This document shows positions 1 through 41,898 of a DNA stretch of 41,898 bases, in pieces. The notes under the pieces were generated by a model, which searched no databases, was not told the origin of the DNA, and was given only the letters and a program-made list of their open reading frames with translations. The stretch is from a virus. The translations under genes were made by a program, and so were the position numbers. Location of the stretch: IMG/VR virus record IMGVR_UViG_3300019863_000034, positions 1 through 41,898 of that record; one strand, 5' to 3'. The first letter of the stretch is position 1; the number at the start of each line of letters is the position of its first letter.

Positions 1-141
1 CGCTAGGGTGGTATTCTTGGAAAGATATTTGTCAAGATTATGTAGACGCAAAGAACTCTGGTGAAGAAAACAAAATGAAAACATTTGTCAACACTGGACT
101 TGGTGAAGTGTTTGAGCATAAAGGTGAAAGACCTGCTGAAA
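1..141. repeat. Direct terminal repeat, left copy
   Basis: These 141 bases are identical to 41758-41898. They lie inside the large terminase gene, and joining the two ends keeps that gene in frame, so the repeat shows that the contig is circular or circularly permuted. An exact 141-base overlap is also what an assembler using k=141 leaves on a circular contig, so it is probably not a biological terminal repeat. Confidence 0.97.
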
Positions 142-989
142 AGGTGATCTATGAAAGAAGAGAGCTTTATACTGTTGGCACTGTTCCTATTGGGGCTATA
201 TTTCTTACTTGCGCTGTTGATGTGCAGGGAGACCGTTTGGAAGCCGAGGTTCATGGCTGGGGTAGACGGCGTGAAAGATGGGTCATTGAGAGAAAGATTC
301 TTGATGGTGATCCAAAAAACAGTGAAGTATGGGACGAGCTTGAAGAGTATATATCGTCAACATTTGACTATCAGGGCGGTGGTGAAATGGGGCTTTCTAT
401 GGTTGTTATTGACTCTGGTGATAAGACACAGGACGTTTATAGATTCTGTAGCAAGTTTGACCACAGAAAAGTAAGGCCAATCAAAGGGATGCCTAATCAG
501 TCACAAATTTTAGGAATACCGTCAGCTGTGCACTTAAAAAACAATGGCAAGCGAGTAAGGACAGGGCTGAAGCTTTGGGGTGTCGGTGTTAATCTTATAA
601 AGTCAGAGCTATATGGAGACCTTAAAAAAGAGCATACTGGAAACATAGATGATGATGCTCCTGAGGGATATATCCATTTCCCTATGCTTGATAAAGAGTA
701 CTTTGCACAGCTAGTAGCAGAAGAAAAGCGTCTAGTTAAGAATAAAAAAGGCTATACAGTAGTTGAGTGGCATAAAAAAAGAGAGAGAAATGAGACTCTG
801 GATTTACATGTCTACAACAGAGCAGCTGCATCAATGGTTGGAATAGATAGATTTAAAGAGAAAGATTGGCAAAAACTTGAGTCAAAAATTTCTATTGTGC
901 AAAAACTGCAAAGAAAGGATAATAGTAGTAGTAAGCCAAATAATCAAAAGAAGGCCAACAATAGAAAGAAAGGAACAGGGTACTGGTAG
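1..989 (+). CDS. Terminase large subunit, C-terminal part (lambda gpA type), continues from 40785
   Basis: This is the C-terminal part of the packaging motor/nuclease that cuts concatemeric DNA and pumps it into the prohead. The reading frame is open from base 3 without a local start because the gene begins at 40785 and crosses the window ends. The closed-circle gene is 1962 nt (653 aa), close to lambda gpA (641 aa). Visible here are the segment VVIDSGDKTQD and, near the end, NETLDLHVYNRAAA, both typical of the gpA-family nuclease half. The tail is rich in Lys and Asn. The stop is directly followed by the gpW-like gene. Identification of the family is firm; nuclease residues were not verified by alignment. 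Confidence 0.93.
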   Translation, partial: LGWYSWKDICQDYVDAKNSGEENKMKTFVNTGLGEVFEHKGERPAEKVIYERRELYTVGTVPIGAIFLTCAVDVQGDRLEAEVHGWGRRRERWVIERKILDGDPKNSEVWDELEEYISSTFDYQGGGEMGLSMVVIDSGDKTQDVYRFCSKFDHRKVRPIKGMPNQSQILGIPSAVHLKNNGKRVRTGLKLWGVGVNLIKSELYGDLKKEHTGNIDDDAPEGYIHFPMLDKEYFAQLVAEEKRLVKNKKGYTVVEWHKKRERNETLDLHVYNRAAASMVGIDRFKEKDWQKLESKISIVQKLQRKDNSSSKPNNQKKANNRKKGTGYW

Positions 990-1223
990 ATGAGTCAAAG
1001 CAACACTAGCGGATACACTATGGAGAAGCTCCAAGCTTTAGAGGAATCGATAGCAGAGGGTGTAGTAAAAGTTAAGTACTCTGATAAAGAAGTCGAATAC
1101 AGAAGCCTTGATGAAATGATGAAAATTGCAGAAATGATGCGCAAAAAACTAGGGCTTACCTGTAAAAAAACGAACGTCTTTGGTGGTCGTGCTGTTAAAA
1201 TGATTCATTCAAAAGGTCTATAA
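990..1223 (+). CDS. gpW-like head-tail joining protein
   Basis: A 77-residue protein that starts on the base after the terminase stop. The pattern LQALEESIAEGVVKVKY followed by VEYRSLDEMMKIAEMM matches the lambda gpW family, small proteins that sit at the portal vertex and stabilise packaged DNA before the tail is attached. Length and position between terminase and portal agree with lambda order (A-W-B). It has no good Shine-Dalgarno sequence and probably relies on translational coupling to the upstream gene. Confidence 0.85.
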   Translation: MSQSNTSGYTMEKLQALEESIAEGVVKVKYSDKEVEYRSLDEMMKIAEMMRKKLGLTCKKTNVFGGRAVKMIHSKGL

Positions 1224-1224
1224 T

Positions 1225-2625
1225 ATGAGTTGGAAGTTCTGGGGAAAGAAATCTAGAAAGTATGATGGTGCTTCTAAGAATATAAGGCTAGGAACTTGGT
1301 TCACAGGAAGCGGAGATGCAAATAGTGAAATAAAGCATAGCCTTACAAGCTTGCGAAATAGGGCTAGAGACCTTAGAAGAAACAATCCATACGCAAGTAA
1401 AGCAATCAGCACAATTACAAATAATGTTGTCGGAAAAGGTGTTTTTACGCAGTTTGAGAATGATGCAACAAGTGCTGAGTGGAAAAAATGGGCGCATAGT
1501 ACTGCAATCGATTATGATGGAAGAAACAATATCTTTGGCCTGCAAAGAATGGTCATGGATGCAGTCTCAGAAAGTGGTGAAGTGCTAATTAGGAGGAGAG
1601 TCGTAAGTGGATCGGATTTTCCTTACCAGTATCAAATACTAGAGTCTGACTTTCTTGTTTCTGACGACACTGTTAATCCTACGAGTAAAGAAAACTTTGT
1701 TTTGCAAGGCGTAGAGTTTGACAGCAATGGAAAGCGTGTTGGGTATCACATCTATAATCAACATCCTGGCTCGATAGAGCGCATTGAAAAATCGTTCGAA
1801 AGTTCTTTTATTCCTGCCTCAGATATCCAGCACGTTTTTAGAGCGGATAGACCTGGACAGGTTAGGGGTGTGCCTTGGCTTGCTCCAGTTATGATTAAGC
1901 TAAAAGACCTTGCAGATTTTGAAGATGCAGAGCTTATGAAGCAGAAAATAGCTGCATGTTTTACAGCATTTGTTCACGATATTTCTGCAGATGCTGAATG
2001 TGAGGATGAGGAAGAAACAATCACAGAAAAACTAGAGCCAGCAACTATCCAGAAACTTGGTCCTGGTAAGTCAGTTACGTTTGCAACACCTCCTACTGTT
2101 GATAATTATCAAGAGTTTGTATCAACGCAAATAAAATCGATAGCAGCAGGCCTTAACCTTACCTATGAAACTCTCGGCTCTGATTTAAGTCAAACAAATT
2201 TTTCATCAGGAAGAATGGGCTGGATTGAGATGAATAGAAGTGTTGATGCTTGGAGAGCAGGCATTATCATTACTCACATGATGGACCCGATTGTAAAAGA
2301 CTTCTTTAATATGCTTGGAATTATTGGAAAACAATCAATGGATCAGAAATATTCACATATTGAGCCAAAAAGAGAGATGATTGATCCAACGAAAGAAATA
2401 CCTGCTTACGTGGATGCAATAAGAGCTGGTATATCTTCAAGAAAAGAAGTCATTGGATCACTTGGAAAAGATTATCAAAGCGTTAACGAACAGATTGCAT
2501 CTGACAATCAAGTTATAGATAAAAATAATTTCGTCTTAGATTCTGACCCTAGAGCAACAACGCAAAATGGGAAAAGACAAGATACAGAAAATAGTAACGA
2601 GGAGAATAACGATGAGCAAAGTTAA
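1225..2625 (+). CDS. Portal protein (lambda gpB type)
   Basis: A 466-aa protein expected to form the dodecameric portal ring at one vertex of the head, the docking site for terminase and later for the neck. The N-terminal half contains RARDLRRNNPYASKAISTI and the middle has VPWLAPVMIKLKDLADFEDAELMKQKIAA, both characteristic of the lambda portal family (Phage_portal_2). The C-terminal 30 residues are hydrophilic and rich in Asn, Glu and Gln. Its end overlaps the next start (2612) by 14 nt, suggesting coupled expression. Confidence 0.92.
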   Translation: MSWKFWGKKSRKYDGASKNIRLGTWFTGSGDANSEIKHSLTSLRNRARDLRRNNPYASKAISTITNNVVGKGVFTQFENDATSAEWKKWAHSTAIDYDGRNNIFGLQRMVMDAVSESGEVLIRRRVVSGSDFPYQYQILESDFLVSDDTVNPTSKENFVLQGVEFDSNGKRVGYHIYNQHPGSIERIEKSFESSFIPASDIQHVFRADRPGQVRGVPWLAPVMIKLKDLADFEDAELMKQKIAACFTAFVHDISADAECEDEEETITEKLEPATIQKLGPGKSVTFATPPTVDNYQEFVSTQIKSIAAGLNLTYETLGSDLSQTNFSSGRMGWIEMNRSVDAWRAGIIITHMMDPIVKDFFNMLGIIGKQSMDQKYSHIEPKREMIDPTKEIPAYVDAIRAGISSRKEVIGSLGKDYQSVNEQIASDNQVIDKNNFVLDSDPRATTQNGKRQDTENSNEENNDEQS

Positions 2626-4558
2626 GATTTCCCCAGCTAAACTCGGTGGTCAGATAAGGGCTACAAGTTTTAATGAGGAAGACAATACTATCGAGGTCGT
2701 GTGGTCAACTGGAGCAAAGGGCAAAAGATACACATGGTCTGGTGAGTATTACGAAGAATTATCTATGAAAAAATCCGATGTACAGCTTGAAAGATTAAAT
2801 GCAGGTGCTCCTGTGTTAAATAATCATAGTAGCTATGATCTTAGATCAAACATTGGAAAGGTCGAAAAAGCATGGATCAAAAACGGCGAGGGCTTGGCCA
2901 TTGTTAGGCTTTCAAAGCGTGAGGATGTGGCCGGAATTGTTCAAGATATTAAAGATGGGATTATTTCTAATCTATCTGTCGGGTACAGAGTGCACAGCTA
3001 TAAGGATGTTTCAAAAAAGAATGATGAAATTCCTACTTATCGTGCAATAGACTGGGAACCTATGGAGATCAGTTTTGTAAATATTCCATTTGATTTTAAA
3101 GCACAGTCCAGAAGTTCAGAGAATGAAACAAGTTTTTATGATGTAAATATCGAGGAGAGAGAAATGCCAGAAGAAAACAAAGAAGAAACTCTTGTGCGAG
3201 ATAAGCAAGTAGAGGATAATAAAACAGAAGAGGTTGTTCAACCATCTGTAAATCAAGATAACGAAAGACAGGAGGAAAACGTGTCTAAGGAAGTTGAGAA
3301 AAAAATTAGAGAGGAAGAAAAGGCTCGCTGCCTTGAGATTCGTTCAGCGTGTAAATCGCTAAAGCTTGATTCAAGCGTTGCTGATGGTTTTGTTGAGCGT
3401 GACATTTCTGCTGATGAAGCAAGAAAAGAGATGATCAAGCTTGCAGAAAAGCGTGACGAAGAAACAACAACAGTTACTCCAACGATTGAGGTTACTTCTG
3501 CGCAAGAGGAAAAACGTGCTGAATCTATGGTTAATGCTATCATTCATAGAGTTAACCCAGAAAACGAGCTTAAATCAGAGGATCGTGAGTACAGAGGGAT
3601 GGATCTTGTCGACATGGCAAGAGCGACTCTTAACAATCAAGGTGTTAAGACTTCTGGTCTTACTAAGTCGGAGATTGCGGAGCGTGCTCTTCACAGCACA
3701 AGTGACTTTGTACATATTCTTGAAAATGTAACAAACAAATCTCTTCGTGATGCTTATGCAGAAAGAGAGCAGACATTTGCTCCATTTACTAGAAATGTAA
3801 CAGTTTCTGATTTTAAGCAGATTTCAAGAACACAATTAGGTGATGCGCCATCACTTAATAAAGTTAATGAACAAGGGGAGTTTACTCACGGTAAGACATC
3901 TGATGCTGCTGAAAAGTACAGCGTTGAGACTTTTGGTCGAATCGTTGGAATTTCACGTCAGACTATCGTAAATGATGATTTAGACGCACTTTCTAGACTT
4001 CCACAAATGTATGGCCGTGCAGCTCGTGATCTAGAGTCAAGACTTGTTTACAATGAAATTACTAGTAACCCACAAATGGCAGATGGTGAGCCACTTTTCT
4101 CAGCAGCGCACGGAAACCTTGCTTCTTCTGGGACAGCTATTGATGTGGCCAGTGTTTCAAAAGGTCGTCAGGCAATGAGACTTCAAAAAGGGCTTGGTGA
4201 CGAGCTGTTTATTGACCTTATGCCTAAATATATACTGACTCCTGTAGCATTGCAGACGACTGTAGATCAGTTTCTAGGTCAAATTACTCCAAATACAAAC
4301 GGAGAGGTTAATCCATTTACTTCTAGACTGCAGGGTATCTCTGATCCACGCCTAGACGTTGCTCCTGGTGCTTGGTATATGATCGCTTCTAAGGATCAAA
4401 TCGATATGATCGAAATTGCACGCCTTGAAGGCCAGCAAGGTCCAGTTCTAAGCCAGAAAATTGGTTTTGAGAAAGACGGTGTTCAATTTAAGGTTGTTTA
4501 CGATCTTGGTGTAAAAGTTATCGATCACAGAGGCTTTTATAAGAACCCAGGTGTTTAA
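2612..4558 (+). CDS. Prohead protease / major capsid protein fusion
   Basis: A 648-aa fusion. Residues 1 to about 175 resemble an HK97-type prohead protease, with candidate catalytic His72 (LNNHSS) and Ser122 (SNLSVGY). Residues about 180-340 are highly charged (Glu/Lys) and probably act as a scaffold. Residues about 360-645 resemble the Mu gpT-like major head subunit (AYAEREQTFAPFTRNVTVSD, YNEITSNPQMADGEPLFSAAHGN). Start 2612 is chosen because GAGGAG lies 7 nt upstream; the ATG at 2567 lies inside the portal gene and has no such site. Two internal in-frame starts with strong Shine-Dalgarno sequences (ATG 3164, GTG 3281) could yield scaffold-capsid products lacking the protease. Protease/capsid fusions of this kind are known in phages. 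Confidence 0.9.
   Translation: MSKVKISPAKLGGQIRATSFNEEDNTIEVVWSTGAKGKRYTWSGEYYEELSMKKSDVQLERLNAGAPVLNNHSSYDLRSNIGKVEKAWIKNGEGLAIVRLSKREDVAGIVQDIKDGIISNLSVGYRVHSYKDVSKKNDEIPTYRAIDWEPMEISFVNIPFDFKAQSRSSENETSFYDVNIEEREMPEENKEETLVRDKQVEDNKTEEVVQPSVNQDNERQEENVSKEVEKKIREEEKARCLEIRSACKSLKLDSSVADGFVERDISADEARKEMIKLAEKRDEETTTVTPTIEVTSAQEEKRAESMVNAIIHRVNPENELKSEDREYRGMDLVDMARATLNNQGVKTSGLTKSEIAERALHSTSDFVHILENVTNKSLRDAYAEREQTFAPFTRNVTVSDFKQISRTQLGDAPSLNKVNEQGEFTHGKTSDAAEKYSVETFGRIVGISRQTIVNDDLDALSRLPQMYGRAARDLESRLVYNEITSNPQMADGEPLFSAAHGNLASSGTAIDVASVSKGRQAMRLQKGLGDELFIDLMPKYILTPVALQTTVDQFLGQITPNTNGEVNPFTSRLQGISDPRLDVAPGAWYMIASKDQIDMIEIARLEGQQGPVLSQKIGFEKDGVQFKVVYDLGVKVIDHRGFYKNPGV
3151..3166 (+). promoter_or_regulatory. 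Internal translation start 1 within the capsid fusion (ATG 3164)
   Basis: GAGGAGAG at 3152-3159 stands 4-5 nt before an in-frame ATG at 3164 (codon 185), at the end of the protease domain. Initiation here would give a 464-aa scaffold-capsid protein without protease. In lambda, the scaffold Nu3 is made from an internal start of the protease gene C, so the logic is known; use of this site is inferred. Confidence 0.55.
3270..3283 (+). promoter_or_regulatory. Internal translation start 2 within the capsid fusion (GTG 3281)
   Basis: A perfect AGGAGG (3270-3275) is followed after 5 nt by an in-frame GTG at 3281 (codon 224). The resulting protein would be 425 aa, with a short charged leader ahead of the capsid fold. 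A perfect Shine-Dalgarno hexamer at ideal spacing inside a gene is unlikely to be accidental, but no product is proven. Confidence 0.5.
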
Positions 4559-4581
4559 TTAGGATATAAAGGAGATTTATT

Positions 4582-4929
4582 ATGAAGAACTATATTCAAA
4601 AAGGCGCAACTAAAACTTACACTCACACTGCCGCAGTTGAGAGTGGTCAGCCTATCGCTATCGGCGAGCGTGCTGGTGTTGCTTGCGGAGCTTATGGAGC
4701 TAATGAAGAGGGGGAGTATCTTCAAGGCGGTGTACATGAGTTTAAAAAGAAAGCTGCTCTTGCAATTTTGCCAGGAGTAACTTACGACTATGATGCTGAC
4801 GCTGGAGAGGTTGTGCCATCTGGTGATGCTGAGTCTGACTTTGAGCTTGGTGAAGGACATATTGCAGCTGATGGTGCAGATGCGACTTGCCAAATCTTAG
4901 TTAATAAAATGCCTTATGCGTTAAGTTAA
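4582..4929 (+). CDS. DUF2190-family head decoration protein
   Basis: A 115-aa Gly/Ala-rich protein. Its pattern (GQPIAIGERAGVACGAY, LPGVTYDYDADAGEVVPSGD) fits the DUF2190 family, small proteins next to major capsid genes that are regarded as capsid cement or decoration proteins. It follows the capsid gene by 23 nt, with AAGGAGAT in front of the ATG. A strong terminator sits 7 nt after its stop, which would help keep capsid and decoration proteins more abundant than the neck and tail proteins. Confidence 0.8.
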   Translation: MKNYIQKGATKTYTHTAAVESGQPIAIGERAGVACGAYGANEEGEYLQGGVHEFKKKAALAILPGVTYDYDADAGEVVPSGDAESDFELGEGHIAADGADATCQILVNKMPYALS

Positions 4930-4935
4930 TTTTGT

Positions 4936-4967
4936 GCCCTGGGTGCTTGCACCTGGGGCTTTTTTTT
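4936..4967 (+). terminator. Rho-independent terminator after the capsid genes
   Basis: An 11-bp stem (4936-4946 with 4949-4959, two G-U pairs) is followed directly by eight T (4960-4967). It separates the abundant head proteins from the neck and tail genes. Confidence 0.88.
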
Positions 4968-4976
4968 GGGGGATGA

Positions 4977-5342
4977 GTGCCAATAGATTTCAGAAATAGA
5001 GTAAATAGAGTTCTGAATCACGCAAAGCGAGAGTTTGGTGAACGAGCTACTTTCTACCCAGTAAAAGGCGGAAGTTATCCAATAACAGGAATATTTGATA
5101 ATGAATATGAGGCCGTCGATCCAGACACAGAGCAAATTATAAGCGCAACACAGCCAGTTTTTGGTGTAAATTTGTTCGATTTTAGCTTTGAAATTAAAGC
5201 AGGAGATAAGCTAAAAATAAGAAATGTGTTGTATAAAATTTATGAAAAAAGGCCAGATGGCCAAGGTGGAGCAAGTCTTATTCTTCACAGGTGTAATGAT
5301 AGTGAAAAAGTTTATAAGAAAAAGGGTGCAAGAAGTTCTTAA
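4977..5342 (+). CDS. Head-tail joining (neck) protein
   Basis: A 121-aa protein with the pattern ERATFYPVKGGSYPITGIFD followed later by IKAGDKLKIRNVLYKIYEK and GGASLILHR, as in lambda FII-like / Gifsy-2-type head-tail connector proteins. Such proteins bind the portal complex and make the surface for the tail. It begins with GTG at 4977, preceded by GGGGG (4968-4972); the ATG at 4973 is in another frame. Position between capsid and tail-terminator genes supports the call. Confidence 0.7.
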   Translation: MPIDFRNRVNRVLNHAKREFGERATFYPVKGGSYPITGIFDNEYEAVDPDTEQIISATQPVFGVNLFDFSFEIKAGDKLKIRNVLYKIYEKRPDGQGGASLILHRCNDSEKVYKKKGARSS

Positions 5343-5823
5343 AGGTGCAAATATTGATTGCATTGGAGAAGACGTTTTTTGCTGTAGAAGCATACCATCT
5401 GAAATAGATGCGCTTCCTGTGGTTTTAATATACCCTCAAAGCTCTCCATCGGACATATTTAGCCAGGCTCCTAAATCATATCGACACTCATACAATCTTG
5501 TTATTGAGATTATTAATCAGGGTGATGATGATGAGGATATGCAGAATGAAATAGATGATATTTCTGAAAAGATTATCGACGCTTTGGAGGCAGATAAAGA
5601 GCTTGAAAGCGAGCTTGAATATATGACTTTAAATGATTCTATATATGCACATGAGGCAGGAGGCGAGTCTCCTGTATTCTCTGAAAGAATTTTATACACT
5701 TTTGAGTATATAAGAGATGCAAGAAGACAAAAAAATCTTCCTGATCTTAAGCGAGTTGGAACAACTTACAAGATGAATGGAAATGAAAACGGTGATAATG
5801 ATTTAATTAATCTAGAGGTGTAA
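5296..5823 (+). CDS. Tail terminator-like protein (gpU-type)
   Basis: A 175-aa protein likely to cap the tail tube and join it to the head. The pattern IPSEIDALPVVLIYPQSS, then SYRHSYNLVIEIINQGDDDEDMQ and the late ILYTFEYI, is the usual layout of tail-terminator (minor tail U-like) proteins in this gene position. Start 5296 (MIVKKFIRK) is preferred over the upstream GTG at 5224, whose extra residues lie inside the previous gene. It overlaps the neck gene by 47 nt in another frame. Confidence 0.62.
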   Translation: MIVKKFIRKRVQEVLKGANIDCIGEDVFCCRSIPSEIDALPVVLIYPQSSPSDIFSQAPKSYRHSYNLVIEIINQGDDDEDMQNEIDDISEKIIDALEADKELESELEYMTLNDSIYAHEAGGESPVFSERILYTFEYIRDARRQKNLPDLKRVGTTYKMNGNENGDNDLINLEV

Positions 5824-5824
5824 A

Positions 5825-6064
5825 GTGAAAGTAAAACTTAAGTTAAAAAACAAAAAAGCAAAAGTTTTCAATCCAAGCACTAAAAGTGATCTTGTTGATG
5901 GAGAGTCGGTAGAAATGTCGATTTACTGGAAGCGAGTCATTCAAAGTGGCGATGTTGAGATTTTTGAAAGCACTGAGAAAGTTATTGCTCAAGAGAATAA
6001 AAGGGCATCAAAATCTATCGGTCAAAATAAAGTTAAAAAAAGCTTAGAATCTAAGGAGGATTAA
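5825..6064 (+). CDS. DUF2635-like small protein preceding the sheath (Mu gp38 position)
   Basis: A 79-aa protein starting with GTG one base after the previous stop. The segment VFNPSTKSDLVDGESVEMSIYWKRVIQSGDVEI follows the DUF2635 pattern (a V..P.T...L..G..V....YW.R....GDV layout) seen immediately upstream of the sheath gene in Mu-like phages. Function is unknown; a tail assembly role is inferred from position. The C-terminus is Lys-rich. Confidence 0.72.
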   Translation: MKVKLKLKNKKAKVFNPSTKSDLVDGESVEMSIYWKRVIQSGDVEIFESTEKVIAQENKRASKSIGQNKVKKSLESKED

Positions 6065-6065
6065 G

Positions 6066-7538
6066 ATGGCCATTTCTTTCAATCAAGTACCTAGTAACAT
6101 GAGGGTTCCATTCCTATATGCTGAGTTCGACAACGAGAGCGCAGTATCAGGTCCACAGGTTCAGCCATACAGATCAATGCTTATTGGTCCAATGCTATCC
6201 TCTGGAACAGGGTCGGAAAAAACAAAGTATTTAATTACTTCTTACGAGCAAGCACTTGCAGTTTTTGGTGAGGGATCAATCTTGGCAGAAATGGCAGGAA
6301 AGTACTTACTAAACAATAAGACAAACGAGCTTTACTGCATTGGCCTACTTGATAATGCGGCAGGTGTTCCTGCGGTTGGTTCTATTGAGGTTGGTGGTGC
6401 AGCTACAAAAGCTGGAACTTTAAAGCTTTATATCAATGGAAAAGTTGCAGAAGTTTCTGTTTCTAACGGTGATACACCAACGGTTGTCGCAGCTGCAATT
6501 AACGCTAAAATTGGCGCAGACTCTAAGTTTGTAGTAAGTGCAGCGGTTAACGGTGTGAATGATGCTATTGTCGATTTCACTGCTAAAAACGATGGCACAC
6601 AAGGGAATGATATTGACCTAAGAGTAAATTTTTACGATGGTGATGAAACTCCTGAGGGGCTTACAACAACTCTTGTTGCAATGAATAGCGGAGCAACAAA
6701 TCCTGATGTTGACGAAGCTATCGCAAAATTTGGTGAAGATCAGTATCTTCTTATTGGAACAGCGTGGCTTGATGCTTCAAGTGTTTCAAAAATGGAAACA
6801 GAGCTTACTGATCGTTTTGGACCTATTCGTCAAAATGATGGATATGCTTTCTATGGAGCAAGAGGGACCGTTTCTGAGCTTAACGCAATCGGTGATTCGT
6901 ATAACTCACAGTTTACTGTTATTCATAGAGCAGGTGGACCAACGCATCCGTCAGAGCAAATCGCAGCTAAAATGGGCGTTATTGCAATGAATGCGCAAAA
7001 CGATCCAGCTAGACCATTTCAGACTCTTGCTGTTCTTGGGATTCTGCCAGAGAGTGAAGATGAGAAACTTCTTATCTCTGAAAGAAACATTCTTCTTTAT
7101 CACGGTATTGCAACAGGCAACACTATCTCAGGTGGTGCTGTTACTATTGAGAGAGTTATTACTACTTACAAGAAGAATAACGCAGGTGCTGATGATGTAA
7201 GTTATTTAGACCTAAATACGCTATTAACTCTTTCATATATTAGATATGATTGGAGAAACTACATGCTTAGAAAGTATCCACGTCATAAGCTTGCAAGTGA
7301 TGGGATTCAGTTTGCACAAGGGCAGAAGATCATGACCCCTAATCTTGGCAAGGCAGAGGCCATTGCTAAGTTTAGAGAATGGGAGTCTATTGGACTTGTT
7401 GAGGGTGCAGAGCAGTTTAAAGAAGATCTTATTGTAGAAAGAAACGCGTCCGATGTTAATAGACTTGACTTCCTACTACCTACTGATCTTGTTAATCAGC
7501 TTAGAGTAATGGGAACTAAGATTGGATTTTTACTGTAA
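6066..7538 (+). CDS. Tail sheath protein (Mu gpL type)
   Basis: A 490-aa protein, the usual size of Mu gpL. It opens with SFNQVPSNMRVPFLYAEFDN and PYRSMLIGPM, typical of Mu-like contractile sheath subunits, and ends with a conserved-looking segment (FLLPTDLVNQLRVMGTKIGFLL). Residues about 95-215 form a Gly/Ala/Thr-rich inserted beta domain. The sheath contracts to drive the tube through the envelope, so the virion should have a myovirus shape. The start is preceded by AAGGAGG. Confidence 0.92.
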   Translation: MAISFNQVPSNMRVPFLYAEFDNESAVSGPQVQPYRSMLIGPMLSSGTGSEKTKYLITSYEQALAVFGEGSILAEMAGKYLLNNKTNELYCIGLLDNAAGVPAVGSIEVGGAATKAGTLKLYINGKVAEVSVSNGDTPTVVAAAINAKIGADSKFVVSAAVNGVNDAIVDFTAKNDGTQGNDIDLRVNFYDGDETPEGLTTTLVAMNSGATNPDVDEAIAKFGEDQYLLIGTAWLDASSVSKMETELTDRFGPIRQNDGYAFYGARGTVSELNAIGDSYNSQFTVIHRAGGPTHPSEQIAAKMGVIAMNAQNDPARPFQTLAVLGILPESEDEKLLISERNILLYHGIATGNTISGGAVTIERVITTYKKNNAGADDVSYLDLNTLLTLSYIRYDWRNYMLRKYPRHKLASDGIQFAQGQKIMTPNLGKAEAIAKFREWESIGLVEGAEQFKEDLIVERNASDVNRLDFLLPTDLVNQLRVMGTKIGFLL

Positions 7539-7548
7539 GGAGTAAGTA

Positions 7549-7911
7549 ATGGGAAAAAGAGTTGGTGGAATCATATTTGTAAAAGTTGACGGTGTTCAAT
7601 ATCAGGCAAAAGGGGCGTTTGATTACAATCTTGGCCTGCCTAAGAAAGAGGCTGTTGTTGGTATGGACTCAACGCATGGCTACACTGAGAAGCCTCAGGT
7701 TGCTTATATTGAGGGGACAATTACAGACTCCTCTGAGTTATCTCTTAGTAATCTGATTGGTATTAGCGATGCAACAGTTACGCTAGAGCTTGCAAATGGC
7801 AAGGTTATTGTTCTTAAGAATGCATGGTATGCATCAGAGGGCAAGGGGAACTCTGAAGAGGGTGAACTAGAGGCTAGGTTTGAAGGCCTGCAGGGTGACG
7901 AAATAAGATAA
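7549..7911 (+). CDS. Tail tube protein (Mu gpM type)
   Basis: A 120-aa protein directly after the sheath, with GIIFVKVDGVQYQAKGAFDYNLG near the start and a short beta-rich core, matching the Mu-type tail tube family. It would stack as hexamers inside the sheath. It is followed by a GAAA-capped hairpin (7918-7935), which separates this high-copy protein from the low-copy chaperone and tape measure. Confidence 0.87.
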   Translation: MGKRVGGIIFVKVDGVQYQAKGAFDYNLGLPKKEAVVGMDSTHGYTEKPQVAYIEGTITDSSELSLSNLIGISDATVTLELANGKVIVLKNAWYASEGKGNSEEGELEARFEGLQGDEIR

Positions 7912-7917
7912 ATTAAC

Positions 7918-7949
7918 GGCAGGGGAAACCCTGCCTATTCTAATTTTTT
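7918..7949 (+). terminator. GAAA-tetraloop hairpin with T tract after the tube gene
   Basis: A perfect 7-bp stem (7918-7924 with 7929-7935) capped by GAAA is followed, after 8 nt, by six T (7944-7949). The distance to the T tract suggests partial termination or an mRNA-stabilising 3' end rather than full stop. Confidence 0.65.
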
Positions 7950-7958
7950 GGGGGAAAA

Positions 7959-8240
7959 ATGGAAAAAACAAAAAGCTACAAGCATCAAGATTTAGAAACT
8001 AGAGATGGAAAGTATGTCTTTCCTCTTACAAAGCCAGTTAAGTATGGAAAAGATACTTTTGAAGAACTTTTACTTGATGAGCCAAAGGGCAAGCACTTAA
8101 GAAAAATGCCAGCAGAACCAACAACTGGTGACATGCTTAATATGGCAGGCTCGCTTGCAGGTGAGGCAAATAGCCTTATTGATGAGCTACCAATGAAAGA
8201 TTGTACCAATTTAGCACAATTTATTGAATCTTTCTCTTAG
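7959..8240 (+). CDS. Tail assembly chaperone, short form (Mu gp41-like)
   Basis: A 93-aa protein with YVFPLTKPVKYGKDTFEELLLDEPKGKHLR, the hallmark of the Mu gp41 / tail chaperone family (phage TAC). It would coat the tape-measure protein while the tube polymerises. The ATG follows GGGGGAAAA. Like other tail chaperones it is expected to be made in two lengths by frameshifting at its 3' end; the -1 extension is annotated separately. Confidence 0.83.
   Translation: MEKTKSYKHQDLETRDGKYVFPLTKPVKYGKDTFEELLLDEPKGKHLRKMPAEPTTGDMLNMAGSLAGEANSLIDELPMKDCTNLAQFIESFS
8228..8240 (+). promoter_or_regulatory. Probable -1 ribosomal frameshift window
   Basis: Zero-frame codons TCT TTC TCT precede TAG (8238-8240), and the -1 frame opens only at 8228. 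No standard X-XXY-YYZ heptamer is present. The tRNA-Phe on TTC (8232-8234) can re-pair perfectly with TTT (8231-8233), so slippage on CTTTC close to the stop codon is the best candidate. Confidence 0.5.
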
Positions 8241-8380
8241 CCTGGCCAAAAGATTGGAAGACTGCACTAGGTGTCTTGGCCAGGGTATTCAAATTTCCAC
8301 CTAGTGAGCTCTGGGAAATGGGCAAAGACGACATTATTTTTTGGATGAAAAGAGTAGAGGAGCAAACAGATGGCCAATAA
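8228..8380 (+). CDS. Tail assembly chaperone extension reached by -1 frameshift (gp42/E'-like)
   Basis: The -1 frame relative to the chaperone is open from just after a TGA at 8225-8227 to TAA at 8378-8380. It encodes FLLAWPKDWKTALGVLA and then KFPPSELWEMGKDDIIFW, the familiar pattern (F.WPP.EL..M...E...W) of the frameshifted half of P2 E+E' and Mu-like chaperones. There is no plausible start codon near its beginning, so it is likely made as a fusion of about 140 aa with the short form. The slip must occur between 8228 and 8237. It overlaps the tape-measure start by 11 nt. Confidence 0.75.
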   Translation: MFLLAWPKDWKTALGVLARVFKFPPSELWEMGKDDIIFWMKRVEEQTDGQ

Positions 8381-10268
8381 TTACAATGTAAAGTGGAATT
8401 TTGGTGTAACTGACAAGCTAACATCTCCTTTGAGAAAAATGTCTAAATCTTTTGAGCCACTTACAAAGAGTGCAAAAAGAGCAAATCGACAATTTAAGAT
8501 AATGCAGAGTAATACTGCAGGCTTAAGGAATCGGATCAATAAAACAGGGAAATCTATCGCTGGAGCAGGTAAGTCTATGACTATGGGGCTATCTGCTCCT
8601 ATTGCAGCATTTGGAGCTTTGTCTTTACGCTCTGCTTTAACATTTGAACAATCGATGAACAAGGTAGAAGCACTAACAAAAGCCTCAGGAAAAGAACTTG
8701 TAGCCATGAGAGACATGGCCAAAGATCTAGGCTCTACAACAGCATTTTCCGCTTCACAAGCTGCTGATGCAATGTCGTTCTTAGGGATGGCAGGCTTTAA
8801 AACGAATCAAATATTAGAGGCCACACCGGCCTTGCTAAATCTTGCGGCTGCTTCTGGGACGGATCTAGGCAGGTCTGCAGATATAGCTTCAAATATACTC
8901 GGTTCTTTTGGTTTAAAAGCTAAAGAAATGGGAAGAGTCGCAGACGTTCTAGCAGCGACTACTGCAGGTGCAAATGTGGACATGGAAATGATGGCAGAGT
9001 CTATGAAAGCAGCTGCACCAGTGGCCAAGATGTACGGTCTTACTCTTGAGGAAACAGCAGCGGTTACTGGATTACTTGGAAATGTTGGGATACAAGGGTC
9101 TTTAGCAGGTAACTCTTTGAAAAATATGTTTTTAAATCTCACAGCACCAACGTCTAGGGCCAAGGCCTTAATAAAGGGTCTTGGAGTACAGGTTGTTGAT
9201 CAGTCTGGAAAAATGAGAAAGCTTAACGATATATTAATAGACCTTGGACCAGCACTTGGAAAGCTTCCAAAGGCGAAGCAGCTGGCAGTACTTAATGAAG
9301 TGTTTGGAAAAAGAGCTATCGCAGGAGCGGGAGAGCTCTTAACGCAGGCACTTAACATTGGCCAAGATGGCAAGAACGCAATATCAAGATTTACAGAAGA
9401 GCTAGAAAAGTCTAATGGTGCAGCTAAAAGAATGGCAGATATTATGATGAAAGGTGGTCCTGGTGCGGCCAAGGCGTTTTCATCTGCACTAGAGGGATTG
9501 CAAATTGCTCTTTCTGAAAGCGGTCTAATGAATGGCTTTACTGTTGTGGCAACTTTAATGGCCGATTTCTTTAGATGGATTTCAGCACTTCCAAAGCCTG
9601 TAAGATTCACTATCGTAACAATTCTTACTCTTGTGGCGACAATAGGGCCTCTTTTATTGATAATTGGTAAGTTAATTACAATGTGGCCGCTGGTAATTAC
9701 AGCTGTAAACGGACTCGGCGCATCGCTTATATTCTTAAAGGGGATATTCTTCAAGCTTGCATTCTTATTAAAGGGAGTGGTCATTTTCGCTTTCAAAGCT
9801 CTCGTTTTTCTTATTAAGGGTGCTGCTATCATTGCCTTTAAAGCATTAGTAGCCGTTTTAACAACGATGCTCGGAGCGCTCTCTTTGCTTGGTGTGGCGG
9901 CTTTTATGATTTATAAAAACTGGAAGCCAATCAAGGCTTTCTTTTCAGACTTTTTAACGGATCCAATACAACAAATTAAAGACATGATTGGATGGGTTAA
10001 GGAGCTAGGAAATAGTGCTTTAAATATATTCGGACTTGGTGGTGAGAGCGTAGACGACAAGCTTAAGAAGCAAGGGTTTACCATATCTGGACCAAGTGGT
10101 GAAAACGTAGGTGCTAAAAAACAAATAGAAAAAAGTAATGAAATGAAGGCCAGAGAAGTTAAGGCTTTTCTAGGTATTGATTTTGCAAATATGCCAAAAG
10201 GCACAAAGGTTAGAAGCGAGGATCCTGATAGAATGATCAGCTTCACCGGAATGGCAGGGGCTTATTAA
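8370..10268 (+). CDS. Tail tape measure protein
   Basis: A 632-aa protein that sets tail length and is ejected with the DNA. Residues about 90-270 carry the TP901-type tape-measure core (LGSTTAFSASQAADAMSFLG, TSDL-like ASGTDLGRSADIASNILGSF, NVDMEMMAESMKAAAPVAK). Residues about 410-525 hold several hydrophobic segments (for example FTIVTILTLVATIGPLLLII), suited to membrane insertion. At 632 aa it implies a fairly short contractile tail. The start overlaps the frameshifted chaperone. Confidence 0.92.
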   Translation: MANNYNVKWNFGVTDKLTSPLRKMSKSFEPLTKSAKRANRQFKIMQSNTAGLRNRINKTGKSIAGAGKSMTMGLSAPIAAFGALSLRSALTFEQSMNKVEALTKASGKELVAMRDMAKDLGSTTAFSASQAADAMSFLGMAGFKTNQILEATPALLNLAAASGTDLGRSADIASNILGSFGLKAKEMGRVADVLAATTAGANVDMEMMAESMKAAAPVAKMYGLTLEETAAVTGLLGNVGIQGSLAGNSLKNMFLNLTAPTSRAKALIKGLGVQVVDQSGKMRKLNDILIDLGPALGKLPKAKQLAVLNEVFGKRAIAGAGELLTQALNIGQDGKNAISRFTEELEKSNGAAKRMADIMMKGGPGAAKAFSSALEGLQIALSESGLMNGFTVVATLMADFFRWISALPKPVRFTIVTILTLVATIGPLLLIIGKLITMWPLVITAVNGLGASLIFLKGIFFKLAFLLKGVVIFAFKALVFLIKGAAIIAFKALVAVLTTMLGALSLLGVAAFMIYKNWKPIKAFFSDFLTDPIQQIKDMIGWVKELGNSALNIFGLGGESVDDKLKKQGFTISGPSGENVGAKKQIEKSNEMKAREVKAFLGIDFANMPKGTKVRSEDPDRMISFTGMAGAY

Positions 10269-11464
10269 TGGGCTATAAAGAAAATTTCAGAACAGGGTCT
10301 TTTAGGGGTGTAGAGTTTAAAATTGATTCATCTACAAAAGGGCTTGGAAGACGATCTGTTTTACACGAATATCCAAATAGAGAAAAACCATCAACAGAAG
10401 ACATGGGAAGAGCTGCAAAAACCTATGAGGTAGAGGGCTATATTATAGGTGATGACTATCAAGAGCAGAGGGATCTACTCGAAGCCGCCTTAGACACTCC
10501 AGGTCCAGGGGAGCTTATACATCCTTTTTATGGCTCTTTAATTGTTCAAGTTGGCCCTGTAAGCTTCTCTGAGTCAAACAAAGAGGGTGGTATTCTTTAC
10601 TTTACTGCCAAGTTTACAGAGGCAGGAGATAATTCTTTCCCTAGAAGCGTTAATGATAGGAATGTTATTCTTGAAGACAAGGCCAATGATGCGCTTACAG
10701 AGGCATCAAAGGAGCTAGAGGATACATTCTCAATAGAGGATTTACCAGCATACGCAATAGAGACTGCGCAGCAGGCAATAGAAAACGTATCTGAAATATT
10801 TGACACTGCAACTGCAACTTTATCTGATGTGGCGAATACTGCATCAGAGGTTGCTTTTTCTATAAGGAATCTAGTCGCTGACACAAACGATCTGCTACAG
10901 TCCCCCAGTGTATTAGCTCAACGGCTACTAGATTCCTTCTCCTTACTTGAGGAGTCTATTTCTCTTGGAGGAGATAGGGAGTCAGCACTTGGTGGATTTA
11001 CAAGCTTTGGAGATAATGATGTTGAAATTCAAGACAACACGCCATCAAGAGAGAGGGAAAAAGAGAACCAGAGGCAGTTAAACAACTTTATCAAAAGGGT
11101 TGCTATCATAAAGCTGGCCAATAACGCAAAAGATGCTGGGTACGAGTCTATCGATAAAGCTGAGAGCTCTAGACAGAGTATAGTAGATGGTATCGAAATT
11201 CAGATTAAGGAGAGTGCAAGCGATGACTTTATTCAAGCAATGTATGACTTATCTGCTGCTCTTGTTGATGCCGTTCCTAATACTGACACTGATATACCAT
11301 CTGTAAAAAACATAGAGCTTGATCAGACGGTATCAACATTAGAGTTAACCTATGAGCTTTTTGAAAGCAATGATAACGAACAGGATATTATAGATAGAAA
11401 CTCTGTGAGCAATCCGTGCTTTCTAAAAGCAGGTGAAGTTTTAGAGGTGATTGGTGGCCAATAA
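10268..11464 (+). CDS. Mu gpN-like baseplate / DNA circularisation N-terminal domain protein
   Basis: A 398-aa protein whose first 120 residues (TGSFRGVEFKIDSS, YEVEGYIIGDDYQEQRDLLEAAL, PGPGELIHPFYGSLIVQV) match the DNA_circ_N domain of Mu gpN. Despite the old name, this family belongs to the baseplate/tail-fibre hub. The central part is acidic and helical. Its ATG overlaps the tape-measure TAA by one base, and the gene order (tape measure, N, P, 45) is that of Mu. Confidence 0.85.
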   Translation: MGYKENFRTGSFRGVEFKIDSSTKGLGRRSVLHEYPNREKPSTEDMGRAAKTYEVEGYIIGDDYQEQRDLLEAALDTPGPGELIHPFYGSLIVQVGPVSFSESNKEGGILYFTAKFTEAGDNSFPRSVNDRNVILEDKANDALTEASKELEDTFSIEDLPAYAIETAQQAIENVSEIFDTATATLSDVANTASEVAFSIRNLVADTNDLLQSPSVLAQRLLDSFSLLEESISLGGDRESALGGFTSFGDNDVEIQDNTPSREREKENQRQLNNFIKRVAIIKLANNAKDAGYESIDKAESSRQSIVDGIEIQIKESASDDFIQAMYDLSAALVDAVPNTDTDIPSVKNIELDQTVSTLELTYELFESNDNEQDIIDRNSVSNPCFLKAGEVLEVIGGQ

Positions 11465-12539
11465 ACCTATAGACGAGGGTAGTGTTGACACGCTACCTAT
11501 AGTTTTTAAAGTAGACGGTAAGATATATGAGGGCTTTAAAAATGTTAGGCTTACTAGGAGTTTAACTAGTCTTACAGGTTCTTTTGAGATTGTTCTTACA
11601 GATAAGTTTCAGATTCAAAAAGAAGATTTTACTTTAAAGCCTGGTCTATCTATTGAGTGCAGTATTGGAACATTTAAAGTTTTTACAGGGTATATTGATC
11701 AGTTCGCAATTCATACCACCGCAAATAGCAGAAACATAACAATATCAGGAAGAGATAAAACAGGCGACCTTGTAGATTGCTCTGTTGCTTCTCCTAATGA
11801 GTTTAACAATATGGACATTCTGCAAATAGCTAATAAAATATGTTCTCCATTTGGCATAGGTGTAAAGATTTTCGGTGCTCCTGGTTCAAAGATTGAAAAG
11901 TTCACAATACAGCAAGCAGAGACAGCATTCGAAGCACTGGAGAGACTGGCCAAGAAAAGGGATTTTTTAATTACTTCAGCACCGGATGGCGATCTTGTTC
12001 TTGAGAAAAAAGGGGTTGTGAGATCGGGGACTGATTTAATTGAGGGAGAAAACACTCTTGCTATTTCTTGTAGATTTGACAATACGGAGAGGTTTTCAAA
12101 GTATATTGTAAAGGGACAATCTACTAGTTTGCTTGGTGGTATTGGTGATGCGACCTCTGGAAAGGGAGAGGCCAGCGATCAAGGGATAGAGAGATATAGA
12201 CCGCTTGTTATTATAGCAGAATCCTCCTCTAAGGTAGATGACTGTAAAAAGCGTGCATCATGGGAAGCCAATATGAGGGCAGCAAGGTCAACAGAAATAT
12301 CTGTTTTGACAAGAGGGTGGATAAAAGAAGATGGCCTGCTATGGGCTTCAAATCAGCTTGTAAACTTAGACTCTATTTCTTCTGGGATAAAGCAGCAGTT
12401 TTTAATTTCAGAGATAAAAATGGAGCAATCTGATAGAGGCAGGCTTACTGAGCTTTCTTTAATTAGACCTGATGCATTTGAATTTAAAGAGGATGTCGAA
12501 AAAGAAAAGGATCCTTTAGACACACTTGGATGGGACTAG
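11454..12539 (+). CDS. Mu gpP-like baseplate hub protein
   Basis: A protein of about 361 aa, in the size range of Mu gpP (gp44), the hub that connects tube and spike. Visible features include the repeated beta patterns LTRSLTSLTGSFEIVLTD and SRNITISGRDKTGDLVDCSV, the latter typical of gpP/gp27-like hub proteins. GTG 11454 is preferred because GAGGTG lies just upstream; TTG 11451 is possible. It overlaps the previous gene by 11 nt. Confidence 0.82.
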   Translation: MANKPIDEGSVDTLPIVFKVDGKIYEGFKNVRLTRSLTSLTGSFEIVLTDKFQIQKEDFTLKPGLSIECSIGTFKVFTGYIDQFAIHTTANSRNITISGRDKTGDLVDCSVASPNEFNNMDILQIANKICSPFGIGVKIFGAPGSKIEKFTIQQAETAFEALERLAKKRDFLITSAPDGDLVLEKKGVVRSGTDLIEGENTLAISCRFDNTERFSKYIVKGQSTSLLGGIGDATSGKGEASDQGIERYRPLVIIAESSSKVDDCKKRASWEANMRAARSTEISVLTRGWIKEDGLLWASNQLVNLDSISSGIKQQFLISEIKMEQSDRGRLTELSLIRPDAFEFKEDVEKEKDPLDTLGWD

Positions 12540-13081
12540 TGAGCTTAAAAATAATTGGAAGATATTTAACGCAATTAAAAAACAAGATAGCACTAATGGT
12601 GGCCAGAGGTGCAATAGCGTCTGTTAGTGACTCTGCAAGCATTCAGCTTGTACAGGCTGGATTCTTGGCAGACGAGGTTAAGGACAAGGTGGAGTCGTTT
12701 GGGCACTTTGGCCTTGTAAGCGTTCCGCCTGCCTCTGGAACGGAGTGCATAGGGGTTTCTGTCTCTGGAAGCAGGGATAACATGGTCATTGTGGCAACTG
12801 AAAACAGGCAGTACAGAAAAAAAGGGCTTCCTCCTGGTACTTCTGGCCTTTATAATAAAAACCAGAAATATATTCTTTTAAAAGAGAATAATATAGAAAT
12901 GCTTTTATCTAAGATCAAAGTAGAAAACGATCAGCATGAGTTAATAGCAGTTCTTGTAGAGCTTATTGAAAAAATAGTGGAAAGCAAAAACATAACTGGC
13001 ATTGGTCCCCAGCCTCTAACTGCAGATAGCATAGCGGCGATAAATGCAGTTAAAACAAAGCTAGAAACTTTTAAGGTGTAG
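12530..13081 (+). CDS. Mu gp45-like baseplate assembly / spike protein
   Basis: A 183-aa protein with MVARGAIASVSDSASIQLVQ, EVKDKVESFGHFGLVSVPP and GTECIGVSVSGSRDNMVIVA, the pattern of Mu gp45, the membrane-piercing tail-tip protein. The usual long beta-helix end is short here; the C-terminus (residues about 125-183) looks helical instead. ATG 12530 overlaps the gpP stop; a GTG three codons later is an alternative start. Confidence 0.82.
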   Translation: MGLVSLKIIGRYLTQLKNKIALMVARGAIASVSDSASIQLVQAGFLADEVKDKVESFGHFGLVSVPPASGTECIGVSVSGSRDNMVIVATENRQYRKKGLPPGTSGLYNKNQKYILLKENNIEMLLSKIKVENDQHELIAVLVELIEKIVESKNITGIGPQPLTADSIAAINAVKTKLETFKV

Positions 13082-13082
13082 T

Positions 13083-13292
13083 ATGGCGTTAACAAAAGAA
13101 TCGATGGCAGATAAGATAGTTACTAAGCTTAAGGTGCTTAATCCTGCCATATCAGAACCACAGCTTAAGCCATTCTGGGAAGCGATAGCAGAGGGTGTTA
13201 TTGAAGAGCTTACAGAGAATGGTGTTATTAAGCCAGGTACATTTAAAGACGGCACAGGCGCAGACATTACAGGCGAAGGAGTTATAGAATGA
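13083..13292 (+). CDS. Small conserved-type phage protein of unknown function
   Basis: A 69-aa protein between gp45-like and gp46-like genes. It starts with a helical segment (KESMADKIVTKLKVL) and ends in a Gly-rich tail (GTFKDGTGADITGEGVIE). Proteins of this style recur in phages as short tail-associated ORFs, but I cannot name a family. Its TGA overlaps the next ATG (ATGA), so translation is probably coupled. Confidence 0.7.
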   Translation: MALTKESMADKIVTKLKVLNPAISEPQLKPFWEAIAEGVIEELTENGVIKPGTFKDGTGADITGEGVIE

Positions 13293-13750
13293 GTGACATT
13301 GGTCTTTTCCCTACAGAAAGCGGTCTTTTTGATATCAAAATAAACGAAGAAAGAAACGATATTGTGGCCGACAACGGCCTAGAGACTGCAGTAATTATAT
13401 CGATATGGTCAAACAGGCGTGTAAAAGAAGAAGAACTACCTTTTGGGAAGACTCAAAAAGAGGGGTGGTGGGGCGATATGTATCCAGAAAAAGATGGAGA
13501 TAAAATCGGATCAAAGCTATGGACACTCAACCCAGAAAAAACAACAAATGAAACATTAAAAAAATCAGAAGACTATACAAAAGAATGTCTTAACTGGATG
13601 ATTGACGATGGAATTGCTAGTGCAATAAATGTGCTTTCCGAATATAATAGTAGTAAGCACCTAGTTACAAAGGTTCAAATTGTAAAAAAAGACGGTGAAG
13701 AAGAGAGGTTTTCTGTTCTTTGGGAAGAGCAAGAAATCAGGAGAGGCTAA
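13289..13750 (+). CDS. Mu gp46-like baseplate wedge protein
   Basis: A 153-aa protein with GLETAVIISIWSNRRVKEEE, EGWWGDMYP and KIGSKLWTLNPEKTTNETL, the diagnostic core of the phage GP46 family (related to T4 gp25-type wedge proteins). It has GGAG upstream and overlaps the preceding gene by 4 nt. It should form the baseplate wedge with the gp47- and gp48-like proteins that follow. Confidence 0.9.
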   Translation: MSDIGLFPTESGLFDIKINEERNDIVADNGLETAVIISIWSNRRVKEEELPFGKTQKEGWWGDMYPEKDGDKIGSKLWTLNPEKTTNETLKKSEDYTKECLNWMIDDGIASAINVLSEYNSSKHLVTKVQIVKKDGEEERFSVLWEEQEIRRG

Positions 13751-14854
13751 ATGGCATTTCAAAGACCTACTATTGAGCAATTAATAGAGCGTGTTGATTC
13801 AGATATAAAAAACGGACTAAACCTAGTTGCAGTAATAAGAAGATCGTTTGTAGGTGGTATATCGAGGGCAATAGCTGGCCTTTCACACATGCTTCACGGT
13901 CATCTTGATTGGATATCTAAGCAGACACTCCCAGACACTTCTGAAGAAGATGGCGTTCAGAGATGGGCCAATCTTTTTAACGTACCTAGAAAAGAGGCTA
14001 CAATAGCGCAATTCAAGCTTTCAGTTATCTTTAACGATGTGGCAACCATTGCAAGTGGGACTGTTTTTTTAAGGTCTGATGGCAGTCAGTACACTACAGA
14101 TGCAGAGGTTGCTTCTACAGGTGCTGAGACAATAGAAATACAAGTAACATCAGAGCTTCCTGGTGCTAGTTACAATCCTGAGGTCGGTGAAGAGATTACA
14201 CTTGAATCACCTATTTTAAACGTAGAATCAACTGCAACAGTTGCCTCTATTGTTATCGATGCGGAAGATCGTGAAGACCTAGAGGATTGGAGAAGTCGTG
14301 TTATTGACAGACTAAGACAACCACCTTTAGGCGGCTCTGTAAACGACTATAAGCAATGGGCTCTTGAAGTCGCAGGCGTAACAAGAGCATGGGTTTTTCC
14401 ACTTTACGGAGGGGCTGGGAAAGTAGGTGTGTCTTTTGTAGAAGATGGAGAAGACCCAATCATACCAGGAGCACCAAAGGTGCAAGAGGTGACAGATTAT
14501 ATTGAAGAAAGAAAGCCTGTAACAGCAATACTATCTGTTTTTGCCCCAAATCCAGAACCTATGGATATCACAATAGGAATAAAGCCAAATACAATAGAAG
14601 TTCAAAATGCAATTACTGCAGAGCTTAGTGATTTAATTGCAAGAAGTGCAGAGGTGGCAGGCTCTTATAAGTCACCTAGTGAAAATAACGATGGGAAAAT
14701 ACTACTTTCAAAAATATCACAGTCTATAAGTATAGCAAGTGGCGTTGAGGATAACGATATAGTAGAAATCAATGGAGGCGCACCTGCAAATGTGGTTCCT
14801 AGTACTGGTGGACTTGTAACTCTTGGAGCGATAACTTGGCAAACATTAGCGTAA
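13751..14854 (+). CDS. Mu gp47-like baseplate J protein
   Basis: A 367-aa protein of the baseplate J family. It shows IKNGLNLVAVIRRSFVGGIS, LDWISKQTLPDTSEEDGVQRWANLF and the central DWRSRVIDRLRQPPLGGSVNDYKQWALEV, which are family hallmarks. It forms the wedge arms to which fibres are attached. AGGAGAGG lies 4 nt before the ATG. The last 19 nt overlap the gp48-like gene. Confidence 0.92.
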   Translation: MAFQRPTIEQLIERVDSDIKNGLNLVAVIRRSFVGGISRAIAGLSHMLHGHLDWISKQTLPDTSEEDGVQRWANLFNVPRKEATIAQFKLSVIFNDVATIASGTVFLRSDGSQYTTDAEVASTGAETIEIQVTSELPGASYNPEVGEEITLESPILNVESTATVASIVIDAEDREDLEDWRSRVIDRLRQPPLGGSVNDYKQWALEVAGVTRAWVFPLYGGAGKVGVSFVEDGEDPIIPGAPKVQEVTDYIEERKPVTAILSVFAPNPEPMDITIGIKPNTIEVQNAITAELSDLIARSAEVAGSYKSPSENNDGKILLSKISQSISIASGVEDNDIVEINGGAPANVVPSTGGLVTLGAITWQTLA

Positions 14855-15456
14855 AGCACACTAGATACTCAAATCTTTTAAAGAGATTGATGCCTAACGG
14901 TCTGGCATGGCTAAATAAAAACATTAAAGGCCAGAGTCTTAATGAGCTATTAGATGCCGCAACGATTGAATTTGCCAGGGTTGACGATAGAGGTATTCAG
15001 CTAATTGATGAGCTAGACCCTAATAAAACCGTTGAGATGATTGAGGACTGGGAAAGGCTTTTAGGCCTTCCAGATGAGTGTGACAACGTAGAAGACCCAA
15101 CATTACAAGAGAGAAGATCTAGAATCACTCAGGTTTTAACCACTAGGGGCGGTCAAAATATAGAGTTCTATAAGACGATAGTTTCCAACTTTGGCTTTGA
15201 CCCTGCAGAGATAACAATAGAAGAGCCGAAGCAGTTTAAAGCTGGAATGGCAAGAGCAGGCGACCCACTAACCAATGGCGACTGGATCTATGCGATAATT
15301 GTAAAAGCTCCTGCTGATGTAATTGTTAAGTTTAGAGCTGGCCTTTCAACTGCTGGCGACAGGCTTGTAGAAGTTGGGAATGAGACTCTCGAGTGTCTTA
15401 TGCAAAAGTACAAGCCAGCACATACAATTTTAATTTTTAGTTTTGGAAACACTTAG
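14836..15456 (+). CDS. Mu gp48-like baseplate protein (DUF2313/YmfQ-like)
   Basis: A 206-aa protein with LKRLMPNGLAWLNKN, MIEDWERLLGLPDECD and ERRSRITQVLTTRGGQN, as in the YmfQ/DUF2313 family, which completes the wedge in Mu-like tails. It begins with TTG at 14836 after GGAG (7-nt spacing); no ATG occurs before the conserved region except Met17. It ends the core tail cluster in normal Mu order. Confidence 0.88.
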   Translation: MANISVKHTRYSNLLKRLMPNGLAWLNKNIKGQSLNELLDAATIEFARVDDRGIQLIDELDPNKTVEMIEDWERLLGLPDECDNVEDPTLQERRSRITQVLTTRGGQNIEFYKTIVSNFGFDPAEITIEEPKQFKAGMARAGDPLTNGDWIYAIIVKAPADVIVKFRAGLSTAGDRLVEVGNETLECLMQKYKPAHTILIFSFGNT

Positions 15457-15465
15457 GAGGTAATA

Positions 15466-16035
15466 ATGTATAGAATAGACTCTGAGGGTGCAACGGTAGA
15501 CAATCTTTTTACAGAGGGTGATCCAGGCACAGGAGTTCCGGCAACGGTTGTTGCAGCAGAGTGGCTAAATCACTCACAGGAAGAGCTTGCAAAGTTTATT
15601 GAACACTTAGGAATCACGCTATCGAAACTTGATAGAAACCAGCTGCAGGCTGCTATTCTTGAGCTCCACCTTAGAGGTGGGAGAAATGCTCCTTTAAGCC
15701 AGGATATTGACAACAATGCTGGACCTCTTGATGTTGCTGGCGTTGTTCTAGACAGAACCGTAATTAAATGCTGGAAAGCTGATATTTTAATTGAGCGAAA
15801 AACGGATAGCAATTACAATATAGAGAGTGGCACAATTCACGTTGTTTATGATGCAGCACTGGATGCATGGAGAGTTGCACTGTCAACAAACCTAGACGAT
15901 GCAGGGGTTGTTTTTACAATGACACAAATAGCGGCTACAGATGAGTTTAAGCTTCAGTACACTTCGGACGATTTGACTGGAACAACTTACTCTGGAACAG
16001 TTAAGTTTATTAATATTAGAAACTACAGACTATAA
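15466..16035 (+). CDS. Short tail fibre / collar-like protein
   Basis: A 189-aa protein. The N-terminus (NLFTEGDPGTGVPATVVAAEWLNHSQEELAKFIEHLG) is the common start of tail fibre proteins that bind the baseplate. The rest is beta-rich with no distinct receptor-binding domain. The ATG follows AGGAGG. It probably acts as a fibre base or adaptor for the longer proteins that follow. Confidence 0.68.
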   Translation: MYRIDSEGATVDNLFTEGDPGTGVPATVVAAEWLNHSQEELAKFIEHLGITLSKLDRNQLQAAILELHLRGGRNAPLSQDIDNNAGPLDVAGVVLDRTVIKCWKADILIERKTDSNYNIESGTIHVVYDAALDAWRVALSTNLDDAGVVFTMTQIAATDEFKLQYTSDDLTGTTYSGTVKFINIRNYRL

Positions 16036-16046
16036 AGGGGGAGAGT

Positions 16047-18026
16047 GTGAGACAGTTTTTAATTTTTACACTTTTAATGGTCTTTGCTTATGCAATTAAT
16101 GCAGCAAAAATAACAGACAACACTTTAAAAATCGGAACAGCAGGAAATGATATAAAAATCATTTCTCCTGATGGTGGGTTTCTTAAAAAATCAGACGGTG
16201 GAGACTGGCTTTTCTCAGCAGACGGTGTTCTTGAAAAGAAGTTTGGAACAGGATCCGGAGGAGGTTCTGCAGGTATTCTTCTAATTGAAAACGCTGGCTT
16301 TGAGGATGGCCATGATAAGAATTGGATTCTTGCAGGTGGGGCTTCTGGCCAGACTGTAACAAGTGGTACTGATCTTGGCATTGGCGAAAAGTCGGCAAAA
16401 ATTACCTATACAGCATCGGGGTCTTACTGTACCGATCTTGTTACTAAGCCTAATGCTCTTGGTTTTGGTTGCATGGCCTCAATCAGATACAAGGATGCAG
16501 GAACAGACCACAAGTTAAAAGTTTATGACGGTTCAAGCAATGTGCTTGCAGAGCTTGACTTGTTAGCAAGTGCAGAATGGACAAAAACTCCTGACCAAAC
16601 TTTTGAGTGTAAAGCACAAATGAAACTATGTGCCGAGGGTGTTAGTGGTTCGGTTGTTTTGGAGGATGCTTATCTTGGTGATAATAAGAATTTTGTTACT
16701 GTTCAAGAGCAAGCCAAGTTCTTAGGTAAGGCGATATATAACTTGGGATCAGTTTATACTGGTTCAGCAATATCCTCTTTTACCACTCCGACGATATCTA
16801 TATCATCGTCAACATTAAGTGGTATTTTATCTCAAAACACTCCAAGTGCTCCAAGCATAACTATAGCAAATGCACAAAAAGGTAGTTATCAAATACAAGT
16901 TACAGGTGCTTTTGGACAGAGTGCAGTTAATCAACCTGCTAATTTTAGTATTTACAACGGAACTCAAAACTTTGATGAGCAATTCATTTATTCATCTGAC
17001 GGAGCCTCAACAATACAAGGCCCTGTCTTAAATTTCAATTTAGACCACACTGCTGATGGAAATTTAAACATAGATTTACAGGTTAAAAACTACCCGCTAA
17101 TTTCTAGTTCAGCACCTTTAACAATCTCTGTTTACTACTACCCTGACGCATCTCAATCAGCATGGTATCCAGAGGCTCAAGGGTTTTATGCGGAGGGAAG
17201 CATTAACGGCGGTACGGTATCAACAGTAACATCTGGCATTCCAAATAATGCATCACTCACTCTAAATAATAAGTTCGGAAGTGCATTTATAACCTGTTCA
17301 GATGGTACTCTTGGATCATCAACGTGTTCTACAGGTAATGAAGAGATTGGAATTGCTTATAGTATAAGAAATATTGGAAAATATAAAACTTGCTTTAGCT
17401 TAAACAATGCAGTGTCGACAACTGGATTTGGTTACAAAATAGCAAGATATGATAATGTTTCAACATTTATTGAATACGGGTCAAATGTTGGAAGTATTTA
17501 TACAAACACAGGTCAATCTGAAAATATGTCAAGACTATGCTCAGTTTTTGATATTCAATCTAAAGGAATCAAGTCTTTTAAGATTTATACCTCTGCATCA
17601 GGTGGTGCAATATTAGCTGATGGTTCAAACGATGGTAGAAACATAGGTTTTTCTATGCAACTAATCTCTGAGGGCGTAAACAAGCCTTATATTCTTAATC
17701 AGGTTGATACGGCAGTAAAAAGCGGTGTAACTTCAAATATTTGCAAAATATACAACAACGGAACGGCAACAATAGAGACGGGCGACGACCTTTGTTCTTC
17801 ATGGATAACATCGGTAAACAGATTTACAAATGGTCAAGTTGCAGTGGTTTTTAAGTCTGGATACTTTGGATCAACACCATCATGTAATGCATCAGGAATA
17901 AATACAGGATATGTACCTAATGTTGAATACAACAATGGATCAGCAGGTGTTCAAGTTAATATGAAAAACACCGCTGATGCTTTTGTTGATGGTGGATTTA
18001 CACTTTATTGCGGAGGGCAAAGATAA
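16047..18026 (+). CDS. Fibre-like protein with Sec signal peptide
   Basis: A 659-aa protein starting with GTG after GGGGGAG. Residues 1-19 form a clear signal peptide (MRQFLIFTLLMVFAYAINA; AxA at 14-16). Next comes the SPDGGFLKKSDGGDWLFSADG region, a pattern common in fibre N-termini; a Gly-rich linker near residues 69-75; a jelly-roll-like domain (about 78-220) that starts with ENAGFEDGHDKNW; and Ser/Thr/Asn-rich beta regions with several Cys. Fibres do not normally carry signal peptides, so the protein may instead be exported into the periplasm or onto the cell surface. Exact role unknown. Confidence 0.72.
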   Translation: MRQFLIFTLLMVFAYAINAAKITDNTLKIGTAGNDIKIISPDGGFLKKSDGGDWLFSADGVLEKKFGTGSGGGSAGILLIENAGFEDGHDKNWILAGGASGQTVTSGTDLGIGEKSAKITYTASGSYCTDLVTKPNALGFGCMASIRYKDAGTDHKLKVYDGSSNVLAELDLLASAEWTKTPDQTFECKAQMKLCAEGVSGSVVLEDAYLGDNKNFVTVQEQAKFLGKAIYNLGSVYTGSAISSFTTPTISISSSTLSGILSQNTPSAPSITIANAQKGSYQIQVTGAFGQSAVNQPANFSIYNGTQNFDEQFIYSSDGASTIQGPVLNFNLDHTADGNLNIDLQVKNYPLISSSAPLTISVYYYPDASQSAWYPEAQGFYAEGSINGGTVSTVTSGIPNNASLTLNNKFGSAFITCSDGTLGSSTCSTGNEEIGIAYSIRNIGKYKTCFSLNNAVSTTGFGYKIARYDNVSTFIEYGSNVGSIYTNTGQSENMSRLCSVFDIQSKGIKSFKIYTSASGGAILADGSNDGRNIGFSMQLISEGVNKPYILNQVDTAVKSGVTSNICKIYNNGTATIETGDDLCSSWITSVNRFTNGQVAVVFKSGYFGSTPSCNASGINTGYVPNVEYNNGSAGVQVNMKNTADAFVDGGFTLYCGGQR

Positions 18027-18739
18027 TGAAAAAAATACTATTACTTATTCTATTTATTTTCAGCTTTTCGGCGCTTGCTGAAAATGTAAACTACACACCT
18101 GATGGAAAAGAATCTTTTGTATCAAAAAAAGAGTGCAAGAAAAAACATGATAAATGCTACAAAATAAAAGTCGAATCACTTTACGTAGACTACGACCTTG
18201 TTGACGAATATGTAAACGACTACGAAAAACCAGAATGGGGCACACGTTCAATGATTACAGCTTGCACAGGAGAAGAGGACTGCAAGGCAAAAGCACTTGA
18301 GCTTGAATGTGTCGATGGTAGATGGTCGCTTTACAATGCTGAATATTCAGAGGTCTGGTGCAACAAAATTACTGGTTATGCACAAAAAGCAACCGGACGT
18401 AAGCATTTGGTCATAAATGAATCTAAAAAGCAATCTAGGCTAAATTCTGAGGCTCTGGAAAAGCAAAAAAGCATGGCAATAAGCCAAGCACTTAAACGAA
18501 TGGACAAAGGCCGTAAAGTCATCGGATTAATGCTTGTAAGAAATTCAACAAAAACGCTTACAAAAAAACAAATCCGACTAATGAATAAGACCTATTCCGA
18601 AGTTAAAGACCTTTTGGAAACCGGATCGCTTGAATCGGCGCACGAAGCAATTAATGAGCTTGTGCCGGACGGTGTGCTTGTTACGGCAGAAGATAAAACG
18701 GCTCTCTTATCTGAGTTAACCACGCTTATGGGGCAATAA
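18026..18739 (+). CDS. Exported protein of unknown function
   Basis: A 237-aa protein starting at ATG 18026, which overlaps the TAA of the fibre-like gene. Residues 1-18 are a classical signal peptide (MKKILLLILFIFSFSALA, AxA at 16-18). The mature N-terminal half contains about six Cys in a charged, Tyr-rich setting, suited to disulfides in the periplasm. The C-terminal half is helical (ALKRMDKGRKVIGLMLVRN, TALLSELTTLMGQ). I do not recognise the family. Coupling to the preceding signal-peptide protein suggests a shared job. Confidence 0.72.
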   Translation: MKKILLLILFIFSFSALAENVNYTPDGKESFVSKKECKKKHDKCYKIKVESLYVDYDLVDEYVNDYEKPEWGTRSMITACTGEEDCKAKALELECVDGRWSLYNAEYSEVWCNKITGYAQKATGRKHLVINESKKQSRLNSEALEKQKSMAISQALKRMDKGRKVIGLMLVRNSTKTLTKKQIRLMNKTYSEVKDLLETGSLESAHEAINELVPDGVLVTAEDKTALLSELTTLMGQ

Positions 18740-18936
18740 TGGAAAGTCAAGACCGCGAGAAGATATTAAGTAGCGACTATCTTTTCAAAAAGCACATGCT
18801 AGATATGCAAGTAAAGCAATCTGGCGAAATCGCAGAGATAAAAAAAGAAATGAGCGGAATGAAGATTAAAATTGCTGGTTTCGCTTCAGTATTTGGATTA
18901 ATGGGAGCCTATTTAAAGGCCAAACTTTCACTATAG
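18739..18936 (+). CDS. Small protein with coiled coil and C-terminal membrane segment; holin-like candidate
   Basis: A 65-aa protein. Residues about 15-44 are charged and heptad-like; residues about 45-59 (IAGFASVFGLMGAYL) are hydrophobic, followed by a short Lys-containing tail. The layout resembles XhlA-type haemolysin/holin accessory proteins, but there is no sequence signature, so lysis is only a suggestion. It is coupled to the upstream exported protein by a TAATG overlap. Confidence 0.6.
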   Translation: MESQDREKILSSDYLFKKHMLDMQVKQSGEIAEIKKEMSGMKIKIAGFASVFGLMGAYLKAKLSL

Positions 18937-18944
18937 GAGGAAAT

Positions 18945-19223
18945 ATGTCAGAAGTAAGTGTTGATGTAAAAGAAAACAAGATTGTAGCAGGACTGGATGC
19001 AAACAAGGATGGTGAGGCTTCTGTGAAGCTTAACATTAACCTAAAAGAGGTCTTAGAAGAGCTAAGAGCAAAAGGTGAGGCAAAGATTGAGGGCAAGAAA
19101 GTGTCCCTAAAATTTGAGCTTACAAAGCTTAAAGTTCTTGTAGATACTGATGGGGATGGCGAGCCAATCGTTGCTCTTGAGGTTGATCTTGGAGAGTCTT
19201 ACGAAGAGTTTATGACTAAATAA
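18945..19223 (+). CDS. Small acidic protein with duplicated DxDxDG motif
   Basis: A 92-aa acidic protein with two related repeats: DANKDGEASVKL with following LKEVLEEL (residues 18-40), and DTDGDGEPIVAL with following ESYEEF (67-89). Both share D-x-[DN]-x-D-G-E, as in calcium-binding loops, but lack the usual EF-hand Glu at loop position 12. Calcium binding is possible and the function unknown. A terminator follows 28 nt after the stop. Confidence 0.72.
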   Translation: MSEVSVDVKENKIVAGLDANKDGEASVKLNINLKEVLEELRAKGEAKIEGKKVSLKFELTKLKVLVDTDGDGEPIVALEVDLGESYEEFMTK

Positions 19224-19250
19224 GCCCTTTGCAAAGTAAATATGTGTTGG

Positions 19251-19277
19251 AAAGGGGCGGATATACTGCCCCTTTTT
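19251..19277 (+). terminator. Rho-independent terminator
   Basis: The stem AAGGGGC (19252-19258) pairs with GCCCCTT (19268-19274) around a 9-nt loop and runs into a T tract ending at 19277. It closes the 15466-19223 fibre/exported-protein unit. Confidence 0.82.
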
Positions 19278-19290
19278 ATTAGGAGGCACG

Positions 19291-19512
19291 ATGGACTGGA
19301 TTAAACTAGCACTCTCTTTAGGTGACAAGCTACTAGAGAAAATTCCAAATTATGACCAAAAGAAAAGAAATAGCTACTATGAGAAAAAAAGTCTCTATTT
19401 ATCAGAAGTAAGTAAAACCTACCCAGAAAGAGACGACGATCTTATATTGAATCTAAGAGACGATTTAAAAGCTTTTCTAGAGGCTTTCAACAAGGAGATT
19501 AAAAATGGGTGA
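19291..19512 (+). CDS. Small charged protein, unknown
   Basis: A 73-aa protein preceded by AGGAGG. The amphipathic N-terminus (WIKLALSLGDKLLEKI) is followed by charged helical sequence. There is no signal peptide or membrane span and no recognised family. It lies just after the terminator and overlaps the next small gene by 8 nt. Confidence 0.62.
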   Translation: MDWIKLALSLGDKLLEKIPNYDQKKRNSYYEKKSLYLSEVSKTYPERDDDLILNLRDDLKAFLEAFNKEIKNG

Positions 19513-19654
19513 AAATAGATACATGATATGTGGCACTGTTGAGTGCTTTGTCACATTTAATGGAGATTCAGAGATGTGTATTGTAAGACTTGGAGAGTCG
19601 TATTTTGACATCCCTGTTGAACTACTAAAAATTATAGCTTCACCAGCACCTTAG
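19505..19654 (+). CDS. 49-aa hypothetical protein
   Basis: A short ORF (MGENRYMICGTVECFVTF...) with AAGGAG 8 nt before the ATG, inside the end of the preceding gene. It has three Cys and alternating hydrophobic residues that suggest a small beta fold. It fills the gap between two supported genes in the same strand and spacing pattern, which makes it likely to be real. Function unknown. Confidence 0.55.
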   Translation: MGENRYMICGTVECFVTFNGDSEMCIVRLGESYFDIPVELLKIIASPAP

Positions 19655-19663
19655 GGGTTAAAA

Positions 19664-19963
19664 ATGAAATTAATTATAGCTTTAATTATAGTCTTGCTGA
19701 CCACAAGCTCATGCGCAATGGGAATGAAGCCAAAGATCACAAGAGAAAGAAAGGATCAGGATAAGCTTTGGAGGCCATGTCAGAACTTTGAGGCAGAAAA
19801 GCCAGTTGGAAAGTTGTGCAATAGAGTGTGCACAAAGAGGACTAAGTTCAAGAAAAGATGCAAGAGTTGGAAGACAAATGTGCGAGATTTCTCTAAAAAG
19901 GAAGATTTCATGTTTTTTAGGTCCGGCTCTTTCATTATGATCGACGAAGATCAAATATTATAA
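19664..19963 (+). CDS. Small Cys-rich basic lipoprotein
   Basis: A 99-aa protein with a hydrophobic N-terminus (MKLIIALIIVLLTTSSC) ending in a lipobox-like TSSC at Cys17, so the mature form is probably lipid-anchored. The rest is basic and has five further Cys in pairs (RPC, KLC, RVC, KRC and similar). Small phage lipoproteins can be outer-membrane spanins or superinfection-exclusion proteins. The usual Pro-rich Rz1 pattern is missing, so neither role can be chosen. Confidence 0.68.
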   Translation: MKLIIALIIVLLTTSSCAMGMKPKITRERKDQDKLWRPCQNFEAEKPVGKLCNRVCTKRTKFKKRCKSWKTNVRDFSKKEDFMFFRSGSFIMIDEDQIL

Positions 19964-19970
19964 TTGTGCG

Positions 19971-20015
19971 GTGTCTGCTTGTGGGTTAAAATATAAGAGT
20001 AGACACTTTATTTAG
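19971..20015 (+). terminator. Possible hairpin terminator
   Basis: GTGTCTGCT (19971-19979) can pair with AGTAGACAC (19998-20006) with one G-U pair around an 18-nt loop, followed by TTTATTT. The large loop makes it weak. Confidence 0.35.
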
Positions 20016-20065
20016 CAAAGCGGCTAATCAAACGTGTATCACATAATTCTTTGTGAGGTATCAAT

Positions 20066-20221
20066 ATGAGCAATTCAACATTTGAAGAGGCGTGGCTTGC
20101 GAGTACTTACGTCGATATTGAAGATGATATTGAAATACCTGAGGGCAGAGCAGTTTTTATGGCCTCACCATGCACAGGTCATAACACAATAACAATTAAG
20201 GGTATTCTGGTGGTAGTATGA
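20066..20221 (+). CDS. 51-aa acidic hypothetical protein
   Basis: MSNSTFEEAWLASTYVDIEDDIEIPEG... is acidic at the N-terminus and ends in a hydrophobic beta-like segment (TITIKGILVVV). A GTGAGGT site stands 8 nt upstream, and its TGA overlaps the next ATG. Such short beta proteins with an acidic head often precede fibre-associated genes. No family recognised. Confidence 0.55.
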   Translation: MSNSTFEEAWLASTYVDIEDDIEIPEGRAVFMASPCTGHNTITIKGILVVV

Positions 20222-20730
20222 GCGCAGGCCAAGGAAGTATTCACAGGTTTTTCGATACAGTAACAGGCAATATTCTGGACTTCTTTTTCAAGAATGGAGT
20301 TCCTACTTGGAAAGATACACAAGGCAACGAGTTTCAGTTGGACAATCCTATATTTGGTCGCAATGTAGACCTTTCTGTGTTTGATGAATATCAAATGACA
20401 ACGTCTGGAACAAATTGGGACACTTACACAGGGTTTCAGATGCCAGCAAATAAGGATGGTACTTACATCATATTTGCATGGTCTGGCACAAGAATGAACA
20501 CAACTACAAGAGGTGCACGAATGAGGGTTGCTAAAAACGGAGTAACCATAAAAGAGCACATGAATGAAGAGTATAAGGACACAAACTCTGCAAGAATGCA
20601 ACCTAGAACACTAATTAAAAAGGTCGACCTTGTAGAGGGTGATTTTGTTGATCTGGACTTTGCCACAGATGTTACAGATGCAATTATTACAGTTAAGGAA
20701 GCTTGTATCTTATTATGGAGGATAGCTTAA
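20218..20730 (+). CDS. Tail-associated protein, probably beta-rich
   Basis: A 170-aa protein with VTGNILDFFFKNGVPTWKDTQGNEFQL near the start, then a C1q/TNF-like run of strands (GTYIIFAWSGTRMNTTTRGARMRVAKNG, GDFVDLDFATD). This layout is common in virion-tip or head-fibre proteins. The exact role cannot be read from sequence. It is translationally coupled to the 51-aa ORF (ATGA overlap). Confidence 0.62.
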   Translation: MSAGQGSIHRFFDTVTGNILDFFFKNGVPTWKDTQGNEFQLDNPIFGRNVDLSVFDEYQMTTSGTNWDTYTGFQMPANKDGTYIIFAWSGTRMNTTTRGARMRVAKNGVTIKEHMNEEYKDTNSARMQPRTLIKKVDLVEGDFVDLDFATDVTDAIITVKEACILLWRIA

Positions 20731-21284
20731 TGTTTCAACAGAATTTTACCTATGAAACAACTTTTACTGATGAGTATATGTTTTCATATATAAACGGTCT
20801 AACTCTTCCTTACGCAATAGTTGGAATTAAGACAGAGAAAAACAAATATGTAACAATCAACACTGAGCGTGATCTTACCCTTACAGAAAAGCAAGATCTA
20901 AATGCGCTTATTCAAAACTACTCAGACTTTTCAGAGTATGTTGTTAATTCAGAAATCATAGCCCTAGCAGAAGTGTGGGGGAAAAACATGGTTTCTGAGT
21001 TTAAAAATAGAAATATTGCCAGAAAAAACGCTGGCACTATGGCACGCCAAGAGCTTGACGATATTATCAGAGAGATTCACGATTCTTTTGTTTATATAAA
21101 CATGAAAGAAGGGTCACTGGACACGCTTCACGGTCTTTTATGGGGATTCCCAGAGCAGACAATAGGTGAGGGTGAAAATGCTGTCGTATGGCCTGCTAGA
21201 GCACCTTTTAACTTTGTTAAAGTATGGCAAGAGGACGTGGACTGGATCAAGGCGGAGCTAAACACTTTTCTAGCGAGTTTATAA
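20730..21284 (+). CDS. Tail-region protein, unknown
   Basis: A 184-aa protein. Start 20730 is used because GGAGG stands 8 nt upstream; the longer frame from 20703 lies in the previous gene. The N-terminal third is beta-like (TLPYAIVGIKTEKNKYVTINTERDLT), the remainder mainly helical, with a Trp-rich C-terminus (WPARAPFNFVKVWQEDVDWI). No family named; position suggests a fibre or baseplate accessory. Confidence 0.6.
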   Translation: MFQQNFTYETTFTDEYMFSYINGLTLPYAIVGIKTEKNKYVTINTERDLTLTEKQDLNALIQNYSDFSEYVVNSEIIALAEVWGKNMVSEFKNRNIARKNAGTMARQELDDIIREIHDSFVYINMKEGSLDTLHGLLWGFPEQTIGEGENAVVWPARAPFNFVKVWQEDVDWIKAELNTFLASL

Positions 21285-21814
21285 TGAAAGCAATATTAAA
21301 ATTCCTAATGCCAATCATTCGATTCTTCTGCAGAAAGCCAAACTACCTACTAAAAGATTGGGAGAGCATTCTGTTTTCAAAGGACCAGACCTGCAGGGTG
21401 ATACTTACCAAAACAGATTGGTGCTTATCTAATCTAGGAATTAAAGGATTTTGGAAACACGCAGGAATATTTGATGGAAATACGGTTCTTGAGGCAAAGA
21501 CAAAGGACGGATTCGTAGCAACTCCATATTACAACTTTTTAAGCAATAAAGACCACTATATTATTCTAGAACTTAAAAATATAACAGAAGCCCAGAAAAA
21601 GGCAATTATAAAGACTGCTAGAAGCCTGCTTGGCACGCCTTACGACACTGGATTTAAAGACGGAGAAGAGGAAGTCTACTGTTCTGAGGCTGTTTATTTC
21701 TCTATTGCCAAGCACGTTCCTAGCTTCAAATTTGATTATGGACGTATTATAGAGCCACAGGAGCTTTATAATTTAGATAAATTCAGAGTAATAAGAAGAG
21801 TCCACAGAAGATGA
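21284..21814 (+). CDS. Permuted papain-like amidase (YiiX/YebB-like, NlpC/P60 superfamily)
   Basis: A 176-aa protein with the circularly permuted NlpC/P60 layout: the His motif comes first (FWKHAGIF, His59), then a Glu (VLEAK, Glu70), and the Cys motif comes late (VYCSEAVYF, Cys133). Members of this group cleave amide bonds in peptidoglycan peptides, lipoproteins or other acyl amides. A hydrophobic, basic N-terminus (residues 1-17) may touch membranes. The location among tail genes suggests wall or envelope work during entry, though release is also possible. It starts inside TAATG. Confidence 0.75.
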   Translation: MKAILKFLMPIIRFFCRKPNYLLKDWESILFSKDQTCRVILTKTDWCLSNLGIKGFWKHAGIFDGNTVLEAKTKDGFVATPYYNFLSNKDHYIILELKNITEAQKKAIIKTARSLLGTPYDTGFKDGEEEVYCSEAVYFSIAKHVPSFKFDYGRIIEPQELYNLDKFRVIRRVHRR

Positions 21815-22197
21815 GAATTAGGTTTAATGGTCAGCCATTTACTATTACAAAGACACTTTCTACAGGTGAAACTGATAGATATATTAGGTGTAAAATATAC
21901 GACCTAGGCTTAAATGATGTAACTACAGAGCTAAGTGGTGGACCTTATGTGTTTTTAAGTCATGTAGCAAACGGACTATATGGAAATGCAGGCATAACTG
22001 ACGTGCCAGATGGCCAGTATGTAGTTATCTTTGAAGTCTTTAGAGATGCCCTATATGAGAACAAAGTGCAAAAGTATGGCATAGTAGAAGAAGACTATGT
22101 GATGACAAGATTTGAAACTAGAATAATAAACAGAGTTGACGTAGCGGAGAGTGCGCTTACTGAAACGATAGATGAAGCAGACGGCTCTGCTGTCTAA
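21811..22197 (+). CDS. Beta-rich tail-region protein 1
   Basis: A 128-aa protein (ITKTLSTGETDRYIRCKIYDLG..., HVANGLYGNAGITDVPDGQYVVIFEVFRD). The pattern of a short Ig-like/transthyretin-like module, with an aromatic-Gly-Tyr turn near the end, recurs in the next two genes. An adaptor between baseplate and fibre is plausible. It overlaps the amidase gene by 4 nt. Confidence 0.62.
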   Translation: MRIRFNGQPFTITKTLSTGETDRYIRCKIYDLGLNDVTTELSGGPYVFLSHVANGLYGNAGITDVPDGQYVVIFEVFRDALYENKVQKYGIVEEDYVMTRFETRIINRVDVAESALTETIDEADGSAV

Positions 22198-22209
22198 AAA
22201 GGAGAAAAC

Positions 22210-23409
22210 ATGGCAATTAAAACCCAGTATGTTGTTTACAATGCAAAGAACTTCTCAACAGGGCTTACTGATGTAACAGCAAACATTACAAAGGACGGAG
22301 GTTCAACCCCTGTTGCTACAGGATTGGCGCTTGCAGAGATCAACTCTACAGATATGCCTGGTCGTTATAGATTGACACTAACACCAACACAGATTAATTC
22401 ATTCGGAGGAGTAGGGACTTATATCGTAAAGATTAACTCAGCTTCAAAGAGTGCAGAGGCAACTGCAAAGCTAGTAATTCAAGCAAACGACCTTGATGAT
22501 ATCTCAGCTTCAATTACAGCACTTGATGGAAGAATTACTGTAATTGAGGGGAAAATTGACGGTCTAGTTACAGACTTAGCAAGCGTTAAGACAACAGTAG
22601 AGTCCTCAAACACATTGCTTGACTCTGGTCCTAACAGTCTTGCAGTAATCAAAGCGCTAGTTGATACTGTTCAAAGTGGTGTAAGTGGAATAACGCAAGC
22701 TACAAGAACAGTCGTTGCATTCCCAACAGAGCTTGTATCTCCTGCTACAGGATCAAGAGTGTATGAAGTTCTTATCAATATTTACAATGGAGAGAGTGCA
22801 CTAGAGGATCCGGATACAAACCTAGTGAACGTGTCTCTTAAGAACTCCGGCGGTCTAGATCGTGGAAACCTTTTCCAAGGCGGAGGCTCTTCTCCTAAAG
22901 CAGCAACAAGAATCAGCACTGGTCGCTATAAAGTTCTTTTAGAGATTCCTGCAGGAACAACAAAAGAGCAGATCAACATGCTTGTGAATTACACAGAGAA
23001 CACGGAGCCAATGGAGGCTATCCGCTCTGCAAACGTAGTTTCTTCTGTAGATGCTACCGGTCTTGCACAGCAAGCAACTCTACAAGAGGTGTTAGATGAT
23101 ACAAGCGTTATTCAGCCACAGGTTGCTGATATTCAATCTGTTGTTAACGATGCGGTATTTGGCCTAGAGGCACTTAAAAATGCTCTTAACGCTATCGATA
23201 CTCTTGCACAGGGGAATAATGACGTTCTAACAAGTGCAACGATTGGCAATCAGGCGATTATCGATGCTATTGCAGCAACAGCAAGCCAAACTTCGGTAGA
23301 TAATATCGTTGGTGATCTAACTAGCATTAAGGGTGCAGGTTTTGATACAGGTGTTGATTCGCTTAAGCAAATCAGTGACAGACAATTCACTGGTGGATAC
23401 GCAGTTTAA
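22210..23409 (+). CDS. Fibre-like protein with beta modules and helical spacer
   Basis: A 399-aa protein. Residues 1-95 form a beta module (YVVYNAKNFSTGLTDVTANIT, STDMPGRYRLTLTP). Residues about 95-160 are coiled-coil-like (TALDGRITVIEGKIDGLVTDL). Residues about 165-270 form a second beta module (RVYEVLINIYNGES, STGRYKVLLEIPAG), then a second helical stretch runs to the end. The arrangement fits an elongated trimeric virion protein. Confidence 0.66.
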   Translation: MAIKTQYVVYNAKNFSTGLTDVTANITKDGGSTPVATGLALAEINSTDMPGRYRLTLTPTQINSFGGVGTYIVKINSASKSAEATAKLVIQANDLDDISASITALDGRITVIEGKIDGLVTDLASVKTTVESSNTLLDSGPNSLAVIKALVDTVQSGVSGITQATRTVVAFPTELVSPATGSRVYEVLINIYNGESALEDPDTNLVNVSLKNSGGLDRGNLFQGGGSSPKAATRISTGRYKVLLEIPAGTTKEQINMLVNYTENTEPMEAIRSANVVSSVDATGLAQQATLQEVLDDTSVIQPQVADIQSVVNDAVFGLEALKNALNAIDTLAQGNNDVLTSATIGNQAIIDAIAATASQTSVDNIVGDLTSIKGAGFDTGVDSLKQISDRQFTGGYAV

Positions 23410-23420
23410 TGGTGTGAATA

Positions 23421-23900
23421 ATGGCCAGACTTGGAGTTCCCTATAATATTTTATATGTAGCAAAGAATGAAGAGTCTGGCATCTCTGGCATCGTGGCCAA
23501 GGTGCTTGCACCGGACCTTTCTGTATTCGCTACAATAACGCTTTCTGAGGTAGGCATTGCAGGCTTTGAGGGAAGTTATACTGGGGTTATTTCAACAGAT
23601 GAAAACACAGGCCAAGAGGGCGATTATTTAATACTTTTCACAGAGCCTAACGGACATAAGCAGATGCATAGAGTATCGATTATGAAAGAGGTATCTGTAA
23701 ACGTAAGCACTGACGATATTGGTATAAATAGAATGTCTGTCTATGAGGCATATTTCAATAAGGACAAAGAGGTTCTTACTGCAGTAGAGTCGAATATCTT
23801 TGAAGCGATACTGACAAGCAAAAGGACAGAGGCTTATTTCTACAAGGATGAGCTAGAGTATTTTTTAGATAACCAGCAAGTTATAGGAGAGTTAGAATGA
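23421..23900 (+). CDS. Beta-rich tail-region protein 2
   Basis: A 159-aa protein whose N-terminal part (PYNILYVAKNEESGISGIVAKVL, GFEGSYTGVISTDE, GDYLILFTEP) repeats the module of the preceding gene. The C-terminal part is helical and charged. It seems to be another component of the same assembly. Its TGA overlaps the next ATG. Confidence 0.62.
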   Translation: MARLGVPYNILYVAKNEESGISGIVAKVLAPDLSVFATITLSEVGIAGFEGSYTGVISTDENTGQEGDYLILFTEPNGHKQMHRVSIMKEVSVNVSTDDIGINRMSVYEAYFNKDKEVLTAVESNIFEAILTSKRTEAYFYKDELEYFLDNQQVIGELE

Positions 23901-24250
23901 GCTGTGAAATAATAAATGTTGTAAAAATTCGTCAAGGTTCAAAAGAGAGAGTTAAGGTACGTCTTTCCGACAAAGAGTCTGGTGAAAGGCTGGATCTAAC
24001 ACCATTCGACGCTGGAAAGGTGATCTTCTTCACATCTGGTGGAACAAAGCTAGAGATAGCTCTAACAATACCTCCAACAACGCCAGAGCTAGGCGTGGTT
24101 GAGTTTGTACTAGATTCTGCTACAACAGCGCAGTTTGATAAAGACATGCGTGATATGGAGGTAGTTCTTGAATATTCTGCAGATGCTAATGAGGAAATTT
24201 TTACTTTAAGAAATAGTATTGAAGTTGAAGAGAGACTAGGAGCCTTTTAG
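23897..24250 (+). CDS. Beta-rich tail-region protein 3 (BppU N-terminal-like)
   Basis: A 117-aa protein with KIRQGSKERVKVRLSDKESG, LDLTPFDAGKVIFFTSG and VVEFVLDSATTAQFDKDM. This is the general layout of the BppU-like N-terminal domain of baseplate upper proteins and head fibres (a two-sheet sandwich). The match is to the pattern, not to clear identity. It is the last gene of the long rightward structural arm and faces the only minus-strand gene. Confidence 0.6.
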   Translation: MSCEIINVVKIRQGSKERVKVRLSDKESGERLDLTPFDAGKVIFFTSGGTKLEIALTIPPTTPELGVVEFVLDSATTAQFDKDMRDMEVVLEYSADANEEIFTLRNSIEVEERLGAF

Positions 24251-24260
24251 GCTCCCTCTC
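24231..24260. terminator. Hairpin between convergent genes
   Basis: GGAGCC (24239-24244) pairs with GGCTCC (24250-24255), and AGAG/CTCT extend the stem outside a small bulge. It lies between the convergent ends of the structural arm and the minus-strand gene and could act in both directions, although no long T tract follows on either strand. Confidence 0.5.
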
Positions 24261-24263
24261 TGT

Positions 24264-24521
24264 TTACTCGTCCGAATCGTCCTGATCTTTTGAAGCACTC
24301 TTTCTCGCCTTAATTAAATCCTCACCAAGCTCAACAAGCATAGAGCAATGTGTAACTTCGTTTCTAGTAATCTTCAAAGCCTCTTCAACAATGTCGTGCT
24401 CTGTCTCTGTTATGATGCGCTCTTTGTACTCCATAACATTGTCTTGCGATGTGTAGACATGGTTCTTTGGTTGCTTTTGATCATCCTTTTGATCTTTTTT
24501 TTGACTTCTTGATCTTGCCAT
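24264..24521 (-). CDS. Small highly charged protein, only minus-strand gene
   Basis: An 85-aa protein. The first 25 residues are Lys/Gln/Asp-rich and probably disordered; the middle is helical (TETEHDIVEEALKITRNEV), and the end is acidic (KDQDDSDE). It has no recognisable HTH. CCCCC at 24526-24530 reads as a GGGGG Shine-Dalgarno on this strand. It is divergently transcribed from the early operon across a region of operators, a position where phages often place a regulator, but regulation is only inferred. Confidence 0.68.
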   Translation of the reverse strand: MARSRSQKKDQKDDQKQPKNHVYTSQDNVMEYKERIITETEHDIVEEALKITRNEVTHCSMLVELGEDLIKARKSASKDQDDSDE

Positions 24522-24581
24522 AGTTCCCCCTTTGTATTTCTAATAAAGAAATTCTATCTATCCAAAAACTATATGTAAAAT

Positions 24582-24587
24582 ATTATA
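24582..24587 (-). promoter_or_regulatory. Minus-strand -10 box for the 24521 gene
   Basis: ATTATA on the + strand is a perfect TATAAT on the minus strand, about 60 nt upstream of the minus-strand start. A -35 box is weak (TCAAAA). It lies next to the rightward -35 box, so the two promoters probably interfere. Confidence 0.45.
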
Positions 24588-24594
24588 AAAAGAT

Positions 24595-24623
24595 TTGACA
24601 GGCCTTTTTGAGAATGTCACTAT
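24595..24623 (+). promoter_or_regulatory. Rightward early promoter
   Basis: A perfect TTGACA (24595-24600) is followed after 17 nt by CACTAT (24618-24623), giving a start near 24630, ahead of the GGGGGG-led ATG at 24663. It is the best sigma70-type promoter for the whole early arm. Confidence 0.7.
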
Positions 24624-24649
24624 CTGTTTACATTAAATGTAACATTCTC
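24610..24649. promoter_or_regulatory. Nested palindromic operators at the early promoter
   Basis: Two symmetric elements share one region. The outer inverted repeat is GAGAATGT (24610-24617) with ACATTCTC (24642-24649). The inner palindrome is TTACATT-A-AATGTAA (24628-24642), which covers the predicted start of transcription. Together they give four AATGT/ACATT half-sites. The obvious reader is the HTH protein encoded at 24663. Confidence 0.6.
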
Positions 24650-24662
24650 TGGGGGGAGAAAT

Positions 24663-24857
24663 ATGAGCGACAAAGCTAAAGAGGCTAGCAGTAGATTGCT
24701 AGGCGTATTAAAAGACTACAAAGAAAAGCACGGTCTTATGAAAGCAGCACAACACCTTGGTCTTGATGATACTTCAAGAATCATTCGCTGGATAAGAGAG
24801 GATAGGCTTCCTGCTGCATATCATATTCTAGTTTTAGATATGAAAAAGGAGCTGTAA
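24663..24857 (+). CDS. Small HTH-like regulator (Cro-like candidate), first gene of the early arm
   Basis: A 64-aa protein. GLMKAAQHLGLDDTSRIIRWIREDRLPAAYHILVL has the helix-turn-helix rhythm (helix, AAxxLGL turn, recognition helix, then helix), and its size suits a Cro-type repressor. GGGGGGAGA precedes the ATG. It is the first gene behind a TTGACA promoter with palindromic operators, so autorepression is likely. Family not established. Confidence 0.65.
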   Translation: MSDKAKEASSRLLGVLKDYKEKHGLMKAAQHLGLDDTSRIIRWIREDRLPAAYHILVLDMKKEL

Positions 24858-25777
24858 TGAGCTTTTTTGGTAATGGTAGCAAAGGGCGGATTAAGAAGCC
24901 TTTATTTATGATTCTTTATTCTGGTCCTGGTATTGGCAAGTCAACAATGGCTTCTACTTTTCCTGATCCGTTCTTTATTGACCTAGAAGAGTCTACGCAC
25001 AACATAACTGTTGAAAGAGATCGTCCTGAGACATGGGATGCAGTTATGGCAGGGCTTGAGGCCATTAGAGACACAGAGAAAGGAAAGCTAGAATTCAAAA
25101 CACTAGTATTTGATACAATAGACGAAGTTGAAAGACTGCTTCACAAGCACATAGCTGGCTTTAAGCAAAAGAATCATATTTTAGACATTGGATTTCAAAA
25201 AGGCTTTGAGTTTGCTGTAGACTGCTGGGCGGATTTAATAACTCTATGTAGACAGATCAGAGACAAGCACAAGATCCACTTTGTTTTTCTTGCACACAGT
25301 ATAGGGCGCTCCCATGAGGACGTAGAGCAAGGGGAGTCCTATCAAAGGCACGCTATTGGTATTCATAAGAAGTCTGCGGCGTATTTATTCGGAGCTGTAG
25401 AGATGGTTCTTTTTGCTAAGAAAGACGTAGTAATTAGGGTTGAAGACGATAAGATTATAGCAAAGGACACAGACCGGAGAGTTCTATGTACCTCTATATC
25501 TGCGCACTACGATGCTAAGAATAGAATAGGGCTTCCTCCTGTTATGCCTATGCCTTTTAAAAACGCTTTTTCGGTACTCTGGGAGGCTTATGAGAAAGCT
25601 TTTAATGAAACGCCTGAGAGCGTTTACAGCGAATGTACGGCCTATATAAAAGAGATCAGGGACGCAGACAAGGCCAAGGAAATGAGCGCCTATATCGAAG
25701 CAAATAAGGGCGATATAGCATCGTTAAGAACAGCATTATCAATAATTATCAAACGTGTGGAGGAGCAGAATGGCTAG
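24857..25777 (+). CDS. RecA-like ATPase, Sak4-type recombination protein
   Basis: A 306-aa AAA_24-type nucleotide-binding protein. Walker A is GPGIGKST (residues 23-30) and Walker B LVFDTID (83-89). This is the size and layout of phage Sak4-like ATPases, which work in single-strand annealing or strand invasion together with an SSB. The following gene ends in an SSB-type tip, which supports that pairing. The start overlaps the previous TAA by one base. Confidence 0.8.
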   Translation: MSFFGNGSKGRIKKPLFMILYSGPGIGKSTMASTFPDPFFIDLEESTHNITVERDRPETWDAVMAGLEAIRDTEKGKLEFKTLVFDTIDEVERLLHKHIAGFKQKNHILDIGFQKGFEFAVDCWADLITLCRQIRDKHKIHFVFLAHSIGRSHEDVEQGESYQRHAIGIHKKSAAYLFGAVEMVLFAKKDVVIRVEDDKIIAKDTDRRVLCTSISAHYDAKNRIGLPPVMPMPFKNAFSVLWEAYEKAFNETPESVYSECTAYIKEIRDADKAKEMSAYIEANKGDIASLRTALSIIIKRVEEQNG

Positions 25778-26252
25778 ATACAAAATAGGTGACAATGTAA
25801 TTACAAACCTTAGAAGCTGGAAGATTGGAAAGATTGAGAAAACAGGGACTAGATATGTCCGCCTTAAGTTCAATAACTATATTAGCAAGGATTTATATTT
25901 AACGAGAAAAGGCATGGAGCACGCTATGCAGGTGCTTGAAACTTTGGGCTATGCCTACAGTGATCTTTCTGGCCTTGCAGACTCTAAAGCACTAGATACT
26001 GAAAAAGAAGTAATTGCAGTAATCGATAAAACTCGAGAGTACAATGGAAACATTTACTATGAGGCGAGCTTTATTAATAAAATGCCAACAACAGGTCTTG
26101 AAGAAGAGATACCACAGGATCTATTGGACGAGCTAAAAACTTACGACACAGCAGCATACTTCAAGGGATCAACTTCTGCACCACCGAGTAATCAGCCTCA
26201 AACCTCAGGCTTGGATGCAGGTGGATTTACAACAGATGATATCCCTTTCTAA
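25770..26252 (+). CDS. Single-strand DNA-binding-like protein with DDIPF tip
   Basis: A 160-aa protein. Residues 1-125 are mixed; after a Ser/Pro/Gln-rich linker (TSAPPSNQPQTSGLDAGG) it ends in TTDDIPF, the acidic-hydrophobic tip used by bacterial SSBs to recruit repair and replication proteins. It follows the Sak4-like ATPase, as DUF669-type or SSB proteins do in other phages. The OB-fold itself is not evident by eye. Start 25770 has GGAGGAG upstream. Confidence 0.72.
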   Translation: MARYKIGDNVITNLRSWKIGKIEKTGTRYVRLKFNNYISKDLYLTRKGMEHAMQVLETLGYAYSDLSGLADSKALDTEKEVIAVIDKTREYNGNIYYEASFINKMPTTGLEEEIPQDLLDELKTYDTAAYFKGSTSAPPSNQPQTSGLDAGGFTTDDIPF

Positions 26253-26276
26253 AAGGTAGCATCGGGGGAACTTATC

Positions 26277-26305
26277 GGGGGAGTTGACTACCTCTCCCCC
26301 TTTTT
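26277..26305 (+). terminator. Rho-independent terminator
   Basis: GGGGGAG (26277-26283) pairs with CTCCCCC (26294-26300), followed by TTTTT. It ends the recombination unit (24663-26252) and sits directly upstream of the next Shine-Dalgarno sequence. Confidence 0.85.
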
Positions 26306-26318
26306 AAAAGGAGTATGT

Positions 26319-26660
26319 ATGGGTGTTTTAAAAATAGATCCACTAACAAATGATGATGAAGTAATTAAAGATACAATTTGCAAGCTTATGGGGCTAAAGT
26401 TTAGAGCCAAGGCCTTTTCTTTTCCGATTCTTATGAACGCCATTGAAAAGATGCCATTTTGTTCTACGCTTTCATATAACAAGATCTATGGAAGATGGGA
26501 GTTTAGCAACTACCAGGAGGGAGAGTGGCTATCAGATAAGCAAAAGTTTAACAAGGTTGGTGGTCTGAATTTCACCTTTGCAGAGGCCAATCCTGAGACA
26601 GCTATTGCAAGAGGTATTCACTACTACTATCACACCAAGGTAAAGAATGAAAAACAATAA
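26319..26660 (+). CDS. Hypothetical protein
   Basis: A 113-aa protein with AAGGAG before the ATG. It contains aromatic-rich segments (YNKIYGRWEFSNYQEGEWLSD, GIHYYYHTK). I do not recognise a family. It lies between the Sak4/SSB pair and the methyltransferase, whose start it overlaps by 14 nt. Confidence 0.68.
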   Translation: MGVLKIDPLTNDDEVIKDTICKLMGLKFRAKAFSFPILMNAIEKMPFCSTLSYNKIYGRWEFSNYQEGEWLSDKQKFNKVGGLNFTFAEANPETAIARGIHYYYHTKVKNEKQ

Positions 26661-27684
26661 TAAATTAAGATTTGCAACTGTGTGCTCTGGGGTAGGAGCA
26701 CCTGAAGTGGCAATGGAGAGCTTTTTCGACTTTGTGTGGTGCTGTGAAAACGATGCATTTCCAAGCGCAGTGCTAGAGCATAGACTTCCTAATGTTCCAA
26801 ATATAGGCGATATGCTAAACAGAGATAAGAGCTCAATATATAAACACAGTGAAATAGATGGCCTAATTGGAGGCACGCCATGCCAAGGTTTCTCCGTGGC
26901 AGGCGATAGAGGAGGATTGGAGAATGATGATCGGTCAAGACTTACCCTTGAGTTTGTTAGAATATTGGATGAAAAGCGCCCAAGATGGTTTATCTGGGAA
27001 AACGTGCCAGGTGTATTCTCTTCTGGAGGAGGGAGGGACTTTAAGGAAATCATCCGGTCCTTTACAGACATCGGGTATGGCGTTTGCTGGAGAGTGCTTG
27101 ACGCTCAACACTTTGGAGTGCCCCAGAGAAGACGTAGACTCTTCGTTGTCGGATATCTTGGAGACTGGCGACCATCTTACAGAGTATTGTTTGAGTCCGA
27201 AAGCCTGCGAGGGAATATTGAGGCGTTCGAAAACAAGAAAAAACCAAATACCAGAAGACATAGTCCAGGCTCTAAAAAAACAGTCGGAGCTCTATGTGCC
27301 AGAGACATAGAGGGTCCTGATAATATATCTGCAGAAGAGGGAAAGTTATTTAGGTACTCTAAAAGCCACAGGACCACGCACGTAGACCAGAGAGTACACA
27401 GGGATGGGACGTGCAATACTTTAAACACAGGAGACGGCTGCACAAACCAGTCAACGGCTAATTTTGTAACAGAAGACTATGTTAGAAAGCTAACGCCGCT
27501 TGAATGTGAGCGCCTGCAGGGTTTTCCTTGCAACTGGACCGATGTTCCATACAGAAACAAAGATCACGCCCCAAAAGGCCAGAGGTACAAAGCTATGGGT
27601 AACAGCATGGCAGTTCCGGTAATGCGATGGCTTGGTGAGCGAATTTATACCGTTGATCAATATATGAGGCTACAAGATGCCTAA
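26647..27684 (+). CDS. DNA cytosine-5 methyltransferase
   Basis: A 345-aa protein with the ordered C5-MTase motifs: VCSGVGAPEVAME (motif I, residues 12-24), GTPCQGFSVAG with catalytic Cys79 (IV), WENVPG (VI, about 117-122), QRRRRLFVVG (VIII, 160-169), and a C-terminal AMGNSMAVPVMRW (X). It transfers a methyl group from SAM to C5 of cytosine in phage or host DNA. No cognate restriction enzyme is seen nearby, so protection against host restriction is the likely job. The target site cannot be read from sequence. Confidence 0.93.
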   Translation: MKNNNKLRFATVCSGVGAPEVAMESFFDFVWCCENDAFPSAVLEHRLPNVPNIGDMLNRDKSSIYKHSEIDGLIGGTPCQGFSVAGDRGGLENDDRSRLTLEFVRILDEKRPRWFIWENVPGVFSSGGGRDFKEIIRSFTDIGYGVCWRVLDAQHFGVPQRRRRLFVVGYLGDWRPSYRVLFESESLRGNIEAFENKKKPNTRRHSPGSKKTVGALCARDIEGPDNISAEEGKLFRYSKSHRTTHVDQRVHRDGTCNTLNTGDGCTNQSTANFVTEDYVRKLTPLECERLQGFPCNWTDVPYRNKDHAPKGQRYKAMGNSMAVPVMRWLGERIYTVDQYMRLQDA

Positions 27685-28255
27685 TGTAATAAAGATTGGA
27701 ATGGACTGCGAGTTTACAAACTTCGATAAGTACAAAGGGGATATGATAGCCCTTGGTCTTGTGGAGATATTTGACGACTACACGCTAGGAAGAGAAAACG
27801 TGTTCTATTTAAGGCCAGAGTCTTCGAGGTTTTGGAGCGATGGAGCAGAAAAGGTGCATAAGATTTCATATTTTAGAGCCTCTGTATTCCCAGAAAGGGG
27901 CGAGACTCTCGACGCTATTACTGAGTGGCTTAAGGGATGCGAGTCAGATGGTCCTATAGGGGCAGTCTATCATGGGAATGGAAACCTAGATCCTAACTGG
28001 CTAAAGGTTACCTATGAGAAAGAAAGCAGAGAGTATGAACTCTATAGTTACTTAAGCGTTAATAATAGTGAGTCAACTTTAAAGCTATCAAGGGAGTATT
28101 TAAAGAACTTAGACTCCCATAAGCTTGATGAAGTGGCCAAGTACTATGACATTGAACTAAAGCACCATGATCCATTATCAGACGCTAGAGCTTGTGCAAT
28201 AATTTATTGCAATATTATGCAAAATAAAGGGACGTGGACAGGGAGGTTTCTATGA
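27677..28255 (+). CDS. DEDDh 3'-5' exonuclease
   Basis: A 192-aa protein with Exo I MDCEF (Asp10, Glu12) and Exo III HHDPLSDARACA near the C-terminus (His..Asp), as in the DnaQ/RNase T fold. The middle (NGNLDPNW, KNLDSHKLDEVAKYY) holds the expected Exo II acidic residue. It probably degrades or trims nucleic acid during replication. It overlaps the methyltransferase gene by 8 nt. Confidence 0.8.
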   Translation: MPNVIKIGMDCEFTNFDKYKGDMIALGLVEIFDDYTLGRENVFYLRPESSRFWSDGAEKVHKISYFRASVFPERGETLDAITEWLKGCESDGPIGAVYHGNGNLDPNWLKVTYEKESREYELYSYLSVNNSESTLKLSREYLKNLDSHKLDEVAKYYDIELKHHDPLSDARACAIIYCNIMQNKGTWTGRFL

Positions 28256-28719
28256 AAAAAATAAGAGTTTTTAATATAAATGACGAGATACCATCGAACG
28301 CTAAGTTTATCCACCTTGAAAGGGTCGCACTTGGTCATACAGGAAAGACCAAGCTAGAGCTTTACTATGAGATTCCTGTAACAGAGCAAACAAAGCGAGA
28401 AGACAAGCACAAAGAGGCGATAGAAGCGATTGTAGCCTATTTAAATAGCACTACTGGTGGAAGATACACTTCTAAATCTAAAGCTACTGTGTCGCTTATC
28501 AGGGCAAGATTAAACGAGGATTACACCTTAGACGACTTTAAAAAGGTAATCGATAGAAAGTGTGCTGAATGGCTAGATGATCCAAGGATGAGCGGATATC
28601 TAAGACCACAGACTTTGTTTGGTAACAAATTTGCTGGATATCTATCAGGAGAAACGGCAGAGGAAAAAGAGACAGCTGTATTTAATCAAATAGAATCGAT
28701 ATTTGATAACGAGGAGTAG
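28252..28719 (+). CDS. Replication protein with conserved phage C-terminal domain (helicase loader / organiser)
   Basis: A 155-aa protein. Residues about 60-140 (YLNSTTGGRYTSKSKATVSLIRARLNEDY, YLRPQTLFGNKFAGYL) match the conserved Phg_2220_C-type domain of phage replisome organisers. The usual N-terminal winged helix is absent or very short. Start 28252 has GGAGG at 5-nt spacing; the upstream GTG at 28234 lies in the exonuclease gene. The helicase-like gene follows at once. Confidence 0.8.
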   Translation: MKKIRVFNINDEIPSNAKFIHLERVALGHTGKTKLELYYEIPVTEQTKREDKHKEAIEAIVAYLNSTTGGRYTSKSKATVSLIRARLNEDYTLDDFKKVIDRKCAEWLDDPRMSGYLRPQTLFGNKFAGYLSGETAEEKETAVFNQIESIFDNEE

Positions 28720-28721
28720 GG

Positions 28722-29591
28722 ATGCTACAAAGACCAGTTTCAGACTTTGAAATGGAAGCATATCGCGAGGGGGTAAACAAAGAAGAGCTCCAATCGAGAT
28801 ATGAGTTTCTAAAAGCTCACCACGGCATAAGGCCTAACACGCTTCACGGTCTAATGGGGACTACAGGTGGTGGGAAAAGTACACTTTTAAAATGTATAAT
28901 AGCAGAAACAGCGGCGCACATCCCTGTGCTTGTATGGCTATCCGAAGAGAAGATCGTGGAGTACCAGGACTTAATTGCAAAGCTGGACCCTACTTGTTTA
29001 AAGAATATCATATTTGTAGAGGAAAAAAGCATTCCCGAGAATTGCCTAGAAAGCCAAGCAGACTTCTTTGAGTACTTTGAGCAGATGGTTGATGAGGCAG
29101 AGGTGGGGATTGTGTTTATCGATAACGTGACTACTTCTATGTTCTACAGTCAAACGGTGGGTCTTGCAGGTCAAAACAAAACATCCAGATGGCTTTTAGA
29201 CTTTGTTAAACGTAAAGCATCAGTATTCTATGCAGCACATACACAGTCAAAGATTACGGACAACTATAACAAGGTTATCACTGCCGAGGATATTAGAGGG
29301 TCTAAAGAGCTTCCTATCCATACGGAGTATTTATATATTTTACAAAGGTTCACAAAAGAAGATAAGATATTTGCGTTCATAAATGTTGTAAAATATCGCC
29401 ACCACGAAAACGCTAGAGGCTGGTTTGCTCTTAAATATGAGAAAAAAGCATACACAGAGGCAAAGCGTGTTGGTTTTGACCTAGTTAATAATATCTTCAG
29501 AACAAGAGATTATCTAGGTAAGGCATTTAGAAAAAAGAAGAAACCAGAAGATGAAAAAACAGAGCTTAAATCAGATAATAAAAACAAGTGA
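28722..29591 (+). CDS. DnaB/RecA-like replicative helicase-type ATPase
   Basis: A 289-aa P-loop protein. Walker A is GTTGGGKST (46-54), Walker B IVFIDN (130-135), with a later AHTQSK of the RecA/DnaB type. It lacks the N-terminal primase-interacting domain of full DnaB and is therefore short, as in some phage helicases. The C-terminus is Lys-rich. Its neighbour (28252) is a likely loader. Whether it unwinds DNA or loads the host helicase is not decided. Confidence 0.8.
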   Translation: MLQRPVSDFEMEAYREGVNKEELQSRYEFLKAHHGIRPNTLHGLMGTTGGGKSTLLKCIIAETAAHIPVLVWLSEEKIVEYQDLIAKLDPTCLKNIIFVEEKSIPENCLESQADFFEYFEQMVDEAEVGIVFIDNVTTSMFYSQTVGLAGQNKTSRWLLDFVKRKASVFYAAHTQSKITDNYNKVITAEDIRGSKELPIHTEYLYILQRFTKEDKIFAFINVVKYRHHENARGWFALKYEKKAYTEAKRVGFDLVNNIFRTRDYLGKAFRKKKKPEDEKTELKSDNKNK

Positions 29592-29997
29592 CATTGTCGA
29601 CGTTGTTCCAAAGAGCAGATCGCTTATAACACTAGTAAATCCTGCCTACGTTGATTATGCGGATCCTAATTACTTAATAAATGGGATTAGATACCTAAGA
29701 ATCAATGTGGAAGATGATAGGACATTTGGACAATATAAGTTTGAGTTTTTAAAAATGCTTAAAAGTAAGCCTGATCCTGCAGACAGAGTGGCAGACTTTG
29801 AGTGGCATGATCAGGACGGCATTCCAGACTTTGAAAAGCGTGAGGCTTTAATTGAGTCCAGAAAGACCGTTGCAGAAAGAAATAAAGAAAAGAGTGAGTT
29901 AATACAGTCTATTAAAGACTATGAGAATCTGGGGCTAGACTGCGAGTTTTTAAAAGAGAGACTACGAGGACAGGTCCGAACATTTGGGGGTAGATAA
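29551..29997 (+). CDS. Hypothetical protein of the replication cluster
   Basis: A 148-aa protein overlapping the helicase gene by 41 nt. The N-terminal half is mixed (SRSLITLVNPAYVDYADPNYLI) and the C-terminal half a charged helix (KTVAERNKEKSELIQSIKDY). No motif recognised. Location suggests an accessory to the helicase or the ParB-like protein. Confidence 0.65.
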   Translation: MKKQSLNQIIKTSDIVDVVPKSRSLITLVNPAYVDYADPNYLINGIRYLRINVEDDRTFGQYKFEFLKMLKSKPDPADRVADFEWHDQDGIPDFEKREALIESRKTVAERNKEKSELIQSIKDYENLGLDCEFLKERLRGQVRTFGGR

Positions 29998-30696
29998 ATG
30001 GAAGAGAGCAACAAGTATCAAAAGGTTAAAAACATTGAGATCATTGAAGTGGGTGAGCTCAAAGAGTACGAGCACAACCCTAGAAAGCATGGCGCTAAGT
30101 CAATCGATGCAATCTGTGAGGCAATAAAGCAACATGGTTTTATTCAGCCTATTCTAGTAGATCAAAACAATAGGATAGTTTCTGGGCACGGTAGAAAGAA
30201 AGCTGCCATTGTGCTGGGCCTTAAAACAGTCCCTTGCGTAAGAAAGCGCTTTGATACAGATGAGGAGTACGTTAGTGCTGTATTATCTGACAACAAGGTA
30301 CAGGAGGCTTCCAGCTGGGACAAGGACGAGCTTAAATTCCTTATGGACTTTCTAAGAGGTCCAGAGCTAGAGTTCGAAATACCTGCAGGTTTTACAGCAA
30401 AAGAAGTTGATGATCTATTTGGCCATAAGCATGAAGAAGTACATAGCTCTTCAGATGAGGCAGACTTTGGAGAGTCGGGAGTTGTAAATGAATCTGACAA
30501 AGATGATAGAGCTTTAGTAAAAAGAAAGATTTTTGAGCTGACACAGAAAGAACACGATGTTATCACAAGCAAGCTTAAGGCAATTAAAAAAGAGCACGGA
30601 CTTAAAAACGAAGTAGATGCCCTTATGCATGCCCTAAAAAGCTTCAAGGGGCTACCTAAAGTCGTTACTAAGAAAAGCAATGTAAAGGAGAGCTAA
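29998..30696 (+). CDS. ParB/Srx-domain protein
   Basis: A 232-aa protein. Residues 10-110 form a ParB N-terminal-like domain (VGELKEYEHNPRKHG, QHGFIQPILVDQNNRIVSGHGRKKAA, AVLSDNKVQEASSWD). The C-terminal third carries a separate helical domain (LTQKEHDVITSKLKAIKKEH). ParB-like phage proteins act as nucleases, DNA-binding proteins or methyltransferase partners; no ParA is encoded, so plasmid-type partition is not supported. A second ParB domain occurs at 39506. Confidence 0.8.
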   Translation: MEESNKYQKVKNIEIIEVGELKEYEHNPRKHGAKSIDAICEAIKQHGFIQPILVDQNNRIVSGHGRKKAAIVLGLKTVPCVRKRFDTDEEYVSAVLSDNKVQEASSWDKDELKFLMDFLRGPELEFEIPAGFTAKEVDDLFGHKHEEVHSSSDEADFGESGVVNESDKDDRALVKRKIFELTQKEHDVITSKLKAIKKEHGLKNEVDALMHALKSFKGLPKVVTKKSNVKES

Positions 30697-30697
30697 T

Positions 30698-30874
30698 ATG
30701 TTTACAGTAGTTATGATGGCAATGCTTATGGAGGTAGAGTTCTTCTGCATGAAAGTAGATCCTGCAAGAGTTGAGTACTGCATGGAGCAAGTAATGGAAT
30801 GTGTAGATAAGAACACTGTTGATCAGGAGCATGAGCAACTGTGTAAAGATGAATATGTGGATATGGAGGTTTGA
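30698..30874 (+). CDS. 58-aa acidic Cys-containing protein
   Basis: A short ORF, MFTVVMMAMLMEVEFFCMKVDP..., with four Cys and many Met. AAGGAG stands upstream of the ATG. The N-terminus is hydrophobic but not long enough to be a sure membrane span. It lies between the ParB-like gene and the endolysin with only 1 nt on either side, so it is probably real. Function unknown. Confidence 0.55.
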   Translation: MFTVVMMAMLMEVEFFCMKVDPARVEYCMEQVMECVDKNTVDQEHEQLCKDEYVDMEV

Positions 30875-30875
30875 A

Positions 30876-31694
30876 ATGTTTGAATGCTTTAAAAAGAAAC
30901 CAGTTAAAAAGCCAGTATCAAGACAGGTGCAACATGAGCCAACAAAGCTCAAAAGAGGCTACCCAGCGAGCTGGCTAGATAGTGCGCTAATGATTACAGG
31001 AAAATATGAAGGTTCTGGCTTTGGGCAGGTCACAGGCAATTTTGACGGACAAGGTATTTCTGCAGGTATTCTACAATGGAATTATGGCCAAGGGTCACTA
31101 CAGAGCAAAATACTTCTACCTTTAGTTAATAAAATGGGTGCAGAATGGGTTGATAATTTCTTTCCTGTAAGCGTATCGATTACTGCAACAATGTCTCCAA
31201 GAAAGGCCAAGGCATACGCTAAAAAGCACATGCTTACAGGTAGCATCTTTAATAAGAAGTATGTAGACAGCAACTGGGCAAGGCAGTGGCAGCTATTCCT
31301 TACACAAGACGAGGTAATAGAAGTCCAAAGAGAGGCGTGTGCCTCAGTAGCATCTAAGGCCTTTAAGTACTGTGAGGATCACGGCATGATGTCTGCTAAG
31401 TCATTCTGCTGGTTCTTTGATATAGTTACACAGAACGGCTCTCTAAAGGGCGTAAGGAAGCCTATTAACCTATCGCAGTACTCTGAGTACCTAGTAGATG
31501 ATGGTGGTAAGAACTTCAATATATGGAAGCAGCACAATCCATCAGATGAGACAAAGATTCTATTTATCTGGACCTGTAAACGTGTTGTAAGAAACCAGTG
31601 GGCTTCGGATGTAATTGCAAGAAAAGGAACCATAGCACATGGCACAGGTGTTGTTCATGGTCAGATTCACGACTTTAGGGGGTTAATAGGATGA
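30876..31694 (+). CDS. Endolysin candidate, lysozyme-like fold
   Basis: A 272-aa protein. Start 30876 has GGAGG 6 nt upstream. Residues about 38-70 (LMITGKYEGSGFGQVTGNFD, GQGISAGILQWNYGQGSL) have the lysozyme-superfamily layout: an early Glu (GKYEG) as likely acid and a following beta hairpin, as in chitosanase/GH46-like muralytic enzymes. There is no signal peptide, so it would need a holin or other help to cross the membrane. It is the only clear cell-wall glycan hydrolase here and sits in the early/replication arm rather than near the tail. Confidence 0.68.
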   Translation: MFECFKKKPVKKPVSRQVQHEPTKLKRGYPASWLDSALMITGKYEGSGFGQVTGNFDGQGISAGILQWNYGQGSLQSKILLPLVNKMGAEWVDNFFPVSVSITATMSPRKAKAYAKKHMLTGSIFNKKYVDSNWARQWQLFLTQDEVIEVQREACASVASKAFKYCEDHGMMSAKSFCWFFDIVTQNGSLKGVRKPINLSQYSEYLVDDGGKNFNIWKQHNPSDETKILFIWTCKRVVRNQWASDVIARKGTIAHGTGVVHGQIHDFRGLIG

Positions 31695-31975
31695 TTAGAG
31701 ATGAAAATGGAAAGCTTACAAAAGAAATCAAGAAGCTAAGAAGAAAACAGAAGATTCAAAGAAGGCTTGCTGAGAATTGCGAAAAAGAGTACTCTAGACA
31801 AAAAAAATGCCTATCCAAAGAAGATCCAGAGAGAATAAGGGTAAAAAAAGAAAAAGCGCTGGTCGAGCGCAACAGAAAAAGGCTTCTTCGTGATATAAGG
31901 TACTGCCAAAGGCGAAGAAAAAGTCTTAGGGTCTTAGGATATGACTCGGCAGTAGCAGAGACTTTCGATGTCTAA
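31691..31975 (+). CDS. Highly basic coiled-coil protein
   Basis: A 94-aa protein made largely of Lys, Arg and Glu (LRRKQKIQRRLAENCEKEYSRQ, RIRVKKEKALVERNRKRLL). It probably forms a long helix and may bind nucleic acid. It overlaps the endolysin end by 4 nt (ATGA) and the resolvase by 8 nt. Function unknown. Confidence 0.65.
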   Translation: MIRDENGKLTKEIKKLRRKQKIQRRLAENCEKEYSRQKKCLSKEDPERIRVKKEKALVERNRKRLLRDIRYCQRRRKSLRVLGYDSAVAETFDV

Positions 31976-32516
31976 AATAGCAATAGGCATCGATCCTGGC
32001 ATGTCGGGGGGCGTTGCTGTGCTGGTGGACGGCAAGCCACACAAGGTGTATAAGATGCCTGTATTCCAAGCAGAGGGTAGTAAGGCGAAGCATATAGATG
32101 CTGGTGCGCTCATAGCTATACTTGAGCCTGTATTCAAAAACAATACGCCAACAGTCTACATGGAAGAGCTCACACACTTGCATGGACTGCCTGCTACAAG
32201 TAACTTCAAGCTTGGATATAGCTATGGAATTATTCAAGGGATTCTTCAAACATTTGGAGAGTTCTATCTAGTATCACCTAGAAAGTGGCAAAACGGTGTC
32301 TGGAAAGACCAGGACAAGGTCTATAAGAAAAACAAGTATGGAAATCTTGATAAAACTAAGGCCGGAAAGCCTAAAGTTAATACAAAAGCCACATCGTTCA
32401 ATGCAGCCAATAGAATATGGCCAGATGGGAACTTTTTACACGATGGTGGACGTGTGGCCCATGATGGGTGCATTGATGCACTATTAATTGCTTACTACGG
32501 GGAGGAGCTATGTTAG
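31968..32516 (+). CDS. RuvC-like Holliday junction resolvase
   Basis: A 182-aa protein with the RuvC acidic set: IGIDPGMSGG (Asp9), VYMEEL (Glu66) and a late AHDGCIDALLIA (Asp166, Asp170). It would resolve branched replication and recombination intermediates before packaging. It follows the usual phage pattern of a late resolvase in the replication arm, matching the Sak4/SSB recombination set. Confidence 0.85.
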   Translation: MSKIAIGIDPGMSGGVAVLVDGKPHKVYKMPVFQAEGSKAKHIDAGALIAILEPVFKNNTPTVYMEELTHLHGLPATSNFKLGYSYGIIQGILQTFGEFYLVSPRKWQNGVWKDQDKVYKKNKYGNLDKTKAGKPKVNTKATSFNAANRIWPDGNFLHDGGRVAHDGCIDALLIAYYGEELC

Positions 32517-32827
32517 AAAATGTGTTTGTAGGAAAATTTCAACTCATACCTTTAAACGAGGTTCAATATTGCACTTTAGATGAGGATAACTACGAAGATG
32601 GCAAACTAACGGTGTATGTGTACATCAAAGATAGAAAAGAACCAGAGACAATTTACGGCGAGGATGCCAGTAAGTTCGTAGAAATGTATGAAAATAAACT
32701 GTTAAACGATGCAAAGCTAACCATGGACCTATTTCACTTGGCAAAAGAGGGTGCATCTAGAGGTGATAGGGCTTGTCAGATTATTCTGGAAAAGTACAAT
32801 GTACACTATGATAAAGCATCAGCTTAG
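32510..32827 (+). CDS. Hypothetical protein
   Basis: A 105-aa acidic protein, beta-like at the N-terminus (FVGKFQLIPLNEVQYCTLDED, TVYVYIKD) and helical at the end. GGGGAGG stands before the ATG inside the resolvase gene. Last gene of the replication arm; a terminator-bearing hairpin element follows. Confidence 0.66.
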   Translation: MLENVFVGKFQLIPLNEVQYCTLDEDNYEDGKLTVYVYIKDRKEPETIYGEDASKFVEMYENKLLNDAKLTMDLFHLAKEGASRGDRACQIILEKYNVHYDKASA

Positions 32828-32829
32828 GG

Positions 32830-32926
32830 TATAATAAATTATAGCCAGAGCGAAAGCTCATTGAGTAGGTTTATCTTTTTTTGTTCGTATCGAAGAGGCC
32901 CAGTCGAAAGACTGGGTTTTCTTTTT
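32830..32926 (+). ncRNA. Small hairpin RNA candidate with its own -10 box and terminator
   Basis: A perfect TATAAT (32830-32835) would start a transcript near 32842. Hairpin 1 is GAGC-GAAA-GCTC (32848-32859). Hairpin 2 is CCCAGTC-GAAA-GACTGGG (32899-32916) followed by TTTTCTTTTT (32917-32926), a strong intrinsic terminator. This gives an RNA of about 85 nt with two GNRA-capped stems. It could equally be just the 3' end of the replication transcript; no good -35 box is seen. Confidence 0.5.
32899..32926 (+). terminator. Rho-independent terminator after the replication arm
   Basis: A perfect 7-bp stem with a GAAA loop (32899-32916) plus a T-rich tract to 32926. It ends either the early operon or the small RNA described above. 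Confidence 0.88.
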
Positions 32927-32930
32927 GTGC

Positions 32931-32936
32931 TATAAT
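32931..32936 (+). promoter_or_regulatory. TATAAT box immediately upstream of the tail-Z-like gene
   Basis: A perfect TATAAT lies only 5 nt before ATG 32942, so the transcript would start at or next to the ATG (leaderless). The 15 bases from 32931 match those from 32830 except at two positions. Confidence 0.5.
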
Positions 32937-32941
32937 AAACT

Positions 32942-33568
32942 ATGGCAGTAGATATTAGCATTACATCAAATATTTTAGACGCAGCAATGGAGATGAAAAA
33001 CTACTCCAATCAGGTGGTCGTGCAGTCCGCTAGAAAAGCTATTAACAGATCGCTTACTACAGGGCGAAAGCTATCACGCAAGAGTCTCAGAGAAAGGCTT
33101 AATATCAAGAATAAAGACATAGGCAACAAGAGTCGCAAGATGCGCATACAAAAGGCCAGAGGTGGGCGCATGGCCTCTCTGACAGGGTCTTTAGAGTTTG
33201 AGACAACACCATTGCCAATGCTTATGTTTATCAAGGGGAAAAAGACCCCTATAAAGCAAAGAGGCGTTAAGCTTAGAAAGAGAAGAAAGCTCAAGGCAGA
33301 GGTATATCGTGGAAAAAAGCTAAATATGGCACCTGCCTTTATTCAAAAGGTAAGAACTACGCAAGTATTCCGCCGACAGGCTTCTGGAAAGCTACATAGA
33401 CAATCGGCACCATCTGTTGGTGAATTTATGAAAAGAAAGGTCTTTTTCAAGAATCCACGGAAAGGCATGCTTGTAATGTTTAATAGAACTCTAAATGAGC
33501 AAATAAAATTCAGATCATCCGCCCAAGCGTCAAGACTAAATAAGGCAAAAATGAAGAAAATATTATAG
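32942..33568 (+). CDS. Tail completion protein, minor tail Z-like
   Basis: A 208-aa, very basic protein. VQSARKAINRSLTTGRKLSR, LRERLNIKNKDIGNKS, LPMLMFIKGKKTP and APAFIQKVRTTQVFRRQ follow the layout of the phage minor tail protein Z family (gpZ), which helps finish the tail-head junction. In other phages it stands beside the tail terminator gene; here it lies more than 25 kb away, among accessory genes, behind its own TATAAT box and without a Shine-Dalgarno sequence. Internal Met16 and Met18 are alternative starts. Confidence 0.72.
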   Translation: MAVDISITSNILDAAMEMKNYSNQVVVQSARKAINRSLTTGRKLSRKSLRERLNIKNKDIGNKSRKMRIQKARGGRMASLTGSLEFETTPLPMLMFIKGKKTPIKQRGVKLRKRRKLKAEVYRGKKLNMAPAFIQKVRTTQVFRRQASGKLHRQSAPSVGEFMKRKVFFKNPRKGMLVMFNRTLNEQIKFRSSAQASRLNKAKMKKIL

Positions 33569-33629
33569 TTATTTTTACTATAATGTATTACGTTATTATT
33601 GACTTTCTCCGAATAGTGTATTACACTAT
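33563..33629. promoter_or_regulatory. Promoter with paired palindromic operators
   Basis: Three symmetric elements are packed here: TTATAGT/ACTATAA (33563-33583); O1 at 33580-33596 (ATAATGTA-T-TACGTTAT, one mismatch); O2 at 33613-33629 (ATAGTGTA-T-TACACTAT, perfect). The centres of O1 and O2 are 33 bp apart, three helical turns. O2 covers the -10 (TACACT, 33622-33627) of a promoter whose -35 is TTGACT (33599-33604, 17-nt spacer). A regulator bound at both sites would repress the accessory operon that begins at 33659. Confidence 0.65.
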
Positions 33630-33658
33630 ATTTAGATACAAACAAAAAGGAGAAAGCC

Positions 33659-33802
33659 ATGAACGACCTACAAAAAGCAGTACTAGACCTTTCAAGAGAA
33701 ATTCAAAAGCAATACATACTAACAGGGCAGGAGAAGTACAAAAGAGCTTCGGAAGCCTTGGCACTAGTAATAGCAATTCTATTCAAAGGAGAGGGGCAGT
33801 AG
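33659..33802 (+). CDS. 47-aa hypothetical protein, first gene of the accessory operon
   Basis: MNDLQKAVLDLSREIQKQYI... is mainly helical and amphipathic, with a hydrophobic patch (ALALVIAILF). AAAAAGGAGA lies 6 nt before the ATG. It is the first gene behind the operator-controlled promoter. It may be a small regulator or an anti-host protein; no family recognised. Confidence 0.58.
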   Translation: MNDLQKAVLDLSREIQKQYILTGQEKYKRASEALALVIAILFKGEGQ

Positions 33803-33834
33803 CCCCGATCCATTCTTATACATTCGGGGGATAT

Positions 33835-34077
33835 ATGAAAAACTACTATGCGTATAGCGCAGGTCTGTTTGAGGTAACACCAGAAGAGCTAAAAAAGCTC
33901 CAAAAGATACCTTTGCACGACAAACCTTTGGCCAAGCACTACATTGAAAACCATTACCATAAAAAGGTGGAGCAATTTGATCTATACTACCTGCCAGCCA
34001 CCTTAAAGAGGAATAACTGGGATTCGGCAAAGATACTCGCGATCAAGTTTGTAGACGAGAGCCTCAAGGCAAAATGA
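33835..34077 (+). CDS. 80-aa hypothetical protein
   Basis: Start ATG 33835 has GGGGG at 33826-33830. The sequence is rich in Tyr, Lys and His (MKNYYAYSAGLFEVTPEELK, HYIENHYHKKVEQFDLYYLP). No motif recognised. The longer frame that opens at 33583 runs through promoter and operator DNA and is not used. Confidence 0.6.
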   Translation: MKNYYAYSAGLFEVTPEELKKLQKIPLHDKPLAKHYIENHYHKKVEQFDLYYLPATLKRNNWDSAKILAIKFVDESLKAK

Positions 34078-34119
34078 CACAATAATTCACAGTTTATTAA
34101 AGTGGAGTAGGAGATGAAT

Positions 34120-34221
34120 ATGAACGAAATAATAGGATTATGGCTAACAGCTTGGATCATAGAGACTTTTCTAGTCTGGCTATTTGTACACAATGCAACA
34201 AAAGGAGATAATAATGAATGA
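34120..34221 (+). CDS. 33-aa single-span membrane peptide
   Basis: A very short ORF whose core (IIGLWLTAWIIETFLVWLFV) is a clear membrane segment with a short charged tail. AGGAG stands 7 nt before ATG 34120 (the ATG at 34114 is too close). It overlaps the next gene by 8 nt. Tiny membrane peptides in phage accessory operons can affect lysis timing or host membranes; its role is unknown. Confidence 0.5.
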   Translation: MNEIIGLWLTAWIIETFLVWLFVHNATKGDNNE

Positions 34222-34525
34222 GTTTAATACGTGCGAACTACATACTGACATTTATTTTAAAGACAGGATATGTCCAAAGTGCGAAGCAGAGGCTATGGCT
34301 TCAAGATTAGAGAGCGCCAACAATATACGCAAAGACCTAGAAGATAGAAACAAGGATCTAGTAAGACTGCTTAAGTCTGGAGTGCATAACACCGAGGAGT
34401 TGTGCCTGCAGATCGAGGGACATATAGGTGACCCAGAGGAGTGTGCTGAAAAATTCCCAACTGCTTACTGGTGGTCTGATTCATGGATGAAAGAAGTTAA
34501 CGCAAAAACAAAAGGTGACAAGTAA
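34214..34525 (+). CDS. Small zinc-ribbon-like protein
   Basis: A 103-aa protein. CELH and CPKCEAE near the N-terminus form a Cys/His set that could bind zinc. The middle is a charged coiled coil (RLESANNIRKDLEDRNKDLV), and the end is Trp-rich (YWWSDSWM). Start 34214 has GGAGA 6 nt upstream. Function unknown. Confidence 0.62.
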   Translation: MNEFNTCELHTDIYFKDRICPKCEAEAMASRLESANNIRKDLEDRNKDLVRLLKSGVHNTEELCLQIEGHIGDPEECAEKFPTAYWWSDSWMKEVNAKTKGDK

Positions 34526-34710
34526 TGCCAAAGAAACCAGAGGGAAATGAGAGAAAGACTCCACGGAGCGTTAGGGTAGAGCCTAGCGTTTTGGAGGCCA
34601 TAGAGAAGCTATACGGAAGTCTGACAGGCTTTGTTAATACCAAGATAAAGAACGATAGAAAGGTTCAAAAGGAGCTAAACAATGAAAAGAGTGATAAAAG
34701 TTTTAAATGA
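34525..34710 (+). CDS. Ribbon-helix-helix-like DNA-binding protein
   Basis: A 61-aa basic protein. RSVRVEP (strand), SVLEAIEKLYG (helix A) and SLTGFVNTKIKND (helix B) give the ribbon-helix-helix pattern of Arc/MetJ-type repressors, which bind palindromic operators as dimers. It is encoded about 0.9 kb downstream of the paired operators at 33580-33629 in the same transcription unit, so it is the best candidate to bind them. The start overlaps the previous stop. Confidence 0.6.
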   Translation: MPKKPEGNERKTPRSVRVEPSVLEAIEKLYGSLTGFVNTKIKNDRKVQKELNNEKSDKSFK

Positions 34711-34816
34711 GCTTGCCAGGACTATCAAAGAGCTAAACGGTCAAATTATAATGTTTGAGACATCTCTTAATAGACTTGGGAAACTGCTTGAGGTTGAAGA
34801 TGAGTCCGAGCAATAA
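34682..34816 (+). CDS. 44-aa helical hypothetical protein
   Basis: MKRVIKVLNELARTIKELNG... is a short amphipathic helical protein. AGGAG stands 7 nt before the ATG, and its frame overlaps both neighbouring genes. It could be a coiled-coil partner of the ribbon-helix-helix protein. No family recognised. Confidence 0.5.
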   Translation: MKRVIKVLNELARTIKELNGQIIMFETSLNRLGKLLEVEDESEQ

Positions 34817-35006
34817 CGGCATAGTCCAGGAGCGAGCCAAGTACAATAATAAGAAGTACGATGACGGCTTTGATCGGGTAGAGTTTAAAGAGCGTCCTAC
34901 GCACTTTCATACGCTACCATGTGGCTCCAAAGAGATTATTAACTACAAGACCAAAGACAAAGAGAGGGTGACGTGTAAGGCGTGCTTGGAGGTAGTGAAT
35001 GGATAA
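34800..35006 (+). CDS. 68-aa protein with Cys pairs
   Basis: Start ATG 34800. The C-terminal half has HTLPCGS and VTCKACLE, a possible zinc-binding site. The N-terminal part is basic (ERAKYNNKKYDDGFDRVEF). It overlaps the preceding and following genes by 17 and 8 nt. Function unknown. Confidence 0.58.
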   Translation: MSPSNNGIVQERAKYNNKKYDDGFDRVEFKERPTHFHTLPCGSKEIINYKTKDKERVTCKACLEVVNG

Positions 35007-35871
35007 AAAAGAACTGCTTGAGGCATCCTTGGAGGATAAGCTTAAGCAAACTAAAAGACTAATAATGGATTGGTACGAACAATTCGATGGTCAAGTTTAT
35101 GTTGCTTTTAGCGGAGGCAAAGATAGTACAATATTATTGCATATTGTAAGATCACTTTATCCTGATGTGCCAGCTGTATTTGCAAATACAGGTCTTGAAT
35201 ATCCTGAGATTGTAGAGTTTGTAAAGACTATTGATAACCTAGTGGTACTGCGACCTAAAAAGTCTTTTAAATTGGTTATTAGTGAATATGGTTATCCAAT
35301 TATATCAAAAGAGCAAAGCCAATATATTAGTCAGTTTAGAAACGCAAAGAGCGAAAAGACTAAAGATACTAGATGGAATGGTAACAAATGGGGGCTGGGT
35401 AAAATCTCAGAGAAATGGAAGTTTATTGTAACAGACCATACAGATTTAAAAGTTACCGATAGGTGTTGTGAATTTTTCAAGAAGGAACCATTTAAGCGAT
35501 ATGAAAAAGAAACTGGTAGATGGGGATTTGTAGGAGCAATGGCCGGAGAGTCAAGTCATAGAAAAACATTATATTTAAAAGATGAGTGCAATGGGTTTAA
35601 AAAGAAAAGACCTATAAGCAAGCCACTTAGCTTCTGGAATGAATCTGATATATGGAAATATGCAAGATATTTCAACATTGAAATCTCTCCAATATATTCT
35701 ATGGGTTATGATAGAACTGGATGCATGTTCTGTATGTACGGATTGCACCTTGAAAAAGGTGAGGATAGATTTGATAGAATGAAAAAGACACATCCAAAAC
35801 TCTTTAGATACTGCATGGATAAGCTTGGACTAAGGGAAGTGATACGCAAATACACAGGAAGGGAATACTAA
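34999..35871 (+). CDS. PAPS/APS reductase-family protein with Fe-S cysteine set
   Basis: A 290-aa PP-loop protein. SGGKDST (residues 38-44) binds the pyrophosphate of ATP or adenylyl substrates. Cys155-Cys156 (DRCCEF) and Cys241-x-x-Cys244 (GCMFC) match the CC...CxxC arrangement that holds a [4Fe-4S] cluster in APS reductases and related DndC-like proteins. In phages this family may support sulfur metabolism or thio-modification of nucleic acid. No other dnd-like gene is seen in this genome, so the substrate remains open. Confidence 0.82.
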   Translation: MDKKELLEASLEDKLKQTKRLIMDWYEQFDGQVYVAFSGGKDSTILLHIVRSLYPDVPAVFANTGLEYPEIVEFVKTIDNLVVLRPKKSFKLVISEYGYPIISKEQSQYISQFRNAKSEKTKDTRWNGNKWGLGKISEKWKFIVTDHTDLKVTDRCCEFFKKEPFKRYEKETGRWGFVGAMAGESSHRKTLYLKDECNGFKKKRPISKPLSFWNESDIWKYARYFNIEISPIYSMGYDRTGCMFCMYGLHLEKGEDRFDRMKKTHPKLFRYCMDKLGLREVIRKYTGREY

Positions 35872-36023
35872 TGAGACTATCTAAAATAATCGATAATAAA
35901 TACAGAAAGGCAGTATTGGACTATAAGCGTGAATGGAAAGCAGCAGGAGGTAGGAGAGTGCTTGCTGTTAGCCTTGCAGATATGCGCTTGAGCTTCTGGC
36001 TAATGTTAAGGAGTTGTATATGA
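35871..36023 (+). CDS. 50-aa basic hypothetical protein
   Basis: MRLSKIIDNKYRKAVLDYKREW... is basic and helical, ending in a hydrophobic run (MRLSFWLMLRSCI). The ATG overlaps the TAA of the reductase-like gene. It could associate with that protein or with membranes. No family recognised. Confidence 0.48.
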   Translation: MRLSKIIDNKYRKAVLDYKREWKAAGGRRVLAVSLADMRLSFWLMLRSCI

Positions 36024-36256
36024 GTGAGACAATGTATCTTGTAGAGAGGTTTGGAGTATATCATCAGGGCACTATTGGTGTGTTTTCAACGGAGGATAAA
36101 GCCAAAAGCGTGGCGTTTGAAATGATGAAAAGAGAACCTGATGCCTATCACGATATAAAAGTAACAATGATCGAAACCGATACTAACTTAGAGGATTGTA
36201 CGGATGGTGAAAGCAGTATAGAAATTATGAGTCTATGCAATGGAGAGAGGGAATGA
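36020..36256 (+). CDS. 78-aa hypothetical protein
   Basis: Start ATG 36020 has AAGGAG 6 nt upstream; the TTG at 36014 is not needed. The protein is beta then helix then beta in look (TMYLVERFGVYHQGTIGVF, EDKAKSVAFEMMKR). Small single-domain phage protein of unknown function. Confidence 0.58.
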   Translation: MSETMYLVERFGVYHQGTIGVFSTEDKAKSVAFEMMKREPDAYHDIKVTMIETDTNLEDCTDGESSIEIMSLCNGERE

Positions 36257-36444
36257 GTAAAGAATACGTGCCACCAGTAGTAACAAGGCAAACTACTAAA
36301 GAGATACTTGACCAGGCACTCAAAGAGGGCAAGTCTGTTCAAAAGGTGATAATAGAGCGATATGAGAGCATAGGCGACAGGCTATATGTGCTCAATCGAT
36401 TCTGTAAAGAGTACTATGTGGACCTTGCAGGAGGTGTTGGATGA
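36253..36444 (+). CDS. 63-aa hypothetical protein
   Basis: Start ATG 36253 overlaps the previous TGA. The sequence (VPPVVTRQTTKEILDQALKEG, VQKVIIERYESIGDRLYVL) is mostly helical and could bind DNA, but no clear HTH is visible. The TGA overlaps the next ATG. Confidence 0.58.
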   Translation: MSKEYVPPVVTRQTTKEILDQALKEGKSVQKVIIERYESIGDRLYVLNRFCKEYYVDLAGGVG

Positions 36445-37130
36445 TAGAGAAAAATCCATTTGAAACAATAAGGCAGTACTATTACACAGATGATGGCGAT
36501 ATTAACTGGTGGATAGATGAAGATGAGCTTCAAAGTTTCAGAGATGAATGGAGCGAAGAGATCGCCTCTGGCTCTGTAAGGCTTGAAGATGAGCGAATAA
36601 TTAGAGGGCATGAGTATAACAAGTGGCTTAATGGTAATGTGTGGGGAGATCATGAGGGGTATATAACTCTTGAGAAATGCCCTGCGTGTGGCCACCTGCT
36701 AATTAGGCCTAATGAAAACGATTCAGATACTGCTGGCCAAGTTGATGCTAAGAGTGCCAGATACTGCTCAAATTACCTCGAGGAAGATAACGAGTGCGAT
36801 TATGTAAACGAAGAGATGAAAAGGCTAAATGAGGCTAGGGAGAGGTTCTGGGAGCGATCCTATGAAACTGAGTCAAAGTCTGCAAAACTAAGAGAGCCGG
36901 ACTTAACACTTGAGCAGTTTATGGAGAAGTACAATGTAAGGGCACTTACTGATAAGATTTGCTTAAGATGTAAACAAGAAGTAAAAGCGTCTGATTACTT
37001 TATTATGAGCGGATACGCAGTAGTTGAGTACATGGACGGACATGCTGAAGATTGTGAGAACAATGGTCCTGCTGTACTTGTTCCTGTGAGTGAAAAAGAA
37101 AAACGATCTTGGAATGCTATTCTAGGATAA
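36441..37130 (+). CDS. Protein with two CxxC zinc-binding sites
   Basis: A 229-aa acidic protein. CPACGHLLI with a later RYCSNYLEEDNEC, and further on ICLRCKQEV, suggest two zinc ribbons. The N-terminal part is rich in Trp, Tyr and Asp (QYYYTDDGDINWWIDEDE). No family recognised. It is the last gene of the accessory operon and is followed by non-coding DNA with inverted repeats. Confidence 0.65.
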   Translation: MIEKNPFETIRQYYYTDDGDINWWIDEDELQSFRDEWSEEIASGSVRLEDERIIRGHEYNKWLNGNVWGDHEGYITLEKCPACGHLLIRPNENDSDTAGQVDAKSARYCSNYLEEDNECDYVNEEMKRLNEARERFWERSYETESKSAKLREPDLTLEQFMEKYNVRALTDKICLRCKQEVKASDYFIMSGYAVVEYMDGHAEDCENNGPAVLVPVSEKEKRSWNAILG

Positions 37131-37325
37131 AAACCCAGCAGACAATGAAAAGAATAAGGAGACTGCTGGGTCTTGTGGACGTTGCGTTACCAAACCCCAT
37201 GATTGATCTATATAGAAACATCAAGAAAAGATTGTGTCAAACAAAAACCCTCCCAAGGTATCTCAAGGCTCTTTGTAGCCAAGCATTCTCTCAGGAGGGT
37301 CACACATTCCACCCTTTCAAAACTA
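37131..37325 (+). other. Intergenic stretch with two inverted repeats
   Basis: Between 37130 and 37374 no gene is convincing. A 62-codon frame from ATG 37145 lacks a Shine-Dalgarno site and runs through both hairpins. Hairpin A: ACCCAGCAG (37133-37141) with CTGCTGGGT (37163-37171). Hairpin B: ACCCTCC (37247-37253) with GGAGGGT (37294-37300), enclosing a small GGCT/AGCC stem. No T tract follows either, so these are more likely RNA structure or protein-binding sites than terminators. Confidence 0.5.
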
Positions 37326-37362
37326 ATGACTAGATTTCTCGAAGGTGTTATAATAATAACAC
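37326..37362 (+). promoter_or_regulatory. Promoter with overlapping palindrome
   Basis: ATGACT (37326-37331) and a perfect TATAAT (37349-37354) are 17 nt apart. A palindrome, GTGTTAT-AATA-ATAACAC (37345-37362), covers the -10 box, a typical repressor site. It would drive the 39-aa membrane peptide at 37374. Confidence 0.6.
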
Positions 37363-37373
37363 AGGAGGTGCTT

Positions 37374-37493
37374 ATGTCCAAACCAACAAAGGGTCAAGTA
37401 GCTATAGGAATGATTCTAGTGCCAATATTTATGATCGGAGAGGGTGTATCGAAGATCAAACAAGCCTTTAAAAAACTTACAAAGAAAAGCTAG
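37374..37493 (+). CDS. 39-aa single-span membrane peptide
   Basis: MSKPTKGQVAIGMILVPIFM... has one hydrophobic segment (about residues 9-23) and a basic C-terminal helix (KIKQAFKKLTKKS). AGGAGGT stands 4 nt before the ATG, the strongest Shine-Dalgarno in this region. It has its own operator-controlled promoter. Possible roles are a small holin-like or membrane-active peptide. Confidence 0.6.
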   Translation: MSKPTKGQVAIGMILVPIFMIGEGVSKIKQAFKKLTKKS

Positions 37494-37495
37494 CT

Positions 37496-37525
37496 TTGAC
37501 ACAGACTTCCATCCAGTGAGATAAT
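37496..37525 (+). promoter_or_regulatory. Strong sigma70-type promoter of the Fis-type regulator
   Basis: TTGACA (37496-37501), an 18-nt spacer, then GATAAT (37520-37525). It lies 22 nt before the G5-led ATG at 37548. Confidence 0.7.
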
Positions 37526-37547
37526 TAAGTATTGCAAAGGGGGAGCA

Positions 37548-37988
37548 ATGCTTAACTGTTACATAGCCTTAAGGGCTAAATACCAAAAAAACAAAAAGTT
37601 CTTAACCAAAGCAGAACTCAAAGAGATGATCTCTGAGGCAAAAGCTATGGTTCGCAATCCAAAGGCCACGCTTATCGATATTGATGGTCTTTCTGATCTG
37701 ATTGTCGATATTGAGTGCCTAGTCGACACTATGGAGAACATAGATACAGAGGTAAAAAGAAAGCAGCTTGAGCGTGAGGTTGTGACAGGTAGACCTCTAA
37801 GTCAGAATGATGCATTTTCCTTAAATATAGAAAGCCTTAATACCGAGACACTTCTTCATGACCTTAGGCTAGATGCAACAATGCAGGTGTATTTACTGAC
37901 CGGAAAAAACAAATCTAGAACAGCTAAAATATTAGGCGTAAGCCTTAGGGGCTTGAGAGATACGTTTAGAAAGTACAATCTGAGCTAG
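37548..37988 (+). CDS. Fis-type HTH transcription regulator
   Basis: A 146-aa protein whose last 35 residues (VYLLTGKNKSRTAKILGVS then LRGLRDTFRKYNL) match the Fis/NtrC-type HTH: helix, N-K-S-x-x-A-x-x-L-G-hydrophobic turn, recognition helix. The N-terminal 100 residues are helical and acidic. With its own strong promoter and a position at the border of the late packaging genes, it is a good candidate for the late-gene activator. This role is inferred. Confidence 0.72.
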   Translation: MLNCYIALRAKYQKNKKFLTKAELKEMISEAKAMVRNPKATLIDIDGLSDLIVDIECLVDTMENIDTEVKRKQLEREVVTGRPLSQNDAFSLNIESLNTETLLHDLRLDATMQVYLLTGKNKSRTAKILGVSLRGLRDTFRKYNLS

Positions 37989-38193
37989 AAATTAGCCAGA
38001 ATTAGCCACTTCTGCCCATGCCTACGTTAAAATACTAGCAAATGAGTGCAAAACGCCAAATAAGGGCAAATAAGGCGCTCTGGTGCTATGTTTATATAAG
38101 TAGCGAATAAGACGATAATAGATAGTATTAAATACTGACCATCTACAAATATATTTACAGACTATAAAAATGAGTCCACACTAGCTAATACAC
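37989..38193. other. Non-coding AT-rich stretch with short repeats
   Basis: No gene is seen. It holds a tandem ATTAGCCA pair (37991-38008), a double AAATAAGG (38058-38075) flanked by CGCC/GGCG, and a palindrome AGTATT-A-AATACT (38124-38136) whose core (ATTAAAT) resembles that of the early operator at 24628-24642. These are possible protein-binding sites upstream of the structured RNA. Confidence 0.5.
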
Positions 38194-38400
38194 TATAAGC
38201 CTTAGGGGACAGACCACCGACTGGCGTGCGGAGCTATAGGCAAGCAATGCACGGTTAAAGGAAGCCGATGAGTATACCGACTGACGGTTACCGATGCTTA
38301 GGCAGCTAGAGCCTTAATCTAGACTTCAAGAGAGGGAATACTTCTTAATTGAGTGAGGACCGATGGCGTTGGCACCTACCAATCCATTGCGAGGGGGAGA
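38194..38400 (+). ncRNA. Structured, GC-richer non-coding RNA candidate
   Basis: A -10-like TATAAG (38194-38199) precedes about 200 nt that are roughly half G+C by hand count, against a clearly AT-rich surrounding. It has no ORF of note. Stems visible: CGTGC/GCACG (38225-38253), GTA(t)ACCG/CGGTTAC (38272-38291), TTAGGC/GCCTtAA (38298-38316), and ATGG..TTGG/CCAA.CCAT (38362-38387). The motif CCGA(C)TG recurs five times (near 38215, 38264, 38277, 38291, 38360). No tRNA, tmRNA, RNase P or intron core was recognised. Strand is inferred from the -10 box. Confidence 0.5.
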
Positions 38401-38402
38401 GT

Positions 38403-38471
38403 ATGAACCAGATGCTCTATTATAGTATGGCTATAAAAAACGAAGCTTACATTATAATAGGGGGTTCTTAA
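38403..38471 (+). CDS. 22-aa ORF behind the structured RNA
   Basis: GAGGGGGAGAGT leads directly to ATG 38403 and a 22-codon frame (MNQMLYYSMAIKNEAYIIIG...). The initiation signal is strong, but the peptide is tiny, so it may be a leader peptide. Most of the frame (38415-38462) forms a long hairpin with a 10-bp stem (CTCTATTATA with TATAATAGGG), which could couple its translation to downstream expression. Confidence 0.35.
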   Translation: MNQMLYYSMAIKNEAYIIIGGS

Positions 38472-38545
38472 AGCCTCAGAGTGCCCTCTTTCGGGTTACC
38501 AATAGATTTCTAAGTACTAAGTAAGAATATAAATAAGGACAATAT

Positions 38546-38710
38546 ATGAGCAAAGAAAAGAACTATAAGAGACCAAAGAGAAGCGTTAAGATAAATGGTA
38601 AATACTATTCACTTAATACTCTCAAGAAACAAAAAGAGATAAAGAAAAACAGAATGAGTCAAAGACCTACAGTCACACTAAGAAAACAATCCAATCAATC
38701 GATTCAATAG
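38546..38710 (+). CDS. 54-aa very basic hypothetical protein
   Basis: MSKEKNYKRPKRSVKINGKYYS... contains about a third Lys and Arg. AAGGA stands 7 nt before the ATG. Such basic peptides often bind nucleic acid. It lies between the structured RNA and the likely cos region, so a role in packaging or RNA binding is possible. No family recognised. Confidence 0.5.
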   Translation: MSKEKNYKRPKRSVKINGKYYSLNTLKKQKEIKKNRMSQRPTVTLRKQSNQSIQ

Positions 38711-38945
38711 AAAAAAGCCACGGGTCCTCCCTATATATATCAAGAGCGGGCTGCCCAGTCGGCGAAAAAGCGCAAGTTTTTGTCAAAAATGTTGACCTCG
38801 ACAATTCCGGTCCAGATGTAAGAAATTAAAGAGTTTTTCATAAAAAAATTAAAATAAAGTTAAAAAGCTGTTCGAATATTTTACAAATTGTTATTTTTTG
38901 TGGACAATTTATTAAAATACAATTGTTAAATCGTTGGGGGATGAT
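38711..38945. other. Probable cos region upstream of the small terminase
   Basis: In lambda-type phages cos lies just before the Nu1 gene. Here a GC-rich patch at 38719-38765 stands out from AT-rich DNA: CACGGGTCCTCCC, then GGGC-T-GCCC (38748-38756), a two-fold symmetric site suited to staggered cutting. To its right are A/T tracts and repeated AATTGTTA (about 38886 and 38923), possible small-terminase or IHF-type bending sites. The exact cut is not known. Confidence 0.45.
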
Positions 38946-39506
38946 TTGAGCGGTGGACTAAAGTTGAGCATGACGGATTTTGCTAAGAGAAGAGACGTTA
39001 AGCTCAAAGATATCAAGCAGGCAATCAAAGATGGAATCATACCTGAGGAAGCTGTTACGCTTGGAAGCAATAACAGAAAAATAATAAATGTTGAAATTGC
39101 CGAGCGAGCTTGGAATAAGCATTATGGTTATGAGCCAGCTTTTAAAGAAGAAGAAAAGGTTGGAAGCGGATATCGCAAAGGGTCCATGATGGTAGATGAG
39201 GAATCGATGCCTCTCTACTCCAAAGCAAGGGCATCTAAAACAGCTTATGAAGCGAAAATAGCACAGGTTAAATACGAAGAGCTTACTGGTTCACTTGTAA
39301 AAGTTGAAGAGGTTAAGACTGTTGCAAAGGATATTGGCAGGAATTTAAGGGATGCTTTAATGAACATTCCTAATAAATTGTCACCAGTACTAGCAGCAGA
39401 AACAAATGTGGACGAAGTAAGCAAGGTTCTTGAGGCAGAAATAAGAGCGGCTCTTGAGAATTTATCCAGAGGAAATTACAGTTTTAATACAAGCACGGAG
39501 GAATAG
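38946..39506 (+). CDS. Terminase small subunit (Nu1-like)
   Basis: A 186-aa protein (lambda Nu1 is 181 aa). The N-terminus (TDFAKRRDVKLKDIKQAIKDGII) looks like the winged-helix DNA-binding part, and the C-terminal half (SKARASKTAYEAKIAQVKYEELTGSLV, NLRDALMNIPNKL) is the helical part that binds the large subunit. Start TTG 38946 is chosen because GGGGG stands 5 nt upstream; a TTG at 38934 would include that Shine-Dalgarno. It recognises cos and brings in the large subunit. Confidence 0.83.
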   Translation: MSGGLKLSMTDFAKRRDVKLKDIKQAIKDGIIPEEAVTLGSNNRKIINVEIAERAWNKHYGYEPAFKEEEKVGSGYRKGSMMVDEESMPLYSKARASKTAYEAKIAQVKYEELTGSLVKVEEVKTVAKDIGRNLRDALMNIPNKLSPVLAAETNVDEVSKVLEAEIRAALENLSRGNYSFNTSTEE

Positions 39507-40795
39507 TGGCCAAGGTAGAAGTAAAATGTTCTTTTGATAAGAAGGTAAAACTGGGAGAGTTGATCCCACATCCTAAAAACAACAATGTTCATCCAAAAGA
39601 ACAAATTGAAAGACTGGCAAAGATTATTGAGCACCAGGGGATGAGAGCTCCAATAGTTGTTTCAAATAGATCAGGATATATTACAAAGGGGCACGGAAGA
39701 CTAATGGCATTAAAGATGCTTGGAGTATCTTCTGCACCTGTAAACTTCCAAGACTATGAAAGCGAGCAACAGGAGTATGCAGACCTTACAGCTGATAACG
39801 AAATAGCAAGGTGGGCGAAGCTGGATCTAGACTCTGTAATGGATAATGCTCATCTGCTAAAAGATTTTGACGTTGATCTACTTGGTATAAAAGACTTCGA
39901 CATTCCTGATTTAGACGATTTAATAGATGAAAAGGTCGAAAGGGAAGAAAAAGAGCAAGTTCGCACCGAGGCTTTTAATGAGAAAGAAGATGTAGTTCCT
40001 GATGTTCAAAAGAAAGTAATATCTAAAAAAGGAAATGTGTGGCTACTTCCACTACTAGATGGTGGATTTCATAGGGTAATGTGCGGTGATAGCACAAAGA
40101 AAGAGGACGTTGAAAAACTTATGGCAGGAGAGTCTGCAGACTTAGTTGTTACGGATCCACCATACAACGTGGCCTATGAGTGAAAGACAAAAGAAAAGCT
40201 TGTGATCAAAAATGACAGCATGAGTAATGATAACTTTTATGAGTTTTTACTAGAAGTATATACAAGAATGTTTGAAGTAATGCGAGACGGAGCACCGATC
40301 TATGTTTTTCATGCAGGCAGAGAGAGCCACAACTTTATTTTAGGATTGCTTAATTCTGGATTTAAGTTTTCACAGATACTTATCTGGGTTAAAAACACTA
40401 TGGTTATGGGTCGAAATGATTATCACTTTAAACATGAGCCAATTTTATATGGATGGAAGCCTGGTGCAGCACATAGTTGGTATTCAGATCGTAAACAGGT
40501 AACAACATGGGATTTCGCAAGGCCAAGCAGAAATGCAGAGCATCCAACAATGAAGCCTATTGATTTAATATGCTATCCAATAAATAACTCGTCTAAAAAA
40601 GGCGATCTTGTTGTTGATTTGTTTCTTGGATCAGGATCTACTTTAATAGCTTCAGATAAAATGCATCGAAAATGTTATGGCATGGAACTAGATCCTAAGT
40701 ACTGTGATGTTATCATTAGAAGATATCAAGAGCTTACTGGTCAAGATGCTGTATTAGAAAGCACAGGAAAAACTTTTAATAGTTATGTACGCTAA
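39506..40795 (+). pseudogene. ParB-domain / DNA methyltransferase gene interrupted by an in-frame TGA
   Basis: One reading frame of 430 codons with a single stop at 40181. The left part (225 aa) has a ParB domain (IPHPKNNNVHPKEQIERLAK, YITKGHGRLMALKML) and ends in VVTDPPYNVAYE, motif IV of a beta-class amino-methyltransferase. The right part (from 40184) continues in the same frame with KTKEKLVIKND and holds motif I, VVDLFLGSGSTLIA. Homologues usually have Gly right after this segment, so GGA-to-TGA is a likely single change. It may be inactive, read through, or an assembly variant. Confidence 0.8.
40202..40795 (+). CDS. Methyltransferase C-terminal part (possible separate product from GTG 40202)
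   Basis: After the in-frame TGA, a GTG at 40202 could restart a 197-aa product holding FRVMRDGAPIYVFH-like FEVMRDGAPIYVFHAGRE, ILIWVKNTMVMGRNDYHFKHEPILYGW and the SAM-binding FLGSGSTLIASDKMHRK. Alone it would lack the catalytic DPPY, which is in the upstream part. The Shine-Dalgarno site is poor. It overlaps the large terminase start by 11 nt. Confidence 0.5.
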   Translation: MIKNDSMSNDNFYEFLLEVYTRMFEVMRDGAPIYVFHAGRESHNFILGLLNSGFKFSQILIWVKNTMVMGRNDYHFKHEPILYGWKPGAAHSWYSDRKQVTTWDFARPSRNAEHPTMKPIDLICYPINNSSKKGDLVVDLFLGSGSTLIASDKMHRKCYGMELDPKYCDVIIRRYQELTGQDAVLESTGKTFNSYVR

Positions 40796-41898
40796 TCCAA
40801 AAGAGACATTTGAAAGTGCAATATTGAACGCTCTCACACCTAGAGAGAAGCTTTTAGTTTGGGAGTGGGCAGATAAGCACAGGATGCTATCAACAAAAGA
40901 TAGTGCAGAAGCTGGACCGTATAGAACGGCAAGAACTCCATACCTAAAAGAAATAATGGAAGAGCTATCTAGTGACTACGCTTCAAAAGTAGTTGTTTTC
41001 AAGAAAGGTGCACAGGTTGGTGCGACAACGGTTGGGCTTAACTGGCTGGGGTATATAATCGACTATGACCCTGGTATGACTATGGTTGTTTGGCCAAGCT
41101 TGCCGGATGCAAAGAAAAACTCAAAGATTAGACTAGATCCTCTTATAGAGTCAACTCCTGTATTAATGGAGTCTATCGGAAATGGCGGAGCAAGAGACTC
41201 TAAAAATACAGGGAACTTTAAAGATTTTGACGGAGGAGCTCTTATTGTCTCCGGTGCAAATTCAGCATCTTCTTTACGATCTGTTCCTGCAAAAAACCTA
41301 TTTCTAGATGAGGTTGACGGATATCCTGATGACGTAGAGGGGGAGGGTGACCCTATAGGACTATGTCTTGCTAGATCAAGAACATTTAGTAAAAGAAAGG
41401 CCTTTTTTGTTAGCACGCCAACATACGCAGGTGAGTCTAAAATTGATAGAGAATTTATTAAAAGCGACCAGAGGTGGTTCTATGTTCCATGTCCACACTG
41501 TGGAGAGTATCAAATACTTGGCCATGAAGACAGGAAAAATCCTTTAGAGGTTTTTAATTATCTCCAATACGAAACAAAGAAAGTAGAAATTGACGAGGAT
41601 ACTGTAGAGGTTGTTACCACTGCATCTATGTTCTGTAAGAAGTGCGGTGTAGAGATACAAGAGCACTTCAAGCCAAAAATGTTCGCTGCAGGAGAGTGGA
41701 GAAAGCACAATCCGGACAGCAATGTGCCAGGCTTCATGCTTTCTGGCGTATATTCACCGCTAGGGTGGTATTCTTGGAAAGATATTTGTCAAGATTATGT
41801 AGACGCAAAGAACTCTGGTGAAGAAAACAAAATGAAAACATTTGTCAACACTGGACTTGGTGAAGTGTTTGAGCATAAAGGTGAAAGACCTGCTGAAA
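40785..41898 (+). CDS. Terminase large subunit, N-terminal part (lambda gpA type), continues at base 142
   Basis: The packaging ATPase half of the 653-aa large terminase. Visible are a Walker A-like KKGAQVGATT (about residues 75-84), Walker B-like NLFLDEVDGYPDD (about 171-183), the SLRSVPAKN segment typical of gpA proteins, and two CxxC pairs (CPHCGEY, CKKCGVEI) forming a zinc site. ATG 40785 lies within the end of the methyltransferase gene. Because the window closes at 41898 on the repeat, its continuation is read from 142 to 989. Confidence 0.93.
   Translation, partial: MYANPKETFESAILNALTPREKLLVWEWADKHRMLSTKDSAEAGPYRTARTPYLKEIMEELSSDYASKVVVFKKGAQVGATTVGLNWLGYIIDYDPGMTMVVWPSLPDAKKNSKIRLDPLIESTPVLMESIGNGGARDSKNTGNFKDFDGGALIVSGANSASSLRSVPAKNLFLDEVDGYPDDVEGEGDPIGLCLARSRTFSKRKAFFVSTPTYAGESKIDREFIKSDQRWFYVPCPHCGEYQILGHEDRKNPLEVFNYLQYETKKVEIDEDTVEVVTTASMFCKKCGVEIQEHFKPKMFAAGEWRKHNPDSNVPGFMLSGVYSPLGWYSWKDICQDYVDAKNSGEENKMKTFVNTGLGEVFEHKGERPAE
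41758..41898. repeat. Direct terminal repeat, right copy
   Basis: Identical to 1-141. Closing the circle by removing one copy restores an uninterrupted terminase frame. Confidence 0.97.

Follow-up and report, generated by a model that had tools for sequence, protein, structure and literature searches.

The systems described closest to the locus analysed here are the cos region of bacteriophage lambda and the non-coding RNAs encoded by phages. Packaging RNAs (pRNAs) of the phi29 type diverge strongly in sequence. Members of the GOLLD class often exceed 800 nt, and GOLLD and ROOL are often found near tRNA islands (PMC12286853). Lambda requires only cosQ, cosN and cosB, cosQ being a highly conserved 7-bp site (PMC4669245). 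Its GGGTCCT core is located at 48473, at a distance of 30 nt from the right chromosome end, and the last about 560 bp of lambda carry no annotated gene.

The DNA analysed here, termed the window, is the whole viral stretch of 41,898 bp. Both its ends carry the same 141 bp of the TerL gene, thus the window is a complete circular phage map of about 41.8 kb. A sequence-only reading had singled out a GC-rich, structured non-coding RNA coupled to a tiny ORF. The features are present as it described them, but folding, repeats and ORF are no better than expected by chance. Its interpretation holds for the non-coding character, the GC-richness and the placement, and is not supported for the structured RNA. 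Below, we tentatively consider for the island the role of untranslated leader or spacer in a late transcript. The coordinates of all features are collected in Table 1.

Table 1. Features around the right chromosome end of the window.
Feature	Position	Strand	Remark
Near-perfect sigma-70-like promoter TTGACA-18-GATAAT, upstream of ORF 37548-37988	37496..37525	+	consensus match only
146-aa ORF, last gene ahead of gene-free region	37548..37988	+	weak Fis-type HTH at C-terminus
Gene-free region, right chromosome end	37989..38545	.	similar regions in G389, G011, G012, G001
-10-like box ACACTATAAG	38190..38199	+	same 10-mer in pre-cos region of L089
GC-rich island, 52.5% G+C, five CCGA(C/T) words	38199..38400	+
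22-codon ORF MNQMLYYSMAIKNEAYIIIGGS, SD GAGGGGGAG	38403..38471	+	hairpin about 38405-38467
54-aa basic ORF between island and cos	38546..38710	+	no relatives found
cosQ-like element GGGTCCTCCC	38722..38731	+	single copy in genome; core GGGTCCT as in lambda and many relatives
Inferred cosN (cohesive-end cut)	38749..38761 (about)	+	alignment to relatives whose contigs end there
AT-rich spacer between cosN and TerS; putative cosB location	38762..38933	+	position only
Terminase small subunit (TerS)	38934..39506	+	TTG at 38946 is the probable start, judged from relative L317

A lambda-type cos region

The large terminase subunit is of the gpA type (PF20454, E = 6e-80; phrog_15) and is encoded downstream of cos. 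Family matches were also obtained for a lambda-family portal, a capsid-protease fusion, a tape measure and baseplate proteins. The structural genes identified are without exception carried by the plus strand. The proteins scanned did not include an integrase, and an attP or integration site was rejected on this ground.

The cosQ-like element follows the pattern GGGTCCTYCC, which is conserved ahead of TerS in dozens of relatives of this TerL. The two ends of contig G011 have exactly 12 nt in common, and so do those of G015, in both cases 28-29 nt after this element; the ends of G389 share 6 nt. We read these shared contig ends as cohesive ends. The window itself is a circularly permuted map; the 12-nt overlaps were observed in the relatives, and the position of cosN was transferred by alignment. 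The cut is placed about 250 nt downstream of the island, which makes the island the untranslated stretch that comes last on the packaged chromosome, at its right end. The earlier placement just ahead of the packaging genes was correct, and the place proves to be the right chromosome end just before cos; the cos site itself had been overlooked in the sequence-only reading.

The arrangement resembles that of lambda and lambda-like cos regions: a GGGTCCT core, cosN (here putative) about 27-30 nt later, then TerS and a gpA-type TerL, all preceded by a non-coding stretch before the right end. In contrast to lambda, the capsid, tail and baseplate genes belong to another lineage and cosB repeats were not identified in this phage. 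The GC-rich island also differs in that a search of the phage collection, lambda included, returned no counterpart sequence.

Other parts of the genome yielded observations of their own. Between TerS and TerL two adjacent ORFs (39506-40795) both match phrog_498, one corresponding to an N-terminal ParB-like part and the other to a C-terminal methyltransferase part, as if a ParB-methyltransferase fusion had been split. A phosphoadenosine phosphosulfate reductase-like gene (34999-35871) is a possible auxiliary metabolic gene. Within a DNA methyltransferase gene 79 nt (27092-27170) are 83.5% identical to the Caulobacter phage DMCA, the only megablast match in the phage collection when positions 17000-41898 were searched.

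Composition and coding content of the island

Measured as the absence of a plus-strand ORF of at least 50 aa, the gene-free region is the longest of the genome, as had been claimed. The claim of an island of about 200 nt with about 50% G+C was also accurate, including its coordinates. The 200-nt segment at 38199 has 52.5% G+C compared with a genome mean of 39.9%, a value reached by just 0.04% of such segments. It ranks second; the sole higher separate segment (12601) is located within genes. Non-coding character was borne out as well. Six-frame translations had no match in Pfam and plus-strand frames had none in PHROG, on which ground a decayed gene was rejected, and ARAGORN detected neither a tRNA nor a tRNA remnant in the window.

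The gene-free region is preceded by a 146-aa ORF with an HTH_8 match (E = 0.0046) under the curated cut-off. The promoter-like sequence upstream of this ORF agrees with 11/12 consensus bases and has a TG ahead of the -10.

Comparison with relatives

The closest relative found, G389, has 60% portal identity, and long stretches of its structural genes are about 65-73% identical in nucleotide sequence. The next relatives, G001, G011 and G012, share 53-57% TerL identity. All four have several hundred bases without a convincing gene before cosQ, that of G011 including one doubtful 72-aa ORF. In G389 the gap follows the last gene block and precedes a small basic ORF (about 142-145 aa) that adjoins cosQ and is not homologous to the 54-aa basic ORF of the window. 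The upstream operon of G389 ends with a hairpin of 12 bp, flanked by runs of A and T. The order in G389, i.e. operon-closing hairpin, GC-rich stretch, small basic ORF and cos, resembles that in the window. Most of the more distant relatives have a pre-cosQ gap of a few to about 400 bases; L094, L167 and other more distant cos relatives lack such a gap.

An exceptionally GC-rich pre-cos segment of 200 nt was observed in four of the five genomes (top 0.04-0.6%). Besides the window these are G389, G011 and G012, where it belongs to the top 0.3-0.6%; G001 is the exception. The ranks of the relatives derive from sampled genome segments, roughly 20-27 kb per relative. The five genomes were compared once the island was known and the best segment was picked within each region, therefore the GC enrichment is suggestive and does not constitute a formal test.

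Sequence similarity was absent. Homologues of the island were found neither by blastn in phage and plasmid collections nor as an exact pattern in viral contigs, nor in more than 300 loci of relatives or their whole records. A search of 369 genomes from the phylum of a Bdellovibrionales prophage host yielded nothing real; two matches were treated as chance, with an overlap of only 24-40 nt in apparent protein-coding sequence. The islands of the window and of G389 shared no more words than shuffled sequences, and other pairs were at or near chance. The pre-cos position and the GC enrichment are shared with relatives, the sequence is not.

Such a pattern might be produced by an insertion hot spot at cos which collects accessory or decayed DNA, the islands being unrelated acquisitions or functionless remnants. 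The lack of similarity between islands of genomes whose structural genes are about 67-70% identical over long stretches, a composition unlike the rest of the genome and the non-homologous small basic ORFs alongside in the window and in G389 would fit. However, size and position are alike, insertion would in each of four genomes have had to bring in DNA that is GC-rich and free of genes, and family models detect no coding remnant. We consider this origin distinctly unlikely.

Motifs, -10-like box and 22-codon ORF

The island had been described as carrying a five-copy motif. Five CCGA(C/T) words are indeed present (38217, 38265, 38277, 38291 and 38360), yet the most repeated near-exact 6-mer of the island is equalled in 37% of dinucleotide shuffles. 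A count of five CCGAY words was never reached in 2000 shuffles, but the word was picked after the fact. As the repeats are no stronger than the best repeated motif of shuffles, a binding array was rejected. An inverted cosQ copy in the island (38352-38370 versus 38714-38732) was likewise discarded, being within chance (P 0.07).

These numbers bear on the notion that the island functions as DNA, i.e. as an accessory site for terminase and packaging, a termination-related sequence by cosQ, or a replication or segregation site with protein-bound CCGAY repeats. The repeated words, the vicinity of cos and an 8-nt inverted match to the cosN region (CCGACTGG/CCAGTCGG) speak for it. Yet neither the repeats nor the similarity between cos and island exceeds chance (P 0.07 and above), exact inverted pairs of 8 nt occur several times in the same region, and words common to the islands of relatives are not above chance. 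Further, cosB is expected on the opposite side of cosN, and in lambda cosQ, cosN and cosB suffice. A DNA element of this kind thus appears very improbable.

The -10-like box reported in front of the island is present (TATAAG, 38194-38199), but a matching sigma-70 -35 box is missing and a promoter of good quality was not found directly ahead of the island. The 10-mer ACACTATAAG occurs in L089 (5125-5134) and at 38190-38199 of the window; of the 259 loci compared, which include the window as L001, no other contains it. By shuffling, shared 10-mers have a P of about 0.04, which is weak. ACACTATAAG is possibly a late -10 element common to the window and L089.

Downstream, the 22-codon ORF is preceded by GAGGGGGAGAGT and its transcript folds as a strong hairpin (z -3.5). 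An SD-led ORF within a hairpin exists as claimed, but it has no detectable relative in phages and does not exceed chance expectation. Shuffling the same region yields at least one SD-led ORF of 20-80 codons in 29% of cases, and 32% of ordinary 730-nt genome stretches hold a 60-nt hairpin with a z of -3.4 or below. With this background a pre-cos hairpin was also rejected as a conserved feature, although four of the five genomes have one at about z -3.4 or lower.

Folding and RNA classes

The fold energy of 38194-38520 compared with shuffled sequences gave z -0.79. This is not the folding excess expected of a structured RNA, in a test which some real RNAs fail too. Segments of 80-120 nt within the island were mostly between z +1 and -2. 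The local minimum was the 80-nt stretch 38300-38379 (z -2.4 to -3.0); a z of -3 is reached by about 4% of sampled 80-nt genome segments. Rfam covariance models had no match in the window at the gathering threshold, and for 37980-38950 even an E of up to 10 gave none; the loci of four relatives had none either, in agreement with the earlier statement that no RNA class is recognisable. Phage and plasmid collections and relatives provided no alignable homologue in which covarying base pairs could be measured. Among ten island pairs no fold profiles were significantly similar (P 0.08-0.76), and the best-folding part (38296-38400), turned into a covariance model, had no match in relatives. Accordingly, the proposal of a structured RNA was not supported.

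The specific classes that had been suggested fared no better. Like GOLLD and ROOL the island is phage-encoded, non-coding and gene-free; unlike these it is shorter than 280 nt, has no Rfam match and is in a window without tRNA, let alone a tRNA cluster. With a phi29-type pRNA it shares the location near the genome end and the packaging genes. It differs by the absence of an Rfam match, of a fold conserved among relatives, and by the lambda-type TerS/TerL with cos. A packaging RNA is unsupported, and it is also unnecessary for a phage equipped with a lambda gpA-type terminase and a cos site of its own.

One rival would be a discrete, fast-evolving non-coding RNA of about 200-280 nt just before cos, terminal hairpin included. 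Absence of genes together with exceptional G+C at the same place in the window and three relatives, the TATAAG box in front and the strong local hairpin are compatible with it. The ordinary fold energy, the failed Rfam searches in window and relatives, the dissimilar structure profiles and the unproductive covariance model argue against it, and we regard such an RNA as rather unlikely. Quite improbable, too, is that pre-cos phage RNAs form a class diverging so rapidly that turnover of sequence and fold defeats homology searches while place and GC enrichment are kept, such RNAs perhaps acting on late transcription or right-end packaging.

A proposed leader or spacer of the late transcript

Tentatively, and as what may well be the best explanation, we propose that the island, located at the right end of a lambda-type cos chromosome, evolves fast and serves the rightward late transcript as untranslated leader or spacer. 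It would belong to an untranslated region typical of the lineage, which separates the last rightward gene block from cosQ/cosN. Best supported is the architecture, an untranslated GC-rich region ahead of a lambda-type cos; its position and composition recur in relatives, its sequence does not. With every identified structural gene on the plus strand, a rightward transcript would traverse the island in circular or concatemeric DNA and proceed across cos into TerS. Such a course is assumed by analogy with lambda late transcription; transcription of the island, its role as a leader and its start site are inferred. The leader would bear local expression signals, the -10-like box ahead and the hairpin after it.

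Consistent with a leader or spacer are the conserved cosQ, the contig ends at cos, the GC-rich pre-cos segments, the hairpin that closes the operon ahead of the island in G389, and the ordinary folding and motif counts. Against it count the lack of a good promoter directly before the island and the distant cos relatives without a gap. It also gives no reason why four genomes should be GC-rich here without conservation of sequence. For now the island is an unexplained end region, probably regulatory.

The position of cos gives the likely true ends of this phage genome, and the contig ends of relatives are usable for mapping cohesive ends. Should the GC-rich pre-cos region have a function, it would mark a hidden chromosome-end element of divergent sequence, which would belong to a group of cos phages known here from metagenomes only.
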